DNA of 64,000 bases from Chloroflexota bacterium. Its GTDB lineage: Bacteria; Chloroflexota; UBA11872. The DNA is taken from NCBI GenBank assembly GCA_022821645.1, contig JAJEDE010000025.1, positions 248,001-312,000 of the forward strand. Reading direction: 5' to 3'. Below the pieces are notes generated by a model. It ran no database searches, was not told the origin of the DNA, and was given only the letters and a program-made list of their open reading frames with translations. The translations under genes and the position numbers were made by a program. Numbering within the stretch: position 1 is the first letter of the stretch; the number at the start of each line of letters is the position of its first letter. Shown piece after piece: positions 1 through 64,000 of the stretch.

Positions 1-302
1 GTAGTCGGAACGGCGCGCAGGCCGACTTCGACCGCAAAGGCGGTGCCACGGCCATCGGGAGGCTGATCCACTGTGACGGTCCCATCAGCCGCTGAACCAA
101 CGTCCATGCCGGGTCGAATCACGACGACCAGCGGCTCCAGGCCGGCGGCCCGCCCGGAATCCACCACGTGGGCCAGCATGGGGCGCCCGGCGACCTGGTG
201 CATGACCTTGGGCACGTCGGACGCGAAGCGCGTGCCCTGGCCGGCCGCCATGACGATACCGGCGGCTGCGCTTCCGGTGGACTCAGCTTGTCCGGCGCTC
301 AT
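1..302 (-). CDS. glmU: GlmU-type nucleotidyltransferase, N-terminal part (runs off the left edge)
   Basis: Only the first ~100 codons are present. The protein contains AAGQGTRFASDVPKVMHQVAG, the sugar-nucleotide pyrophosphorylase signature in which the GxGTR loop binds UTP, followed by a PMLAHVVD helix. GlmU makes UDP-GlcNAc for peptidoglycan in the cytoplasm. The acetyltransferase half lies outside the window, so another NTP-transferase of the same fold cannot be excluded. The ATG at 302-300 directly abuts the encoded CCA end of the upstream tRNA-Gln, leaving no spacer, so the two are probably co-transcribed and the mRNA 5' end made by tRNA 3' processing. Confidence 0.75.
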   Translation of the reverse strand, partial: MSAGQAESTGSAAAGIVMAAGQGTRFASDVPKVMHQVAGRPMLAHVVDSGRAAGLEPLVVVIRPGMDVGSAADGTVTVDQPPDGRGTAFAVEVGLRAVPT

Positions 303-376
303 TGGCTGGGGAGGAAGGGTTCGAACCTTCGATCACGGATCCAAAATCCGTTGCCTTACCACTTGGCCACTCCCCA
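303..376 (-). tRNA. trnQ: tRNA-Gln (anticodon TTG)
   Basis: A 74-nt cloverleaf on the minus strand. The acceptor stem TGGGGAG pairs with CTCCCCA, the D-arm is GGCCAAGTGGTAAGGC-like, the anticodon loop reads TTTTGGA with anticodon TTG, and the T-arm contains GGTTCGAACC. The discriminator base is G, as expected for tRNA-Gln, and the 3' CCA is encoded (positions 305-303). It sits between ispE upstream and glmU downstream on the same strand. Confidence 0.94.
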
Positions 377-414
377 CAAGGAAAGCGTAGGCAGGCGCTA
401 TGGGGTGGTCAAAG

Positions 415-1278
415 CTAGCCGACCGTCGCATCGGCGGGCGCCGCGAAGCGGGTGACCTGCGTCCACCAGCCGTGTGACCGCAGTTGGACCTGGGCGCTCT
501 GAGCGGCCGACTTGGACGGAAACAGCCCAAAGCACGTGGGTCCGCTGCCGGCCAGGAGTGCCTGTGAGGCCCCCGCGGCCCTCAGGGCACCGAGTACGTC
601 CGCGACTTCCGGGACCAGGCGGATCGCCGCGGGCTGCAAGTCGTTCGTCGCCAGATGCGGTGACAGCTGCCCATGGCGAATAGCGTCGACCTGCTCCAGC
701 GTCGCGTCGCCGCCCGACCATTCGGCCGGGCGCAACTCGGCGTAGGCGTCACGCGCCGAGATCGTAGCGGCGGGCCGTGCCAACAGCACCCAGCGAGGCG
801 GGGCGGGCGGCAGCGCGTGTAACTCGTCACCGCGGGCCAGGCCCAGGGCGGTCCCCGGGTCGAGAAAGAACGATACGTCGGCGCCCAGCGATCGGGCCGT
901 TTCAGCTACCGCGGCCGCCGTCGCATTCCAGAGGCGGCGGAGCCCGAGGAGCACCGCGGCTGCATCCGTGCTGCCGCCGGCCAGTCCGGCAGCGACGGGG
1001 ATGCGCTTGTCGATATGGATGTGGACGCCGCGGGTCGTTCCCGTGCGTGCCTGTAATTCCCGAGCCGCTCGAAAGGCCAGGTCGCCGGTTGGATCCAGAC
1101 CCGGAACGGCGCTTTCGCCTTCGATTTTCTGTGCCGGTGTGAGACGGATCGTGTCCCCGAACTCGAGCGCCTGGAAGATGGTGACGATCTCGTGATAGCC
1201 ATCGTCGCGACGGCCACGGACTTCAAGCCCCAGGTTGATCTTGGCCGGGGCGTGGATGACCAACGTGGTCGTGGTCAC
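415..1278 (-). CDS. ispE: 4-diphosphocytidyl-2-C-methyl-D-erythritol kinase
   Basis: GHMP-family kinase of 287 aa, the usual length, that phosphorylates CDP-methylerythritol in the MEP isoprenoid pathway. Seen: the N-terminal substrate motif APAKINLGLEV at residues 10-20, the ATP-binding glycine loop AGLAGGSTDAAA around 97-108, and the C-terminal GHMP motif LLAGSGPTCFG near 246-256. The GTG start at 1278 overlaps the ybeY stop (GTGA), indicating translational coupling in a yqeY-ybeY-ispE operon. Confidence 0.95.
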   Translation of the reverse strand: MTTTTLVIHAPAKINLGLEVRGRRDDGYHEIVTIFQALEFGDTIRLTPAQKIEGESAVPGLDPTGDLAFRAARELQARTGTTRGVHIHIDKRIPVAAGLAGGSTDAAAVLLGLRRLWNATAAAVAETARSLGADVSFFLDPGTALGLARGDELHALPPAPPRWVLLARPAATISARDAYAELRPAEWSGGDATLEQVDAIRHGQLSPHLATNDLQPAAIRLVPEVADVLGALRAAGASQALLAGSGPTCFGLFPSKSAAQSAQVQLRSHGWWTQVTRFAAPADATVG

Positions 1279-1769
1279 TCGACGGTCCGACGGGCGCGCG
1301 GCAAGCCCACCGAAGTCATGACCGATTCCTCAATTCGCCGCATTTCACGCTGGCGCGCGTCGTCCTCGTGGCCCAGACCGGCCAGGTGCAGCAGCGCGTG
1401 GGTCAGCAGGTAGCCGAATTCCCGTTCCATGCTGTGACCGTAGGCAGCGGCTTGTGATTCCACGCGCTCCAGCGAGATGGCCATGTCGCCGGGGTGCTGC
1501 GGATCGCCGCTGGGAAACGCCAGGACATCGGTAGGCGCGGCCTTGCCGGCGAAGGTCTGATTCAGGCGGGCCATGTCCGTATCGTCGGTCAGTCGCAGGG
1601 CAACACGCCCGGACAGCCCTGCTTCGCTCTCAACCGCAGCGGCAATCGGGTCCACAAGCGGCTCCAAGTTGGAGGGCAATGCCAATCCGTCGCCGGGATC
1701 GATGCGCAGACGGGGCTCCGCGCCCGCGGACGGGTTAGCCCTGGCTGAGGAGTTCGCCAACGAGCGCAT
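1275..1769 (-). CDS. ybeY: Endoribonuclease YbeY (16S rRNA maturation)
   Basis: 164-aa member of the UPF0054/YbeY family, a zinc-dependent RNase involved in 16S rRNA 3' processing and ribosome quality control. The zinc motif HxxxHxxGxxH is intact as H124, H128 and H134 (HALLHLAGLGHE). PTDVLAFPSGD near residues 79-89 is the second conserved block. The ATG at 1769 lies 35 nt inside the 3' end of yqeY; the first ~20 residues are not family-conserved, so a later start is possible, though no better initiation signal was found. Confidence 0.92.
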   Translation of the reverse strand: MRSLANSSARANPSAGAEPRLRIDPGDGLALPSNLEPLVDPIAAAVESEAGLSGRVALRLTDDTDMARLNQTFAGKAAPTDVLAFPSGDPQHPGDMAISLERVESQAAAYGHSMEREFGYLLTHALLHLAGLGHEDDARQREMRRIEESVMTSVGLPRARRTVE

Positions 1770-2190
1770 TCACCGCGCGGCCGTCGACCGTTCCCTGTTC
1801 GCGCAGGCGGGCCATCAGCGGGCGCATGACCTTTCCCATGTCCCGGCGGCTGGTGGCGCCCACTTCCTCAATCACCTCGCGGGCAATGGTCTCCATGGCG
1901 GCGCTGTCTATTTCGTCTGGCTGGTACGCGCTGATAATGGCGCGCTCGGCTCGTTCGGCGTCGGCCTGCTCCGGGCGGTCGCCACTGACATAAAGTTGGA
2001 TGGCTTCGTCGCGGCGGCGGATGTCGCGTTGAATGACGCGTACGACCAGGGCGTCGTCGGCGGATGCGCCGGATTCCTTGGCCTCGTACTTGATCTGGGA
2101 GATGAAGGTGCGCAGCACACGGACACGATCGGCATCACCGCCGCGCTGCGCCGCTCGCAGATCCCCGGTGAGGCGGTCGATTAACGCCAT
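1735..2190 (-). CDS. yqeY: GatB/YqeY domain-containing protein
   Basis: 151-aa stand-alone YqeY protein. It carries the helical YqeY pattern: an N-terminal block (DLRAAQRGGDADRVRVLRT), then RRRDEAIQLYVSGDRPEQA, and a C-terminal block (DMGKVMRPLMARL) like the tRNA-binding tail of GatB. Stand-alone YqeY is suspected to act on tRNA or amidotransferase complexes, but its function is not settled. It lies 21 nt downstream of rpsU, the common rpsU-yqeY arrangement, and upstream of ybeY. Confidence 0.9.
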   Translation of the reverse strand: MALIDRLTGDLRAAQRGGDADRVRVLRTFISQIKYEAKESGASADDALVVRVIQRDIRRRDEAIQLYVSGDRPEQADAERAERAIISAYQPDEIDSAAMETIAREVIEEVGATSRRDMGKVMRPLMARLREQGTVDGRAVNALVGELLSQG

Positions 2191-2211
2191 GCGGGGCTGG
2201 GACTAAGGTGG

Positions 2212-2427
2212 CTAGAGGGCGCGCGCCTCGGCTTCGGCTGCCTTCATGGCTGCCCGCCGGGCCTTGCGGCGCTTGGTGGCTTCCTTCTTCTTGCGCAGCA
2301 CGCTGGGCTTGTCGTACGCCTTGCGACGCCGGGTCTCCGTGATAATGCCCTCTTGCTGCACTTTCTTATTGAAACGGCGCAGGGCCGCATCAAAGCTCTC
2401 GTTCGCGCCGATCGTGATATGAACCAA
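2212..2427 (-). CDS. rpsU: 30S ribosomal protein bS21
   Basis: Small basic protein with the bS21 core (ESFDAALRRFNKKVQQEG) and a Lys/Arg-rich C-terminal tail. The reading frame stays open to an earlier TTG at 2457, but the conserved protein begins at VHITIG. A TTG at 2427 preceded by GGGGGG at 4-10 nt fits the family start better and is used here. It is the first gene of rpsU-yqeY-ybeY-ispE and has a hairpin and T-rich tract just upstream (2459-2477). Confidence 0.9.
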   Translation of the reverse strand: MVHITIGANESFDAALRRFNKKVQQEGIITETRRRKAYDKPSVLRKKKEATKRRKARRAAMKAAEAEARAL

Positions 2428-2458
2428 TGAACCCCCCAATTCCGACGGGCAAAACAAA

Positions 2459-2477
2459 ACCCGCCGTAAGGGCGGGT
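2459..2477 (-). promoter_or_regulatory. Hairpin with T-rich tail in the rpsU leader (possible attenuator)
   Basis: Read on the minus strand, ACCCGCC and GGCGGGT form a perfect 7-bp stem around a 5-nt loop. It is followed at once by TTTGTTTTG, about 30 nt before the rpsU start. This is the shape of an intrinsic terminator placed in the leader of a ribosomal protein gene, consistent with attenuation. The regulator, if any, is unknown. Confidence 0.5.
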
Positions 2478-2618
2478 GCTGGCGGGCTGGTCAACCGGGC
2501 CGCGCGATTTCGGTCAGGCGCCTCCTGATGATGACCCGCCACCCCGCTAACTGGCTCGAGTATATGCGGCGCCGAAATAACGGGTCAACAGACGGCCATC
2601 TCGTGAGTTCTCCCGGCC

Positions 2619-3632
2619 ATGGCTGAGCTCAACTGGCTGGCACTGGCCATTGGCGCGCCGCTGGCGCTGGTCTTCACCCTGGGCGTTCGGACACTGGCCG
2701 CTCGGCAGGGCTGGATGGACCGACCGGGGGCCGCGCGAATTCACGCCGTGCCGGTGCCCAGGTTGGGCGGGGTGGCAATGTACGCGGCGTTTGTGATCAC
2801 CGTGCTGGTGGTGGCCTGGCCACTGGATGGGCCGACCCTGGGGCTGCTGCTGGGTGCGACGCTGCTGGTGGTGTTCATCGTGGTGGACGACCTCCGCGGG
2901 ATGCGTCCGCGCGACAAGTTCCTGGCCCAACTGGGCGCCGCGGCGGTGCCGCTGTTGTTTGGCGTGCGTATCGATGCGGTGAGCAATCCCTTCGAGGCGG
3001 GCGTCGTGCTGCTGCACATTGCCATCGTGATCCCGTTCACGCTGTTCTGGATCACGGGGATGATGAATGCCATCAACTTCGTGGACGGATTGGATGGACT
3101 GGCCGGCGGGGTCGTGACCATTGCCGCCATCGTGCTGATCGCCCTGTCGTTGCGCCTGGGCCTGCCGGAGACCGCCACGCTGGCCCTGGTCCTGGTGGCC
3201 GTAGTCCTCGGGTTCCTGCCCTTCAACGCCTACCGGTCGAGCATCATCATGGGCGACGCAGGCTCGCACTTCTTGGGCTTTGCGCTGGCGGTGATCGCCA
3301 TCATGGGCCCGGCCAAGCTGGCTACCGCGATCCTGGTGCTGGGCGTTCCGATTCTCGACATCGCCTGGTCCATCGGGCGGCGGCTGGCCAGCGGCCGCCG
3401 CTTTGCCGAACGCGACGCCGAGCACCTGCATCACCGGCTCTGGGAAGCCGGCGTCCCGCAGCCGGCCATCGCGCTGATGTACTACACGCTGGCGGGCGTG
3501 CTGGGCGTTATCGCACTCCTGGTGGAGCGACTGGACAAGATATTCGCGTTTGCAGGTCTTGCGGCGTTCCTTGGCGTGCTGCTGGCGGTGCTGAGCCGCG
3601 CGCCGCGGCGTCGGGGAATCCCCCGCCGCTAG
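2619..3632 (+). CDS. Undecaprenyl-phosphate GlcNAc-1-phosphate transferase (WecA/TagO/MraY family)
   Basis: 337-aa polytopic membrane enzyme of glycosyltransferase family 4 with about ten hydrophobic segments. It carries the family's catalytic and metal-binding blocks: VVDDLRG with the Asp pair at residues 90-91, NAINFVDGLDGLAGG at 150-164, MGDAGSHFLG near 210, and the HLHHRL loop near 273 that marks the WecA/TagO rather than the MraY branch. It would load a sugar phosphate onto the C55 lipid carrier for surface polysaccharide or teichoic-type polymers. The exact sugar cannot be read from sequence. Confidence 0.88.
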   Translation: MAELNWLALAIGAPLALVFTLGVRTLAARQGWMDRPGAARIHAVPVPRLGGVAMYAAFVITVLVVAWPLDGPTLGLLLGATLLVVFIVVDDLRGMRPRDKFLAQLGAAAVPLLFGVRIDAVSNPFEAGVVLLHIAIVIPFTLFWITGMMNAINFVDGLDGLAGGVVTIAAIVLIALSLRLGLPETATLALVLVAVVLGFLPFNAYRSSIIMGDAGSHFLGFALAVIAIMGPAKLATAILVLGVPILDIAWSIGRRLASGRRFAERDAEHLHHRLWEAGVPQPAIALMYYTLAGVLGVIALLVERLDKIFAFAGLAAFLGVLLAVLSRAPRRRGIPRR

Positions 3633-3705
3633 TCCTGTCGAAACCCGTAGGGAAGTGGCGTGGCCGAACCTATACTAGGGCCGTGACCGACGGAGGCCCC
3701 ATACG

Positions 3706-3912
3706 TTGAACCCCGATATCCATCCCGACTACATGGTCTGCCGCGTGACCTGCTCGTGCGGCAACATGTTCGAAACGCGCGCAACGACATCTTCGATTCA
3801 CGTGGACGTGTGCTCCAATTGCCACCCGTTCTATACGGGTCAGCAACGGCTGGTTGACTCGACCGGTCAGGTGGAGCGGTTCGAGCGGCGCCGTCGCCGG
3901 TCCCGCGGCTAG
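3706..3912 (+). CDS. rpmE: 50S ribosomal protein bL31
   Basis: 68-aa bL31 of the zinc-binding type. The four ligands are visible as CSCG (residues 16-18) and CSNCHP (36-41), with the usual basic C-terminal tail. Initiation is at a TTG at 3706 with GGAGG about ten bases upstream; no ATG gives a complete protein. It heads the conserved rpmE-DUF1385-prfA-prmC cluster. Confidence 0.95.
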   Translation: MNPDIHPDYMVCRVTCSCGNMFETRATTSSIHVDVCSNCHPFYTGQQRLVDSTGQVERFERRRRRSRG

Positions 3913-3951
3913 ACCGTCCCAAGGGCGGCTGAGCACCGCCGTGATTTCCGG

Positions 3952-4932
3952 ATGAGCACCCCGGTCCCGAGTTCCGCGTCGTCCGACGACAGCAACGAAC
4001 TGCGTATCAACTACGGCGGCCAGGCCGTGCTGGAAGGCGTGATGATGCGCGGCCGCCGGTCGGCCGCCACGGCCGTGCGGCATCCAGCCGGGCACATCGT
4101 GCTCAAGGCCGAGGAGCTTGACCCCAACCGGCTCTCGCAGCGGCTGCGGCGGGTGCTGTTCGTGCGCGGAATGGTGGCGTTGTGGGAAATGCTGGCCATT
4201 GGCCTGCGGGCGCTCAATTTCTCGGCCAACGTGCAACTGGCCGAGGAGGAAGACCAGGACGAAGGCCCCGGAGGCGCCGCCGGCGGGATGATGACCGGCA
4301 GCCTGGTGATCGGCCTGGTGATCGGCGTGGCGTTGTTCTTTGTGCTGCCGCTGGTGTTGACGTCGTTTACGGACGGCCTGGTCGAATCCGACTTCCTCAG
4401 CAACGTGATCGAGGGCGGCGTGCGGATGGCGGTGTTCGTGACCTACATCGCGCTGATCGGCCTGATGCCGGACATCCGGCGGGTGTGGATGTATCACGGC
4501 GCCGAGCACAAGACCATCAACACGCTGGAAGCCGGGGAGCAACTGTCCGTGTCGAACGTGCGGCGGTTTGGACTGGCGCACCCGCGCTGCGGGACGTCCT
4601 TCATCGTCACGCTGGTGGCGATCTCGATCATCGTCTTCGCCCTGCTGGGACGCCCGCCGATGGCGATTCGCGTCGTGTCCCGCATCGTGTTGCTGCCGCT
4701 GATCGCGGGCGTGGGCTACGAGTACATCATGCTGACGGCCCGCTACCAGGGTTTCGCCATTGCCCGATGGGCCTCCAAGCCCGGCATGTGGTTCCAGAAA
4801 ATGACCACGCGCGAGCCCGATGACGATCAGCTCGAGGTGGCCATCACGGCCATGGATCACGTGCTGGCGCGCGAGGACTCGTTGGCAGAGTTGCGGCCGG
4901 CCGCCGTGAATGCGGTCGTGGTCGATGATTGA
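3952..4932 (+). CDS. DUF1385 (YqhQ-like) membrane protein
   Basis: 326 aa, matching the DUF1385/YqhQ family. The N-terminal signature [14 protein letters not shown] spans residues 21-34 and the central signature [16 protein letters not shown] follows the second membrane pair; [14 protein letters not shown] follows. Four to five hydrophobic segments are seen. The function is unknown in the family, which very often sits between rpmE and prfA, as here. Its stop overlaps the prfA start (ATGATTGA). Confidence 0.9.
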
Positions 4933-6004
4933 CCGGCTGGCCGAGGCGCGTCGCCGCTATGACGAGCTGACGGCGGAGCTTGCGGGCGCGGGAGGCGCCC
5001 TGGACTCGCGGCGCCTGGCGAGCGTCGGCCGGGAAATGTCCCAACTGGAGACGGCGGCGCGGCTGCACGACGAGCTGGCCGAAGCCCACGAGCGAGCGAG
5101 CGAGGCACGCGAACTGCTTGGGTCATCGGATTCCGAACTTGCGGAATTGGCACGCGACGAACTGGATGAGGCGCAGGCCGAGATCGCGGAGATCCGGACG
5201 CGGGCCGTTGACGTGCTGGTCAGCGACAACCCGGATGATGCGCGCAACGCGATCGTCGAGGTCCGAGCCGGAACGGGTGGCGACGAGGCGGCGTTGTTTG
5301 CGGGCGACCTGCTGCGCATGTATTCGCGCTACGCCGAACAGCTGCGACTCAAAGTGGAGCCGCTGACCGTAAGCGGCACCGACCGTGGGGGCATCAAGGA
5401 GGGCATCCTGCGCGTGGTCGGCGCCCAGGCCTTTGGCGCGTTCAGGTTCGAGAGCGGCGTGCACCGCGTGCAGCGTGTGCCGGTGACGGAAGCGAGCGGC
5501 CGTATCCATACCTCGGCGGCCAGCGTGGCGGTGCTGCCGGAAGCCGAAGAGATCGACATCGAGATTCCCGAGTCGGACGTCCGCGTGGACGTGTTTCGCT
5601 CGAGCGGCCACGGCGGCCAGAGCGTCAACACCACGGACTCCGCCGTGCGGGTCACCCATTTGCCGACCAACACTGTCGTAAGCATCCAGGACGAAAAGTC
5701 GCAACTGCAGAACCGGGTAAAGGCCATGCAGGTGCTGCGTGCGCGCCTGCTGGAACAGGAGCGCGAACGCCAGGCGGCCGAGCGCGGGCAGGCGCGGCGC
5801 GACCAGATTGGCAGCGGTGACCGCAGCGAGAAGATTCGTACCTACAACTTCCCGCAGGATCGGATCACCGATCACCGCGTGGGCCTCACCGTCCACAACT
5901 TGCCGTCGATCCTGGACGGAAACCTCGACCGGCTGGTCGACCCGCTGCGACAGGCCGAGCGGGACCGCGAACTGGCGGGGCTTGCCGACGGCAGCGCTGC
6001 CTGA
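4925..6004 (+). CDS. prfA: Peptide chain release factor 1
   Basis: 359-aa class-I release factor that terminates translation at UAA and UAG. The catalytic GGQ is at about residues 230-232 ([10 protein letters not shown]) and the anticodon-like PVT at 186-188 ([14 protein letters not shown]) marks RF1 rather than RF2. The ATG at 4925 ([15 protein letters not shown]) was chosen over an upstream in-frame start at 4910 because it matches the family N-terminus. It overlaps the DUF1385 stop by 8 nt. Its own modifying methylase, PrmC, follows immediately. Confidence 0.96.
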
Positions 6005-6017
6005 CTCGCTCACGGGT

Positions 6018-6842
6018 GTGCGACGCGCGGTCATCGCGCGGCTGCGCGAGGCTGGCGTCGATACGCCGGCGCTGGACGCCAACGTTCTGATCGGGCATGT
6101 GCTTGGTATAGCTCCCGAACAGGTTGCGCTGCGGATTGACGCTGAGTTGGGTCAGAAGGACCTGCGAGCAATCGAGGCTGTGGCGGAGCGGCGCGAGCGG
6201 CGTGAGCCGGTCGCCTACATCACCGGAACCAAGGCCTTCCGCCGGCTGGAAATCTCGGTGAACCGTGATGTACTGATTCCTCGGCCGGAGACCGAGGTGC
6301 TGGTCGAGGTTGGTCTGGACCTGTGGGACGACAGCCGGGGCGCCAGGGCAGTGGACATCGGAACCGGCAGCGGGGCCATTGCCCTGGCCCTGGCCGACGA
6401 GCGGCCGGGGCGATCGGTGCTTGGTACCGACTGTTCGCCTGCTGCCTTGCAGGTGGCCGCCGACAACGCGCAACGCCTGCGACTGGCGGATCGCGTGAGA
6501 CTCTGCCTGACCGACGGCGCGGCAGATGTGGATCTGCGGGGCGCGGTTCTGCTGGCCAACCTGCCCTACATCTCGTCTGCGGAGCTACCCACGCTGCAGC
6601 CGGAAATATCGCGCTGGGAACCCAGGGCGGCGGTGATCGCGGGGATTGATGGTTTGAGCGTGATTCGCAAGGTCGTTGCTCAAGCTGGACGCGGCAAGGC
6701 ACGGGCGGCGGCGTTCGAGATTGGCGTGGGTCAGGCGGAGTCGGTGGCGGCGCTGCTAATTGGCGCGGGATTCGAGCGGACGGCTGTGCATCGTGACCTC
6801 GCGGGCCATCCGCGTGTCGTCTCGGGCACCCGCGTAAGCTGA
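6018..6842 (+). CDS. prmC: Release factor glutamine N5-methyltransferase
   Basis: PrmC methylates the Gln of the release-factor GGQ motif. The protein has the N-terminal helical domain (LREAGVDTPALDANVLIGHVLG), the SAM-binding motif VDIGTGSGAIALALA and the active-site motif NLPY (LLANLPYISSAE) in place of the commoner NPPY. The frame is open far upstream, but that stretch only shadows prfA. GTG 6018 gives a family-like start; TTG 5982, which overlaps prfA and is preceded by GGCGGGG, is a plausible alternative. Confidence 0.92.
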   Translation: MRRAVIARLREAGVDTPALDANVLIGHVLGIAPEQVALRIDAELGQKDLRAIEAVAERRERREPVAYITGTKAFRRLEISVNRDVLIPRPETEVLVEVGLDLWDDSRGARAVDIGTGSGAIALALADERPGRSVLGTDCSPAALQVAADNAQRLRLADRVRLCLTDGAADVDLRGAVLLANLPYISSAELPTLQPEISRWEPRAAVIAGIDGLSVIRKVVAQAGRGKARAAAFEIGVGQAESVAALLIGAGFERTAVHRDLAGHPRVVSGTRVS

Positions 6843-6890
6843 GCGCAGGCTGCGGCTTGCGGCCGCGTGCCAGGGAGGGTGTCGCGACGC

Positions 6891-7535
6891 GTGTCCCCTG
6901 TGAGTGATTCACCGCACGGCGGCCTGCTGTTTCTCGTGACCGCGCCTTCGGGCGCCGGCAAGGACTCCGTGATCGGCGTGTTGCGCGAGCGTGGCGTGGA
7001 CTTGGCGTTCGCCATCACCGCCCTCACGCGCGCGCCGCGCGAGGGTGAGCGCGACGGCATCGACCACTTCTTTCTGACCGAGGCGGAATTCAAGAATCGC
7101 CTGGCAGATGGCTGGTTTCTGGAGACGGCAACCGTCTATGGCCGAAGCTACGGCACCCCTATTCACCAGGTGCGGGAGCCGCTGCTCGCGGGGCGGGACG
7201 TGATGCTGCGCCTGGACGTGCAGGGCGCGCGCGAACTTAAGCGGCGCTATCCGGGCGCCATCGCCGTCTTCGTGGAGCCTCCGTCCCCGGAGGAGGCCGA
7301 GCGCCGCATGCGCTCACGCGCTACCGAGTCGCCTCAGGAAATCGAGCGCCGCATCGCCGCCATGCGCGACTACGAACTGTCGTTTGCCGAGGAGGCGGAC
7401 TTTCGCGTCGTGAACACGACGGGCGACCTGGACCGCGCGGCCGACCAGGTCTGGGAGATCGTGACTTCGGTCTGCCGGACGCCTGAGCGAACGGCGGTGG
7501 CAGCCGAGCTGAGCCCGGTTCGACCCCAGGACTAG
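6891..7535 (+). CDS. gmk: Guanylate kinase
   Basis: Converts GMP to GDP. The P-loop is VTAPSGAGKDS, followed by the GMP-binding block TRAPREGERDGIDHFF and the lid-region block ERRMRSRATE; 214 aa is typical. Several in-frame GTGs exist. GTG 6891 is preferred because GGGAGG lies 12 bases upstream; GTG 6900 is also possible. The cluster gmk-priA-def-fmt is a common order, but rpoZ and coaBC, often found between gmk and priA, are absent here. Confidence 0.94.
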   Translation: MSPVSDSPHGGLLFLVTAPSGAGKDSVIGVLRERGVDLAFAITALTRAPREGERDGIDHFFLTEAEFKNRLADGWFLETATVYGRSYGTPIHQVREPLLAGRDVMLRLDVQGARELKRRYPGAIAVFVEPPSPEEAERRMRSRATESPQEIERRIAAMRDYELSFAEEADFRVVNTTGDLDRAADQVWEIVTSVCRTPERTAVAAELSPVRPQD

Positions 7536-7538
7536 CGA

Positions 7539-9977
7539 GTGAACGCGACATCGCCCGCGTACGCCGAGGTCATCGTGGCGGCCGGCGACGTGCGCGGCGA
7601 TCAGACGTTTCACTACAGCGTGCCGGACGACCTGCGGGGGAAGTTGCGCCCCGGCCAACTCGTGATGGCGCCGTTCGGCTCGCGGCAACTCCCGGGGATA
7701 GTCACGGCGCTGGACGCCAACTCGCCGGTCGAGGAAACACGCGACCTGCTGCAACTGGTCTGGGAACCGCCCCTGATCGGCTCACGGCAGTTGGCCCTGG
7801 CGCGGTGGGTGGCCGCGCGCTATGGGGCGCCGCTGCGGGCGTCCCTCGATCTAGTCGGGCCGCCGCGTCTCGCCAACCATCTCCATGCCACCTTTACGGC
7901 CGTCAGCCCCAGCGAGCCGCCGCCAAACCTTGTGCCGAGCGAACGGCGGGTGTTCGACTGCTTGCACGAGCGTGGGCCCCTGTCTCAGGCCGCCCTGCGC
8001 AGCCAGCTTGGCAAGACTGCGGCCACGCGCGGCGTGGCTCGCCTGGTGCGCCTGGGATTGGTGGAGCGCCACGTCAGCCTGCGTCTGCCGGAGCCGGCGG
8101 CCGAGCGCTTCGTCGTTGCCCTGTCCCCGCCGAACGGTGAATTGCCGTCCGACCTGCTCAAGCGCGCCCCCAAGCAGCGAGCGCTCTGGGAGCACCTCAG
8201 CCGCGCCGATGAACCAGTACCGGTCGCTCGGGCACTGCGCGAGGTCTCAGCTTCCGGACCTTCGCTGCAGGGCCTGGTCGCTCGCGGCCTGGCGCGGATC
8301 GAGAAACGCTGGTCGGCCACGTACCTCGTGAATGGATCGCACGACGGGCTGCCTGATGGCCCAACGCCCGAAGTAGCCGCCTGGTCGCAGCTTGAGCGTT
8401 CGCTGGAAGCCGACACGACGGAAACGCTGGTGGTCCAGGGCACGGAGACCGATCGCTGGATGCTCTACGCCGCCGCCATTGGTCGCATGGCCGCGCGGGA
8501 GTTTCAGGCCGTTGTCGTGGCGCCCGACGCGACCACGGCCGCCGAACTGGCCGAATGGCTGGCCGCGCGGGTGAACGTGACCGTGGCCGACTCAACCCGC
8601 GCCCGTACGCCGGCCCAGCGTGTCTCCCTCTGGCGCTCGTTGCGGGCCGGTGAAATCGACCTGCTGGTCGGCACGCGCGACGCCACGTTCGCTCCGCTGA
8701 CGCGCCTGGGCCTGGTGATCGTTGACCGCGAGGAGGACGCCGGCCACAAGAACCGCGTCGCGCCGAGGTACCACGTCCCGGTCTGCGCCGCGAAGCTGGC
8801 CGCACTCTTCCGCTGTCCTCTGCTCTTGGGCACGGAAACGCCCCGCGTAGCTACGTTTCACGACGTGGAATCCGGCCAGGCGCACCTCGTCACGGCCGGG
8901 TCCCGGCTGCGACTGACCCGACTGCAAGACGACCCGGAGCGCCGCTCGGGAGTGCGGCGGTCATCGCGCGACGCGGAAGTCGTGGATACCCGCAGGGCGC
9001 CGACCGTGGGCCGATACGACGTGGTCTCGCGCCCGCTGTATGAGGCGTTGCGCGAAACCCTGGCCGGAGAGGGCCGAGCCGTCCTCTACGTCAATCGCCG
9101 CGGCATGGCCGCGCTGACGATCTGCCGCACCTGCGCCCACGTCTTCGAGTGCCCGCGTTGCAGCACGGGACTGGTCCAGCATCGCCAGGCCCGCCAAATC
9201 GTCTGTCACATCTGCAACTGGCGGGGCCCGGTGCCGCGCTGGTGCCCGGTCTGCGAGGGCGACCGCCTGCGCCTCTGGGGCTACGGCAGCGAGGCCGTGG
9301 CCGAGGCGGTAGCGCACCTGCTGCCACGAGCGGTTGTGGCCCGCATCGATAGCGACCGGCCGGCGCACGAGATGGACGCCGACATCACGGCCTTTGAGCG
9401 AGGCGCGGTGCAAATCCTGGTGGGCACCCAGCGCTTGCTGGGCTACGGCAAGCGCCTGCGAGCCGAGTTGCTGGGCATCGTGCAGGCCGACATCGGGCTA
9501 CAGTTTCCAGACTTCCTGGCGCCTGAACGGGTGTTTCTAACCTTGTCGCGTCTGCGGCATCTCGCGACCGGCGGCGCAGCCGGTACACGTACAGTCGTAC
9601 AAACAATCATGCCCCACCACCACGTCATCCAGGCCCTGCAAACCGGCAGCTACCTCCGCTTCTACAACACCGAGCTGGAGCAGCGCCGCGGCGAGGGCCT
9701 GCCCCCGCTGCGCCCGCTCATCAAGGCGTCCTTCGGCCACGCCAGCGAGACCCGAGCCGAAGACGAAGCCAGACGCGCGCGGCGAGAACTGAATACGGTC
9801 CTCGCCGCCGGCTCGCCGCTCGACATCGACGTGCTCGGACCAGCTCCGGCCTTCATCTTCCGGCAGCGCGGGCAATACCAGTGGCAGCTGCTCTTGCAGG
9901 GCGCCGACGCGGAGAAGGCGCTCCCCCTCTTTCACGGCGGCTGGACGCTTGACGCCGACCTGCTGGACTTGACATAA
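7539..9977 (+). CDS. priA: PriA-like primosomal protein N' with degenerate helicase motifs
   Basis: 812-aa PriA homologue, a protein that reloads the replisome at stalled forks. The N-terminal 3' DNA-binding domain (about residues 1-100), the winged helix and the eight zinc-binding cysteines (CRTC, CPRC, CHIC, CPVC, about 528-575) are intact, as are GTQ near 629 and DIGLQFPDFLAPER. The ATPase motifs are not: the P-loop GxGKT position reads QGTETDRWM near 297, the DEEH box reads DREED near 395, and the arginine-finger QVAGRAGR segment reads SRLRHLATGG near 670. It is therefore probably a non-helicase PriA, as known for actinobacterial homologues. The 3-nt gap to gmk implies one operon. Confidence 0.9.
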   Translation: MNATSPAYAEVIVAAGDVRGDQTFHYSVPDDLRGKLRPGQLVMAPFGSRQLPGIVTALDANSPVEETRDLLQLVWEPPLIGSRQLALARWVAARYGAPLRASLDLVGPPRLANHLHATFTAVSPSEPPPNLVPSERRVFDCLHERGPLSQAALRSQLGKTAATRGVARLVRLGLVERHVSLRLPEPAAERFVVALSPPNGELPSDLLKRAPKQRALWEHLSRADEPVPVARALREVSASGPSLQGLVARGLARIEKRWSATYLVNGSHDGLPDGPTPEVAAWSQLERSLEADTTETLVVQGTETDRWMLYAAAIGRMAAREFQAVVVAPDATTAAELAEWLAARVNVTVADSTRARTPAQRVSLWRSLRAGEIDLLVGTRDATFAPLTRLGLVIVDREEDAGHKNRVAPRYHVPVCAAKLAALFRCPLLLGTETPRVATFHDVESGQAHLVTAGSRLRLTRLQDDPERRSGVRRSSRDAEVVDTRRAPTVGRYDVVSRPLYEALRETLAGEGRAVLYVNRRGMAALTICRTCAHVFECPRCSTGLVQHRQARQIVCHICNWRGPVPRWCPVCEGDRLRLWGYGSEAVAEAVAHLLPRAVVARIDSDRPAHEMDADITAFERGAVQILVGTQRLLGYGKRLRAELLGIVQADIGLQFPDFLAPERVFLTLSRLRHLATGGAAGTRTVVQTIMPHHHVIQALQTGSYLRFYNTELEQRRGEGLPPLRPLIKASFGHASETRAEDEARRARRELNTVLAAGSPLDIDVLGPAPAFIFRQRGQYQWQLLLQGADAEKALPLFHGGWTLDADLLDLT

Positions 9978-9982
9978 CCAAT

Positions 9983-10483
9983 ATGGCCGTCCTGACCGTC
10001 CTCCCCGTCGACCATCCCATGCTCCGCCGCAAGGCCAGCCGGGTTCGCGGCGTATCGGCCGGCCTGCGTACGTTCGTGGACGACATGTTCGACACAATGC
10101 AGGCGAATCACGGGTCCGGTCTGGCGGCAACCCAGGTCGGGCGGCCCTGGCGGGTCATCGTCGCGGACACCGGTTCCGAGCGCTTTGCCCTCATCAATCC
10201 CGAAGTCGTCCGATCCAGCGGCGCCGCCATTGCCGACGAGGGCTGCCTCAGCCTGCCCAACTGGTACGGCCCGGTGGAGCGCGCGACCGACATTACGGTC
10301 AAGGGCCTGGGCCTGAACGGCAAGCCCGTGCGCCACCGGCTCCACGACCTGGCGGCCCGGGTGGTGCTGCACGAGATCGACCACCTGGACGGCGTGATCT
10401 TCACCGACCGGCTGGTCGATCTCGAGAAACTCCGCTTCGTCGATCCTCGCTCGCCCGAAGCGCGAGAGCTGCAGGCGTCCTAG
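9983..10483 (+). CDS. def: Peptide deformylase
   Basis: 166-aa metalloenzyme that removes the formyl group from nascent proteins. All three catalytic motifs are present: motif 1 GSGLAATQVG (residues 46-55), motif 2 EGCLSLP with the metal Cys, and motif 3 HEIDHLDG with the two metal His and the catalytic Glu. It starts six bases after priA and is followed by fmt, its partner in the formyl cycle. Confidence 0.96.
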   Translation: MAVLTVLPVDHPMLRRKASRVRGVSAGLRTFVDDMFDTMQANHGSGLAATQVGRPWRVIVADTGSERFALINPEVVRSSGAAIADEGCLSLPNWYGPVERATDITVKGLGLNGKPVRHRLHDLAARVVLHEIDHLDGVIFTDRLVDLEKLRFVDPRSPEARELQAS

Positions 10484-10488
10484 CGTCC

Positions 10489-11442
10489 ATGCGCATCGTC
10501 TTCTTCGGCACGCCCGACTTCGCGGTCCCATCGCTGCACAGGCTGGCGACGGACTTCGACGTGGCGCTGGCGGTGACGCGCCCCGACCGCCCCGTGGGTC
10601 GACGCGGGCTGTTGACGCCGCCGCCGGTAGCCAGTGTGGCCCGGGACCTGGACCTGGACCTCTTTCAGCCCCCCAATCCCAACAATCCGGAGGCAGCAGA
10701 GGCCATCGGTTCCTACCAGCCGGACGCCGTGGTGTGCGTGGCCTACGGGCGGCTGTTGGGTACGTCGCTGCGCCGCCTGGCGCCGCCCGGCATCCTCAAT
10801 GCGCATCCCTCGATCTTGCCCGCGTACCGAGGGGCGTCACCGATTCAAGGGGCCCTGCTCGACGGCGCCAGCGAAACCGGCGTCACCCTGATTCGACTCG
10901 TACGCGCGCTTGATGCCGGGCCGATCGTGGCGGCGGAACGAACCGCGATCGGGCCTCGCGAGACAGCCGCCGACCTGCACGCGCGGCTGGCTCAAATGAC
11001 CGCCAACCTTCTGGTCCGCGTGCTTCCAGGCTGGGCGGCGGGACAGCTGGACGAACACCCCCAGGACGCGGGACGGGCAACCCTTACCCGGCCGCTCGAA
11101 CGTGCCGACGCCGAACTCGACCTTCGCCTCCCCGCCCGTGACCTGTACAACCGCTGGCGGGCCTTTCAGCCCTGGCCCGGAGCGCGCGTGCGTGTGGGAG
11201 ACACCGTCTGCGGGCTGATGGATGTGGGCCTCAGCGACGAGCAATTGGAACCCGGCCAGGCGCGTATGCGCGGCGACGAACTCATGCTCGGCTGCGGCAC
11301 GGGCGCTCTGGCCGTTCGCGCCCTCCAGCCTGCCGGCCGCAAGCGCATGGACGCCGCGGCGTTCGCCCGCGGCTACCAGCGTCTGCTCGACGCGCCGTGG
11401 GGTCGTCCCTACCCGCAGCCGAGGCCGCCGCTGATCGAGTAA
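10489..11442 (+). CDS. fmt: Methionyl-tRNA formyltransferase
   Basis: 317-aa enzyme that formylates initiator Met-tRNA. The start MRIVFFGTPDFAVPSL and the formyl-transferase signature HPSILPAYRGASPIQGALLDG-type block (around residues 105-125) are clear, with the C-terminal OB-like domain containing RWRAFQPWPGARV. It directly follows def (5-nt gap), the classic def-fmt pair. Confidence 0.96.
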   Translation: MRIVFFGTPDFAVPSLHRLATDFDVALAVTRPDRPVGRRGLLTPPPVASVARDLDLDLFQPPNPNNPEAAEAIGSYQPDAVVCVAYGRLLGTSLRRLAPPGILNAHPSILPAYRGASPIQGALLDGASETGVTLIRLVRALDAGPIVAAERTAIGPRETAADLHARLAQMTANLLVRVLPGWAAGQLDEHPQDAGRATLTRPLERADAELDLRLPARDLYNRWRAFQPWPGARVRVGDTVCGLMDVGLSDEQLEPGQARMRGDELMLGCGTGALAVRALQPAGRKRMDAAAFARGYQRLLDAPWGRPYPQPRPPLIE

Positions 11443-11539
11443 CTGGAAGCTCCGCTACGGTGCCGATCCGGCGCGGTGATACGCTTAATTCCGAGACGCG
11501 GCGCGTACCGCAGCGACTGCGCGAAGAGGCTCGCCAATC

Positions 11540-12265
11540 GTGTTTTTCCCCTTCTTTGACCCGTTGTACCTCCTGCTCATCGGCCCGGCATTCATTCTGG
11601 CCATGTGGGCCCAGAACCGGGTCAAGGGGACCTACCGCAAGTACTCCCAGGTCATGTCCAGTTCTGGCATCCCGGCCCATCTGGCGGCGCGGCGCCTGCT
11701 CGACGCTGTCGGCCTGTACAACGTCGAGGTCAAGCGGGTGCCGGGTGAACTGACAGATCACTACGACCCGACCAAGAAAGTCCTTCGCCTGTCCGATGGC
11801 GTCTTCGACAGCAACTCGCTGGCCGCCGTGGCGATTGCCGCCCACGAGGCCGGTCATGCGATGCAGGACAAGATCCGTTACCCCTTCCTGGTGCTGCGCA
11901 CGGCCATGGTCCCAATCACTACGTTCGGGTCGCGGTTCGGCTACTTCATGCTCATCGGCGGCTTCCTGCTGGCCATGTTCACCGGCGGCGGCGAACTGGG
12001 CCTTGCGGTGGCCTGGATCGGATTGGCGCTCTTTAGCACGGCCTTTGTGTTTGCGCTGATTACGCTTCCGGTCGAATTCGACGCCAGCAAGCGGGCGCTG
12101 CAAATGATGGAGAGCGTCTACGTCATCAGCGGAGCCGAGCGCCTGCACGCCAAGAAGGTGCTGGACGCCGCGGCCCTCACCTACATCGCCGCGATGTTCA
12201 TCGCCCTGATGCAGGTCCTCTACTTCGCCCTCCGTCTGCTCGCCCTTTCCGGCAGCCGCGACTAG
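11540..12265 (+). CDS. Neutral zinc metallopeptidase, YugP-like (Zn_peptidase_2)
   Basis: 241-aa membrane-embedded protease candidate. It has an N-terminal membrane helix, the zincin motif AAHEAGHAMQDK near residues 96-107 and two further hydrophobic helices before the conserved PVEFDASKRAL block. Family members (B. subtilis YugP) are poorly characterised; substrates are unknown. The GTG at 11540 is used, with a GAGG about ten bases upstream. It is located between fmt and rlmN, and was assigned by motif only. Confidence 0.88.
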   Translation: MFFPFFDPLYLLLIGPAFILAMWAQNRVKGTYRKYSQVMSSSGIPAHLAARRLLDAVGLYNVEVKRVPGELTDHYDPTKKVLRLSDGVFDSNSLAAVAIAAHEAGHAMQDKIRYPFLVLRTAMVPITTFGSRFGYFMLIGGFLLAMFTGGGELGLAVAWIGLALFSTAFVFALITLPVEFDASKRALQMMESVYVISGAERLHAKKVLDAAALTYIAAMFIALMQVLYFALRLLALSGSRD

Positions 12266-12280
12266 CGTCCCGGCGCTCGC

Positions 12281-13345
12281 GTGAGCGGTCCGCCGGGCGC
12301 CACGCCGGATCGTCCGCCAATCTCGGGAGTTTCATCGCGCGCCCTGCGTGAAGCTCTCTCCGGCGAACCCCGCTACCGCGTCGACCAGCTCCACCGCGCG
12401 ATCTACCGCGAAGCGGCCACCGGCTTCGAGCAGATCCTCACGCTGCCGGCCAGCTTGCGCGCGGCCTTGGCCCAGCGCTTCAACTATGAAGCGCTCGAAG
12501 CCGTCCGCAGCGAAACCTCGTCCGACGGCACCCGCAAGACCTTGTTTCGCACCGTCGACGGTGCGGCCGTGGAAACCGTGCAGATGCCGACCGAGCGACC
12601 CGGCGCCACCACCATCTGCCTCAGTTCCCAGGCCGGTTGCGGCATGGGCTGCACCTTTTGCGCCACCGGCGCCATGGGGCTCACCCGCAATCTGACCGCC
12701 AGCGAGATCGTCGACCAGTTCCTCCACTTCCGGCGGCGCTCGAACGAGCGTGAGACGCCCGACCGGGCCGTATTCATGGGAATGGGTGAGCCGCTGGCCA
12801 ACCTGCGAGAAGTGCAACGGGCGGTACGCACGCTCGTGGACCCCGCGGCCGTTGGGCTCAGCCCGCGCCGCGTAACCGTGTCGACCGTCGGCTTGACCAG
12901 GGGCATCCACGCCATGGCCGGCTGGGGGCTGCCCGTCAGCCTGGCGATCTCGCTCCATGCCCCGAACGACGGAGTCCGGGCTCAGCTTGTGCCCCTCGCT
13001 CGCCGACTCCCGCTTGGCTCCCTGATGGAGGCCAGTCGCCGCTACCAGCAGCAGGCTCGGCGACGGGTCACCTACGAATACACGTTGCTGGACGGTGTGA
13101 ACGACTCGCTGTCGCAGGCCGCCGACCTGGCGCGGTTGCTACGCGGCCAGCGCTGTCACGTGAACCTGATTCCGTTCAACGCCTATCCGGGAGCGCGCTA
13201 CCGCCCCACGCCGCGCGACGGAATCCGGGCCTTTCGCGACGCCCTGCGCGAGCGTGGCCTGCGGGCCACGATTCGTCGAACTCGTGGTCGCGACATTTCC
13301 GGGGCCTGCGGACAGCTGCACGCGGGAGCGCTGGCTGGCAGGTAG
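12281..13345 (+). CDS. rlmN: 23S rRNA/tRNA adenine-C2 methyltransferase RlmN
   Basis: 354-aa radical-SAM enzyme that methylates A2503 of 23S rRNA and A37 of some tRNAs. The 4Fe-4S motif is CGMGCTFC (about residues 120-127). The methyl-carrying cysteine is retained in GACGQLHAG near the C-terminus, and MGMGEPLANL lies in between. It begins at a GTG 15 nt after the YugP-like gene. Confidence 0.95.
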   Translation: MSGPPGATPDRPPISGVSSRALREALSGEPRYRVDQLHRAIYREAATGFEQILTLPASLRAALAQRFNYEALEAVRSETSSDGTRKTLFRTVDGAAVETVQMPTERPGATTICLSSQAGCGMGCTFCATGAMGLTRNLTASEIVDQFLHFRRRSNERETPDRAVFMGMGEPLANLREVQRAVRTLVDPAAVGLSPRRVTVSTVGLTRGIHAMAGWGLPVSLAISLHAPNDGVRAQLVPLARRLPLGSLMEASRRYQQQARRRVTYEYTLLDGVNDSLSQAADLARLLRGQRCHVNLIPFNAYPGARYRPTPRDGIRAFRDALRERGLRATIRRTRGRDISGACGQLHAGALAGR

Positions 13346-13516
13346 CTGGCGAGCGTGCGGGCGGGAAACCCCGGCCGAGCACTCACGGGGCGTGCGCGTT
13401 GGACCGGTTCGGCTTATCTTCGGGGCGACGGCGGGCAGAAAGGCGCTGCGTCTGGTGAACGATCGGGCAATGCGGCCGGTGGTGACGAAGCGCCGCGGTG
13501 CACAGGGGCGCCCGCG

Positions 13517-14182
13517 ATGAGCCAGGTCCTGATCGCCCCCTCCATCCTTTCCGCCGACTTTGCGTCGCTCGGCGATCAAGTCCGCGAAGCCGAGGCTGGC
13601 GGCGCCGACTGGATCCACGTGGACGTCATGGACGGCCACTTCGTCCCGCAGATCAGCTTCGGCGAGCCAATCGTCCGTGCCCTGCGTCCGGTCACGACGC
13701 TTCCGTTGGACGTGCACCTGATGATCGAACCCGTCGATCCGCACCTGGAGGCGTTTGCATCCGCCGGCGCGGATTCGATCACCATCCACGTCGAGGCAAC
13801 GCCCGACCCGGCGCACATGCTCCGGACCATTCGAGACCTGGGCGTTCGCCCCGGGATCACCCTGCGGCCCGGAACTCCGGCCTGGGTCTTATGGCCGTAC
13901 CTGGACCTTGCGGACATCGTGCTGGTCATGACGGTCGAGCCGGGACGCGGCGGCCAAGCCTTCATGCCGGACATGCTGCCCCGCATCGAGCAGGTGGCCG
14001 AGCGGCTGGATGCGCTGGACGGCGAACGCTGGCTTCAGGTCGACGGTGGGTTAAACGCAGCAACCGCCGGCGCGGCCGTAACGGCCGGAGCGCAGGTCAT
14101 CGTTGCCGGATCGGCGGTATTTGGAGATGCGGGAGGCGTCGCGGCCGCGATTGACGGCCTGCGCGCGGCGGCTGCGGGTTAA
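13517..14182 (+). CDS. rpe: Ribulose-phosphate 3-epimerase
   Basis: 221-aa TIM-barrel epimerase of the pentose phosphate pathway. Motifs are APSILSADFASLG at the start, WIHVDVMDGHFVP, DVHLMIEP and MTVEPGRGGQAF, with the metal ligands His and Asp in place. The frame is open upstream to 13355, but the ATG at 13517 matches the family start exactly. Its TAA overlaps the stop of the convergent rpmB within a shared TTAA. Confidence 0.96.
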   Translation: MSQVLIAPSILSADFASLGDQVREAEAGGADWIHVDVMDGHFVPQISFGEPIVRALRPVTTLPLDVHLMIEPVDPHLEAFASAGADSITIHVEATPDPAHMLRTIRDLGVRPGITLRPGTPAWVLWPYLDLADIVLVMTVEPGRGGQAFMPDMLPRIEQVAERLDALDGERWLQVDGGLNAATAGAAVTAGAQVIVAGSAVFGDAGGVAAAIDGLRAAAAG

Positions 14183-14385
14183 CCCAGCCGGTCGACCGTG
14201 CGAATGCAGCGCGTGCAAATCTTCACGCGCTGATAACGGCCATCGATCATCAGCCGCTTGCGCTGAACGTTGACCGACCACATCTTCTGTTTGCGTGGCG
14301 CTTTGCGTTCCCAGCGACCGGACGCCGAGTGGCGAATGTGTCGGCCGAACTGGGGGCGAGCGTCGCAAACGTCACAGCGTGCCAA
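14179..14385 (-). CDS. rpmB: 50S ribosomal protein bL28
   Basis: 68-aa bL28 with a zinc-ribbon pair, CDVC near the N-terminus and CTRC near the C-terminus, and the conserved RKAPRKQKMWSVNVQ stretch. It stands alone on the minus strand between rpe and the FakA-like gene. Its promoter must lie in the 14386-14472 gap shared with the divergent FakA-like gene. Confidence 0.95.
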   Translation of the reverse strand: MARCDVCDARPQFGRHIRHSASGRWERKAPRKQKMWSVNVQRKRLMIDGRYQRVKICTRCIRTVDRLG

Positions 14386-14472
14386 GGGCGCACCTACTCC
14401 GTTGACGCAATCCTGAACGCGTCTCTAAGATCAAGTTTCACCATGCTAGCACCGCAAGAAGGCGGCCCCGTT

Positions 14473-16113
14473 ATGACGCTGGCAGATTCCCGCACTGAGG
14501 CCGCCGACCTGCGCGACGGCCGTCGCTTCATGCGCGCCATTGAGTACAGCCTGCGCTGGCTCGAGATCAACGCCGAGGCGATTGACCGCCTCAACGTCTA
14601 CCCAGTCCCCGACGGCGATACCGGGACCAACATGGTGCTCACCTTGCGAGCCGCCATCCGCGAGGCCACCGACAACCCGTCCGACAACGTCGATGTAGTG
14701 GCGGCCAGCCTGGCGCGCGGCGCCCTGCTGGGCGCGCGCGGCAACTCCGGCGTCATCCTCTCCCAGATCATCCGCGGCCTCGCCGAGGGCCTCGACGGCC
14801 ACCGCGAGTTCGGCATTCCTGAATTCAGCACCGCCCTCGAGCGCGCCTATCAGGTCGGCTACAAAGCCGTCACCAACCCGGTGGAAGGCACCATCCTCAC
14901 CGTGGCGCGCGACGCCGGCGAGGCGGCCCAGGCGGCGCAGTCGCAGGTCGATTCGGTTGAAGACCTGATTGCGCAAGTCGTCGACGCAACCCGTGAATCC
15001 GTGGCCAACACCCCCAATCTGCTGGACGTCCTGGCCGAGGCCGGCGTGGTGGATGCCGGCGGCCAGGGCCTGCACGTGATCTACGAGGGTTTTCTGCGGT
15101 CGTTGCGCGGCGAGCCACTGCCGGAGGCGGCCGACCAGGATCGCGCCACGGACGTCTTTGCCGTCTTCGCCGACATCCACCAGGGCGACGAGCACGGCTT
15201 CTGCACCGAATTCGTGGTCCACGGCGATGATCTGGACGCTGATGCGATGCGAAACGATTTCGCCAAGATCGGCGAGTCCCTGTTGGTCGTTGGCGACGCC
15301 AGCCTGGTGCGCGTGCATATGCACACCGAACGACCGGGCGACGCCTTCAACACGGCCATGACCTACGGCGAGATTGATCAGCTCAAAGCCGACAACATGG
15401 ACCTGCAACAGGCGCAAAACTTCGCGGGGGCGCTGGCCGAGGCGTCCGAACCGCCGCCGCCCGCCAACGGCGTGATCGCCGTCGCCAGCGGCGACGGACT
15501 TGAAGAGGTCTTCCGCAGCCTGGGTGTGGATGTCGTCCGCGGCGGCCAGAGCATGAACCCCAGCGCCGGCGAACTGCTGGAAGCCATCGACCGCACGCCC
15601 GACGATTGGGCCGTCGTGCTTCCCAACAACTCCAACATTTACCTCACGGCGCGGCAGGCGGCGGAGCAATCCGACAAGAACGTGCATGTGATTGCCACGC
15701 GCACGCTCCCCCAGGGATTTTCCGCCGCCCTGGCGTTCAATCCCGCCGACGCCTCCGAGGACAACGCCGAGGCCATGAGCGAAGCCGCCGGCGACGTCAC
15801 CACCCTGGAAGTCACCCAGGCCGTGCGCGACGCCGTGCTGGACGGCAACCCCGTCGCCGAGGGCGAATACATGGGGCTGCTGGACGACAAGTTTGTGGCG
15901 CGCGGCCAGACGCCGCACCCGGTCATCATGCAGATGCTCGAACGTGTCGCGGACGACGAGCCGGAAGCGCTCACGATTTACGTGGGACAGGCCACGCCGG
16001 CCGATCAGGCCGACGAATTGGCAACCGAGATCAGCGAGCGCTACCCGGACATGGATGTACAGACGGTGGCGGGCGGCCAGGACCACTACGACTACATCAT
16101 CGCGGCTGAGTAG
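14473..16113 (+). CDS. FakA/YloV-like DAK-domain kinase
   Basis: 546 aa with an N-terminal Dak2 (DhaL-like) domain marked by LNVYPVPDGDTGTNM and GARGNSGVILSQI, and a C-terminal YloV domain containing TLPQGFSAALAF. In Firmicutes this protein is FakA, which phosphorylates fatty acids bound to FakB; no fakB is in the window. ATG 14473 was chosen because AGAAGG lies about ten bases upstream; ATG 14443 adds ten unconserved residues. The order rpmB-yloV-recG is conserved with Bacillus. Confidence 0.88.
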   Translation: MTLADSRTEAADLRDGRRFMRAIEYSLRWLEINAEAIDRLNVYPVPDGDTGTNMVLTLRAAIREATDNPSDNVDVVAASLARGALLGARGNSGVILSQIIRGLAEGLDGHREFGIPEFSTALERAYQVGYKAVTNPVEGTILTVARDAGEAAQAAQSQVDSVEDLIAQVVDATRESVANTPNLLDVLAEAGVVDAGGQGLHVIYEGFLRSLRGEPLPEAADQDRATDVFAVFADIHQGDEHGFCTEFVVHGDDLDADAMRNDFAKIGESLLVVGDASLVRVHMHTERPGDAFNTAMTYGEIDQLKADNMDLQQAQNFAGALAEASEPPPPANGVIAVASGDGLEEVFRSLGVDVVRGGQSMNPSAGELLEAIDRTPDDWAVVLPNNSNIYLTARQAAEQSDKNVHVIATRTLPQGFSAALAFNPADASEDNAEAMSEAAGDVTTLEVTQAVRDAVLDGNPVAEGEYMGLLDDKFVARGQTPHPVIMQMLERVADDEPEALTIYVGQATPADQADELATEISERYPDMDVQTVAGGQDHYDYIIAAE

Positions 16114-16128
16114 CGGCCCGTTGCGCGG

Positions 16129-18432
16129 ATGACGGCCGACCCCGAGCCGGCGCTGGCGCGTAAAGCGCGACGCTTGCTGGAGGCCGAGGCGGCGGCCGGG
16201 TTCGACGACTCGTCAACGACTGGCGGGCTGTCGCGCTGGGTTGCCGGTCAGGGCGACGGCGTTGGTTCGCTGGCCCGTCTGTCGCAGTACTCCCGGCTGC
16301 GCCCGCGCACGCGCGAAGATCTGGCGCGCGCCGTGCTCGCCGATCTGGGTGCGCCGGCAGCGCCGCCCGCGCGCGCGCGCGACGTCGGCGCCCCCGTCAC
16401 GGTGCTCCCGGGCGTTGGCCCGACTGCCCAGAAGCGGCTGGCCGCGCTGGACATCCGGACCGTGGGCGATCTGCTCTACCACAGGCCCCGCCGCTATATC
16501 GACCACTCGTCCGTCGTTCCCATCGCCGAGGCCGAGCCGGGACGCGAAGTCACCGTAATCGGCGACGTGGTTGAAATCAGGGCCAGACCGTCGCGGTCCG
16601 GTCGTGTGCGCGTGGTCGAGGCGGCCATTGCCGACGAGACGGGGCAGATCCTGGCCGTCTGGTTCAACCAGGTCTACCTGGCCAAGACCCTGCGCGGGCG
16701 ACGCAACGTGGCCTTTGCGGGCCGGGTGGAATCGGCCGCCTACGACCGCCAGCTCACCAGCCCTGAGTACGAGTTGGACGTACATCGCATGGTGCACGCC
16801 GGACGGCTCGTCCCGGTCTACCCGCTCACGCGCGGACTGTCGCAGCGGCAGTTGCGCCGTTGGATGGCGTTGGCGGTTGACGACTACGCGAACGACGTCC
16901 CGGAATCGCTCAGCGCGGCGCATCGCCGGGCGCACGGTTTGCCGGACATCGCGACGGCTATCCGCAATCTCCACTTTCCTGTTGATGCTGTCGCTCAGGA
17001 GGCCGCCGCGCGCCGCTTGGCCTTCGAGGAGTTGCTCGTCTACCAGCTGGCGATTCTCCGCCGGCGGCAAACCTGGCGTGAGAGCCAACCTGGCCGTCCC
17101 GTCAAAATCCATCGGGATGCGCTGACCGCCTTCGGCGGCCAGTTGCCGTTCAAGCTGACGGACGGACAGCGCGTGGCCGTGGTCGACATTCTTAACGACT
17201 TGCGGCGCGACCGCCCCATGAGCCGGCTGTTGCAGGGCGACGTCGGCTCCGGCAAGACAGTGGTCGCCGCCGGTGCGCTGCACGCCATCGTCGGCGATGG
17301 CTGGCAGGGCGCCATCATGGCCCCCACCGAAGTGCTGGCCGAACAGCACACCGCCACCCTGCGCGATCTCTTGACGCCGCTCGGCGTCCGCGTGGAACTG
17401 GTCACCGGCAGCGTTCCGGCCGGCGAGAAGCGACGCCTGTGGCGCGAGGTGGAGCGTGGCGACGTGCACGTCGTCGTGGGCACGCAGGCCATCATCCAGC
17501 GCAGCGCCAGGTTCGCCCGCCTCAACCTGGCGGTCGTGGACGAGCAGCACCGCTTCGGCGTACAGCAGCGCGGCGAAATTCGCGCCAAGGGCTACAACCC
17601 GCACCTGCTGGCCATGTCCGCAACGCCGATTCCACGCACGCTCGCGCTAACCGTGTACGGCGACCTGGATGTCAGCGTCCTCCGCGAGTTGCCGCGCGGG
17701 CGGCAGCGGATCAAGACGTCGTTCGTGCCAGCCCACCGACGCGGCGACGCCTACGCCTTTATTCGGAAACAGGTGGCCGACGGCCGACAGGCGTTCATCG
17801 TATTCCCGATCATTGAAGAGTCGGACAGCCTCAACGCGCGCGCCGCCACCGCCGAACACAAGCGACTCACGCGCGGAGCCTTTGCGGACCTGGCAGACGA
17901 TGTGGGCCTGCTCCATGGCCGCATGGGGGCGGCGGCCAAGGAACGCGCAATGCGGAGCTTCCGCGACGGCCAGATCAAGATCCTGGTCAGTACGTCGGTG
18001 ATTGAGGTCGGCATTGACGTGCCGAATGCCACGGTGATGCTGATCGAAGGGGCCGAGCGATTTGGTTTGGCGCAGCTTCACCAGCTGCGCGGGCGCGTGG
18101 GCCGCGGCGATCACCCGTCCTACTGCCTGCTGATGAGCGAGACCACGGACGCCACCGAAAACGCTCGGCTGCGCACCCTCCAGACCGTGTACGACGGCTT
18201 TACGCTGGCTGAGCGCGACCTGGAACTGCGCGGCCCTGGCGATGTGATCGGGACGCGGCAAAGCGGCGCGCTGGGTTTTCGCTTCGCGACCGTCACGGAT
18301 CTCGACACGATCCAGTCGGCCCGCAGTGACGCCGAGGCCCTGGTCCGTTCCGACCCGGGGCTGGTCCAATCCGAACACAAACCCCTGGCAGCCGCGGTGG
18401 CTCAACTGTTGGAACGCAACGAGTGGAACTAA
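16129..18432 (+). CDS. recG: ATP-dependent DNA helicase RecG
   Basis: 767-aa branch-migration helicase that rescues stalled forks. It has an ~80-residue N-terminal extension, a wedge/OB domain, Walker A GDVGSGKTVVA near residue 371, a DEQH box in VDEQHRFGVQQRGE near 470, and the C-terminal motif VI region HQLRGRVGRGDH. All helicase motifs are intact, in contrast to the PriA homologue upstream. Confidence 0.96.
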   Translation: MTADPEPALARKARRLLEAEAAAGFDDSSTTGGLSRWVAGQGDGVGSLARLSQYSRLRPRTREDLARAVLADLGAPAAPPARARDVGAPVTVLPGVGPTAQKRLAALDIRTVGDLLYHRPRRYIDHSSVVPIAEAEPGREVTVIGDVVEIRARPSRSGRVRVVEAAIADETGQILAVWFNQVYLAKTLRGRRNVAFAGRVESAAYDRQLTSPEYELDVHRMVHAGRLVPVYPLTRGLSQRQLRRWMALAVDDYANDVPESLSAAHRRAHGLPDIATAIRNLHFPVDAVAQEAAARRLAFEELLVYQLAILRRRQTWRESQPGRPVKIHRDALTAFGGQLPFKLTDGQRVAVVDILNDLRRDRPMSRLLQGDVGSGKTVVAAGALHAIVGDGWQGAIMAPTEVLAEQHTATLRDLLTPLGVRVELVTGSVPAGEKRRLWREVERGDVHVVVGTQAIIQRSARFARLNLAVVDEQHRFGVQQRGEIRAKGYNPHLLAMSATPIPRTLALTVYGDLDVSVLRELPRGRQRIKTSFVPAHRRGDAYAFIRKQVADGRQAFIVFPIIEESDSLNARAATAEHKRLTRGAFADLADDVGLLHGRMGAAAKERAMRSFRDGQIKILVSTSVIEVGIDVPNATVMLIEGAERFGLAQLHQLRGRVGRGDHPSYCLLMSETTDATENARLRTLQTVYDGFTLAERDLELRGPGDVIGTRQSGALGFRFATVTDLDTIQSARSDAEALVRSDPGLVQSEHKPLAAAVAQLLERNEWN

Positions 18433-18439
18433 GGACGCC

Positions 18440-19018
18440 GTGGCGGCGCGCCGGCGCGGGCTGACGATCACCGCCGGCGCCCATCGGGGCCGTCGCTTGC
18501 GCGTGCCGCCGGGCATTCGCCCGACGACCGACCGCGTGCGGGCGGCCCTGTTTGACGCCTTGCAGGGACCGCCGCCGGCGCGTGTGCTCGACCTCTTTGC
18601 CGGTTCCGGCGCACTTGGGATCGAGGCGCTGAGTCGTGGCGCCGACTATGTGTGTTTCATCGAGCGTAGCCGACGCGCGGTGGCCGCTATCCGGCAGAAC
18701 CTGGACATGCTGAACTTGCGGAATCGTGCCGAAGTCGTCACTGGCGACGCCCGCCGCACGGCTCTCGCGCGCGGAGCGCCGTTTGGGCTGGTCTTCGCCG
18801 ATCCGCCGTATGCCGACAATCCCTGGGAGGCGCTGTTCAGCGCGCTGGGAGCCCCGGGTCTGCTCGAGGACGATGCTGTGGTGGTTTCCGAAACCAGCAG
18901 CAGGTCCGGCGCCCCGCCGGCACCGTCGGGCTGGCATTGCTTGAAAGAACGCCGCCACGGCGATACGACGTTTGCCATTTTCGTGCGAGAGCCGCCCTCG
19001 GCCTCGGCGCCGCTATAA
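18440..19018 (+). CDS. rsmD: 16S rRNA guanine(966)-N2 methyltransferase
   Basis: 192-aa RsmD family methylase. Seen: RRLRVPPGIRPTTDRVRAALF (N-terminal signature), the SAM site VLDLFAGSGALGIEALSRGA and the catalytic motif DPPY. GTG 18440 follows a weak AAGGA site and matches the family start; the gap to recG is only seven bases. coaD follows, the common rsmD-coaD pair. Confidence 0.94.
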   Translation: MAARRRGLTITAGAHRGRRLRVPPGIRPTTDRVRAALFDALQGPPPARVLDLFAGSGALGIEALSRGADYVCFIERSRRAVAAIRQNLDMLNLRNRAEVVTGDARRTALARGAPFGLVFADPPYADNPWEALFSALGAPGLLEDDAVVVSETSSRSGAPPAPSGWHCLKERRHGDTTFAIFVREPPSASAPL

Positions 19019-19046
19019 TGCGCGGGGTGTGTCGGAAGGACAGGTC

Positions 19047-19538
19047 GTGCGCGCGCTGTTTCCCGCTACCTTCGACCCGGTCACCAACGGCCACATGGAC
19101 ATCCTGGCCCGTGCCGCTGGCGTGTTCGACTCGGTAGTGGCCGGCGTCTTCCAGAACGACCGCGGCGACACGCTCTTTACGGCGACGGAACGCCTGGCGC
19201 TGCTGGACACCGCGGTTGCACACCTGCCAAACGTCGAAGCGCGCATCTACGCGGGTTTGACAGTAGACTTTGCGCGCAAAGTCGAAGCTGGCGTGTTGGT
19301 TCGCGGTCTCCGCGCCGTGTCAGACTTCGAGTACGAATTCGCACTTTCGGCCATGAACCGACGCTTGCACCCCGACATCGACACGATGTTCTTCCTGTCG
19401 GCGCCGGAGCACGCCTTCGTCAGTTCCTCTCTCATTCGCGAGATTGGGGCACTGGGCCGCTCGGTCGAGCCGTTCGTTCCGTCGAATGTCGCAACCGCCG
19501 TCGGCGATAAATTCGCCGTACCCCATGGGCGGAGGTAG
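19047..19538 (+). CDS. coaD: Phosphopantetheine adenylyltransferase
   Basis: 163-aa nucleotidyltransferase of CoA synthesis. It begins RALFPATFDPVTNGH with the TNGH nucleotide motif, has LVRGLRAVSDFEYE, and ends with the SSSLIRE motif (ISSTxVR equivalent). GTG 19047 is preceded by GGAAGGA at six bases, which decides the start against in-frame GTG 19029. Confidence 0.95.
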   Translation: MRALFPATFDPVTNGHMDILARAAGVFDSVVAGVFQNDRGDTLFTATERLALLDTAVAHLPNVEARIYAGLTVDFARKVEAGVLVRGLRAVSDFEYEFALSAMNRRLHPDIDTMFFLSAPEHAFVSSSLIREIGALGRSVEPFVPSNVATAVGDKFAVPHGRR

Positions 19539-19544
19539 TTCGCC

Positions 19545-20024
19545 ATCGATCTCATAAACCTGATTGAACGCCTGGAGACGCTCCTGCGTCATGCCCAACG
19601 CGTGCCGTTGACTCACAAGGTCATGGTCGATGAGCGCGCCATGCTCACGGTCGTGGATGAAATGCGAATACGGATCCCCGAGGAGATCCGGGAAGCCCGT
19701 CGCGTGATGCGGCAGCGCGATCAGATTCCACAGGCAGCCCAGATGGAAGCCGAACGCATCGTGCAAGAGGCCCGCGAGCAAGCCGAACAGATGATCCGCG
19801 ACGAGGAAATCGTCAAGCAGGCCGAGGCGCATGCTCTGAACCTGGTGCAGGAAGCCGAGGAGCGACTGGACGCCTCGCGCGAAGAAATGGACGTCTACGC
19901 GCTGACCATGCTGCGCGACCTGGAGGGTCGACTTGAGTCCCACCTCACCAGCATCCGTCGTGGCGTTGCCGCGCTTGACCCGAGCGAAGTCGAACCAGTT
20001 GAGTTTGACGAGGAATCCGCCTGA
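19545..20024 (+). CDS. Conserved coiled-coil protein, probable ATC start
   Basis: 159-aa protein rich in Glu, Arg, Ala and Gln, predicted to form a long coiled coil (about residues 35-125), with no membrane segment. The region after coaD in Chloroflexota often carries such a protein; its function is unknown, with a vague resemblance to DivIVA or ATP-synthase b stalks. No ATG/GTG/TTG precedes residue 20 in frame, yet the upstream codons read IDLINLIERLETLL, which looks coding, and a GGAGG sits nine bases before an ATC at 19545. Initiation at this ATC is therefore inferred; GTG 19602 is the conventional fallback. Confidence 0.7.
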   Translation: MDLINLIERLETLLRHAQRVPLTHKVMVDERAMLTVVDEMRIRIPEEIREARRVMRQRDQIPQAAQMEAERIVQEAREQAEQMIRDEEIVKQAEAHALNLVQEAEERLDASREEMDVYALTMLRDLEGRLESHLTSIRRGVAALDPSEVEPVEFDEESA

Positions 20025-20064
20025 CGCGAGGTAGCCGCTCGCGGGCGTGACCCGAGGGTCGCCA

Positions 20065-20586
20065 GTGGCCGACTACATTTTCAACGTGGCGCGCTTGCTC
20101 GCGCAGACCTCAGGCCAGCGTCGGTCTGTGGACGTCAATGCGCCGCCGGAAGCCATGGACGTGCCGGAACTCGTCGGCTCCCTGTGGGGTACGGCGCAAT
20201 TTACCCGGCTGTCCGACGCTGTTCTCGTCACCGGGCGGATGCGGGGGCTGGCGCGCGTTCCCTGTGCCCGTTGCACCGATGACGTTGAGTTTGAGTTGGT
20301 CTTCGATCTCAATGACCAGTTCGTTCCGCGCACCGACCCCGTGCGCGGCGGCACGCTGGATCCGGGCGACCGCTGGCTGCTGGATCCGGGCCACAACCTG
20401 GACCTGTGCGACGTCCTGGCCGAAGGTGCGATAAGCGCCTTGCCCCCACGCGTCGTATGTCCCGGCCAGTGCAAGGAGATCTGGGACGACCAGTCGCCGG
20501 CTGATCGGCCGCTCGATCCACGCTTGGCGCCCCTGGAACGACTCCGCCGTGAAATGCTCTACGAAGACGGTGAATCTCATGGATAA
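20065..20586 (+). CDS. DUF177 (YceD-like) protein
   Basis: 173-aa DUF177 protein. It has the family Cys pair (PCARCTDDVEFEL), the acidic central part and the C-terminal Cys region (CPGQCKEIW), then PLDPRLAPLERL. YceD/DUF177 proteins are widely linked to rpmF and, in plants and bacteria, to 23S rRNA accumulation. GTG 20065 has GAGGG about eight bases upstream; GTG 20047 is an in-frame alternative. rpmF follows ten bases later. Confidence 0.88.
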   Translation: MADYIFNVARLLAQTSGQRRSVDVNAPPEAMDVPELVGSLWGTAQFTRLSDAVLVTGRMRGLARVPCARCTDDVEFELVFDLNDQFVPRTDPVRGGTLDPGDRWLLDPGHNLDLCDVLAEGAISALPPRVVCPGQCKEIWDDQSPADRPLDPRLAPLERLRREMLYEDGESHG

Positions 20587-20595
20587 TGGCGGCCT

Positions 20596-20796
20596 ATGAC
20601 TCCTCTACCAAAACGGCGGCTTACCCGTTCGCGATCACGCGCCCGTCGCCATTCGGCGCGCGCGCGCCGACCGAATCTCGGGCGCTGTCCAACCTGCCAT
20701 CGGCTCGTAGTCAGCCACCAGGTGTGTCCCCTGTGCGGGAACTACCGAGGCAATCTGGTCATCGAGCCTTCCGACCACGCAGTCAAGTACCGCTAG
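20596..20796 (+). CDS. rpmF: 50S ribosomal protein bL32
   Basis: 66-aa bL32 with a basic N-terminal arm and zinc ligands CPTC and CPLC. The usual next genes plsX and fabH are not here; fabD follows at a 24-nt gap. Confidence 0.93.
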   Translation: MTPLPKRRLTRSRSRARRHSARARRPNLGRCPTCHRLVVSHQVCPLCGNYRGNLVIEPSDHAVKYR

Positions 20797-20820
20797 TCGG
20801 GGAAGCCCGTCCCAATCACC

Positions 20821-21819
20821 ATGGCCCCTGAACAGGCCCGGGTTGCCTTTGTCTTTCCGGGTCAGGGTTCCCAGGCGCCCGGCATGGGCCGAGCCCTGCG
20901 CAGGACGTCGGCCGCGGCCCGAAGCGCCTGGCAGGCGGCCGACGCCAGTTACGGCACGTCGCTTAGTCGCCTGACCCGGGACGCCAGCGACGACGACCTG
21001 CGTCCCACGGATGTTCAGCAGCCGGCCATCGTGGCCGCGTCGGTGGCCGCCTTCGCCGCCTTCAACGAAGTGCTCGGCGTAGACGGCGCCACGCTGGGCA
21101 ACGGCGGGTATCCCGTGAACGTCGTTGCGCTCGCCGGTCATAGCGTGGGGCTGGTGTCCGCCGTGGTGGCCGCCGGCTGCACGCCGATTGGCGAAGCCGT
21201 CGCGCTCGTGCGCGACCGTGGTCGGTTCATGGCGGCGGCGGCTTTCGAGAAACCCGGCCGTATGGCGGCGGTCCTGGGCTTGGACCTGGATGCCGTGGAG
21301 GACCTGACCGAGGCAGTCCGAGCCGAGATTCCCGGAAGCTACCTGGCGGTGGCCAACGTAAATGCACCGGGACAGGTGGTGGTGGCGGGCGACTTGGCCG
21401 CCATCGACCGCATCGTCAGCCGAGGCCGCAAGGCCGGGGCGCGGCGCGTGATACCGCTCAATGTCGTCGGCGCCTTCCACTCGGTGGCCATGCTGCCGGC
21501 GCAGGCAGCCATGCGCGATCGGTTGCTGGCCGTAGGCATCGCCCCCCCGGCCGTGCCCGTGATCAGTAATATCGACGCTGGTCAACTCATCGACCCGTCC
21601 GCTATTCGGGCTGAGCTGGCGAATCACATCGCGGCGCCCGTCCGCTGGTTGGATGGCATTCGTGCAATCGAGGCCCTGGGCGTGCGACACATCGTGGAGT
21701 TTGGACACGGTTCGGTCCTTACCGGCATGCTTCGGCGCACGGTGAACGGTATTGCCCTGCATAACGTGAGTGATTTGGACTCGGCCTGTGCAACGGCCGC
21801 TGCGCTGACCCGTGAGTAG
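20821..21819 (+). CDS. fabD: Malonyl-CoA:ACP transacylase
   Basis: 332-aa enzyme that loads malonyl groups onto ACP. VFPGQGSQAPGMG opens the protein, the nucleophile elbow GHSVG is at about residues 105-109, and the later His is in VGAFHSVAM. The length is slightly above the usual 310. The stop overlaps the fabG GTG, indicating coupling in a rpmF-fabD-fabG-accC run. Confidence 0.95.
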   Translation: MAPEQARVAFVFPGQGSQAPGMGRALRRTSAAARSAWQAADASYGTSLSRLTRDASDDDLRPTDVQQPAIVAASVAAFAAFNEVLGVDGATLGNGGYPVNVVALAGHSVGLVSAVVAAGCTPIGEAVALVRDRGRFMAAAAFEKPGRMAAVLGLDLDAVEDLTEAVRAEIPGSYLAVANVNAPGQVVVAGDLAAIDRIVSRGRKAGARRVIPLNVVGAFHSVAMLPAQAAMRDRLLAVGIAPPAVPVISNIDAGQLIDPSAIRAELANHIAAPVRWLDGIRAIEALGVRHIVEFGHGSVLTGMLRRTVNGIALHNVSDLDSACATAAALTRE

Positions 21820-22570
21820 CTGCGGGCGGCTGACAGGCGCGCGCACGCTCGTCACGGGCGCCTCGGGCGCGCTGGGCCGCGCGTTCGCTCGTCGGCTCGC
21901 AGCCGAAGGCGCCGACCTCGTGCTGCATTACAACTCGAACGCCAGGCAGGCTGACGAGCTCGCCTCCGAGATTCGCTCGAACGGCGGCAGCGCCGTGGTC
22001 ATCGGCGCTGATCTGTCCACAGTCAATGGCGCCGAGATGATCGTTGACCAGGCCCAGGAAGCTCTGGGCGGCCTGGATGTGCTCGTCAACAATGCCGGCA
22101 CCACCCGCGACAACCTGCTGATGCGTATGTCCGACGAGCAGTGGGACACGGTGATGAACACCAACCTCCGCTCGGCCTTCGTCTGCTCGCGCCGCGCGGT
22201 TCGCGGCATGATCCGGCAGCGCAGCGGTCGCATCATCAACATCGCGTCGGTCGTCGGACTTCGTGGCAACGCCGGTCAGGCGAATTACGCCGCCGCCAAG
22301 GCCGGCCTCATCGGTTTCACGCGGGCGCTGGCTCAGGAAGTCGGGAGCCGCGGGATCACGGTTAACGCCGTGGCGCCGGGCTTCGTCGTCTCGCCGCTCA
22401 CCGACGTCATCCCTGACCAGCTGCGCGACAAAGCGCTGAACGCCATCCCGCTGGGTCGTTTTGCCGACCCGGATGACATCGCCGGCGCGGTGGCTTTCCT
22501 TGCCTCAGATGACGGCGCCTACGTCACCGGTCACGTGCTGACGGTCGACGGCGGCCTTGCCATGGGCTGA
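21812..22570 (+). CDS. fabG: 3-oxoacyl-ACP reductase
   Basis: 252-aa short-chain dehydrogenase. TGASGALG is the NADP-binding glycine motif, NNAG is present, and the catalytic Ser, Tyr and Lys lie in INIASVVGLRGNAGQANYAAAK (Tyr and Lys at about 159 and 163). Context between fabD and accC supports the FabG role in fatty acid elongation over a general SDR. GTG start, overlapping fabD by eight bases. Confidence 0.94.
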   Translation: MSSCGRLTGARTLVTGASGALGRAFARRLAAEGADLVLHYNSNARQADELASEIRSNGGSAVVIGADLSTVNGAEMIVDQAQEALGGLDVLVNNAGTTRDNLLMRMSDEQWDTVMNTNLRSAFVCSRRAVRGMIRQRSGRIINIASVVGLRGNAGQANYAAAKAGLIGFTRALAQEVGSRGITVNAVAPGFVVSPLTDVIPDQLRDKALNAIPLGRFADPDDIAGAVAFLASDDGAYVTGHVLTVDGGLAMG

Positions 22571-22573
22571 CCC

Positions 22574-23932
22574 GTGTTCGACAAGGTGCTCGTCGCCAAC
22601 CGGGGCGAGATGGCCGTGCGCATCATCCGGGCCTGCCGCGACATGGGCGTGCGTACCGTCGCGATCTACTCCGAAGCCGACGCGGACGGCCTTCCCGTCC
22701 AGTTGGCCGACGAGGCCGTCTGCATCGGCCCTGCGCCCGTCGCGGCCAGTTATCTCAATGTGCCGCACATCATCGCCGCTGGCCTCAATACAGGCTGCGA
22801 CGCCGTGCATCCCGGCGCCGGCTTCCTGGCTGAGAACGCCTACTTCGCCGAAGCCTGCGAGCGCTACCGCATCACCTTCATCGGCCCCACGCCCGACAAC
22901 ATGCGCATGATGGGCGAGAAAACTCGCGCCCGTGAAGCCGCGCTGGCGGCCGGCCTGCCGGTGATTCCCGGCTCCGACGGCCCGGTGGCCGACGTCAACG
23001 AAGCCAAGTCAATCGCCCGCGAAATCGGCTTCCCGGTCATGCTCAAGGCGGCTGGCGGCGGTGGCGGGCGCGGTATCCGCAGGGTCGGCGACGTCGACGA
23101 CCTTGTCACCCTGTTTCCGCTGGCCCAGGCCGAGGCCCGCAGCTCCTTCGGCAACGCCGACCTCTACGTCGAGAAACAGATCGAACACTCGCGCCACGTC
23201 GAAGTGCAGATAATCGGCGATGGATCCACCGTGCTTCAGCTCGGCCACCGCGAATGCTCCATCCAGCGCCGCTTCCAAAAGCTCATCGAGGAAGCGCCCG
23301 CCCCGAGCCTGAGCGGCCGCCAGGGTGACCGTGTCGCACGTGCCGCCGTCCGGCTTGCCGAGTCCATCGACTACCGCGGCGCCGGTACCGTCGAATTCCT
23401 GCTCGACGACCAGAATCGCTTCTACTTCATCGAGACCAATACCCGCATCCAGGTCGAGCATCCCGCCACCGAGGAAGTCACCGGCATCGACATCGTCCGC
23501 GCCCAGCTCCAAATCGCGGCCGGAGAAACCACCGGCCTGCGTCAGCGCGACGTGCGGTTGACCGGCCACGCCATCGAATACCGTCTCCTCGCCGAGGATC
23601 CGGAGCGCGACTTCCGTCCCGACGCCGGGACCGTTACCGACCTGCGGTTGCCCGGCGGCCCCGGCGTGCGCCTGGATACCCACCTCTACGCTGGCTGCGA
23701 GGTCCCGCCCTTCTACGACTCCCTGCTGGCCAAGCTCATCGTCTACGGCGACACCCGCGACGAAGCCATCAAGCGCTCCCGCCGCGCCCTGGCCGAAACC
23801 CGCATCGAAGGTCCCGCCACCAACCTGGACCTGCACCGCGCCATCCTCCAGGACCAGCGCTTCGTCTCTGCCGACTACGACTTGGGCTACGTCGCGGGCG
23901 CGCCCGTCCCGCTTGCGGAATCCGTCGGCTAG
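22574..23932 (+). CDS. accC: Acetyl-CoA carboxylase, biotin carboxylase subunit
   Basis: 452-aa ATP-grasp enzyme that carboxylates biotin on BCCP. FDKVLVANRGEMAVRIIRA, the glycine-rich loop KAAGGGGGRGIR, RDCSIQRR-like block HRECSIQRRFQKLIEEAP and FIETNTRIQVEHPATE are all intact. The carrier protein gene (accB) is 21 kb away at 44.9 kb. GTG start three bases after fabG. Confidence 0.96.
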   Translation: MFDKVLVANRGEMAVRIIRACRDMGVRTVAIYSEADADGLPVQLADEAVCIGPAPVAASYLNVPHIIAAGLNTGCDAVHPGAGFLAENAYFAEACERYRITFIGPTPDNMRMMGEKTRAREAALAAGLPVIPGSDGPVADVNEAKSIAREIGFPVMLKAAGGGGGRGIRRVGDVDDLVTLFPLAQAEARSSFGNADLYVEKQIEHSRHVEVQIIGDGSTVLQLGHRECSIQRRFQKLIEEAPAPSLSGRQGDRVARAAVRLAESIDYRGAGTVEFLLDDQNRFYFIETNTRIQVEHPATEEVTGIDIVRAQLQIAAGETTGLRQRDVRLTGHAIEYRLLAEDPERDFRPDAGTVTDLRLPGGPGVRLDTHLYAGCEVPPFYDSLLAKLIVYGDTRDEAIKRSRRALAETRIEGPATNLDLHRAILQDQRFVSADYDLGYVAGAPVPLAESVG

Positions 23933-23936
23933 GCCT

Positions 23937-24380
23937 GTGGCCGCGCGACGGCGACGGCGTGGCCGGCGGCTGGCGCGCGAAACCGCCATGCGATTGATCT
24001 ACGAAGCCGACATGGCCCATCGCCTGCCGCTTGAACTCCTGGACATCCGCGAGCGCGAGTTTCGCCTCGACGACGACACCGCCGCCTACGCCCGCACGCT
24101 GGTTGAGGCTGTCAGCGACAATCGAGACGACCTCGACGCCACCATCGGTCTGCTCACCCCGGCCTGGCCCGTCGACCAGATGGCCCGCCTGGACGTTGCC
24201 ATCATGCGCATCGCCCTCGCCGAAATCGACGCCGGCGACACCCCCGTGGCCGTCGCCATCAACGAAGCGGTCGAGCTGTCAAAGCGCTATTGCGCCCAGG
24301 GCGCCGCACCAATGATCAACGGGGCGCTAGGATCGTACGTGCGACAGGGCGCGCCCGCCGCGTCCGACCCGCGAGGCTGA
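23937..24380 (+). CDS. nusB: Transcription antitermination protein NusB
   Basis: 147-aa all-helical RNA-binding protein. It has an Arg-rich N-terminus, RETAMRLIYEADMA, then VDQMARLDVAIMRIALAEI and VAINEAVELSKRYC, the NusB signature. GTG 23937 lies four bases after accC; an earlier in-frame start would overlap accC. Acts with NusA/E/G on rRNA transcription. Confidence 0.93.
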   Translation: MAARRRRRGRRLARETAMRLIYEADMAHRLPLELLDIREREFRLDDDTAAYARTLVEAVSDNRDDLDATIGLLTPAWPVDQMARLDVAIMRIALAEIDAGDTPVAVAINEAVELSKRYCAQGAAPMINGALGSYVRQGAPAASDPRG

Positions 24381-24384
24381 CTGT

Positions 24385-25209
24385 ATGGCTGAAGCCGACC
24401 AGGCGCTACCCGACCCGACGCAATCCCAGGAAGAACTGGGCGGCGTCATGTCGCTGCGCGAGCACCTGGACGAGCTGCGCAAGCGGCTCACCGTGGCGAT
24501 TCTGGCGATCATCCTCGCCAGCTTCGTGGTCTGGCCGTTCAAGGACTTCGTCTTCTACTTCGTCCAGCTGCCGCTGCCCCGCGGCGCCGTCCTGCAGCAA
24601 ATCGCCGTAACCGAGACGCTCTTCACCTTCGTCAAGATTTCGTTCATCGTCGGCTTTGGCCTGGCCAGCCCCATCGTTGCCTACGAAGTCCTCGCCTTCG
24701 TCGCGCCCGGCCTCTACCCCCACGAGCGCCGCTGGCTTTTCATGAGCATTCCGGCCATCGCCCTGGCCTTCCTGGCCGGTGTGGCCTTCGCCTGGTTCAT
24801 TGTGTTGCGCTTCACGGTCGGCTTCCTGGCCGGATTCGCCCCCGCCACCATCAGCACCGAGTTCACCGTCGACGGCTGGGTCTCGTTCGTCCTACGCATC
24901 CTGCTGGCCGTCGGCCTGGCCTTCGAAACCCCGTTCATCATCTTTGCCCTGGCCAAGATCGGCATCGTCACCGCCGACAGCCTTGCCCAACAGCGCCGCT
25001 ACGCCATCGTCGCCATCGCCGTCATTTCGGCCATCATCACGCCAACGCCCGACCCGTTCACCCAGGCGTCCGTTGGAATTCCGCTCTACGCCCTCTACGA
25101 GGTCGGCGTCGTCCTGGCGCGTGTAGCCGCGCCTGCTGACCGGCCCGACGACGAGACGGAACCGGAACCCAACCCCGAAGACGACGGCTCGGTTCCCACC
25201 ACCGCCTAG
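24385..25209 (+). CDS. tatC: Sec-independent protein translocase TatC
   Basis: 274-aa inner-membrane protein with six hydrophobic helices. The N-terminal LREHLDELRKRL signature that recognises twin-arginine signals is intact, and an acidic tail follows helix six. tatA is not in the window. The solute-binding pseudogene at 32.5-33.2 kb carries a twin-arginine-like signal. The 3' end overlaps the convergent pseudouridine synthase by four bases. Confidence 0.95.
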   Translation: MAEADQALPDPTQSQEELGGVMSLREHLDELRKRLTVAILAIILASFVVWPFKDFVFYFVQLPLPRGAVLQQIAVTETLFTFVKISFIVGFGLASPIVAYEVLAFVAPGLYPHERRWLFMSIPAIALAFLAGVAFAWFIVLRFTVGFLAGFAPATISTEFTVDGWVSFVLRILLAVGLAFETPFIIFALAKIGIVTADSLAQQRRYAIVAIAVISAIITPTPDPFTQASVGIPLYALYEVGVVLARVAAPADRPDDETEPEPNPEDDGSVPTTA

Positions 25210-26147
25210 CGCGTCTCCGGTCCTGAGACCGGCGTGTCCGGCAGCGTGAGACCCGGGTTCGCGGCCGCGCGCTGAAAGTCCTCCGGCGGCGCTGCCGCCG
25301 CCAGCCAGCGACCGCCCGTCTCGTCCGCAAAGCCCAGCGTCCACGCGTGCAACATCACCCGGGCGCCCACCGGCCCGCCGTACGTCGCGTCGCCCGTGAT
25401 CGGGTGACCGATGGCCGCCAAATGCACCCGGATCTGGTGCGTGCGCCCGGTTACTGGACTCGCCTCCACCAGCGCCCTGCCGCCTGAACTGTCCAGCACC
25501 CGGTAGTTCGTCACGGCCGGCCGTCCCCGCCGCGCCACTGCCATCCGCGTCCGGTGCGTCGGGTGTCGCCCAATCGGCGCGTCAATGCGCCCCCGCGGCG
25601 GATCCGGTATCCCCAGCGCAATCAGCAGATACCGCTTGCGCACCTCTCGCTGTTCGAACGCCGTCGCCAGGCGCGCGTACATCGCCCGCGTGCGCGCGAT
25701 CACCACCACCCCCGAGGTGTCCTTGTCCAGCCGGTGCACGATGCCCGGACGCCGCGGATGCCCCACCCCCACAAGCTCCGGGTAGTGCGCCAGCACCCGG
25801 TGCGCCAGCGTCCCGCGGTTCGCCCCCGCGCCCGGGTGCATCACCATCCCCGCCGGCTTGTCCACCGCCACGAACCCGTCGGTCGTCAGTAGCCGCACCA
25901 GCGGCCCCGGCTCCGGCGCAAGCTCTGCCTCCACCGCCGGCAACTCGCCATCCACGATGTCCCCGTCTCGCAGCCGTCGCGACGGCGCCACGACCTGCCC
26001 GTTGACCCTCACCTGCCCGTCCCGGATCAGCCGCGCAGCCCTCGTCCGCGAAACCTCCTGCAACGACTCCGCCACAAACGCATCCAATCGCGCTCCACGC
26101 GCCGCGCCCGCATAGGTCAACTCGAAACGCTCCGCCGGGTCGGCCAT
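25206..26147 (-). CDS. RluA-family 23S rRNA pseudouridine synthase (RluD-like)
   Basis: 313 aa with an N-terminal S4 RNA-binding domain (about residues 16-75, LDAFVAESLQEVSRTRAARLI) and the RluA catalytic domain, whose motif HRLDKDTSGVVV carries the catalytic Asp near residue 142. The conserved GRTHQIRVHLAAIGHP follows. The S4 plus RluA layout matches RluD, but the exact uridine target cannot be told from sequence. Confidence 0.93.
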   Translation of the reverse strand: MADPAERFELTYAGAARGARLDAFVAESLQEVSRTRAARLIRDGQVRVNGQVVAPSRRLRDGDIVDGELPAVEAELAPEPGPLVRLLTTDGFVAVDKPAGMVMHPGAGANRGTLAHRVLAHYPELVGVGHPRRPGIVHRLDKDTSGVVVIARTRAMYARLATAFEQREVRKRYLLIALGIPDPPRGRIDAPIGRHPTHRTRMAVARRGRPAVTNYRVLDSSGGRALVEASPVTGRTHQIRVHLAAIGHPITGDATYGGPVGARVMLHAWTLGFADETGGRWLAAAAPPEDFQRAAANPGLTLPDTPVSGPETR

Positions 26148-26190
26148 TTCGGCTCGGGACTAGGTGAGGTGGAACCGCGGAGGGCGTCGC

Positions 26191-27063
26191 CTACCCATCA
26201 TTCTCCGCCCGCGACCTCACTTCGACTTCCCCAATTGACACGTACCCCTGGTGGCCCCCATTCGCCAGCAACCGCAGCACCACGTAGCGCGTCACCTCGG
26301 TTGGAATCTCGATCCGCACGCTCGGCGCCGGATCCAGCTCAGCCTGCCGGATGAACTTCATCCCGCTGGGATCCTCCCTCGGATCAACCTCCCGCGACGT
26401 AAACACCTGGAGCCGCCGCGGATAGCTGTCCGCCGGCTCGTCCGGGTGATTCATGATGTCGATCGTCGCTATCGGCGTCCGCAGGTTCATCTTCAGCACC
26501 ACGTCCTGCGGAAACCGCGCATCGCTCGAGCGCCAGGCTGCAAAGTCCGCTTCATTCAGGCCATCCACCAGCATTTCAGGACCGTGCCCCTCCTGCGCGC
26601 CCGCCGGCGAGTACGCCCGCCCGCCCACCGCCGAAGCCGAAACCAGCGCTCCCTTGCTGCGGTCGGCCCCATCGAACAGCAGCCGCATCTTCACCGCCAG
26701 GTCGCCCCGCAGGTCGCTCCCGTTCGACACGATGAACAGCTGCACCGCCATCAGCAACGACAGGAACAAGACGATGCCCACCGGCAGCCAGTTCCACGAA
26801 ATAACATTCCGGCGCAACGCCGTACGGTCCAGTTCGACTCTGCGTTCCAACTGTCCCTGGCAGACGTCGCACACGTAGCCCCAGTCCGAGTCGTTCAGCG
26901 CCTCGTCGCAGAACAGCCGCGCGCAGTGGTCGCAGCGCTGGGTGGCAACCCGTGTCGGATAGACGGTGCAGCGGTACAGCGCGAGTTCGCGCGCGCTCTC
27001 GGCAAAGATGCGGCGGCTCGGCGGACGTTTCGCCGGTTCGCCAACTCGCATCGCTGGACCCAT
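26191..27063 (-). CDS. Membrane protein with B-box-like zinc finger and discoidin-like domain
   Basis: 290 aa, not a recognised named gene. Residues 30-70 hold a Cys-rich knuckle (C..TQRCDHCARLFC...YVCDVC) like the B-box-type fingers seen in bacterial membrane proteins. A single hydrophobic segment (VGIVLFLSLLMAVQLFIV) follows at about 94-111. The extracytoplasmic remainder (about 130-285) looks like an F5/8 type C (discoidin) carbohydrate-binding fold: a WRSSDARFPQDVVLKM-like core and a C-terminal strand with GYVSIGEVEV. The topology suggests a zinc finger inside and a sugar-binding domain outside. Function unknown. Confidence 0.65.
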   Translation of the reverse strand: MGPAMRVGEPAKRPPSRRIFAESARELALYRCTVYPTRVATQRCDHCARLFCDEALNDSDWGYVCDVCQGQLERRVELDRTALRRNVISWNWLPVGIVLFLSLLMAVQLFIVSNGSDLRGDLAVKMRLLFDGADRSKGALVSASAVGGRAYSPAGAQEGHGPEMLVDGLNEADFAAWRSSDARFPQDVVLKMNLRTPIATIDIMNHPDEPADSYPRRLQVFTSREVDPREDPSGMKFIRQAELDPAPSVRIEIPTEVTRYVVLRLLANGGHQGYVSIGEVEVRSRAENDG

Positions 27064-27246
27064 CCGCCGCCGTTTCCCTGCGCGTGTGACGGTGTCCAGG
27101 ACTCGGCATCCCGCCGGCGCGCGTGTGTTCCGCGCCGCAAAGCGCAGCCTTGTCTCAATATACTCGTGTCATCCAACTCGCCGCCGCCGCGAACACTTCG
27201 GTCGTCGGTTGCTTTGTCTGTACCCCATCGCTCGAGGCGCCGTCTT

Positions 27247-27282
27247 CCCCCTCTCCCCATGGGCGAGGGTTGGGGTGAGGGT
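27247..27282. repeat. CCCTCTCCCC/GGGGTGAGGG intergenic repeat
   Basis: A GC-rich inverted sequence (CCCCCTCTCCCCATGGGCGAGGG followed by TTGGGGTGAGGG, split over 27247-27282) in the 290-bp gap between the zinc-finger protein and lepB. This is the type of short imperfect palindrome that occurs scattered between genes in many bacterial genomes. Only one copy was noticed in the window. Confidence 0.5.
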
Positions 27283-27354
27283 CTTCCGCGCACCCAACGA
27301 CGAGTGACCCCGGTCAGGCATTTCAGCCGCGTCGGCAATCTCCGCTGAGGCTCC

Positions 27355-27948
27355 ATGTTCAGCCGCAACAGCAACATCCTGCTCGAGATCGCCGAAACCG
27401 TCCTCCTCGCCGCCCTGATCTTCTTCGGCACTCGCCTGCTCGTGCAGAACTTCCTCGTCGAAGGCCCCAGTATGTCCCCCAACCTGGCCGACTCGGAGTT
27501 CCTGTTGGTCAACAAGCTCTCCTACCTCACGGAAGATCCGCGGCGCGGCGACGTCATCGTCTTCCGCTCCCCCCGCAATCCCGATGAAGACCTCGTCAAG
27601 CGCGTGATCGGACTACCAAATGACGAGGTCGAAATCCGGGCCGGACAGGTCTACGTCAATGGCCACGTTGTCGACGAGTCCAGCTACTTCCGCGGCCCGA
27701 TCGCCCGCGACACCCCGGCCCGGCGCGTGCCTGAGGACTCCTACTTCGTCATGGGCGACAACCGCCTGCAAAGCCGCGACTCGCGCGACATCGGCGCCGT
27801 GCCTCGCGCCTCAATCGTTGGGCAGGTCTGGCTGGTCTACTGGCCGCCCGGCAAATTCGGATTCCTGCCTGACGCCACCCCTGCCCTCGCGCCCGTTCCT
27901 GAGCGCCTGCCCTTCGTTGCGCCGCCCGCTGGAGCTGTGGGTCCTTAG
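27355..27948 (+). CDS. lepB: Signal peptidase I
   Basis: 197-aa membrane-anchored serine protease that removes Sec signal peptides. One N-terminal membrane helix (ILLEIAETVLLAALIFFG) is followed by box B VEGPSMSPNL with catalytic Ser39, box D RGDVIVFRSP leading to the general-base Lys82 (DLVKRVIGLP), and box E MGDNRLQSRDSRDIG. The 3' end overlaps the convergent HIT gene by four bases. Confidence 0.95.
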   Translation: MFSRNSNILLEIAETVLLAALIFFGTRLLVQNFLVEGPSMSPNLADSEFLLVNKLSYLTEDPRRGDVIVFRSPRNPDEDLVKRVIGLPNDEVEIRAGQVYVNGHVVDESSYFRGPIARDTPARRVPEDSYFVMGDNRLQSRDSRDIGAVPRASIVGQVWLVYWPPGKFGFLPDATPALAPVPERLPFVAPPAGAVGP

Positions 27949-28439
27949 CCCGGCCAGGCGTCGATCAATCGCCGCTTCGTCTGATCCAGCGTCTCCGGCA
28001 TCACCTTCACGTCCCCCGTCACCGGCATGAAATTCGTGTCGCCCGCCCAGCGCGGCACCACGTGGAAGTGCAGGTGGCTGGGAATCCCCGCGCCCGCCGC
28101 TGATCCCAGGTTCATCCCCACGTTATAGCCGTCCGGCGCAAACGCCTCCTGCAACGCCACCCGCGACTGCACCACCAGCGACATCAACTCCCCCGCCTCA
28201 TCCGGTTCCAGCTCGTCCAGATCCGCCACGTGCCGGTACGGCAGCGCCAGCACATGCCCGTTGTTGTACGGATACAGATTCAACGTCACGTACCCCAAAC
28301 GCCCCGCATGCACGATCAACTCCGGCAGTTCCTCCGCCAGCTCCACCGCCACGCAAAACGGACATCCCCCATCGTCCCGCTTCTCCCCCCGCACATACGC
28401 CATCCGCCACGGACTCCACAAACGCTGCGAAGGCACCAC
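27945..28439 (-). CDS. HIT-family hydrolase/phosphorylase (Ap4A-type)
   Basis: 164 aa with the histidine triad HLHFHVVPRW near residues 121-130 and an N-terminal CPFC motif. The N-terminal SPWRMAYV motif places it with the FHIT-like Ap4A phosphorylase/hydrolase group known from actinobacteria. It would cleave dinucleoside polyphosphates; substrate inferred only from family. Confidence 0.9.
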   Translation of the reverse strand: MVPSQRLWSPWRMAYVRGEKRDDGGCPFCVAVELAEELPELIVHAGRLGYVTLNLYPYNNGHVLALPYRHVADLDELEPDEAGELMSLVVQSRVALQEAFAPDGYNVGMNLGSAAGAGIPSHLHFHVVPRWAGDTNFMPVTGDVKVMPETLDQTKRRLIDAWPG

Positions 28440-28561
28440 CCACTCCGGCTGAAGAGGCGGCAGACGGCCCGCCGCAAGTGCTGGCCGTGATATTACCGGC
28501 GGGTCGTCCGCCAGAACTTCGATAGCGGCGCCAGCCTGCGCACTTGCTACGATTCGCTCCC

Positions 28562-29770
28562 ATGAGCCTGCAAGCCCACTACAGCCCCGTCGCCCAGGCG
28601 ATGGAGCAAAACCCGCTGCGCCCCAGTTGGACCATGCAGCGGCCCGGCCTCATCAGCCTGGCCTACGGCTTCCCCGATTCCGCCAGCTTCCCCTACGACG
28701 AGTTGGCCGATACAACCGCCGAGCTCATGGCCGACCACAACGCCGAGGCCCTCCAATACGGCCCAGTCTCCGGCCCCGAACCGCTGCGCAGCTTCCTGGC
28801 CGAGTGGGTAAGCGCCACCGAGGGGCTGGACGTCGGCCCCGACAACATCATGATCACCAGCGGCGCCTCCCAGGGCATCGCCCTCGCCGCCCGGCTGCTC
28901 GTTCCGCCCGGCGGAACCGTCATCGTCGAGTCGCCCACCTTCATCGGCGCCCTCTGGTTCTTCCGCGGTCTCGGCATCAACGTCGTCGGCGTGGACACCG
29001 ACGCCCAGGGCATCGTCCCCGGCGCGCTGCGCGAAACGGTCACCCGCCAGCGCCAGGCCGGCGCCCACGTCTCCCTCGTCTACACCATGCCCACCGTCCA
29101 CAACCCCGTCGGCTTCAATTCCCCCGTGGAACGCCGCCAGGCGCTGGCCGAGGTCGGCGAGGAGCTTGACCTGGTCTTCCTGGAAGACGACGCCTACGGC
29201 GACCTCATCTTCGAAGGCGACCGCCCCCCGGCCCTTTACTACATTGCCGGCAAAGAGCGCGTCATCAAGCTGGGAACCCTCTCCAAGCTCGTCGCCGGCG
29301 GCATGCGCCTGGGCTGGGCCGTCGCCGAGCCCGACGACATCTCCCGCATGTGCGGCCTCAAGGCCGACAGCGCCACCAGCCCCTTCGCCGCCTGGGTCAC
29401 CGGCGCCTACCTGCAAAGCGGCGCCCTGGCCAAGCGCCTGCCCTCCCTGCTGGACCTCTACCGCAGGCGTCGCGACGCCATGCTCCAGGAACTCGCGCCG
29501 CTCCGCGACCTCGGCTGCAACTGGATCACCCCCGTCGGCGGCTTCTTCATCTGGCTCGAGCTTCCCGAAGGCGCCGACAGTGAGGCCATCCGCGAACGCG
29601 CCGAAGAAAACGGCGTCACCTACCTCGCCGGCCACCACTGCTTCGCCCACGACCGCAACCGCCGCTGCATCCGCCTCGCCTACAGCTACATCCCCGAAGA
29701 CCAACTCCGCCAAGGCACCCGCCGCCTCGTCCAAACCCTCCAAACCGAACTCGCACCAGCCGCTAACTAA
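28562..29770 (+). CDS. PLP-dependent aminotransferase, class I/II fold (2-aminoadipate transaminase-like)
   Basis: 402-aa fold-type-I enzyme. Seen: YGFPDSASFP near the start, LQYGPVSGPEPLR, the aspartate and tyrosine of DDAYGDLIFEG, and the Schiff-base lysine of LGTLSKLVAGGMRLGW at about residue 242. This subgroup (MocR/LysN-like catalytic domain without a DNA-binding part) includes 2-aminoadipate and broad-range aminotransferases, so the substrate is open. ATG 28562 was chosen over an upstream TTG. Confidence 0.88.
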   Translation: MSLQAHYSPVAQAMEQNPLRPSWTMQRPGLISLAYGFPDSASFPYDELADTTAELMADHNAEALQYGPVSGPEPLRSFLAEWVSATEGLDVGPDNIMITSGASQGIALAARLLVPPGGTVIVESPTFIGALWFFRGLGINVVGVDTDAQGIVPGALRETVTRQRQAGAHVSLVYTMPTVHNPVGFNSPVERRQALAEVGEELDLVFLEDDAYGDLIFEGDRPPALYYIAGKERVIKLGTLSKLVAGGMRLGWAVAEPDDISRMCGLKADSATSPFAAWVTGAYLQSGALAKRLPSLLDLYRRRRDAMLQELAPLRDLGCNWITPVGGFFIWLELPEGADSEAIRERAEENGVTYLAGHHCFAHDRNRRCIRLAYSYIPEDQLRQGTRRLVQTLQTELAPAAN

Positions 29771-29779
29771 GCCCGGCCA

Positions 29780-29808
29780 CGCTCAACGCGCTGAGCGAGC
29801 TAGCTCGC
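29780..29808. terminator. Possible bidirectional hairpins between convergent genes
   Basis: Two overlapping inverted repeats lie between the aminotransferase and the convergent LivJ-like gene: CGCTCA/TGAGCG with a six-base loop, and the 14-bp palindrome GCGAGCTAGCTCGC that covers the LivJ-like stop codon. There is no T-run, so termination is only inferred from position. Confidence 0.3.
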
Positions 29809-31014
29809 GGACGGCGTGCGCAGCACCCGGTGGCCCAGGTTCTCCTCCGTCCGCTCGGCCACCGGCAGGACTTCGATCACCACGTGGGAAATCCCAACCA
29901 CGTCCCCGTTCTCGTCAAAGCTGTAGTCGTCGCCGATGGCCCCGCTCCAGGTCAGGCCGTTCAGGCAATCCCGGAACCCCTCGGCGTCCTGGTCGTCATT
30001 GGTCTGCCGCAGGCATTCGGCGGCGATGTACACGCCGTCGTATGCCGAGCCTTGGAACCAGGGCCACGGCGCAACGCCGCCGAAGCGGTCCTTGAACTTC
30101 GTCAGGAACTCCGTGCCGGTCGAAGTGTTCAGCTCGGGATCCGGAACAATGGCTTTCAGGCCCGTCGCATGCTCGCCGGCGATTTCCAGGGAGTTGGGCC
30201 CCGTGGGCACCACTTCCGAGTAAATGGGACCGTCGTAGCCCAGCTCGCGGGCCTGCTTGATGATGGTGCCACCGGAGATCTCGCCTTGCGCGGCCAGGAA
30301 CATCGCGTCCGCGTCGACACGCAGCAGCTTCGAGAGTTGACTGCGAAAGTCGATCGCGTCCGAGGGATAGCTCTCCGCCGCCGCCACCCTACCGCCCAGC
30401 CGCTCGAACTCCGCCACGGCCGCTCGACGACTCCCCTCCGCGTAGTCCGTGGCTTCGCTGATCGTCACAATCGTCCGAACGCCGCTGGCCCAGAGCAGGT
30501 TGCCGACGTCCGTGCCCGCCTTCTGTGAACTGATGGCCGTCCGGAAAATGTAGTCGCCTGCGCCGGTGATGTCGGGACTCGTCGCAGACGGCGAAAACAG
30601 GATCACGCCGTCCTTCTCCGCCAGCGGAGCGGCGCCCAGCGTGGCCCCGCTGCACGTCGCGCCCAGGATGATCTTGACTCCCTCCACGTCGGTCAGCCGC
30701 TGGTAGGCGGCAATCGCATCCGTGGACGTGCATTTGGAGTCCTCGATCACCAGCTTCAGCATCCGCCCGTTGATCCCGCCCGCCGCGTTGATCTCCTCCA
30801 CCGCCAGCAGCTTGGACCGCGACAACGGAATCCCATACGACTCGCCAACTCCCGTCAACGAATCCAGCGCCCCAATCACAAACGGCGCCTCCGGCGCAGC
30901 GGGTTCGGCGGCGGCCGTTCCTGCGGGTCCCGTCCCGGAATCCTCGCCGCACGCCACCACCAGCAAAGCCAACACGCAGACCAAAACCATCCGCGCCCAG
31001 GAGTTAATCCGCAC
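29800..31014 (-). CDS. ABC transporter substrate-binding lipoprotein (LivJ/Peripla_BP_6 type)
   Basis: 404 aa. A GTG at 31014 gives an n-region (VRINSWAR), a hydrophobic stretch and a lipobox LLVVAC, so the mature protein would be lipid-anchored outside the membrane. The mature part matches type-I periplasmic-binding proteins for branched-chain amino acids or amides (IGALDSLTGVGESYGIP, GATCSGATLGAAPLAE, VVPTGPNSLEIAG). No livHMGF permease or ATPase genes adjoin it, so the transporter partners must be elsewhere. The frame is open to 31056, but that would bury the signal. Confidence 0.88.
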   Translation of the reverse strand: MRINSWARMVLVCVLALLVVACGEDSGTGPAGTAAAEPAAPEAPFVIGALDSLTGVGESYGIPLSRSKLLAVEEINAAGGINGRMLKLVIEDSKCTSTDAIAAYQRLTDVEGVKIILGATCSGATLGAAPLAEKDGVILFSPSATSPDITGAGDYIFRTAISSQKAGTDVGNLLWASGVRTIVTISEATDYAEGSRRAAVAEFERLGGRVAAAESYPSDAIDFRSQLSKLLRVDADAMFLAAQGEISGGTIIKQARELGYDGPIYSEVVPTGPNSLEIAGEHATGLKAIVPDPELNTSTGTEFLTKFKDRFGGVAPWPWFQGSAYDGVYIAAECLRQTNDDQDAEGFRDCLNGLTWSGAIGDDYSFDENGDVVGISHVVIEVLPVAERTEENLGHRVLRTPSAS

Positions 31015-31271
31015 GTCACCTCGCTGACTGAGAGCGGTCCGCCCGCGACGGGCCATTCTATGGAGCTGTCAGAGAGGCTCGGCCAAACCTATCGAGCAAC
31101 GGCTTGAAAGCAATTCCTGGTGACTTCGCCATGCGAACGGCTGCCGGCAACCATCGGTTCGGCGAACATCTTTCCCCGCCCGTCCGAACCACAACGACCA
31201 TCGGGACTCGGACGCCGCCGGCTTCGCGCCCATGGCACGTCGCGTGGGGCGCTGGATCTGACCCTTGTCCG

Positions 31272-32450
31272 CTAGTGATCCGCGCCGATTCGGGCCAGTT
31301 CCCGTGGAAGCCACTCTGGATAGCGTAGGTCCATCGGCGCCGGATCCGGCTCACCCAAGCCGGCCTGCGTCCGCGCCTGCAGCAATGGATGTGCGCCTCG
31401 ACCCATCGGAAATTGCACTCGGCGCTCGGTGAAATGCGATTCCCACGCCCCCAGCAGCATCTCCATCACGGCCAGGCCTTCTTCGCCGCTGTTCTCGTGC
31501 GGTCGATCTTGATCGAGCGCATGGACCGTCTCATCGGCCATCCACAAATCGCCTCCCGGCTCATCCAGGTAGTCCACCCCGTGCAGGATTCGGTCGGCGG
31601 GCGTAAGCGCCAGCAATTCCCAGTTGACGTCCTCAACCCGCCAGTCGCGCCCGCGGCGCACCTGCATGTTCATTTGGTTGTAGAGGCAGATGGCGCCGTC
31701 TTCGCCGTAGATCTTGATGTGGCCCCAGCCGCGGTTGGACTCGCTGCGCCGGTGAAACTCGGCAAATACGGTCCCGCCACCTTCGAAGTCATACACCGCC
31801 GAGATGTTCTCGCCCGCAATCCACCCAAAGCCATACGGTCCGGCGATCACGCCTTCCGGACCGGTGGGTTCGCCAGCGGTGGTGCAGATGGCCGAGACGC
31901 TGCGCGCCCGGCCAAGGAAAGCGCGCGTGCCATTCAGGCGGTGGGTCCCGATGTTCATGAGGTCATAACCGCCGTAGTAGCCCTTGCCCCGGAGCTTGAT
32001 CGTCGTGATCGGTCCGATCTCACCGGCCTCGATCATGCGCGTGGCTACTCGAAAAGGTGGCGTACAGCGGAATTGATGGTGAACGGCGAGCAGCGTGCCG
32101 GTTCGAGCCGCCGCAGCCACCATGCGATCGGCATCGTCGAGACTGGTGGCCATCGGCTTCTCCACATCGATCGCGCGCGGCGGTCGGTGCGCCAAAACCC
32201 CCATCGTCAACGGCGCATGCAGATCGGTGCGTGTGGGAATGCTGACAATGTCGGGGTCCTCCCGGTCGAGCATCGCTCGGTAGTCACCATACGTCCGCTC
32301 CACGCCGAGTTCCTGCGAGGCGTGCGCCAGCCGTGCGGCGTCCATGTCACACAGCGCCACGAGGTCGATACGTGGGTGCTGACGATAGGCGCGGCCGTGC
32401 TTGAGGCCACGAGGGCCAACACCCAGGATTGCCGCACGATACGTCGCCAT
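31272..32450 (-). CDS. Gfo/Idh/MocA family oxidoreductase
   Basis: 392-aa NAD(P)-dependent dehydrogenase. The Rossmann start is AILGVGPRGLKHGRAY, the family motif EKP is in DVEKPMATS near residue 100, and the C-terminal domain contains NIGTHRLNGTRAFLG with the catalytic-type His. ATG 32450 has GGAGG at eight bases. Likely acts on a sugar or cyclitol; the substrate is unknown. Its neighbour is a broken sugar-binding protein gene, which fits a lost catabolic cluster. Confidence 0.87.
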   Translation of the reverse strand: MATYRAAILGVGPRGLKHGRAYRQHPRIDLVALCDMDAARLAHASQELGVERTYGDYRAMLDREDPDIVSIPTRTDLHAPLTMGVLAHRPPRAIDVEKPMATSLDDADRMVAAAARTGTLLAVHHQFRCTPPFRVATRMIEAGEIGPITTIKLRGKGYYGGYDLMNIGTHRLNGTRAFLGRARSVSAICTTAGEPTGPEGVIAGPYGFGWIAGENISAVYDFEGGGTVFAEFHRRSESNRGWGHIKIYGEDGAICLYNQMNMQVRRGRDWRVEDVNWELLALTPADRILHGVDYLDEPGGDLWMADETVHALDQDRPHENSGEEGLAVMEMLLGAWESHFTERRVQFPMGRGAHPLLQARTQAGLGEPDPAPMDLRYPEWLPRELARIGADH

Positions 32451-32520
32451 TACCACACCTCCAGGTCACAACCTGGACCTACCAGCGGATCAGGTCCAGC
32501 ACGTCGCGGACCGCTGCCGA

Positions 32521-33207
32521 CTAGCGCGGCACGTCGCCCTTGTCCAGCTGCTCTTGCCAGCGGGCCAGCATGCGGTTGACCTTTTCCCCGGCATCGAGCA
32601 TGGACTGTACCGGATCGGCTTCACCGACAAGCGCTTTGTCCAGCAGGTCGTTGATAAGGAGCCACGATTCACCTTCGATGTGCCGCTGATACGTACCGCC
32701 GTTGAGCAGGTTCACCTAAGACAGCGTCCCTGCGGCGGCCTCGATCGCAATCTTCTCGTAAAAAATGTGGTTCTGCGGGATGAACTTGATCTTGATGTCG
32801 GGCCGCTCAACCGCAAATCGCTCGATCGCCCAACTCATCGCCTTCCCACGGGGAGCGGACGTGTGATCAGTGGCGAATTCGATCTTCACGGTTCGCTGTT
32901 CGGGCTGGGCCTCCACCATGACTTGAACTTCGCGGGTGACGACTTTTTCGACGACCGTCTCGCGTTCGACGATCTGTGTCACGACGCGTTCGACCGGCAC
33001 CTCGACCTGCTGGGTCACGACCTTCTCTTGCGTCACGGTCCGTTCAACTGGGACTTCCCTGACCTCGGTCTCGCGGACGATCTTCTCGACCGGGACTTCC
33101 TTTGTAATGATCTGAGGCTCGGCCTCGCCGCAGGCCGCCAGCGCCGCAACGCCCGCTGCGCTTACGCCCAACCCGCCGGCGATTCGCAGCAACTGACGCC
33201 GGGTCAT
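32521..33207 (-). pseudogene. Internally deleted extracellular solute-binding protein
   Basis: The 5' part (33207-32716) encodes a twin-arginine-like lipoprotein signal (MTRRQLLRIAGGLG ... ALAAC), then about 60 residues of Val/Glu repeats (KEVPVEKIVRETEVREVPVE type) and the first strand of a family-1 solute-binding domain, ending at EAAAGTLS and an in-frame TAG. The frame continues after the TAG into a typical solute-binding C-terminus (YQRHIEGESWLL...NRMLARWQEQLDKG, 32715-32521). About 250-300 codons of the middle domain are missing, so this is a deletion remnant that cannot make a working transporter subunit. Confidence 0.8.
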
Positions 33208-33746
33208 TCGCGAGTCCTTGCGCCTAGCGAACGCCTCCCCCCTCCACGTGCCGCATCCACTCGACGCCCTAGGCCAAGCTGCGATGCGGTCACGAAAACT
33301 TCAACTGCGAATCTCACGGCTCCGAGGCATCCCTGAGGCACCGCTCAGCTAAGGGAATCCGCCGGTAGACGTCGCTCCCTACCGTCTCCGCCCCTGCCAG
33401 ATCGACTCCCTGAACCCCGCAGCTAACTTGCGCTCGCCGCCGCCGCCGCTACCGCCTTCAACCCCACCGTCGCCGCCGTCCACTCAATCCCCGCCGATGC
33501 CCAGGCCAGCCATGCCCCGCACTTGATTCGCCGATCCCGATCCTTTGCTGGAGACAATATGTGGGCACGCCTCATTCCGCACTGCGCGCCCGACTGGCCG
33601 GCGGCGGTCTGCCTGCCCGAGACCATTTGAAGCGTTGATCCCGGCTCTGTCTAAGGACCTTTCTTGCACCGTCCCCAGAACCGCATTGAGCAAGGACTAC
33701 CGTTCTCGATCGGCCAAGGCGACCAGGTCGAGAAATAGGGCAGGGA
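33208..33746. other. Non-coding stretch containing one fabH-end repeat
   Basis: About 540 bp between the broken solute-binding gene and the giant helicase. No credible gene was seen on either strand; short open frames lack family motifs. The only recognisable element is the fabH 3'-end copy at 33430-33511, within which the frame still encodes AGIEWTAATVGLKAV as in fabH. Confidence 0.6.
33430..33511 (-). repeat. fabH 3'-end direct repeat, distal copy (A)
   Basis: 82 bp aligned without gaps to the true fabH end at 41921-42002; counted by hand, 74 of 82 bases match. The conserved frame reads LAWASAGIEWTAATVGLKAV on the minus strand, same orientation as fabH. It lies just beyond the 3' end of the giant helicase gene and forms the outer boundary of the accessory region. 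Confidence 0.85.
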
Positions 33747-36700
33747 CTATTCCGCGACCGTAAGCATCTGGTCATCGCCCTTCAGTTTCCCGGCGTGTAC
33801 AAGCTGGTCAACGGCCTTTCCGATACGTCGCGCGATGTCTTTGCCCGTCCTCCGGTAGCCAAATTGCCGTGCTGTTTCTGCAATCAGGTCTTCACGCCCC
33901 GCCCCGTACAGCATCTCCGCGCAGACGAGGATCCCGGCCTTCAATTCGGCCAGCGAAATGTGCTCGACTCTTCGCCGCGTGTCATCACTCGCAGGCGCGC
34001 GCGGTGCTATGGATTCTGCGTTGGCAGGATCCATCAGAAACAGATATTGAGCTGCCGCCCCTGACTTTTCCTCAGGCAGCCACGTTAGGTTGACGTGCGC
34101 CGCCCTACGGATTGCGTTGAGAAACCGCTGGCGCGTCGCGCCGCGCATGCGACTCGCCGGGAATCGTCGCCGAACGCGTTCCAAAACGATGTCGCGGTGC
34201 ACCGGTCCCTCAACGCGCACCACCTCGGTTATCAATTCGCACAGCCTCGAGATGCTCTCCAGCCGAAGCTCTGAGCCGACTCGAAACGTCGTCAGATCGG
34301 CTTCGCAATAGGCATCGAACAGGGCGATTCCCTCACCTGTCTCGTCAGGCTCAACCTCGCCCTGGCAATTGCTGTCCTGCTTATCTTCTGTCTCATCGTT
34401 GCCCGAATCCTCAGTCAGCTGTTTCTCGCTGGCGTCGTCTGAGTCGACCTCGACTTGAGTGCCGGCTTGCGGATCCTCGGAAACACTCCCCGGTGAATCT
34501 GCCTCGTTCAGCGCGAGCTCTATCGCGTCAAGTTCACGCTGCGGATTCTGTATCCACGCCCGCGACCAAACGCGATGGATCCTCCAGCCCAGGCCCTCCA
34601 ATACCGACTGACGCAGCCAATCCCGGTCACGCGCGGCCGGGGCGCTGTGATACGTCGCCCCGTCACATTCAATGCCCAGGGCATAGCCTTCTCCATCCTC
34701 GGCTTGGATGGCCAGATCGATCCGATAGCCAGCCACGCCAACCTGGGTAGCAACCCGATGACCGCGCTGGACCAGCGCACGTCGCACGGACTCTTCGAAT
34801 GGGCTCTCGGTATTGACTTGGCCATTATCAGCTGCCGCCTGCCCGAGCGCGGAGTCTGGGCTCCGAGCGAACTCCAAGTATCGTTTGAGCAGACGTGCAC
34901 CCCGGCTCTCCGATGTGATGTCCTCCGGCTTCAGCGAATGCAGAATCGTCATCGACCGGCGTGCCCGGCTCACTGCTACGTTTAGCCTGCGCTCGCCGCC
35001 TTCGTTGTTAATCGGACCGAAACGGTTGTAAATCTGTCCGGACTCTGTGGGTCCATAGCACACGGATAAGAGAATGTGATCGCGCTCGTCACCTTGGACG
35101 TTCTCGAGATTCTTGACAAAAAACCGCTCCTGCCGCTCTCGTGCGAATTGATCTTCGTACTCCGGATGGAACTCGCGCGCTTCGTCGATGAGTGTTTCGA
35201 TTAAATCCGCCTGGGCCCGGGAGAGCGTAACGACCCCGATGCTCTCGGATTTCGGTCGTGTTCGAAGAAGCTCGAAGACCAACTCAACGACTCTCTCCGC
35301 CTCTATTCGGTTCGTCCGCGAGCCGCCGGACTCGTAGCGGCCATCCGGCAGGTAGACGGCCTGGACGCCATGAGCAGCCGGCTTACGAGGGCTGGGAAAC
35401 GTCAAGAGCCGATCGTCATAGAAATAGTGGTTCGAGTAACGAATCAGGCTGTCGTGGCGGCTGCGGTAGTGGACCCCGAGATAGTGCTCGGCGACACCGC
35501 TGCCCACCATTCCCACCATCACATCCAGAATGCTCTCGCGCCCCTCAAACCAGTCGGTCTCCTCGTCGTCGCCGTCGTCGTCATCATCCTCGTGCTCGTA
35601 GCGATGCTGGAACAGCGTGGTCGGAGGCAACTGCCGACGGTCCCCGACGACGATTGTCTGATTCGCCCGTGAAATTGCCGGGACCGCGTCCTCCGGCAAC
35701 ACCTGCGACGCCTCGTCAAACACGACGGTGTCGAAGTGAAGGTTTGCGCTTGCTGCGCCTGTGCGCTCCAGGTACTGGCTAACGGCCAGAGGGCTCATGA
35801 GGAAGCAGGGCTTCAATGCTTGGATGAGCTGCGGCGCTGCAGCAAGCAAGCGACGTACCGAGAGTTGGCGGCGCCGCTTCGTCAACTCGCCTCGCAGGAC
35901 GCCGAGTTGACCGGAGCGTGTCACGCCGGTTCGTGACTTGGGATACTTCTCGAAGAGGTCCATGCGGGCTCGCTCGCGTAGGACTCGGGGAAGCTGGCGA
36001 TCAAGAGTCTGAAAGTCGCACCTAATCGCCTCGTGATCTCGCCCCGTAAAGTCTCTCAACCTGGAGTCCTGCCCCGAGACGGCATCAAGCCACGTCGCGA
36101 ACAGGCGTCGGTTTACAATCCCAGGAACCAATGACGCGTCGTTGGTTGCTTCCCGGATTCGATGAACCGTATCCGAGCCAAAGGTGCGGTCAAGGTCGTC
36201 CGCAGCAAGCTTGAATTCAATCCAATTTGCCGCGCTATCCGCGTCTCGATGGATAGCCTTGATCCAAGCCGACAACTCGGCGAAAGGCGCCGCTTCCCAG
36301 GACTGCCACGGTGAAGCCGCGACGTCGAAGCGCTTACCTAGCACCCCCAAATCGCTGGAATATGCCGACTGAAGTGATCTAATGGCCTCTGCAACTCTAA
36401 CTGGATCGATGGGCATTGCCTCCGCGCAGACAAGTTCGCTCAGGCGTTCACTTAGGCGGTGACCTGCCGTGTCGATGAGGATCTGGCACCAGTGAATTGC
36501 GTCAAGGACGCCATCCCAATCGGTGGAACGATCTCTGAACCACTCGCCAAAATCCTGACGAAGCGCGTCTCGAGATTCACGTTCGACCTGCTCGATACTC
36601 TGAAGACGCGCAAGGTCATCAGTGAGGTCGCCAAACGACTGCCAGTCCGCCGGCGCGGTGGCGAACCTCTCGACGACCGGGCGCGCGACTTTCTCCAACC

Positions 36701-39700
36701 GCATAAGTGCCGGGATTGTTTCCTGCACCGCTTCGACGACACCCAATGGGCCGAGCTCTTTGAGGTCCAGGCAAGCCGAGTCCAGGTCTTGCAGCGAGTC
36801 TTTGAGTGACTGCAGCCTCTTTCGAGTTGCCTGCTGTGTGCCGTCTAATGCGCTCAGCGTCGTCTGATTCGTGAGCAACACACTTAGCTGGTCCAGATTC
36901 CATGGCCAGCTAATCAGGAGGTCTTGTACTCGGCCAAGTGAGGTTTCGAGTTCTACCCAGTCCGTCTCTCTGGAGCGCGCGTGTCGGCCAATGCGTGGTT
37001 CGATGTCCGAATAGGCATCACTCCAACGTGCGCGAAGCTCTCGAATCGCCACCGCGCGCTGAGTCGCTTCAAGTCCTTCATTCACGGTTACCGGCGCTGG
37101 TGTCTTGGTGTAGTTCCCGAGCAGGGCGAGCGCCGTGTTTGCCTTCTTGGTTATCGCTTCCACACCCGCAGGACCAACACTCTCCTCATCAAGTCTGTGT
37201 TGGCGTACAGAGCGCAGGGCGCTTTGCAGCTCGCGATTGTCAGACTGAGCTCGGGCCGCTGTCTGTCGCAGATCCTGACGAGCCTTGAAGTCCGTCAAGA
37301 GGATTCGGAGGGCGGCGGGTTCCCAGGGCCACTCGATCAATCGATGTGCGGTCTGGTCGACTAACTGCTGAAGCTGACTCCAGTCGGTTTCCCGCCCACT
37401 GGCGTAGGGACCGAGCAGTGGTTCAACCGCGGCATACGCCGTGTCCCAGTTGCCACGAAGCTTCTGGACCTCTAACGCGCGCTGAACCGCGTTCAGAGCC
37501 TCGTCAACCGAAAAGCTCTGTGGAACCTTCGCGTGGCTCCTGAGTAGTCGTTGATCGCGCCGCCATGCCCCACTGAGCAATCGCCGAATCTTGCTTTGAT
37601 GGTCGACACGTAAGCGGTGCAGCAGGTGGTCGTCCACAGCCTCAAGCAACTCCGGATCAAATTCCTCGAACAGGCCGGATTCAGCGTTATGCAGCGCCTC
37701 ATGAGCTGAGCCGGCGTTGTGAACTAGACGCTTGATCTCTTCTAGCCGGTCACTCTCCAGCCATGCCTCTGGCACAACACCCATGTCACGCAGGTCTAAG
37801 TCCAGATCACGTGCAGATTCAAGCACGTGCACAGTCCATCGCCATGAGTTCGCAGACAGATCTGAACCCAGAAGGCTTGCGAGCTGCGCCAGTGTTTCCG
37901 TCAGAGCGACGGCGGCAGCATGTAGAGGTTCGCTCACCTCAAGCGAGGCATTGCCGATCAGCCGCTGCAAATCACTTCGATAGTCCGCGTGGAATCGAAC
38001 TAGCGCTTCGCTGTCGACTTCATTCGCTAGTTCCAAGTCGAAACTAACGGCGAGCTCGGCTTCGGCTGTTGCTAGAGTCTTTTCAGCCAGGCTCGCGACA
38101 ACGACCCGGTCTTTCAAACCCCCGATGTGGTCTAGGTCGAGCCACGTTGCCGGCACTGTACCTGTCGCGACGACCTCCCGTGCAAAACCAAGCGCACGCG
38201 ACGATTCGAGCCACGAGCCTGTCGTTGAATCGGCTCCGATCTTGCTCGCAAGCTCGTCGAGCAATGCCACAAATTCAGCCGCATCAGCGTGCACCCTAGC
38301 TGTGCTGTCCAGCAACCGCCTGGGGTCTGGCATCAGCCACGCTGACCATCCTGATCCAAACGCTTGGTGCAAAGCCCGAATCTCGCCGGGGACAGGGCGT
38401 ATCGAACGCGACAGTTGCTGGTAGTCAAGCGCAGGCGCTCCCCCACCGAAGGCTTTTCCTGTGCGTTCAGCAAGCGCAAGAGCTTGCCGCTGTTGCTCGC
38501 GCTGCTCCGAGGCGACCCGGCGCAGCTTGGCCCGAGTGTCTTTGCTCAGCCAGTGCCGGAGCACGCGCGGCTTCTCACTGAGGTGAAGGGCTATGGCACG
38601 CAGATTGGACGCTTCGTCAAGATCCGCCGGAGTTGGCGTACCTATAAGAGCAGCTTGTTCCTTGAGCGAGGCTTCTGTGCGACCGAGAGCCTCGCGCACA
38701 GTGTTGGCGTCGCGCTTGAGTCGATCCGCGAGTCCAACCGAGCTAGTGAGCGGTTTCAACAGATTCCATTTGGACCTTTCAAGCTCGCGGAACTCGTCTG
38801 GTCGGCGTGCGATGCGGTCTACCACTGATCGCACCTCTCTGAGGTGTGGCTCATCAATGGCCGCCGCGCCCGGCACCCGGAACTCCACGTCCGGTAGATC
38901 ACGCAATTGCGCGTATTCACCGTGAATCTCGTAAACACTGCGCCCCAGCGGCCGTCGAGGTTCATGCAGAGCGCGAACGACCTTGTTTAGCGTTCTTCTG
39001 TTGGCCTCTAACTCCGCGAAACCATAGTCGAATATCGTGACTTGTCCACTAGCTTCAATTGAACTCCGTAACTGCTCATACACGGATGTCTTACTTGCCC
39101 TATCGCTATGCATGTCCAGGCAGAATACGCCGAGGTCCTCTGAATCAAGTCGGTCCTTGACCACATCCAGCGCCACGCTCTTTTCGCTGACGAATAGAAC
39201 TCGCTTCCCGTGGGCGAGTAAGTTGGAAATTATATTGACGATGGTCTGACTCTTGCCGGTTCCGGGCGGCCCGTGAATAACCAGGTTTGCGCCGTCGCGA
39301 GAAGCTGCGACGGCGCGTAGCTGACTATGGTCAGCGGGCAACACCACGAATTCCTGTCGAACATTGAGCATGTCATCAAGCCGCCCACCGGCGAGCTCAG
39401 AGTCAGCAGGGAAAGCACCACGCGGTGTGGCCCCGTCAGAATTGAGCACCAGCGGTTCCCCAGCGAGTCGGCGAACCAGCGGGTGCGTCACACCCACGCT
39501 TCGCATTTGGTCCAGGTCTTCCCACATCGCGAGCTTTGTGTATTGAAAGGTCGACAGCACCACCTCATGGGTAACTCGCCAGCCGTCGCGTTTGACTATG
39601 AGCTCCGAAACCTCGCGCAGGTAGTCCTCGTACGTTTCGTGATCAAATTCGGGAAGCGTGATTTCGAACTCTCGAAGCTTGTGGCGCAGGGTGGCATTGG

Positions 39701-40313
39701 CCGTGGCGTCGTCGTCCTCACGCCGCAACACGAACGGTTCGCCGGGCGATGAGCGCTGCAGGTCAACCGGCAATAGCAGAAGCGGTGCCTTGGCTCGCTC
39801 GCGGTCCTCGTCGATCCACTCAAGAAACCCGGCCGCCAGGAAAAGCACATTGATTCCCTGCTCTTCCATCCACTCCCGCTCTTTGCGCAGGAAACGCAGC
39901 AGCACCCGCTGCAGCGCCAGCGGCTCGACGTCCGCTGTCAGATCACCGGGCACGAGCTCAATGTCCGCGTCCGCCGCCACCGGTTCGGAAGTTGCCGGCT
40001 TGAGCGCCGTGCCGCGCCGACGGCGACGACGTCGCGCGTAATCGAAAGTTCGACCTCTGCGCGCACGCTGCAAATAGTCATCGATTCCGTCAGGGTTGAA
40101 TCGACTGATGGGAACACAGCGGATGGTGGCTCGTCGGCCCGACTTCGGATCTTTGGGTGAGGTGTTTCCTTTGAAGTAGAGCAGGTTGTTGCTGCGGTTC
40201 AACTGCAGCAACTGGCTCTGCCAGCGCGCAACCGCCGCGTCTACGGTGTCTATCTCTGCTGACGCATCTGTCGACACTGTCTTTGGCTCTGGAGGGTCAA
40301 GACGCTCACCCAT
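33747..40313 (-). CDS. Giant DUF4011-SF1 helicase-Vsr-like nuclease-DUF3320 protein (predicted anti-phage defence)
   Basis: 2188 aa. DUF4011 occupies about residues 25-250 (WQSQLLQLNRSNNLLYFKG). Helicase motif I is HGPPGTGKSQT near 348-356. Motif II is VVFDEASQVLPEDA near 1530, then GDRRQLPPT and the C-terminal RecA domain with QGDERDHILLSVCYGP and NVAVSRARRSM. An MTES_1575/Vsr-like PD-(D/E)xK nuclease (GIECDGATYHS, LGWRIHRVWS) lies near 1885 and DUF3320-type repeats at about 2040-2185. An ~1180-residue insert separates motifs I and II and contains a repeated ~143-residue unit. This domain order matches, from memory, the single-gene Hhe defence candidate. No partner gene is nearby. Its GC is visibly lower than neighbouring genes, and fabH-end repeats flank it, so it was probably acquired horizontally. 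Confidence 0.88.
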   Translation of the reverse strand: MGERLDPPEPKTVSTDASAEIDTVDAAVARWQSQLLQLNRSNNLLYFKGNTSPKDPKSGRRATIRCVPISRFNPDGIDDYLQRARRGRTFDYARRRRRRRGTALKPATSEPVAADADIELVPGDLTADVEPLALQRVLLRFLRKEREWMEEQGINVLFLAAGFLEWIDEDRERAKAPLLLLPVDLQRSSPGEPFVLRREDDDATANATLRHKLREFEITLPEFDHETYEDYLREVSELIVKRDGWRVTHEVVLSTFQYTKLAMWEDLDQMRSVGVTHPLVRRLAGEPLVLNSDGATPRGAFPADSELAGGRLDDMLNVRQEFVVLPADHSQLRAVAASRDGANLVIHGPPGTGKSQTIVNIISNLLAHGKRVLFVSEKSVALDVVKDRLDSEDLGVFCLDMHSDRASKTSVYEQLRSSIEASGQVTIFDYGFAELEANRRTLNKVVRALHEPRRPLGRSVYEIHGEYAQLRDLPDVEFRVPGAAAIDEPHLREVRSVVDRIARRPDEFRELERSKWNLLKPLTSSVGLADRLKRDANTVREALGRTEASLKEQAALIGTPTPADLDEASNLRAIALHLSEKPRVLRHWLSKDTRAKLRRVASEQREQQRQALALAERTGKAFGGGAPALDYQQLSRSIRPVPGEIRALHQAFGSGWSAWLMPDPRRLLDSTARVHADAAEFVALLDELASKIGADSTTGSWLESSRALGFAREVVATGTVPATWLDLDHIGGLKDRVVVASLAEKTLATAEAELAVSFDLELANEVDSEALVRFHADYRSDLQRLIGNASLEVSEPLHAAAVALTETLAQLASLLGSDLSANSWRWTVHVLESARDLDLDLRDMGVVPEAWLESDRLEEIKRLVHNAGSAHEALHNAESGLFEEFDPELLEAVDDHLLHRLRVDHQSKIRRLLSGAWRRDQRLLRSHAKVPQSFSVDEALNAVQRALEVQKLRGNWDTAYAAVEPLLGPYASGRETDWSQLQQLVDQTAHRLIEWPWEPAALRILLTDFKARQDLRQTAARAQSDNRELQSALRSVRQHRLDEESVGPAGVEAITKKANTALALLGNYTKTPAPVTVNEGLEATQRAVAIRELRARWSDAYSDIEPRIGRHARSRETDWVELETSLGRVQDLLISWPWNLDQLSVLLTNQTTLSALDGTQQATRKRLQSLKDSLQDLDSACLDLKELGPLGVVEAVQETIPALMRLEKVARPVVERFATAPADWQSFGDLTDDLARLQSIEQVERESRDALRQDFGEWFRDRSTDWDGVLDAIHWCQILIDTAGHRLSERLSELVCAEAMPIDPVRVAEAIRSLQSAYSSDLGVLGKRFDVAASPWQSWEAAPFAELSAWIKAIHRDADSAANWIEFKLAADDLDRTFGSDTVHRIREATNDASLVPGIVNRRLFATWLDAVSGQDSRLRDFTGRDHEAIRCDFQTLDRQLPRVLRERARMDLFEKYPKSRTGVTRSGQLGVLRGELTKRRRQLSVRRLLAAAPQLIQALKPCFLMSPLAVSQYLERTGAASANLHFDTVVFDEASQVLPEDAVPAISRANQTIVVGDRRQLPPTTLFQHRYEHEDDDDDGDDEETDWFEGRESILDVMVGMVGSGVAEHYLGVHYRSRHDSLIRYSNHYFYDDRLLTFPSPRKPAAHGVQAVYLPDGRYESGGSRTNRIEAERVVELVFELLRTRPKSESIGVVTLSRAQADLIETLIDEAREFHPEYEDQFARERQERFFVKNLENVQGDERDHILLSVCYGPTESGQIYNRFGPINNEGGERRLNVAVSRARRSMTILHSLKPEDITSESRGARLLKRYLEFARSPDSALGQAAADNGQVNTESPFEESVRRALVQRGHRVATQVGVAGYRIDLAIQAEDGEGYALGIECDGATYHSAPAARDRDWLRQSVLEGLGWRIHRVWSRAWIQNPQRELDAIELALNEADSPGSVSEDPQAGTQVEVDSDDASEKQLTEDSGNDETEDKQDSNCQGEVEPDETGEGIALFDAYCEADLTTFRVGSELRLESISRLCELITEVVRVEGPVHRDIVLERVRRRFPASRMRGATRQRFLNAIRRAAHVNLTWLPEEKSGAAAQYLFLMDPANAESIAPRAPASDDTRRRVEHISLAELKAGILVCAEMLYGAGREDLIAETARQFGYRRTGKDIARRIGKAVDQLVHAGKLKGDDQMLTVAE

Positions 40314-41168
40314 CGGTTCGTGCTATCGCCACTACGCTCGCCCAGGCGCGGCGACAGCATAAGGACGGCATGCGCCGCCTGTCATTTCCCGCAACACTGC
40401 CGAGAGATTCAACCTGACCAATTTGCCGAGACTGCGCGCAGCGAGCCAGTGGCGACTTCCGAAGAGTTCGAGATTGCGTCGGGCGAAGTCAATGGGCTCA
40501 ATTGTCCGAACCGCTCGGCCCGAGCATTCTGGCGCTGGACACCGAAGATTGCGCCACTTGGAATGTCCGCTCAGCCAGCTAGACGTTCACATCTGCCGCG
40601 AGACGTCTAGGTGATACAGGGGAAAGGGCGCGGGTGCCAATGCTGGTGTCCACCAAATTTTGCAGAGAATCCCTGGCTCGCTTTGGGGATGACCTCGGTG
40701 CGAGCAAGCAACAAACATGGGGAGCATGCTCAGGCCGAAGCGAGGCTGGCTCTGCCCTTCGACACCCAGCCGCCCGGACCTGCTGCGGATTCCTGCCACG
40801 ACGGAATCTGACCAATTTCAGCCGTGCGCCGCACAAGCAGGCTTTGCCTACACAGGCTTGCTGAGATCGTGACCTCTTGAAAGACGGCTACCCCGCGCTC
40901 GCCGCCGCGGTCGCCACCGCCTTCAACCCCACCGTCGCCGCCGTCCACTCGATTCCCGCGGCGGCGCGTTCACCGTGGCTTGCAAGGTCTAGGACGAAAA
41001 AGGCGGCGAAGGTATGTGGGCCGGTCGCATAGAGGTTGTATGGCCCAGCCGCGCACGGTACGCCGGCAAGCCGCGTCTGGACACCGTGCCATAATCTGAG
41101 TGTGGCGGATGTGGACGGTGCTCGGCACGCCGGGTGCCAATGGAAGTTGCTCCTGAAGGAAGGAACCG
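40314..41168. other. Non-coding stretch upstream of the helicase and DUF4065 genes
   Basis: About 850 bp between two genes that diverge from it (helicase leftward, DUF4065 rightward). Short open frames were checked and none has family motifs or a good initiation site. It contains the fabH-end repeat B at 40887-40959 and presumably promoters for both genes. Confidence 0.55.
40887..40959 (-). repeat. fabH 3'-end direct repeat, middle copy (B)
   Basis: 73 bp aligned without gaps to fabH at 41913-41985; 68 of 73 bases match by hand count. It includes the fabH stop codon context (GCTACCCCGCGCTCGC) and stops matching abruptly after GATTCCCGC. The encoded frame reads AGIEWTAATVGLKAV, sharing with copy A the Gly that is Lys in fabH itself. 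It separates the helicase cassette from the DUF4065 cassette. Confidence 0.85.
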
Positions 41169-41612
41169 ATGGCCAGCGTGGCCGATGCAGCGGCATACGT
41201 GCTTGAAAAGCACGGAGCGATGACCGCAATGAAGCTGCACAAGCTGCTCTACTACGCCCAGGCGTGGCACCTCGTGTGGGACGAGGAGCCGCTCTTCGAC
41301 GAACGTATCGAGGCGTGGGCCAATGGCCCGATCGTGCCCGCCATCTACCAGCAGCATCGGGGCCGCTTCAAGCTCGATAGCTGGGACGGCGACGCCGCGA
41401 ACCTGGCGCCGAATGAGGCCAAGTCGGTTGACGTCGTTCTGGAAGACTACGGAAACATGAGCGCCCATGATCTCAGCACGTTGACCCATCTGGAGGCCCC
41501 GTGGCGCGATGCGCGCGGCGACCTGCCCCAGGGCGAGCCGTCAACGGCGGAGATTACGACCGTCGCGATGTTCGAGTACTACGACGGGTTGCTTGACGAA
41601 GCCGAGGTCTAA
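41169..41612 (+). CDS. DUF4065/Panacea domain protein (SocA/GepA-like antitoxin type)
   Basis: 147 aa matching the phage-associated DUF4065 (Panacea) family: MKLHKLLYYAQAWHLVW, IEAWANGPIVPAIYQQH and a C-terminal helix. The ATG follows a strong GGAAGGA site. Family members such as Caulobacter SocA act as antitoxins or proteolytic adaptors, normally beside a toxin gene. Here the next frame is a helicase fragment, so the toxin is either missing or unrecognised. It lies in the cassette between fabH-end repeats B and C. Confidence 0.88.
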   Translation: MASVADAAAYVLEKHGAMTAMKLHKLLYYAQAWHLVWDEEPLFDERIEAWANGPIVPAIYQQHRGRFKLDSWDGDAANLAPNEAKSVDVVLEDYGNMSAHDLSTLTHLEAPWRDARGDLPQGEPSTAEITTVAMFEYYDGLLDEAEV

Positions 41613-41900
41613 GGGCCGCAGGTTTGGCGAAAGGCCGACGGCGGCAAGCCCGCGCTGATCGCCGCCGTGATGGTCTGGCTGCGGCTCGCCCACGATGTCC
41701 AGCGCTTCCTGCTCCTCTGCCCGAACCGGATCGTGCGCGATCGACTGGAAGCCGACGTTCGCGGCGGCACAGTGTTCCGCGAGCGCGGCCTGATTCCGCC
41801 GGAGACCATCGTGACTGCGGACGACTTTGCGCTCACCACGCTGGGCGGCGACTCACGCGCGACCGCCGGTATCGAGACGTTCGTGCCGCGAATGCCGTGA
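41613..41900 (+). pseudogene. Fragment of a restriction-type DEAD/DEAH helicase
   Basis: An in-frame continuation after the DUF4065 stop encodes about 95 residues without an upstream initiation site for a full protein. They resemble the first RecA domain of type III restriction/DEAD-box helicases downstream of the P-loop: GGKPALIAAVMVWL, then FLLLCPNRIVRDRLEAD and TVFRERGLIPPE, ending DDFALTTLGGD. The P-loop itself, the DExH box and the rest are absent. Family assignment is by pattern recognition only. Confidence 0.55.
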
Positions 41901-41912
41901 CCTGGAGCTAAC

Positions 41913-42002
41913 GCTACCCCGCGCTCGCTGCCGCGGCCGCCACTGCCTTCAACTTCACCGTCGCCGCCGTCCACTCGATTCCCGCCGATGCCCAGGCCAG
42001 CC
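41913..42002 (-). repeat. fabH 3'-end direct repeat, genic copy (C)
   Basis: This is the functional 3' end of fabH including its TAG at 41916-41914. It matches copies A and B in the same orientation. It encodes the last ~30 residues, including an Ala-rich tail of about 18 residues beyond the Trp where FabH proteins normally finish. Confidence 0.85.
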
Positions 42003-42951
42003 CGGCCCCGAAGCCAACCATCACCACCCGGTCCCCCGCCTGGATCCGTCCAGACTCCAGCGCCTCGCAGAGCGCGATGGGAATGGATCCGGCCGACGTG
42101 TTCCCGTAGCGGTCCGCGTTCACGAAGACCCGCTCCATGGGGATGCCCGCGCCTCGCGCCGCCGACTTGATGATGCGCAGGTTGGCCTGGTGCGGAATGA
42201 ATAGATCCACGTCGTCTGGGCCTAGGCCGGTGTCCAGCATGGTTTGACGCGCCGCCTCGGCCGTGGCCGTCACGGCGAACTTATACACCTCGCGCCCGTT
42301 CATTTGTAGGTAGTGCGCCCCGGACTCGATCGTCTCCACCGTCGCCGGCTGGTGGCTGCCGCCCGCCGGCTGGATCAGCAGCGGCGCCCCGGCCCCATCG
42401 GATCCCAGCACCGTGCTGAAGATTCCGCCCGGCCCGTCCGTCGCCTGCATCACCACCGCGCCCGCGCCGTCGCCGAACAGCACGCAGGTCGAGCGGTCCG
42501 TCCAGTCCACCACCCGCGACATCGTGTCCGACCCGATCATCAGGATGGTCCGGTGCGTCCCCGACTCGATCAGCCCGCGGCCCACGGCCAGTCCGTACAC
42601 GAAGCCTGCGCAAGCCGCGTTCAGGTCGAATGCGCCGGCGCCCCGGGCGCCAAGCGCGTCCTGCACCAGGCTGGCCGTTGCCGGAAAGCCGTACTCCGGT
42701 GTCAGCGTCGCCACCACCACCAGGTCGATGTCGTTCGGATGCACGTCCGCCACCTGCAACGCTTGCTTCGAGGCCTCCAGCGCCAGCGTGAAGGTGGATT
42801 CCCCGTCGGCGGCGATCCGGCGTTCGCGGATGCCGGTGCGCGACACGATCCACTCGTCCGACGTGGCCACCAGGCGCTCAAGTTCCGCGTTGGTGCGAAC
42901 CTGCCGGGGAACGCTCATCCCCCAGCCGGTTATCGTCGCTGCACGGCTCAC
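41914..42951 (-). CDS. fabH: 3-oxoacyl-ACP synthase III
   Basis: 345-aa ketoacyl synthase that condenses acyl-CoA with malonyl-ACP to start fatty acids. The catalytic Cys is in NAACAGFVYG, the His in IPHQANLRII and the Asn in NADRYGNTSAGSIP. GTG 42951 (VSRAATITGWG) has GGAG six bases upstream and matches the family start, so the open frame up to 43074 is not used. The tail after GAGLAWASAGIEW is extended by an Ala-rich stretch of about 18 residues that coincides with the triplicated repeat. Confidence 0.95.
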   Translation of the reverse strand: MSRAATITGWGMSVPRQVRTNAELERLVATSDEWIVSRTGIRERRIAADGESTFTLALEASKQALQVADVHPNDIDLVVVATLTPEYGFPATASLVQDALGARGAGAFDLNAACAGFVYGLAVGRGLIESGTHRTILMIGSDTMSRVVDWTDRSTCVLFGDGAGAVVMQATDGPGGIFSTVLGSDGAGAPLLIQPAGGSHQPATVETIESGAHYLQMNGREVYKFAVTATAEAARQTMLDTGLGPDDVDLFIPHQANLRIIKSAARGAGIPMERVFVNADRYGNTSAGSIPIALCEALESGRIQAGDRVVMVGFGAGLAWASAGIEWTAATVKLKAVAAAAASAG

Positions 42952-43215
42952 GCAAGGCTCCAGTGGTTTGGAACGTTCAGCAACGTCCACCGGCGAGCAT
43001 AGCCGCCGAGAGCCGCCCAACGCGACTACCGCGCGCCGGCCGCCAACCACGCGCCGGACCGCCAACGGCCCCAAGCTCCGAACGGCTCGGCCTCAAACCG
43101 GGCATGTTCCTGGCATGCGCTCCTTCTTTCGTTGAGGCCGGTCTGAATCCGGCCACATTCCGGGCAACCACTAAGCCGCGCACCGTCCCTCGCCGAACGC
43201 TTGCGGACTCACTGC
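42952..43215. other. Divergent intergenic region between fabH and fabF
   Basis: The first half of a 608-bp gap between two divergent fatty acid genes. No gene, tRNA or clear repeat was seen. It should hold the fabH promoter, but no convincing -10/-35 pair was found on the minus strand. Confidence 0.5.
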
Positions 43216-43244
43216 TTGCCTCCTGTTCTCGTGAAGTGTACACT
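43216..43244 (+). promoter_or_regulatory. Candidate sigma-70-type promoter upstream of fabF with overlapping palindrome
   Basis: TTGCCT (43216-43221) and TACACT (43239-43244) are spaced by exactly 17 bases. The -10 lies inside the perfect palindrome AGTGTACACT (43235-43244). The position, about 315 bp before fabF, would leave a long leader. Prediction from consensus only. Confidence 0.45.
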
Positions 43245-43428
43245 AAGCCTGATGTCCACGCAAGCAGTTTCCCGGATGCCACGTCCCCACCGCCCACCCC
43301 CCGGCGCCGCCGCCCCCTCGCCCGGCCGCGCCCTGGTGGCCATCCCCGTCACGCCGGTCCAATCCGACCCCCGATTTTCCGGTCTCCCCTCGCCCCGAAA
43401 CCGGCCCAACGACGCCCCGCGGCGCCTC

Positions 43429-43452
43429 AAGAGTTTTTTGGAAAAAACTCTT
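43429..43452. promoter_or_regulatory. 24-bp perfect AT-rich palindrome in the fabF leader
   Basis: AAGAGTTTTTT and its exact complement AAAAAACTCTT flank a central GG, standing out in GC-rich sequence about 107 bp before the fabF ATG. It could be an operator for a dimeric regulator or, read as RNA, a hairpin with T-runs. No regulator gene of fatty acid synthesis is in the window. Confidence 0.5.
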
Positions 43453-43559
43453 ATACGCGCGAAACCGCCCCGTTTTCGGCCCTCCGCCGCCGCGTTGATA
43501 CACTCGTTCATCAGCGCAGCAGGCCCCCCTCTCGGCGGCCTGCGGTGATCGGAGACTGC

Positions 43560-44795
43560 ATGTCCACGCGGGTCGTCGTCACAGGTATCGGCGCCATCAC
43601 GCCCCTCGGGTCAACCGACGAGGACACCTGGCGCGCCACCCTCGACGGCCAGAACGGCATCGGCCCCATCACGTCCTTCGACACCACCGGCTTCAGCTGC
43701 CGGATCGCCGGCGAAGTCAAGGACTGGGACCCTAACGCCCTCCTCGGCCGCCGCCTCGCCCGCCGCACCGACCGCTTCGCCCAGTTCGCCATCATTGCCG
43801 CCCGCGACGCCGTGGCCGACGCCGGCCTGGAAATCACCGACGACAACCGTGCCGGTATCGGCTGCTTCATCGGCAGCGGCATCGGCGGTCTGCTGGTACT
43901 GGAGCAGCAGGTCCACACCCTCCGCGACCGCGGCCCCTCCCGCATCTCCCCATTCATGATTCCCGAGGTCATCGCCAACATGGCCGCCGGCCTGGTCGCC
44001 ATCGACCTGGGCATCGGTGGGCCGAACATCGCCATCGTCACGGCCTGCGCCACCGGCGCCCACTCCATCGGCGAGGCCGCCGCCACCATCAAGCGCGGTG
44101 CCGCCGACGTCATGCTGGCCGGCGGCACCGAGGCCGCCATCGGCCCGATCGGCCTCGCCGGCTTTTGCGCCGGACGCGCCCTCAGCACCCGCAACGACGA
44201 CTACGAACACGCCTCGCGCCCCTTTGACAAGGACCGCGACGGCTTCGTTGCCGCCGAGGGAGCCGGGGTCTTCGTATTGGAGAGCTACGAACACGCCAGC
44301 GCCCGCGGCGTGCCCATCCACGCCGAGATCCTCGGCTACGGCCTCAGTTCCGACGCCTTCCACATCACCCAGCCCCCGGCCGCCGGTGATGGCGCCGCCC
44401 GCTCCATGCAGGGCGCCCTGGACGATGCTCGCCTCGACGCTTCGGCCATCGACTACATCAACGCCCACGGCACGTCGACCCCGTCGGGGGACCTCGCCGA
44501 GACCAACGCCGTCAAGCAGGTGTTCAACGGCAACGGCTCGACGGCTCCTGTGAGCTCCACCAAGTCGATGATGGGCCACCTCATCGGGGCCGCCGGCTCG
44601 GTCGAAGCCATGCTCTGCATCAAGGCGCTTCGCGACGACGTGATTCCCCCGACGATCAACTACGAGACGCCCGACCCCGAGTGCGACCTCGACTACGTGA
44701 CTGACGGGGCTCGCGAAACGCCGGTTACGTGCGCCATGTCGAACAGCTTCGGCTTCGGCGGCCACAACGCCACCCTCATCGTCGGCGCGGTCTAG
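43560..44795 (+). CDS. fabF: 3-oxoacyl-ACP synthase II
   Basis: 411-aa elongating ketoacyl synthase. The active-site Cys is in VTACATGAHS, and the two His are in NAHGTSTPSGD and KSMMGHLIGAAG. ATG 43560 follows GGAG at six bases and gives the family start MSTRVVVTGIGAITPLG; the longer upstream frame is not coding. First gene of fabF-accB-bioY-acpP. Confidence 0.96.
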   Translation: MSTRVVVTGIGAITPLGSTDEDTWRATLDGQNGIGPITSFDTTGFSCRIAGEVKDWDPNALLGRRLARRTDRFAQFAIIAARDAVADAGLEITDDNRAGIGCFIGSGIGGLLVLEQQVHTLRDRGPSRISPFMIPEVIANMAAGLVAIDLGIGGPNIAIVTACATGAHSIGEAAATIKRGAADVMLAGGTEAAIGPIGLAGFCAGRALSTRNDDYEHASRPFDKDRDGFVAAEGAGVFVLESYEHASARGVPIHAEILGYGLSSDAFHITQPPAAGDGAARSMQGALDDARLDASAIDYINAHGTSTPSGDLAETNAVKQVFNGNGSTAPVSSTKSMMGHLIGAAGSVEAMLCIKALRDDVIPPTINYETPDPECDLDYVTDGARETPVTCAMSNSFGFGGHNATLIVGAV

Positions 44796-44864
44796 GCGGT
44801 CGGCCCAATCTCGAACCCGGGTGATCGCGACGCCGACGAGAGTGACTCCCGACGCGTCCGCGCG

Positions 44865-45266
44865 GTGGTCGATGCCATGCGGAGGCTCGATCTATCCGAG
44901 CTCGAAATCCGCATCGGCGACGATCGGGTGGCGGTGCGTCGCCCGGATGCCGGCGCGGCTGCCGTCGCACCCGCGCTGGTTCCAACTGCGGCTCCCTCAC
45001 CTGCGCCCCCGCCGTCCGGAACCCCCATCACCTCGCCCTTGGCGGGCACCTACTACGGCTCGCCGCGCCCAGGCGCCGATCCGTTCGTGCGTATCGGGGC
45101 CCAGGTCTCCGCAGGCGATCCCATCGGCCTGGTGGAAGCCATGAAGGTCTTCAACGAGATCACCACCGACCACTCTGGCGAGGTGGTCGCCGTGCTCGTC
45201 GAGAATGGCGATACCATCGCAGCCGGACAATCCCTGATCATCGTGGATACTGGCGCCGGATCGTGA
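44865..45266 (+). CDS. accB: Biotin carboxyl carrier protein of acetyl-CoA carboxylase
   Basis: 133 aa: an N-terminal helix (LDLSELEIRIGDD), a Pro/Ala-rich flexible linker (about residues 28-52) and a biotinyl domain. The biotinylated Lys is in VEAMKVFNE near residue 93. The GTG at 44865 is used; codons further upstream in frame (DADESDSRRVRA) look BCCP-like, but no start codon was found there before the fabF stop. The partner accC lies at 22.6 kb; accA and accD are not in the window. Confidence 0.92.
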   Translation: MVDAMRRLDLSELEIRIGDDRVAVRRPDAGAAAVAPALVPTAAPSPAPPPSGTPITSPLAGTYYGSPRPGADPFVRIGAQVSAGDPIGLVEAMKVFNEITTDHSGEVVAVLVENGDTIAAGQSLIIVDTGAGS

Positions 45267-45306
45267 TGAGCCAAGCCCGATTTGACCCCGGAAAGGCGAG
45301 GCAACA

Positions 45307-45945
45307 GTGAGCGTGCAGGTTGGCCGACGCGTTGCGGAACTGGCGCCGCGGCAGGCCCTGTCCGACGGCGTACTCATCGTCGTATTCGCCCTCCTCATGA
45401 TTCCGGCGGCGCAGGCCAAGATCGAGGCCGATCCAGTCCCGTACACCCTCCAGGTCCTCTTCGTCCTGCTCACAGGGCTTCTCCTCGGTCCCTGGCGCGG
45501 TGCTGCTGCGATGTTGCTGTACGCCGTCATGGGCTTCGCCGGACTGCCTGTCTTTGCGCGCGGCGGAGGTCCGGCCTATTTCCTTACCCCGACCGCTGGC
45601 TACATCTACGGGTTTATCGTTGCGGCGTTCGTGGTCGGCATGACCTCTCAGACGCTTCACGCCCGATTCGACGCGACGATCGACGGCAGCCGTGGCGCGA
45701 TCATCCGCTTCGTTCGGATCGATCTCCTGGCGGCCCTGGCGGGAGTGCCATTCATCTACCTCTTTGGCGTAAACCATCTGGCTATCTACTATGTACTTGC
45801 CACGGACGAGTTGAACCCATGGGGCAAGGCTTGGTCCGCCGGCGCCGGAATCTTCATCTGGTACGACGTCTTGAAAGCCGCCATCGCCGCCGCTCTCGTG
45901 AGCAGCGCCGGCATGCGAAGAGAGGGACTCCGTGGGAACGGTTGA
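45307..45945 (+). CDS. bioY: Biotin transporter BioY
   Basis: 212-aa membrane protein with six hydrophobic segments and BioY features: an ALxxIPxxxx-like first helix, VPYTLQVLFVLLTGLLLGPWRG, and the substrate loop GLPVFARGGGPAYFLTPTAGYIYGF. S component of the ECF biotin uptake system, able to work alone in some bacteria. The placement between accB, which needs biotin, and acpP points to biotin supply for acetyl-CoA carboxylase. No bioBDF genes are in the window. Confidence 0.94.
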   Translation: MSVQVGRRVAELAPRQALSDGVLIVVFALLMIPAAQAKIEADPVPYTLQVLFVLLTGLLLGPWRGAAAMLLYAVMGFAGLPVFARGGGPAYFLTPTAGYIYGFIVAAFVVGMTSQTLHARFDATIDGSRGAIIRFVRIDLLAALAGVPFIYLFGVNHLAIYYVLATDELNPWGKAWSAGAGIFIWYDVLKAAIAAALVSSAGMRREGLRGNG

Positions 45946-46162
45946 CCGTGTGATTGCTGTTGTTTCGGACAAGCTCGATGTTCCGGCGGATGAGATCTCC
46001 GCAGACTCGCGCTTCGTGGACGACTTGAACGCCGACTCGTTAGATCAGGTCGAACTGATCATGGCGCTCGAGGACGAGTACGACCTGACGATTCCGGACG
46101 AGGATGCCCAGAAGATCCTCACCATTACCGACGCGGTCAACTACATCAACGATCACGCCTAG
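45932..46162 (+). CDS. acpP: Acyl carrier protein
   Basis: 76-aa acidic four-helix protein. The phosphopantetheine Ser is in LNADSLDQVELIMALEDEYD, at about residue 37. The GTG start at 45932 overlaps the end of bioY by 14 bases, with AGAGG upstream. It carries growing acyl chains for fabD, fabG, fabF and fabH, all in this window. Confidence 0.95.
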   Translation: MGTVDRVIAVVSDKLDVPADEISADSRFVDDLNADSLDQVELIMALEDEYDLTIPDEDAQKILTITDAVNYINDHA

Positions 46163-46244
46163 CGCCGGTCGTTAGAAAGACCCGCTTCGGTCGCCGTACC
46201 TTCTGGCTCGGCCGGCCGGCGTGGCGCCAGTTGGGACGAGGGCT

Positions 46245-47732
46245 TTAGAGCAGTCCGTTGTTTACGGCGGACTGCGCCCACGTCAGCAGGCCGCCGCCAA
46301 CGATTCCAAACGCCACCGTCGCGCCCGCCGTAGCGGCGATAACCGCCGAATGCGTGTCCGCCACGATCGCCGACGCTGGTACGGAACTCGCGTCGGCCGC
46401 TACGCCCTCGTCGGCGTCCTGCATGAACATCATCACGACGACCCGCAGGTAGTAGAACGCCGAAACGACCGAGGTAATCACCAGCACCACGGCCAGCCAG
46501 CCAAAGTTGGCGTCAACCGCCGACTGCAGGATGTAGAGCTTGCCCAGGAAGCCCGAAAGCGGCGGTACGCCGGTCAATGACAGCATGAACACCGCCATAG
46601 CCACCGCCGGCAGCGGCGAACGCTGCGCCAGGCCTCGGAACGCCGAGATGTCGTTGCTGCCGGTCTGCGTCTCCACGACGTACGCCACGGCAAACGCCCC
46701 AAAGGTCATAAACGCGTAGACGAAGCCATAGAACTGTACCGACGGGATACCGACGAAAGTTGCGGTCTCTTCGGTCTGACTGACCGCAGCCAATCCGACC
46801 AGCATGTACCCAGTGTGCGCGATGCTGGAGTATCCGAGCAGTCGCTTCACGTCGTTCTGGGCTATAGCGGCCAGATTGCCAAGGATCATCGTCGCGGCGG
46901 CGATGACGGCCAGCGCGATTGCGATATTGGCGGCCAGCGGCTCAAACGCCAGCGTCACGACGCGCGCCAGCAGCGCCATGGCCGCGACCTTAGGTCCAAC
47001 CGAGATGAACGCGGCAGCGGGCGTCGGAGCTCCCTGGTAGGCGTCCGGCGTCCAGGCGTGGAACGGCACGGCCGCGACTTTGAAGCCCATCGCGACCAGG
47101 ATCAGGCCCAACGCGAACAGCGTCCAGAGAGTGTCTCCATGAGCCGTGATCCCGGCAGCCGTTTCAGCCAGGCTCGTGGTACCGGTCAAGCCATATGTCC
47201 AGGCTATGCCATAGATGAGGATGGCCGACGCGAAAGCGCCCAGCGCGAAGTACTTCATGGCGGCTTCCAACGACTCGCGGCGGAAACGTGTAAGGCCAAC
47301 CATCACGTAGACCGGAACGGCCATGGTCTCGATGGCAATGAAGGCGGTGGCCCAGTCGGCGGCACCGACCAGCAGCATCATTCCCAGCAAGGAGAACTGA
47401 AGGAGTGCGGCGAAATCCGTGAGCGGCGCTGTCGAGAAGCGCTGGGCGCCGAACACGATCGCCAGCGACGCCAGAATCAGGAACAGCGCGCGGAAGAAGG
47501 TCGAATAACCGTCCACGACCAGTTGCCCGGCAAAGACCTGGACAGCAGCGTCGTCGGCGGGCGCGCGCATGAACATGAACAGCGCGGCCAGACCATTGCC
47601 GGTAAGCGCCAGGCCGACGCTCGTCCAGCGCCGGTCCCCGCGAGTTATTGCGGCCCAGAGCAGAAGCGCCAAGGCGGTGCCCAGCACCGTCAACTCGGGA
47701 AGGACGAATCCGATATCCGAAGGTTCGATCAT
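46245..47732 (-). CDS. nuoN: NADH-quinone oxidoreductase subunit N
   Basis: 495-aa antiporter-like membrane subunit of complex I with about 14 helices. Conserved charged helices are visible as FAALLQFSLLGMMLL, IETMAVPVYVMVGL and KYFALGAFASAILIYG, with the lysine of VKRLLGYSSIAHTGYM. Last gene of the operon, three bases after nuoM; an acpP gene converges on it. Confidence 0.95.
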   Translation of the reverse strand: MIEPSDIGFVLPELTVLGTALALLLWAAITRGDRRWTSVGLALTGNGLAALFMFMRAPADDAAVQVFAGQLVVDGYSTFFRALFLILASLAIVFGAQRFSTAPLTDFAALLQFSLLGMMLLVGAADWATAFIAIETMAVPVYVMVGLTRFRRESLEAAMKYFALGAFASAILIYGIAWTYGLTGTTSLAETAAGITAHGDTLWTLFALGLILVAMGFKVAAVPFHAWTPDAYQGAPTPAAAFISVGPKVAAMALLARVVTLAFEPLAANIAIALAVIAAATMILGNLAAIAQNDVKRLLGYSSIAHTGYMLVGLAAVSQTEETATFVGIPSVQFYGFVYAFMTFGAFAVAYVVETQTGSNDISAFRGLAQRSPLPAVAMAVFMLSLTGVPPLSGFLGKLYILQSAVDANFGWLAVVLVITSVVSAFYYLRVVVMMFMQDADEGVAADASSVPASAIVADTHSAVIAATAGATVAFGIVGGGLLTWAQSAVNNGLL

Positions 47733-47735
47733 CGT

Positions 47736-49223
47736 TTACCCGGCCAGCCCGGCGGTGGTGGCGCTCAGGAGGCGCACGAACGTGTCCGGAAAAATCCCGA
47801 CCCAGACGACCAGTACGCCCAGACCCACGAACGTGAGTGTTTCGGTGCGGTTGACGTCGGGGATAGTCGCCAGCGCCTGGTTGCGCAGCCGTCCAAGCGC
47901 CACGCGCTGATACATCCAGAGCATGTAGGCAGCGGCCAGAATCACGCCGAGGGCGGCCAGGACTCCGACACCAGTGGCGTAGTCAAACGCGCCAACCAGG
48001 ACCAGGAACTCGCCGACAAAGCCACTCAACAGCGGAAGTCCAAGCGATGCCAGCATGAAAAAGCCGAAGAGTGTGGCGTAGATGGGCATGCGCGGTGCCA
48101 GACCTCCCAACTCGTCAATCCGACGAGTGTGTGCGCGTTCGTAGATCACTCCCACCGCGAAGAAGAGCGCCGGGCTGACGACGCCGTGGCTGAGCATTTG
48201 GACCAGTGCTCCATCAATGCCCGTCTGCGTGGCGGTAAAGATGCCGAGCGTGACGAAGCCCATGTGGCTCACGCTGGAATACGCCACCAGCTTCTTAAGG
48301 TCGGGTTGCACCATGGCCACCAACGCACCGTAGACGATTGCCACAAGCGAAAGCGCGACTACCAGCCCCCGGGCTTCGTCGACGGCGTCAGGAGCCATCG
48401 GCAGCAGGAAGCGCAGGAAGCCGTAAGCCCCCATCTTCAGCAACACGCCCGCCAGCACCATGCTGCCGGCCGTTGGCGCTTCCACGTGCGCGTCCGGCAG
48501 CCAAGTGTGGAACGGGAACATGGGAACCTTGATGGCAAAGCCCAGGAAGAATGCCACGAAGACCCATCGTTGAAGCACCTGTGAGGCTCCAGCCATTTCT
48601 TCCGGAATTGCCTCAATGTCAAACGTGCCGGTAGTAAAGCGGATGGCCAGGATGGCCACCAACATGAGAACGCTGCCGGCGAAGGTGTAGAGGAAGAACT
48701 TGATCGTGGCGTAGATGCGCCGCTCGTGGCCCCAGACGCCGATCATCAGGTACATCGGGATCAGGACCATTTCCCAGAAGACGTAGAAGAGAATGAAATC
48801 GAGCGTGACGAACACGCCGAGCATGGCCGTCTGGAGCGTGATAAGCGCTGCAAAGAACTCGCGCTCGCGCCGGTGGATCGTCAGCCAACCGGCGGCCACG
48901 ACCAGAGGTCCAAGGATTCCTGTCAGCAGGACCATGAGGATGGACACGCCGTCCACGCCGAGCTTGTAGGAGATGCCGAGCGCGGGGATCCACGGGGCTT
49001 CCTCAACAAACTGATAGCCCGCGGCCTGGTGGTCGAAAGTGACCGTGATGATGATGGCGAGCACAGCCTGCGCCAGGCTGGCCATGAGCGCGCCGATGGC
49101 GATGGCGTTGCGGCTGCGCGCCAGCACAATGATCGGAAGGCCGACCAGTAGCGGCAGCCACAGGGCCAGTGAAAGGAGCGGGAAGTCGAGGGCGGCTTCG
49201 CCGGTTGTCATGCTGCCGTTCAT
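47736..49223 (-). CDS. nuoM: NADH-quinone oxidoreductase subunit M
   Basis: 495-aa proton-pumping subunit. Helix 5 carries the conserved Glu in FYVFWEMVLIPMYLMIG; FPFHTWLPDAHVEAPTAGS and LKKLVAYSSVSHMGFV follow. The start overlaps the nuoL stop by four bases (ATGA). Confidence 0.96.
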   Translation of the reverse strand: MNGSMTTGEAALDFPLLSLALWLPLLVGLPIIVLARSRNAIAIGALMASLAQAVLAIIITVTFDHQAAGYQFVEEAPWIPALGISYKLGVDGVSILMVLLTGILGPLVVAAGWLTIHRREREFFAALITLQTAMLGVFVTLDFILFYVFWEMVLIPMYLMIGVWGHERRIYATIKFFLYTFAGSVLMLVAILAIRFTTGTFDIEAIPEEMAGASQVLQRWVFVAFFLGFAIKVPMFPFHTWLPDAHVEAPTAGSMVLAGVLLKMGAYGFLRFLLPMAPDAVDEARGLVVALSLVAIVYGALVAMVQPDLKKLVAYSSVSHMGFVTLGIFTATQTGIDGALVQMLSHGVVSPALFFAVGVIYERAHTRRIDELGGLAPRMPIYATLFGFFMLASLGLPLLSGFVGEFLVLVGAFDYATGVGVLAALGVILAAAYMLWMYQRVALGRLRNQALATIPDVNRTETLTFVGLGVLVVWVGIFPDTFVRLLSATTAGLAG

Positions 49224-51139
49224 CTAAAGAGCACCAGGCTGCCCACGGTTAGCACAAGACCAACCACCATCAACAGCGCATAGTTCTGGGCTTGTCCGGT
49301 CTGCAAACGCCGGACCTGGCCGGCGGTAAAGCGAGATAAGTGTCCGACGCCATTGACGATGCCGTCGATCACTCCCGCATCAAACCCCCAGGAGATCATT
49401 GCCGTGGCCTTGGTAAAGGCCACGGCGAATCCGTCGCCAATGTGGTCCATGTACCACTTCTGGCGAAACAGGGTCTCAGCGCCCGGCAGGATCCGCCGTG
49501 CCAGCGCGGGAATGCCCATTCCCCGGCTGTAGGCGCCCAGTGCCAGCAAGAGGCCGCCACCGGCCGCGACGGTGGATATCAGTGCAAGGACGAGCGTCGC
49601 TGGCGGCCCCGCGCCTTCCAGGTGAACGATGCCGGCCGCGTACTTGAGGTAGCCGTGAATGATCCCGTGCTCGGGTGGAATGCCCAGCACGGCGCCCGCG
49701 AGTACGGCCCCGGCTGCCAGCACGATCAGCGGCAGGGTCATGACCCGAGGCGATTCATGCGCGTGCGCGTGCAACTCGGGGTTTCGGGGCTTCCCGTGGA
49801 ACGTCTTGACGATCATTCGGAACGTGTAGAAGGCGGTCATGACGGAGACGGCCAATCCGGTGAAATAGAAGACCCAGAAGATCCCAGCGCCGTGATCGGT
49901 TGACAGCGAGGATCCGGGATCGGATGTCGCCTTGAGGTGTGTCAAGGCCAGAATCTCGTCCTTACTCCAGAATCCAGCCAGCGGGAAGATAGCTGCCAAG
50001 GCGAGCCCACCGAGGATGAAGGTGGCGTAGGTAACGGGGAGCTTGCTGCGCAGCCCACCCATCTGCCGCATGTCCTGTTCGTCATTCATTGCGTGGATGA
50101 CGCTGCCCGATCCGAGAAACAGGAGCGCCTTGAAGAACGCGTGCGTGGCCAGGTGGAAGATTGCGACCGTGTATGCACCGGCTCCGGCCGCCAGGAACAT
50201 CAGGCCTAGCTGGCTGACGGTGGAATAGGCGAGGACGCGCTTGATATCGGTCTGGGTGAGGGCGATCGTGGCCGCAAGGAAGGCTGTAAACGTGCCGACC
50301 GCGGCGACCAGCAGCAGCGCCTCCGGCGCCGCGGAGTACACGGGATTGAGACGAGCGACCAGGTAAACGCCGGCCGTGACCATGGTTGCCGCGTGAATCA
50401 GCGCGCTGACCGGGGTCGGACCTTCCATGGCGTCGGGCAACCAGACATGCAGCGGGAACTGCGCCGACTTGCCCATGGCGCCAATGAAAAGCAGGCAGGC
50501 GATGGCCGTAACCATGCGCGGGTCCGCCGAACCCAGCCCGTCAAAGATCTCGCGGTAGCGCAGTGTCCCGAATTCGTGGAAGGCCAGGATGATGCCGATG
50601 GCGAACCCGAAGTCGCCAATTCGGTTGACCAGGAAAGCCTTGGTGGCTGCCGCATTGGCGCTGTCGCGCTCGTACCAGTACCCGATAAGCAGGTACGAGC
50701 AGAGCCCCACCATCTCCCAGAAGATGAAGAGTTGGAGCAGGTTGTCGGAGATGACCAGCATGATCATGCTGAACACGAACAGCGGGATCCAGCTGAAGAA
50801 CCGCGGCTTGTTCGCGTCGTGGTCCATGTATCCGACGGCGTACATGGACACGAGCGTGCTTACGCCGGTGACGACGAGCAGCATGACGACCGTGAGCGCG
50901 TCGGTCAGGAACGCGATCTCGATCTCAAAGCCGCCGCTGGCGACCCACGTGTAAAGGACCGACGAGTCCTTGTCCGAGCCGGTGCTCTGGATCCAGAGCA
51001 CCACGGTGGCCACGAACGAGCCGAGGATTGCCAGCGTGGACACCCAGCCGGTCCAAGGCGGATTGCGCCGTCCCGCCAAGCCGTTGGCCGCAAAGGCCAG
51101 CAGCGGCAGCAAGGGAATGATCCAGGGCGCGTCTAGCAT
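49220..51139 (-). CDS. nuoL: NADH-quinone oxidoreductase subunit L
   Basis: 639-aa distal pump subunit with the extra C-terminal amphipathic helix region typical of NuoL. Motifs: FIFWEMVGLCSYLLIGYWY, FPLHVWLPDAMEGPTPVSA and IKRVLAYSTVSQLGLM. It lies 31 bases after nuoK. Confidence 0.96.
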   Translation of the reverse strand: MLDAPWIIPLLPLLAFAANGLAGRRNPPWTGWVSTLAILGSFVATVVLWIQSTGSDKDSSVLYTWVASGGFEIEIAFLTDALTVVMLLVVTGVSTLVSMYAVGYMDHDANKPRFFSWIPLFVFSMIMLVISDNLLQLFIFWEMVGLCSYLLIGYWYERDSANAAATKAFLVNRIGDFGFAIGIILAFHEFGTLRYREIFDGLGSADPRMVTAIACLLFIGAMGKSAQFPLHVWLPDAMEGPTPVSALIHAATMVTAGVYLVARLNPVYSAAPEALLLVAAVGTFTAFLAATIALTQTDIKRVLAYSTVSQLGLMFLAAGAGAYTVAIFHLATHAFFKALLFLGSGSVIHAMNDEQDMRQMGGLRSKLPVTYATFILGGLALAAIFPLAGFWSKDEILALTHLKATSDPGSSLSTDHGAGIFWVFYFTGLAVSVMTAFYTFRMIVKTFHGKPRNPELHAHAHESPRVMTLPLIVLAAGAVLAGAVLGIPPEHGIIHGYLKYAAGIVHLEGAGPPATLVLALISTVAAGGGLLLALGAYSRGMGIPALARRILPGAETLFRQKWYMDHIGDGFAVAFTKATAMISWGFDAGVIDGIVNGVGHLSRFTAGQVRRLQTGQAQNYALLMVVGLVLTVGSLVLFR

Positions 51140-51170
51140 TCCGACGTCCTCACAAGTGCCATATCTCGCG

Positions 51171-51470
51171 TCACCCGCTCAGGCTGTCGAGCTGGTCGAC
51201 GTTGACAACCGGGTACACCCGGCTAAGAGCCACCAGGATCGCCAGTCCGATTGCCACTTCCGCGGCCGCGACTGTTAGAGAGAAGACGACGAGCACGAAG
51301 CCGGCCTGATCGTCCAGGTATCGAGAAAAAGCTGCCAGCGTCACGTTCGCGCCCTGGAGCATCAACTCGATGCACATCAGCATGACGATGGCATTGCGAC
51401 GGATGAGCACGCCCGTGGCGCCCAGCGCAAACAGCAGCGCGCCTACGACCAGGAATCCGTTGAGCATCAT
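51171..51470 (-). CDS. nuoK: NADH-quinone oxidoreductase subunit K
   Basis: 99-aa, three-helix subunit; the conserved Glu of helix 2 is in MLMCIELMLQGANV and that of helix 3 in AAAEVAIGLAI. The length is standard. It overlaps the nuoJ stop by four bases. Confidence 0.95.
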   Translation of the reverse strand: MMLNGFLVVGALLFALGATGVLIRRNAIVMLMCIELMLQGANVTLAAFSRYLDDQAGFVLVVFSLTVAAAEVAIGLAILVALSRVYPVVNVDQLDSLSG

Positions 51471-52102
51471 CGGGCGGACTCTTCAAGTACGGGCTCTGCC
51501 GTATCGGCCTCGGCCGCTGTCTCGTTCGTATGCGAGCCGCTTGCCACCTGGGGGAAGTCGGCTTGCTCGTGTGCTTCGACGCGTCGTGCCAGCACGATTG
51601 CGCCAATGGTCGCCGCCGTCAAGAGCACGCTCGCTCCAAGAAACGGCAACGTGAATTCGTTGAACAGGGCCACGGCCAAGGCTTGCGTGCTCCCACCAAG
51701 CTCGGAGACGGTGGCTGGCGGAAACGTGCCCTTGATCGACTCGCTGATCTGCGGCGTTCCGACGCTTACGACGACGCCTTCGATTGCCAGCAGGATTCCC
51801 AGGGGTATGCCCAGCCAGATCTGGCGGTGCGTCACTCGTTCTTCCGGAAGTCGCCGCATGTCCAGCATCATCAGCGTGAAGAGGAACAGCACGACGATGG
51901 CACCGGCATAGATGGCGATCTGGGCCACGGCCAGGAAGCCGGCGCCCAGGATCACAAACAAGCCGGCTACGTGAAAGATCACGATGACGAGAGATATAGC
52001 CGAGTGCACGGGGTTGCGCGCGACCAGCATGAGCCCACCGGCTCCAACGGCCGCAATGGCCAGGTACCAGAAGGCGACGGTGGTCTCGAGGTTGTCAGCC
52101 AT
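51467..52102 (-). CDS. nuoJ: NADH-quinone oxidoreductase subunit J
   Basis: 211 aa with five membrane helices and the NuoJ stretch QIAIYAGAIVVLFLFTLMMLD, plus a polar C-terminal tail. The ATG at 52102 (MADNLETTVAFW) is preferred; the frame stays open to 52186, but that part is not membrane-like and would nearly abut nuoI. Confidence 0.93.
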   Translation of the reverse strand: MADNLETTVAFWYLAIAAVGAGGLMLVARNPVHSAISLVIVIFHVAGLFVILGAGFLAVAQIAIYAGAIVVLFLFTLMMLDMRRLPEERVTHRQIWLGIPLGILLAIEGVVVSVGTPQISESIKGTFPPATVSELGGSTQALAVALFNEFTLPFLGASVLLTAATIGAIVLARRVEAHEQADFPQVASGSHTNETAAEADTAEPVLEESAR

Positions 52103-52167
52103 GGAGTTCCGTAGTCTCGAACGCTGCACGACGGAAGCCAGGCGCCCAACGCACGTTGCGATCCGCG

Positions 52168-52659
52168 TCAGCCACGTTCGAACCAATTCGCAAGAGCCGC
52201 GCCCGGACCGATGTTCTTCTGCTCGACTTCCCGGTTGGCCTGATCATGCTCGTAGATCTCGATCATCTTCTCGCCGTCGATCAGGAGACCTCGCCGGTCA
52301 TCGGTGATGAGGTGAAAGTCGTGAGTGCGCTGAAGCGCGTCGACCGGGCAAGCTTCGATGCAGAAGTAGCAGAACACGCAGCGGCCGACATCAAACAGAT
52401 AGCGGTCAACAAACCGAGTGCCGTCCTCGTTCTCGCTCGTGTCAACGCGGATTACGTCATTAGGGCAGGCGGTCTCGCACAGGCCGCAACCCACACAGGT
52501 CATGCCGCCGGTCACTTCGTCGCGACGCATGCCGACCTGACCGCGGAAGCGGTACGAAATGTCGCGCAGCTGCTCAGGGTAGAGGACGGTCGCCGGCTTG
52601 CGGCCGGTAACCATCAGCATGGTCTTGAGACCCTTCATTACGCCAGAACCGAGGGGCAT
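52168..52659 (-). CDS. nuoI: NADH-quinone oxidoreductase subunit I
   Basis: 163-aa ferredoxin-like subunit. It carries two 4Fe-4S clusters, N6a and N6b, through CVGCGLCETACP and CVFCYFCIEACP. It relays electrons toward the N2 cluster, whose carrier NuoB is not encoded in this operon. Confidence 0.95.
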   Translation of the reverse strand: MPLGSGVMKGLKTMLMVTGRKPATVLYPEQLRDISYRFRGQVGMRRDEVTGGMTCVGCGLCETACPNDVIRVDTSENEDGTRFVDRYLFDVGRCVFCYFCIEACPVDALQRTHDFHLITDDRRGLLIDGEKMIEIYEHDQANREVEQKNIGPGAALANWFERG

Positions 52660-52662
52660 GCG

Positions 52663-53664
52663 CTAGCTCCAGGCCATCCGTAGACCGGCAGCGATGAGCA
52701 GATTCACCACGCCGATCGGAATCAAGATCTTCCAGCAGAAGTTCATGAGTTGGTCGTAGCGGAAGCGCGGCTGCGTGGCACGCAGCAGGAAGAAGCCGAA
52801 CATGAACACGCCGCACTTCAGCAGGAACCAGATCACGCCGGTGAGCGCTTCCAGCCCGGGAATCGTCCAGCCGCGCCAACCGCCGAGGAAGAGCGTGGCG
52901 ACGATTGCCGACATGAGCAGCATGTTGGCGTACTCGGCCATGAAGAAGAAGGCCCAGCGCATGCCGGAGTACTCGACGTGGAAGCCCGCGACCAGTTCCG
53001 ACTCAGCTTCCGGCAAGTCGAATGGAGCCCGGTTGGTCTCGGCTACGGCCGCGAATACGAAGAGCAGGAAGCCTATCAACTGGGGAACGATGAACCATAG
53101 GCCGGCCTGCGCGTTCACGATGTCAATCAGACTTAGCGAGCCGGCGTAGATGATGACCGCCAGCACGGCCAGCCCCATTACCAATTCGTAGCTGATGACC
53201 TGCGCGCTGGAGCGCAGCGCACCCAGATGAGCGTACTTGCTGTTCGACGACCAGCCGGACATGACCACGCCGTAGACGCCGAGCGAGCCCATGGCCAGGA
53301 AGTACAGGATTCCGACATTGAGATCGGCGATCCAGAGTCCGATGGTCCGTCCCATTTCGACCTCGGGACCAAAGGGAACAATGGCCCAGGCCGCCAGGGC
53401 TGGCATGACCATCATCACCGGCGCGAACCAGTACACGCCCTTGTCGGATTCGCCCGGAATCATGTCTTCCTTGATCCCGAGTTTCAGGCCGTCGGCGGCG
53501 GTCTGCAGCGTGCCGCGCCAACCTACGCGGTGCGGGCCGTAGCGCGATTGCATGCGACCGAGGATCCAGCGTTCCAGCAGCACCAGCGGCATCGCGCCGA
53601 TCGCAAACAGCAGAAAAACCGCCAGGACTTTCGTGATCAAGATCAGCCAGGCCCAGAAATCCAT
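52663..53664 (-). CDS. nuoH: NADH-quinone oxidoreductase subunit H
   Basis: 333-aa membrane subunit that forms the quinone channel entry with NuoB and NuoD. It has about eight helices and the signatures RWILGRMQSRYGPHRVGW, DLPEAESELVAGFHVEYSG and RATQPRFRYDQLM. It lies two bases after nuoG. Confidence 0.96.
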   Translation of the reverse strand: MDFWAWLILITKVLAVFLLFAIGAMPLVLLERWILGRMQSRYGPHRVGWRGTLQTAADGLKLGIKEDMIPGESDKGVYWFAPVMMVMPALAAWAIVPFGPEVEMGRTIGLWIADLNVGILYFLAMGSLGVYGVVMSGWSSNSKYAHLGALRSSAQVISYELVMGLAVLAVIIYAGSLSLIDIVNAQAGLWFIVPQLIGFLLFVFAAVAETNRAPFDLPEAESELVAGFHVEYSGMRWAFFFMAEYANMLLMSAIVATLFLGGWRGWTIPGLEALTGVIWFLLKCGVFMFGFFLLRATQPRFRYDQLMNFCWKILIPIGVVNLLIAAGLRMAWS

Positions 53665-53666
53665 TT

Positions 53667-56102
53667 CTAGGCCTTGCTCACGCGAACCGCGGTGCCGTCG
53701 GGGGATCGTGGATCAAGCTGACGTGGCGCCGCTTCCAGGAAGCGGTCGGGCAGGCTGACGACGCCGGATGGCACACGTCGAGCGACCATGGCCTTCAGGT
53801 TGACCTCGCCGCCCGCGGATGCCACATGTACGCGGTCGCCGTGCGCGATCTGGAGGCGCACGGCGTCGTCGGGGTTCAATTCGGCCACTGCGTCCGGCAG
53901 CATCAACGTCAGGCTTGGGGCGTGGCGTCCGGCTACGCCCGCCGTGTAGAGATGCTGCTCCGTCGCCAGTACGAGCCGGTCGCCGTTGACGGAGGGAAGG
54001 TCGGCGCCGTTCACGGAAACGGCTTGGCCGGATCCGGAAATGGACGGGGCGACGGAGAGTCTCGCCAGTTCTTCTGAAATGGGTTCATGGCTGCGCCAGC
54101 CAAAGTCGGCACCCATCGCGGCCGCGATTCGCGCCACGATCTCCCAGTCCGGCCGGGCATCGCCCACTGGCGGAATCGCCGGTTCGAGCCGACCCAGCCG
54201 GCCTTCAAAGTTGCTGTAGTGCCCGCCCTTCTCGGCAAACGTGGTTCCCGGCAGCACAACGTCGGCGACTTCCGTCGTCGCATTCATAAAGATGTCCTGC
54301 GCGACAACCAAGTCCGCTTCGCGCAGGGCGGCGCTTACTCCGCTGGGGTTGGCTGCGCCGCCGACCACGTCCTCGCCCATCACATAGAGCGCTCGCATTG
54401 GGCCCTCGACGAATTCGGCGAAGGGCAATCCCGGCTCCTCGCTCAACTCGACGCCCCACGCATCGCTTATTTCGCCGCGGGCTTCGGCATCCGCGAGCGG
54501 ACGGGCGCCGGGCAAGAGGTCGGGGGCCATCCCGACTCGGAAGGTGCCGACCGAGTTGGCACGTTCGGCCAGCGGGAACAGCTTCACGCCGTCCCGCGCC
54601 AGCGCCAGATTGGCGGCGGCCTGCGCAATCTTGTCGGCCTTGCCTAGGGTCCAGACGCCGGTGTCCCACACAACGGCAACGGATCCGGCCGCGCCGACAA
54701 TCTGACTGATTTCGTCGAAGGCGGCGGCGTCGATACCGGTTACTTGCTCAGTGACGTCATCTGCTGCGTCGGCCAATGCGCTGAGGAATGCGGCTTCGCC
54801 GCCGGGGCGCACGCGCGCTGAGATCGTGGCGAAGTCGTCAAGGCCGCTGCCGAGCCGGGTGGCCACCACCAACTGGCGTCCCGCGTCGCGGGCTGCTTGC
54901 TTGATGTGCGCCCCTACCACGTTGTGCGTCTGGCCGATGTCCGCACCGACGACCAGAATCAGGTCCGATTGAAGCAGTTCGCTCTGCGTATGCGGACCTA
55001 CTTCGCTGCCCAACACCGCCCGCAGCGTGCGGGCCGTGGCGTGCAGGCCGCTGTCCTGGCTGTAGACGTTGTTTGTGCCTAGCACCGCGCGGGCAAACCG
55101 CTGAAGCGTGTAGTTGTCCTCGTTGGTGGTGTTCGGCGAACCGACCACACCCACGGCGTTGGGACCGTGCTCGTCTAACGCGCCGCGCAGTCCCGTGGTG
55201 ATTGCGTCCAGCGCCGCGCGCCAACTCACCGGCCACAACACGCCGCCGCGCCGGACCATCGGCTGCGTGATCCGGTCCTCGCTGTTTACGAACGAGTGGC
55301 CGAAGAAGCCTTTCGCGCAAAGAATGCCGCGGTCGGGTTCTTCAAGGCCGTTGGAGCGAGTTCGGACAACCTCGCCGTGCCGCGATTCCACCAGGATCGA
55401 GCAGCCAACCGAGCAATGCGGGCAAGTGGACGCTGCCTTTTCGGTCTGCCAGCTTCGCGCGGAGTGCTTGAACGGACGGCTCAGCAAGGCGCCAACCGGA
55501 CACGTCTCGATGCACATCCCGCAGCGTTCGCAGTCCATGAAGTCGTGTTGAGCCGGGGCGATGAACGTGCCCACGCTTCGCTCCACAAAGTCCAGAGCGC
55601 GAACGCCGATCTGCTCGTCGCAAATGCGTACGCAGCGGCCGCACAAGATGCAGCGATTGTGGTTGAGGAGGATGACCTCGTTGAGGATTTCCTCCGGGTG
55701 CGCCTTCGGGACGGTCTCGTAGGGGCTCTGGTGAATCTCCTGGTCGAAGACCTCGTCCTGCAATTCGCAGGTTCCCGCCTGGTCGCAATACGGGCAGTCC
55801 AGCGGGTGGTGCTGGAGCTGCAGTTCAATCACGTGCTTGCGGATGTCGCGGATGCTCTGGCTGTTCGTCACTACCGTCATCCCGTCGCCGGCCGGGGTGG
55901 TGCATGAAGCCGTCGGGCGTGGCGGTCCGGGCTGTACTTCGACCACACACATGCGGCATGCGCCGTATGGCTTCAGCCTCGGGTCGGTGCAGAGGGTCGG
56001 AATTTCGACGCCGATGGACTCGCAGGCCTGCAGCACGGTCGCGCCGCGCGGCACCTGCACTTCATTGCCATCGATCGTGAGCGTGACCATATCGCTACTC
56101 AT
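53667..56102 (-). CDS. nuoG: NADH-quinone oxidoreductase subunit G (molybdopterin-fold, Fe-S)
   Basis: 811 aa. The N-terminal 2Fe-2S ferredoxin has CTDPRLKPYGACRMC. Next come the His-ligated cluster region (HHPLDCPYCDQAGTCELQ), an 8Fe ferredoxin-like pair (CILCGRCVRICDE and CERCGMCIETCP), an extra 4Fe-4S motif (CPHCSVGC...LCAKG) and the long molybdopterin-oxidoreductase fold. NuoG belongs to the NADH-input module, yet nuoE and nuoF are absent. A formate-dehydrogenase-like role is an alternative, but its place between nuoD and nuoH favours NuoG. Confidence 0.93.
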   Translation of the reverse strand: MSSDMVTLTIDGNEVQVPRGATVLQACESIGVEIPTLCTDPRLKPYGACRMCVVEVQPGPPRPTASCTTPAGDGMTVVTNSQSIRDIRKHVIELQLQHHPLDCPYCDQAGTCELQDEVFDQEIHQSPYETVPKAHPEEILNEVILLNHNRCILCGRCVRICDEQIGVRALDFVERSVGTFIAPAQHDFMDCERCGMCIETCPVGALLSRPFKHSARSWQTEKAASTCPHCSVGCSILVESRHGEVVRTRSNGLEEPDRGILCAKGFFGHSFVNSEDRITQPMVRRGGVLWPVSWRAALDAITTGLRGALDEHGPNAVGVVGSPNTTNEDNYTLQRFARAVLGTNNVYSQDSGLHATARTLRAVLGSEVGPHTQSELLQSDLILVVGADIGQTHNVVGAHIKQAARDAGRQLVVATRLGSGLDDFATISARVRPGGEAAFLSALADAADDVTEQVTGIDAAAFDEISQIVGAAGSVAVVWDTGVWTLGKADKIAQAAANLALARDGVKLFPLAERANSVGTFRVGMAPDLLPGARPLADAEARGEISDAWGVELSEEPGLPFAEFVEGPMRALYVMGEDVVGGAANPSGVSAALREADLVVAQDIFMNATTEVADVVLPGTTFAEKGGHYSNFEGRLGRLEPAIPPVGDARPDWEIVARIAAAMGADFGWRSHEPISEELARLSVAPSISGSGQAVSVNGADLPSVNGDRLVLATEQHLYTAGVAGRHAPSLTLMLPDAVAELNPDDAVRLQIAHGDRVHVASAGGEVNLKAMVARRVPSGVVSLPDRFLEAAPRQLDPRSPDGTAVRVSKA

Positions 56103-57331
56103 CGATCAACCTCACCCAGCACGATGTCGACGCTGCCGATGATGGCTACCACGTCCGCGATCAGGCTACCCACGCTGATTTCCTCAATGATGCTGAGGTT
56201 GACGAACGACGGTGAACGCACGTGACACCGGTAGGGCATGCCCGTTCCGTCGCTTACGAAGTAGAAGCCAAGCTCGCCCTTCGGATTCTCAATTCCGAAG
56301 TAGGACTCGCCCGGCGGGGGCTGCACCCCGTGCATGACCAGTTTGAAGTGGTTGATCATCGCTTCCATGTCCACCGGCACGCGACCTATGTCCGGTGGTA
56401 CGACCTGGGGCAGATCCACGTTCGAGGGGGCATCCAACGGCAAGTCCCGCAGCGCCTCCACGCACTGTCCGATGATCCGCTTCGACTGATACATCTCGTT
56501 CAGCCGCACCAGGTAGCGCGCGTAGACGTCACCCTCGGTGAAGACCGGCACCTCAAAGTCCACCAGGTCATAGGCGGCGTACGGCTGGGCTTTCCGCAAG
56601 TCCCATGCAATGCCTGAGCCGCGAATCACCGGCCCGGTCAGGCCGTAACTGAGCGCCTGTTCCTGGGTGATGAGCCCAACGTCGCGCGTGCGCTCGATGA
56701 AGACCTCGTTCTCGGTTAGCAGTGCGTCGATCTCGTCCAAGGTGTACCCGTTGAGGAAGGCCTCCACGTTGTCCAGCCACTGGTCGCCCACGTCGTGCGG
56801 ACCGGTGCCGCCGACTCGCATGAACGAGGTGGTCAGCCGCGCGCCGCAGGCCTCTTCGAATAGATACAGGATCTTCTCGCGCTCGCGCAGCGACCACAGG
56901 AACGCCGACATGGCGCCGATGTCCAACCCGTGGGTGCCCAACCAGATGTGGTGGGCGGCCAGTCGCGATAGTTCCGCCACGGCCGTGCGCAGGTAGCGGG
57001 CCCGCAGGGGAATCTCATCGGTGATGCCCATCAGTTTCTCGATGGCCATCAGGTAGCCCATGTTGTTCGAGGGGCCGGAGGTGTAGTCCATGCGGTCGGT
57101 CAACGTGATGCCGCCCCGGTAGTCGTGGACTTCCAGCAGCTTTTCCACGCCGCGGTGCAGGTAACCCATGTCGGCGTCGCAGCGCCGGACTTCCTCGCCG
57201 TCCAGTTCAATCACGAGGCGGAGCACCCCGTGGGTGCTGGGGTGCTGCGGCCCCATGTTGAGGATCATGTTGTCTCCGCTGCCCTGTTCCAGGTCAACGC
57301 GAATACCGGCCACTCCGGAATCCACCGTCAT
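56099..57331 (-). CDS. nuoD: NADH-quinone oxidoreductase subunit D
   Basis: 410-aa 49-kDa-type subunit lining the quinone cavity. [21 protein letters not shown] near the start carries the quinone-site His, and [12 protein letters not shown] and the C-terminal block [12 protein letters not shown]-like end are present. It overlaps both nuoC and nuoG by four bases, so there is no room for nuoE or nuoF here. Confidence 0.96.
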
Positions 57332-57903
57332 GCGCCGTTCGCCTCGTCCACGTCCGCCCAGAAGTCGTCGGGGTCTAACTGACCAACCAGGTCGTTCCGG
57401 TGCGCGTCCTCGGGGAAGGTTGGGCCTTCCACGGGGTATTCCTTGCGCAGCGGATGGCCCTCATAGCCCTCGGGCAGCAGGATGCGCTTCAGGTTGGGAT
57501 GACCGGCGAATCGGATCCCGAAGAGGTCGAACACCTCGCGCTCCAGATACAGCGCCGACGCGTATGTGGCGGTCGCCGAGGCGACGGATGCGCCGTCGGC
57601 CAGGCGTACAGTTACGCGGGCAAAGAGGTTGTTCGTCAGCGAGCGGAACTGCCACAGGACCTCGAACTCGCGCCCGACGTCCAGCGGCCAGTGCACAGCC
57701 GTCACGTCCACAAGCTGCTCAAGTTTGAGGTCCGAATCGTCGCGCAAGGCCGGAAACAGCGAGGGGAAGGCCTGCGGCGCCACCTCGGCCACTGGATCTC
57801 CATGGTTGACGCGGCCTCCCAGATACGCGGTGCCGGCGTGTTGCCGGATGCGATCCAGAACATTCTCGGGCGCCAGGGTTGGCGATGCCGCCGGTACCAA
57901 CAC
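57328..57903 (-). CDS. nuoC: NADH-quinone oxidoreductase subunit C
   Basis: 191-aa 30-kDa-type subunit with the signature [16 protein letters not shown], then [20 protein letters not shown]. It starts three bases after the nuoA stop, where nuoB would normally lie. Confidence 0.95.
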
Positions 57904-57906
57904 GGG

Positions 57907-58269
57907 CTAGCGGTTCCAGTCCAGGGCGCCCTTGCGCCACTCGTATACGAACGCGACCGCCAGAATGAGGATGAAGACGACGCCGGCCAGGAACAAGGAC
58001 ACCTGGTCGTCGATCATGTTGAAGTAGAGCGCCCAGGGATAGAAGAAGAGCAACTCGACGTCAAAGATCAGAAACGTCACCGCGACCAGGTAAAAGCGAA
58101 TGTTGTGCCGCCCGCGCGCGTCCCCGATCGGGGGCATACCGGATTCATATGCCTCCACCTTGGCGTCGTACTTGCGGTGCGGCTTGAGCAGCATGGTGCC
58201 AACAAGGCTCCCGACTGCAAATAGGAAGGCGATGACCATCAAAAGGACAATCGCTACCCAGCTAGGCAT
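57907..58269 (-). CDS. nuoA: NADH-quinone oxidoreductase subunit A
   Basis: 120-aa, three-helix subunit with the conserved loop YESGMPPIGDARGR and FLIFDVELLFFYPWA. First gene of the nuo operon; its start lies 40 bases downstream of the Rex operator. Confidence 0.96.
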   Translation of the reverse strand: MPSWVAIVLLMVIAFLFAVGSLVGTMLLKPHRKYDAKVEAYESGMPPIGDARGRHNIRFYLVAVTFLIFDVELLFFYPWALYFNMIDDQVSLFLAGVVFILILAVAFVYEWRKGALDWNR

Positions 58270-58308
58270 CGTTGCGCTCTGCTGCTCCCCTGGCCGTGAG
58301 AGGCTGCG

Positions 58309-58326
58309 TTGTGATCATTTTCACAA
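58309..58326. promoter_or_regulatory. Rex operator upstream of nuoA
   Basis: TTGTGATCATTTTCACAA: the two six-base half-sites TTGTGA and TCACAA are exactly inverted around six bases, matching the well-known consensus for the NADH-sensing repressor Rex. It lies between rex and nuoA, just after the predicted nuo transcription start. Confidence 0.9.
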
Positions 58327-58335
58327 ACTCCGCGC

Positions 58336-58365
58336 ATCATACGCGCCAGCGCTGCGGCTTGCGAA
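58336..58365 (-). promoter_or_regulatory. Predicted nuo operon promoter
   Basis: Minus-strand -10 TATGAT (58341-58336) and -35-like TTCGCA (58365-58360) with an 18-base spacer. The inferred start near 58329 would place the Rex box within the first 20 transcribed bases, a position that blocks initiation. The -35 is a weak match. Confidence 0.5.
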
Positions 58366-58392
58366 CCCTTGACGTCGCTTGTGAGCCGGAAT

Positions 58393-59028
58393 TCACCCGG
58401 CAAGGGAGTAGGAGAGGTACTCGACTTCCACGGCCAGGTCTACGTTCGACAGTTGCACGTGCGCCGGGACGCGCAGTTGGGCCGGCGCGAAATTCAGGAT
58501 CGCGCGCACACCGGCGGCCACCACCTGGTCCACCACCTTTTGTGCGGCGCGGGCAGGTACGGTGACGATGACCATGTCGATTCGATCGGCGCTCACGGCC
58601 CGCGCGAGGTCGAGGACGGGGAGCACTCGCGTGCCATTGACTGTTGATCCAATGACGGCAGCGTCGTTATCGAATGCCGCGACGACTTCGAAGCCCTGGT
58701 TGTTGAAGCCCGGGTATGCCATGAGCGCGCGGCCCAGATTTCCTACGCCCACCAGGCCGATGCGCCAGCCACGATCGATTCCAAGGATTGTTGCCAATCG
58801 CTGCCGAAGCGCGGACACGGCGTAACCCACGCCCCGCTTGCCGAACGACCCGAAATAGGCGAGATCGCGCCGAACCTGGGCTGCGGTAAACCCCGTCAAG
58901 ACGGCCAGCGTTTCGGAGGAGACGTTGGCCTGCCCTTCGGACTGGACCGACCCCAGCACGCGGTAGTAGGTGGATAGCCGCCGAATGGTGGTCGGCGGTA
59001 CGGGGCGGCTCTGGTTGGTGTGATCCAT
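58393..59028 (-). CDS. rex: Redox-sensing transcriptional repressor Rex
   Basis: 211 aa. A winged-helix DNA-binding domain (TTIRRLSTYYRVL, FTAAQVRRDLAYFGSFGKRGVGY) is followed by a Rossmann NADH-binding domain with GLVGVGNLGRALMAY. Rex releases DNA when the NADH/NAD+ ratio rises. ATG 59028 matches the family N-terminus; upstream in-frame starts reach 59154. A Rex box lies between this gene and nuoA, so Rex very probably controls the nuo operon; read-through from rex into nuo is possible because both are on the minus strand. Confidence 0.94.
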   Translation of the reverse strand: MDHTNQSRPVPPTTIRRLSTYYRVLGSVQSEGQANVSSETLAVLTGFTAAQVRRDLAYFGSFGKRGVGYAVSALRQRLATILGIDRGWRIGLVGVGNLGRALMAYPGFNNQGFEVVAAFDNDAAVIGSTVNGTRVLPVLDLARAVSADRIDMVIVTVPARAAQKVVDQVVAAGVRAILNFAPAQLRVPAHVQLSNVDLAVEVEYLSYSLAG

Positions 59029-59201
59029 CCACATCGCGGCCAGCGCGAACAAGTCCATTCTCGCAGCCCGAATTGCCTGCGTCCTGGGTAGTGCATGGTG
59101 ACTGACGAAGTTGACGCGGGCGGGCCTGGGCCTATGCTCGCGAGCTACTCCCAAGAGACCACGAACCCGGTGCCAGACCGAAATAAGGCGAGCGGCCGCC
59201 A

Positions 59202-61175
59202 GTGAACGGAATCCGCGTTGGTGTGGATGTCGGCGGCACGTTCACTGACTTCACCGTCGCTGCGAACGATGGACTGTACGTCTTTAAGGTCTCCAGCACG
59301 CCGCACGACCCGGCTGAGGCTGTGCTGAAGGGCTTGCGGCGTGCCGGAGTCGGGGCTGATGGGACCGTGGTGCACGGCTCGACCGTGGCGACAAACGCGG
59401 TGCTCGAGCGCAAGGGCGCGCGTACGGCACTGGTCACAACGGCCGGGTTCCGCGATGTGCTGGAGATCGCCCGCCAGAATCGTCCCGCGCTCTACGACAT
59501 TGAGCCGCGCAAGCCGACGCCGCTGATTGAGCGAGAGCTTCGACTGGAGGTCGATGCACGCGTGGGCGCGGACGGCACCGTTCGCCGACCATTGAGTCGC
59601 GAGTCGCTTCAACGCCTTACCGAAGAAGTGCGTCAACTCAAGCCGGAAGCCGCCGCGGTATGTCTGCTCTTCGGCTTCCTGCGGCCGTCGCACGAGCGCT
59701 CGGTGCGTGCCGCCCTGCGCCGAGCCGGCGTGCGCTGGGTCTCCATTTCGTCGGAAGTGCTGCCCGAACATCGTGAGTACGAGCGCACGAGTACAACCGT
59801 GGTTGATGCGTACGTGGCGCCCGTGATGGGCCGGTACATCCGTCGGCTGGAACGCGCGGCCCCCGGGCAACTGTGGATCGTCCAGTCCAGTGGCGGAGTC
59901 CTGCGATCGTCCGAGGCCGCGGCGGCACCGGTCCAGTCGGTGCTGAGCGGTCCGGCCGCTGGAGTGGTCGGCGCGCGCGCCGTGGCCGCCGCGTCGGGAT
60001 TCGATCGGATCGTGACCCTGGACATGGGCGGCACGTCCACGGACGTAGCGATCTGCCCGGGCGAGCCGCTGCGTCGAACTGACGCGACCGTTGGCGGACT
60101 CCCGGTCGCGATTCCCATGACAGACATCCATACCGTGGGGGCCGGCGGTGGATCGATTGCGGCTCGCGACGAGGCCGGCGGGCTGCGCGTCGGCCCGCGC
60201 AGCGCCGGCGCGCAGCCGGGTCCTGCCGCCTACGGCCGCGGCGGTGTGGAGCCGACGGTCACCGACGCCAATGTGGTGCTGGGCCGGTTGGTCTCCGACG
60301 CCACGCTGGCTGACGAGGTGGCGCTGGACACCGCTGCGGCCGCGTCGGCCGTCGACCGGCTGACACCTGCCAGCGATCAGTCGACGGAGACTCGCCTCCG
60401 AGCTGCAGCCGGCGTGGTTGCGGTGGCCGATGCGCACATGGAGCGGGCGCTGCGCGTGATCACACTGGAGCGCGGCTACGACCCCCGCGACTTCACGCTG
60501 GTGGCGTTTGGCGGCGCCGGTCCGCTGCACGGCTGCTCGCTGGCTGAGCGTCTGGAGATTGACCGTGTGCTGGTGCCGCGATATCCCGGGGTACTATCCG
60601 CGCTCGGCGCGCTCAGCGGTGCACATGTCCGCGAGTATGCGACGACTGTGCTGCGGCCCGCGACCACCCGGAGCGTGCGAGCCCTGACCACGGCATTCAA
60701 CCGGCTGGAAAGGAACGCGCGGCGCGACTTTGTCGGCGTGGGGCGTCCCCGGTTGCGCCGGATGCTGGACCTTCGGTACGTCGGGCAGTCCTACGAGCTA
60801 ACCGTGCCGCTGCCGGGCCGGAACCTTCCAGGCGCCGTTCATGCCTTTCACCGGCGACACCACGAACGCTACGCGCATAGCCGGCCGGAGGCCGCTGTCG
60901 AAATCGTTGTCGCGCGCTTGCTCGCTTCCGTTGAGCAGCCGCCATTGCCTGAGGTGCAGGCTCCGGTCGACGGACGCCCCTCGTCGCGGAGTGCGCCGGT
61001 TGTAGTCGACGGCGAAATCCAGCCCGCCCGTGTCTTTCGGCGGATTGAGTTGCCCGTTGGCTTTCGGGCTCGAGGACCGCTGCTCGTGGTGCAGGACGAC
61101 GCCACGACCTGGGCGCCGCCCGGTTGGCGGATGGAGGTGGACCGGCAGGCGGCCCTGATATTGGAGCGAAACTAA
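59202..61175 (+). CDS. HyuA-type hydantoinase/5-oxoprolinase family protein
   Basis: 657-aa ATP-dependent amidohydrolase A subunit. VGVDVGGTFTDFTV is the N-terminal actin-like phosphate loop, VVHGSTVATNAVLERKGA follows, then TLDMGGTSTDVAI and VGAGGGSIA. The usual HyuB partner does not follow, so the second subunit must be elsewhere or the protein works differently. Substrate (hydantoin, oxoproline or acetone-type) unknown. GTG start at 59202. Confidence 0.9.
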   Translation: MNGIRVGVDVGGTFTDFTVAANDGLYVFKVSSTPHDPAEAVLKGLRRAGVGADGTVVHGSTVATNAVLERKGARTALVTTAGFRDVLEIARQNRPALYDIEPRKPTPLIERELRLEVDARVGADGTVRRPLSRESLQRLTEEVRQLKPEAAAVCLLFGFLRPSHERSVRAALRRAGVRWVSISSEVLPEHREYERTSTTVVDAYVAPVMGRYIRRLERAAPGQLWIVQSSGGVLRSSEAAAAPVQSVLSGPAAGVVGARAVAAASGFDRIVTLDMGGTSTDVAICPGEPLRRTDATVGGLPVAIPMTDIHTVGAGGGSIAARDEAGGLRVGPRSAGAQPGPAAYGRGGVEPTVTDANVVLGRLVSDATLADEVALDTAAAASAVDRLTPASDQSTETRLRAAAGVVAVADAHMERALRVITLERGYDPRDFTLVAFGGAGPLHGCSLAERLEIDRVLVPRYPGVLSALGALSGAHVREYATTVLRPATTRSVRALTTAFNRLERNARRDFVGVGRPRLRRMLDLRYVGQSYELTVPLPGRNLPGAVHAFHRRHHERYAHSRPEAAVEIVVARLLASVEQPPLPEVQAPVDGRPSSRSAPVVVDGEIQPARVFRRIELPVGFRARGPLLVVQDDATTWAPPGWRMEVDRQAALILERN

Positions 61176-61242
61176 CCTTCCGGGTCAACATTCGACAGTA
61201 AGCTGCCCGAGGCTTCCACGAGTTCTTCTGCCCTAAAGGCGC

Positions 61243-62163
61243 ATGTCAACACCTGTAATCCAAGTTCGCGACCTTCGCAAGGCCTATGGCGATTTGCAGG
61301 CCGTGGCGGGCGTTTCGTTTGAGGTGGCCGAAGGCGAAGTCTTCGGGATGCTTGGACCGAATGGGGCCGGCAAGACCACCACCGTTGAGATTCTCGAAGG
61401 CCTGCGGATCCGGGATAGCGGCGAAGTCAGCGTCCTTGGCATGAACCCGGCGACATCCGGGCGCGACTTCAAGCGGCTGGTTGGGGTGCAGCTGCAGCAG
61501 GTAGCGCTTTATCCACGCCTCCGCGTGCACGAAGTCATCAGTCTGTTCGGGTCCTTCTACGAGCAGCAAGCCGAGACCGAGGAACTCATCGCGCTGATGG
61601 GCCTGGAGGATCGGCGTAACGCCCGCATCGCCGAACTCTCCGGCGGTCAGGCGCAGCGGCTGTCCGTGGCGCTGGCCGTGGTGAACATGCCGCGGCTCGT
61701 CTTCCTGGACGAGCCGTCGACCGGCATGGACCCACAGGCGCGTCGGAATCTCTGGGACATCATTGAAGGATTCAAGGCCAGAGGGATGACCGTGGTGCTG
61801 ACCACGCACTACATGGAAGAGGCGGAACGGCTGTGCGACCGGGTCGCCGTGATGGATCACGGCCGGATCATCGCGCTCGACAGTCCCAGCGCACTTGTGC
61901 GTGAGAACTTCGCCGAAGACGCCATCGAGTTCGTGTCGAACGACGGACTTTCGGAGCACGACTTGGGCGAACTGGCCGCTGTAACCAGCGCGGCGTCCCA
62001 GGGGTCCGCCCACAGCATCTTCAGCAGCGACATCCCACGCACGATGGGTAGCCTGCTCGATCTTGCTCAGGAGCGCGGAGCTCCGCTGGAGGGCATGCGC
62101 GTACGCCACGCCACGCTTGAGGATGTATTCCTCAAGCTCACTGGACGGACGCTCAGAGATTGA
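61243..62163 (+). CDS. ABC transporter ATP-binding protein (ABC-2/DrrA type)
   Basis: 306 aa. Walker A is GPNGAGKTTTVE, the signature is LSGGQAQRLSVALA, and Walker B is LVFLDEPSTGMDPQARRNLW, followed by the H-loop THYMEEAE. The C-terminal extension after ~220 residues is typical of DrrA/CcmA-like drug or lipid exporters. It overlaps the start of its permease. Confidence 0.94.
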   Translation: MSTPVIQVRDLRKAYGDLQAVAGVSFEVAEGEVFGMLGPNGAGKTTTVEILEGLRIRDSGEVSVLGMNPATSGRDFKRLVGVQLQQVALYPRLRVHEVISLFGSFYEQQAETEELIALMGLEDRRNARIAELSGGQAQRLSVALAVVNMPRLVFLDEPSTGMDPQARRNLWDIIEGFKARGMTVVLTTHYMEEAERLCDRVAVMDHGRIIALDSPSALVRENFAEDAIEFVSNDGLSEHDLGELAAVTSAASQGSAHSIFSSDIPRTMGSLLDLAQERGAPLEGMRVRHATLEDVFLKLTGRTLRD

Positions 62164-63248
62164 ACGCCTTTCTGCCGCTGTTCCGAACCAATTACCGCGA
62201 CTTCGTGCGTGACCGCACGGCGCTGTTTTGGACCATCGCGTTTCCGGTCCTCTTCATCGGAATCTTCGGAATAGTGCTGGGCCGCGGGGACGATGGCGCC
62301 AGTTACGAGGTTGGCTTGGTGGTGGAGGACACGTCGCCCGCGGCCGAAGCTCTGGATGATGTGCTGGGGGGATTCGACGCCTTGGATATCACGCGGGGCG
62401 AGCGGGACATGGAAATCGCTTTTCTCGCGGACGGCGAACGTCGTGCGGTCGTCGTCGTTCCACAGGGCTTCGGCGCGTCGCTAGAAACGGGTGCCCCGCT
62501 TCCGCTGCAAGTCCACTTCGACCCGTCCCAACAAACCACCCAGCAGGTCGTGATACCCGTGCTGCTGCGGGCGTTTGAAGTCGCCGACCGCGCACTCACG
62601 CAGACTCGGCCGGTCGTCACCGCCGACTTTCGGACGCTTCAGTCCGAGCGGCTGCAGGTAATCGACTTCATCATGCCCGGCCTTATCGCCATGAGCGTAA
62701 TGAACGGCGGAGTGTTTGGCGCCATCGCCATGGTGTCGCTCCGCGAACGCCGGGTTCTGCGGCGGCTCTCGGCCACCCCGCTGCCGGCTTGGGCGTTGGT
62801 TGGCGCTGACGTCGCTTTCCGCATGGTGGTGGTGCTGCTCCAGACGGTGCTGCTGGTCATACTGGCCGTGCTGATAGGCGGCGTGTCCGTCAAGGTCGAG
62901 AATCTCCCAGCGTTGGCCGGCGTGACGATGCTGGGCGGGCTGGCCTTCGTGGCCATCGGATTCTTCCTGGGAGCGTTCGCCAAGACTGAGCAGGGCTTCT
63001 TCCCGGTTGCTCAGGTCATCACGTTTCCGATGCTCTTCCTCTCAGGCATTTTCTTTCCGCTCGATACCATGCCGGGCTGGATTCGACCGCTGGTCAGCGC
63101 CATGCCGCTGACCTACCTGGGCGATGCAATGCGGCAGTTAATGGTTGGTGGGGCCCCTGTCCACTCGATGGCGCTCAACCTGGGAGTCTTGACCGCTTTT
63201 CTCGTTGTCTTTTTCGCTTTGGCGGTGCGTCTCTTCAGGTACGAGTAG
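62160..63248 (+). CDS. ABC-2 type transporter permease
   Basis: 362-aa membrane protein: one N-terminal helix (LFWTIAFPVLFIGIFGIVLG), a ~140-residue extracytoplasmic domain, then five helices including the ABC-2 signature FPMLFLSGIFFPLDTMP. Starts at a TTG at 62160 that overlaps the TGA of the ATPase gene, so the two are coupled and form one exporter. Substrate unknown. Confidence 0.92.
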   Translation: MNAFLPLFRTNYRDFVRDRTALFWTIAFPVLFIGIFGIVLGRGDDGASYEVGLVVEDTSPAAEALDDVLGGFDALDITRGERDMEIAFLADGERRAVVVVPQGFGASLETGAPLPLQVHFDPSQQTTQQVVIPVLLRAFEVADRALTQTRPVVTADFRTLQSERLQVIDFIMPGLIAMSVMNGGVFGAIAMVSLRERRVLRRLSATPLPAWALVGADVAFRMVVVLLQTVLLVILAVLIGGVSVKVENLPALAGVTMLGGLAFVAIGFFLGAFAKTEQGFFPVAQVITFPMLFLSGIFFPLDTMPGWIRPLVSAMPLTYLGDAMRQLMVGGAPVHSMALNLGVLTAFLVVFFALAVRLFRYE

Positions 63249-63260
63249 CGTTGGTTGACC

Positions 63261-64000
63261 TCAGGCGCCAACGGCGTGCCTGAGCGTTCTCACCTCGCGC
63301 AACAAGCCGGCCGGATTGAGGCCCACGGTGTCGATCATGTGCACGGTGCCGGGATTGCGTCCGATTGTGCGCATCACCTTGCCTAAGTCCAGTCCTCGTT
63401 CCAGGCCAACGTGCAGCGGCATGTTGGGTTCGCGTCCCGGCGCTGTGTTGTGCCAGCGAATTTCAGCCATGCGGTCGGCGAAGCGCGCCATGTAGTCAAG
63501 CCGCGCTTCGAATGCCAAGCGATCGCCGTTGACCGCATGAAAGGCCCGACCAGTGTGAAGGGCGAACCGCACCGTGCTTGTGGCGTCTAGCATGGCCAAC
63601 ACGCTGTCCAAAGCGTTGAGCACTGCGCCGTCGCCGGCGTTCTGCACGGCGATGGGCAAGCCCGGAAACAGGTCGTGAATCGTGCGGAAGCTCTCGCGTA
63701 GCACGTCAATGTGCTGTGCGTCCGCTGTCATCCGCCGTCCTGGATGCGCCACGTACATTTCCATGGCATGGCGCTGTTCGAAAAACTCGATGATCTGCAC
63801 ATACTGACGGAGGGCAATGCTGCGATCCGTTGCGCTTGGGTCCGTCAGCGATGGCCAGCGGCGGGTGGACGCGTCGCGAAACACGTTGAGGTGAAAGCGC
63901 ATTGGCGCCGCGTCAAGAATCTCTATGAAGTCAGCATCGAAGAATGTGCGTAGTCCCAGCTCGTACATATATGTATCGAGATTGAGCTCGACGACCTGAA
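63261..64000 (-). CDS. TIM-barrel sugar phosphate isomerase/epimerase-like protein (partial, runs off the right edge)
   Basis: The frame stays open from the stop at 63261 to the window end (at least 246 codons). An internal ATG lies at 63968, but the upstream codons (VVELNLDTYMYE) also look coding, so the true start lies outside. Features of the AP endonuclease 2/xylose isomerase-like barrel: FHLNVFRD, HAMEMYVAHPGRR, IAVQNAG, ALHTGRAFHA, IRWHNTAPGREP. Specific substrate unknown. Confidence 0.7.
   Translation of the reverse strand, partial: QVVELNLDTYMYELGLRTFFDADFIEILDAAPMRFHLNVFRDASTRRWPSLTDPSATDRSIALRQYVQIIEFFEQRHAMEMYVAHPGRRMTADAQHIDVLRESFRTIHDLFPGLPIAVQNAGDGAVLNALDSVLAMLDATSTVRFALHTGRAFHAVNGDRLAFEARLDYMARFADRMAEIRWHNTAPGREPNMPLHVGLERGLDLGKVMRTIGRNPGTVHMIDTVGLNPAGLLREVRTLRHAVGA

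Follow-up and report, generated by a model that had tools for sequence, protein, structure and literature searches.

The window is a stretch of 64,000 bp of a Chloroflexota genome (C28:248001-312000 of assembly G000, which has 28 contigs and 3.55 Mb). We compared it with 12 genomes of the same genus (G001-G012) and six same-family genomes of another genus; most of these relatives are MAGs. The features of the fabH region, in window positions, are as follows.

28544..29770, plus strand: aminotransferase gene (PF00155), a direct neighbour of fabH in G002, G003 and six same-family genomes.
33208..33421, minus strand: family-A flank, the upstream region of ORF 32716-33207; found directly after fabH in G005 and, in looser form, in G008 and G010.
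33422..33519, minus strand: 98-bp far remnant of the fabH tail, interpreted as the former native 3′ end of fabH (repeat search, tail profile).
33520-40886: cassette 2, about 7.4 kb, the span between the middle and far tail copies.
33747..40313, minus strand: gene for a 2188-aa DUF4011 / SF1 helicase / MTES_1575 nuclease / DUF3320 protein (Pfam; PADLOC).
40747..40886, minus strand: family-B fabH-downstream flank, like the flank directly after fabH in G006 and G009.
40887..40965, minus strand: middle fabH-tail remnant, 73-79 bp, with its 3′ end at the stop codon (repeat search, tail profile, self-BLAST).
40955..41028, plus strand: 3′-terminal DNA of a methyltransferase-like ORF, 5′-truncated at the seam (82% identity to L167 5474-5547).
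40960..41912, plus strand: cassette 1, about 0.95 kb, a truncated type III restriction operon (homology to an operon of G002).
41169..41612, plus strand: DUF4065 / SocA_Panacea-domain gene, 147 aa (PF13274, E 2e-18).
41616..41903, plus strand: type III Res subunit fragment, truncated at both ends (79% identity to L167 6752-6985, inside a ResIII ORF).
41913-42010, minus strand: proximal tail copy, the last ~98 bp of fabH (repeat search).
41914..43074, minus strand: fabH, the target gene, encoding FabH of 386 aa (PF08541/PF08545).

The repeat search revealed three in-register direct copies of 98 nt (33422-33519, 40887-40984 and 41913-42010), with spacings of 7465 and 1026; the middle one is alike to fabH only up to about 40959-40965. 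Upon self-BLAST, the middle copy matched the fabH tail over 73 bp at 93.15% (68/73) and the far copy over 98 bp at 86.7%. The original prediction of a fabH 3′ end triplicated as direct repeats, all in fabH orientation, was thus borne out. Its hand count of 68/73 for 40887-40959 was exact, and the 82 bp that it had counted at the far copy correspond to 90%. At the 14 sites where the far copy and fabH differ, the gene agrees with the majority of the relatives at 10; the far copy also looks decayed from this comparison. For the middle copy, the majority sides with the gene at three sites and with the copy at two, and one is a tie.

Only three fabH-tail matches at E ≤ 0.01 were found in the own genome (1.1e-40, 3.0e-26 and 9.7e-25) among the best 40 of 70 candidates, which were scored, and all three lie in the window at fabH. 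A dispersed element was therefore rejected, and the scattering over unrelated loci that would have spoken against the original prediction was not seen among these candidates. Short matches in G002, G004, G005, G006:C60 and G012:C110 were taken as chance; the one in G012:C110 was not recovered by the tail profile.

As predicted, the three copies delimit two cassettes. The counterpart of cassette 1 is a methyltransferase-DUF4065-Res operon of G002:C1 (Pfam: N6_N4_Mtase, ResIII). The cassette begins in the ORF behind the methylase domain, 89 bp short of that ORF's end, has an internal deletion, and ends inside Res. The matching segment L167 5474-5547 falls within ORF 4519-5562, between 89 and 16 bp from its end, and this ORF probably continues the N6_N4_Mtase ORF 3707-4975 as its frameshifted 3′ part. 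The Res fragment itself gave no Pfam match. Of the earlier labels for this cassette, the DUF4065 gene is SocA_Panacea (PF13274), and the "helicase fragment" is better described as part of the type III Res subunit. Since cassette 1 ends inside a foreign gene, this end would have been left by an illegitimate joint or a later deletion rather than being a tidy element border. The middle-tail seam has five bases, CCCGC, that it shares with both fabH and the G002 operon; this is one seam only, with G002 as a stand-in for the donor.

The helicase-nuclease of cassette 2 is a candidate defence protein, PDC-S37 (PADLOC, 1276.7 bits; PDC-S37 and Hhe scores of 1276.7 and 530.6 bits). Its resemblance to PDC-S37 / Hhe concerns the cargo and leaves the repeats unexplained. 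Relatives of the helicase were found away from fabH in G004 (70-71%) and G002 (61-62%, one piece 41%), and no convincing pair of repeats flanks them in either genome. Relatives of the DUF4065 gene, in G002, G006 and G012, all sit away from fabH as well. A fixed link between cargo and fabH tails was therefore rejected, and one of the observations that the original prediction had named as refuting it was in fact made.

In G002, G003 and all six same-family genomes found, the aminotransferase gene adjoins fabH, and this layout is taken as the ancestral arrangement. Where the contigs extend far enough to show it (the window, G005, G011 and G012), fabH is separated by about 9-26 kb of variable DNA from a periplasmic-binding-protein gene, the neighbour of the aminotransferase gene. 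The DNA after the fabH stop codon falls into three families. Family A is found beyond the window far copy and in G005, more loosely in G008, G010 and at a G006 remnant, and briefly in G012; family B is found beyond the window middle copy and in G006 and G009; and family C in G001, G004 and G007. The flank beyond the far remnant is the one directly after the intact fabH of G005 (86% over 254 bp). Likewise, the DNA immediately downstream of fabH in G006 (73% over 144 bp) and in G009 (72% over 72 bp) resembles the flank beyond the middle remnant. The 45 bp after the window fabH gave P values of 0.018 to 0.089 by shuffles for likeness to family B.

The tail profile, run over the fetched loci, found fabH-tail remnants in three of 13 genomes: two in the window, one in G009 (140 bp) and one in G006 (60 bp, E 0.0004). 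The whole-genome DNA search agrees with this result. Inspection by eye alone showed a further possible remnant, of 17 bp, at a greater distance from fabH in G005. Remnants in G006 and G009, and unstacked alleles in relatives, uphold the view of the fabH 3′ end as a stacking site. The window looks like a series of downstream alleles stacked behind fabH, with a truncated fabH tail at each seam.

It had also been proposed that the last ~18 residues of FabH came with an incoming attachment sequence. This was rejected, since the C-terminal extension is present in all ten close relatives (G001, G004-G012) and also in G002, which has no insert.

We then scanned contigs C28 and C1 of G000 (0.70 Mb) for copies of gene tails. 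Genes were called by simple ORF picking for this and for the scan of gene heads. The strict limits, which replaced those of a looser first scan, were genes of at least 130 aa (515 genes), at most 5 hits, a length of 40-220 bp, and an identity of 75% or more. Four stop-anchored, same-strand downstream tail copies were found at three of the 515 genes, two of them at fabH, with lengths of 73, 98, 74 and 60 bp. The two further genes are as follows.

C28:36354-37553: glycosyltransferase gene, tail copy of 74 bp at 96%, 2.0 kb away.
C28:109190-111142: M23/SLT-domain gene, tail copy of 60 bp at 92%, 18.9 kb away.

No tail copy was upstream or inverted among the 515 genes; an 81-aa FitA-like gene, too small for this count, has a copy of its own tail on its upstream side. 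The other samples gave two tail copies in 0.50 Mb of G002, none in 0.39 Mb of G004, and one in 0.40 Mb of G013, which belongs to another genus. Over the four samples, gene-head copies numbered 8 upstream and 3 downstream, some of them paralogue pairs, versus 7 tails. As heads are about as frequent as tails, a preference for 3′ ends is not established. Synteny breakpoints cluster within ~10 bp of stop and of start codons alike, so the breakpoint count does not single out stops. The longest core common to the three gene tails is a 7-mer, and 208 of 500 codon-shuffled controls reach at least 7. With at least two other genes showing the pattern, and a shared core no longer than chance, the suggestion that fabH is a dedicated attachment site found no support. 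fabH is not special, as the glycosyltransferase and M23/SLT-domain genes share its architecture.

The glycosyltransferase gene is the cleanest case of the tail seam pattern. In G001 and G004 it has a single tail, followed by the flank that follows the distal copy in G000. The two G000 copies have 4 differences, all synonymous, with the last three bases set aside. All nine relatives are closer to the distal, non-coding copy than to the gene itself; this copy agrees with more relatives at three of the four sites, the fourth being a tie. That the distal copy is closer to the relatives than the coding copy suits a gene end imported with cargo. Of the 22 differences at fabH and the glycosyltransferase gene, 14 are at third positions (P 0.0035; two of the three pairs share a fabH copy). 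No restriction-modification genes were found by Pfam at the glycosyltransferase locus.

At the M23/SLT-domain gene, a profile over ten loci found eight tail remnants in six genomes (three in G005 and one each in G000, G001, G006, G007 and G008), and none in G009, G010, G011 and G002; the contigs of G009 and G010 end early. The orders of the modules, reading away from the gene, are given below. Names are from Pfam except for the 169-aa partner (no Pfam match) and the GIY-YIG-like gene (below cut-off).

G000: gene, HsdM-S-R, tail, FitA.
G001: gene, FitA, tail, XRE/M78 and partner.
G005: gene, XRE/M78 and partner, tail, 1272-aa helicase-like, tail, GIY-like and PIN, tail, PIN.
G006: gene, XRE/M78 and 169-aa partner, tail, FitA and PIN, HicB.
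G007: gene, FitA and PIN, tail.
G008: gene, XRE/M78 and partner, tail, GIY-YIG-like (below cut-off).

Two modules thus change places. XRE/M78 with its partner lies directly behind the gene in G005, G006 and G008 and behind a tail remnant in G001; FitA lies directly behind the gene in G001 and G007 and behind a remnant in G000 and G006. From its first base, the DNA after the G006 remnant matches that after the G007 gene (762 bp, 79%), and the DNA following the G001 remnant resembles the stretch behind the G006 gene (230 bp, 70%). The M23/SLT-domain gene is a stacking site across the genus for toxin-antitoxin and restriction modules, two of which swap order between genomes. At the module-to-tail junctions of G005, G006 and G008, the only shared stretch is a 12-mer common to two. 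In the five of eight remnants compared, differences by codon position were 12, 18 and 16, with no third-position excess, and these five seem partly decayed. Of all 68 differences at the M23, fabH and glycosyltransferase genes, 30 were at third positions (P 0.041).

Tyrosine (PF00589) and serine (PF00239) recombinases were searched for in all 13 genus genomes. None was found on C28 or near fabH in any of them, the fabH contigs of several relatives being short. This agrees with the earlier remark that no integrase is visible. In the own genome, PF00589 matches two proteins, both on contigs other than C28, and PF00239 matches none; no convincing repeats were found at its other integrase. In G002, which is one contig, two PF00589 matches lie ~0.27 and 0.9 Mb from fabH. 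Insertion sequences use this spot as well, since there are IS481-type transposase genes 0.17 kb (G007) and 0.8 kb (G004) downstream of fabH; the window cassettes showed no such gene. Ku (end joining) is absent from all 13 genomes. ComEC is present, which says little because 10 of 14 control genomes also match. Overall, the stacking site and the lack of a nearby integrase stand from the original prediction, while the dedicated attachment site, the incoming extension and the fixed cargo link found no support.

We lean, at slightly better than even chances, towards an additive, homology-anchored insertion of donor gene ends plus cargo ("allele stacking"), which would not be an fabH-specific element and would be akin to "insertion with long target duplication". 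The donor would be DNA of a related strain, probably acquired by uptake, that carries an fabH 3′ end with its own downstream cargo and recombines with the resident fabH. Its other end would join the resident fabH at a point within the final ~20-140 bp of that gene, perhaps through a founding microhomology such as that seen at one seam, and the DNA beyond would not be replaced. The product would read: intact gene with donor tail, new cargo, truncated resident tail, old cargo. The newest cassette would accordingly be next to the gene, and two rounds at fabH would give fabH / type III RM piece / tail / helicase-nuclease / tail / native flank. A gene-cargo-tail unit that has arisen in this way could then move into any allele of the gene by RecA recombination, with one crossover in the gene body and one in the tail, and no integrase.

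Several lines of evidence support this reading. At all three genes, the flank after a remnant is the flank after the intact gene elsewhere, and the same architecture occurs at three unrelated genes in 0.70 Mb. The swapped places of the M23 modules also support it, as do the remnant boundaries: starts vary from about 17 to 140 bp before the stop, and the distance of the 3′ end from the stop is 0-2 bp for fabH, 4 bp for the glycosyltransferase gene, and at most 8 bp for seven of eight M23 remnants, with 18 bp in the eighth. Further support comes from the synonymous-only glycosyltransferase differences with the non-functional copy nearer the relatives, the third-position bias at fabH and the glycosyltransferase gene, and the foreign gene cut at a seam with the shared CCCGC. 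The presence of ComEC counts weakly for it. Against allele stacking, remnants never exceed ~140 bp in genes of 1.2-2 kb, which needs the extra assumption that long repeats recombine out. The absence of a third-position excess at M23 and the decayed far fabH copy also count against it, as do the head copies about as frequent as tails, the upstream tail copy of the FitA-like gene, the G004 sample without tails, and the IS481-type genes after fabH in G004 and G007. The absence of Ku, and the fact that MAGs make up most of the relatives, weigh on the same side.

More tentatively, and doubtful as it is, the loci of this genus may form an integrase-free cassette system, in which the 3′ ends of certain core genes are the recombination sites, a short tail of the gene accompanies every defence or toxin-antitoxin module, and homologous recombination adds, reorders and removes modules. 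Such a system would have integron-like logic and no integron enzyme.

Integrative elements are known at the 3′ ends of protein genes, such as e14 and phage 21 at icd, and islands can accrete there in tandem. As in those elements, an incoming mimic would restore the gene end here, with a direct repeat and tandem stacking; unlike them, our loci show no integrase found, several unrelated target genes and a variable inner boundary. Site-specific integration of non-autonomous elements with a gene-end mimic (attP), by an integrase acting in trans or since lost, would explain the stop-anchored direct repeats of similar length, the restored gene end, the empty sites in relatives and the stacking. We regard it as unlikely, given the lack of PF00589 and PF00239 near fabH (with several short fabH contigs among the relatives), three genes with no common core above chance, inner boundaries that vary, and a cassette end inside a foreign gene. 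In addition, none of the viral contigs carried the fabH-tail pattern in a scan with one pattern, and nothing found requires mobilisation in trans. An assembly artefact, or an unrelated tandem duplication in which the rest of the copied gene end was lost, is very improbable. The assemblies are drafts, the contamination of G000 is 7.13%, and the fabH contigs of G001, G006, G008 and G009 end at most 0.9 kb downstream of fabH, which would suit chimeric joins at repeats; however, six genomes show the pattern at the M23 gene, where the modules on either side are homologous, a single 434-kb contig carries all three G000 loci, and the DNA between the copies differs, which speaks against tandem duplication.

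Insertion with long target duplication was reportedly described for Helicobacter pylori restriction-modification genes by Nobusato et al. in 2000. In its mechanism, a break with a long stagger captures foreign DNA and fill-in duplicates the target, and restriction genes perhaps provoke the break. Passages of later papers state that such insertion in H. pylori is often with restriction genes (PMC1643837), and that all types of RM systems insert in this way, with long and variable duplications (PMC3031569). As far as these passages go, our loci are alike in three respects. The insert is absent from relatives where the repeat is single (PMC1643837, PMC3031569), as in G001 and G004 at the glycosyltransferase gene and, at fabH, in G005 (with its possible 17-bp remnant) and loosely in G008 and G010; long, variable direct repeats flank the inserts; and restriction genes are linked, namely a type III RM remnant with a candidate defence helicase at fabH and HsdM/S/R at M23. 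Compared with the H. pylori passages, in contrast, the repeats here are stop-anchored, the copies have diverged, the seams have their own downstream alleles, and the stacked cassettes swap order.

In its strict form, with a long-stagger break in the resident tail and fill-in duplicating that tail, this process is quite improbable for our loci. It has in its favour the same picture in print for restriction genes, in the passages cited, the RM genes at fabH and M23, and the partly decayed far fabH and M23 remnants. Yet the copies end at or near the stop instead of running into shared downstream DNA, each is followed by an allele of its own that adjoins the intact gene in other genomes, and the coding glycosyltransferase copy is the outlier. 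Whether the repeat is a copy of the resident target thus receives different answers: the glycosyltransferase gene argues against it, and the far fabH and M23 copies partly for it. Homology-facilitated illegitimate recombination, in which, by a passage of PMC3240628, one end joins by homology and the other by illegitimate joining, resembles allele stacking in this respect. It differs in that the present process is deduced from genomes, is additive, recurs at the same gene ends, and has one microhomology joint only. Gene-tail-punctuated defence cassettes were not described in the titles and abstract openings among the matches listed in a narrow literature search. The outward features of long target duplication are present at our loci, and the stop-anchored seams, the stacked known alleles and the swapped order had no match in the passages of the literature found.

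In this bacterium, phage-defence and toxin-antitoxin DNA looks, from the sequences compared, to be piled behind ordinary gene ends, each insertion leaving a short copy of the gene end. Defence hot spots can be without recognisable mobility genes. The order of insertions could be read from gene-tail seams, which would also offer defence islands a simple route to grow and spread via host recombination alone. If this is true, defence and toxin-antitoxin modules that escape integrase-based searches would be found by scanning for genes with truncated copies of their own tails downstream.

A dispersed repeat, CCCTCTCCC...GGGAGAGGG...GGTGAGGGTCTTCC, lies at window positions 27233-27302 and is also present downstream of fabH in four same-genus relatives, G001, G004, G007 and G009. 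Repeats similar to it gave 12-14 matches in 0.7 Mb. IS481-type transposase genes were found downstream of fabH in two of these genomes:

L054 8332-9525, IS481-type transposase gene, 0.8 kb downstream of fabH in G004
L057 2567-3700, IS481-type transposase gene, 0.17 kb downstream of fabH in G007

At L063, about 3900-4200, a nearly pure G/C run with an assembly gap adjoins the G009 fabH remnant, whose surroundings are less reliable there.

In the type III operon of the relative G002, the methyltransferase gene seems to be split across two frames (L167 3707-5562) and therefore may be broken in this genome:

L167 3707-4975, methyltransferase-gene ORF
L167 4519-5562, apparent second part of the methyltransferase gene

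The helicase relative in G002 has, immediately beyond its 3′ end, two near-tandem copies of a 251-bp repeat (81%; L165 13659-14233).

Toxin-antitoxin and restriction modules are stacked behind an M23/SLT-domain gene (G000 C28:109190-131089, on the window's own contig, L176 and L177; also L219-L226). Copies of the gene's own tail lie between the stacked modules, a pattern found in six genomes. A glycosyltransferase locus on the same contig carries an insert of ~2 kb and a 74-bp tail copy:

G000 C28:34260-37553 (L172 14260-17553), glycosyltransferase with insert and tail copy

The insert encodes a 570-aa protein, whose pentapeptide-repeat match is below the cut-off, and the tail is single in G001 and G004.

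At C28:321912-323652 (L185 1919-3653), 1.66 kb separates two tRNA-His genes that are alike over 85 bp (93%), and a 378-aa ORF lies in this interval. A 399-aa gene has its 5′ portion repeated over 139 bp (89%; C28:362323-362460 and 364673-364811), a gene-head counterpart to the tail copies.
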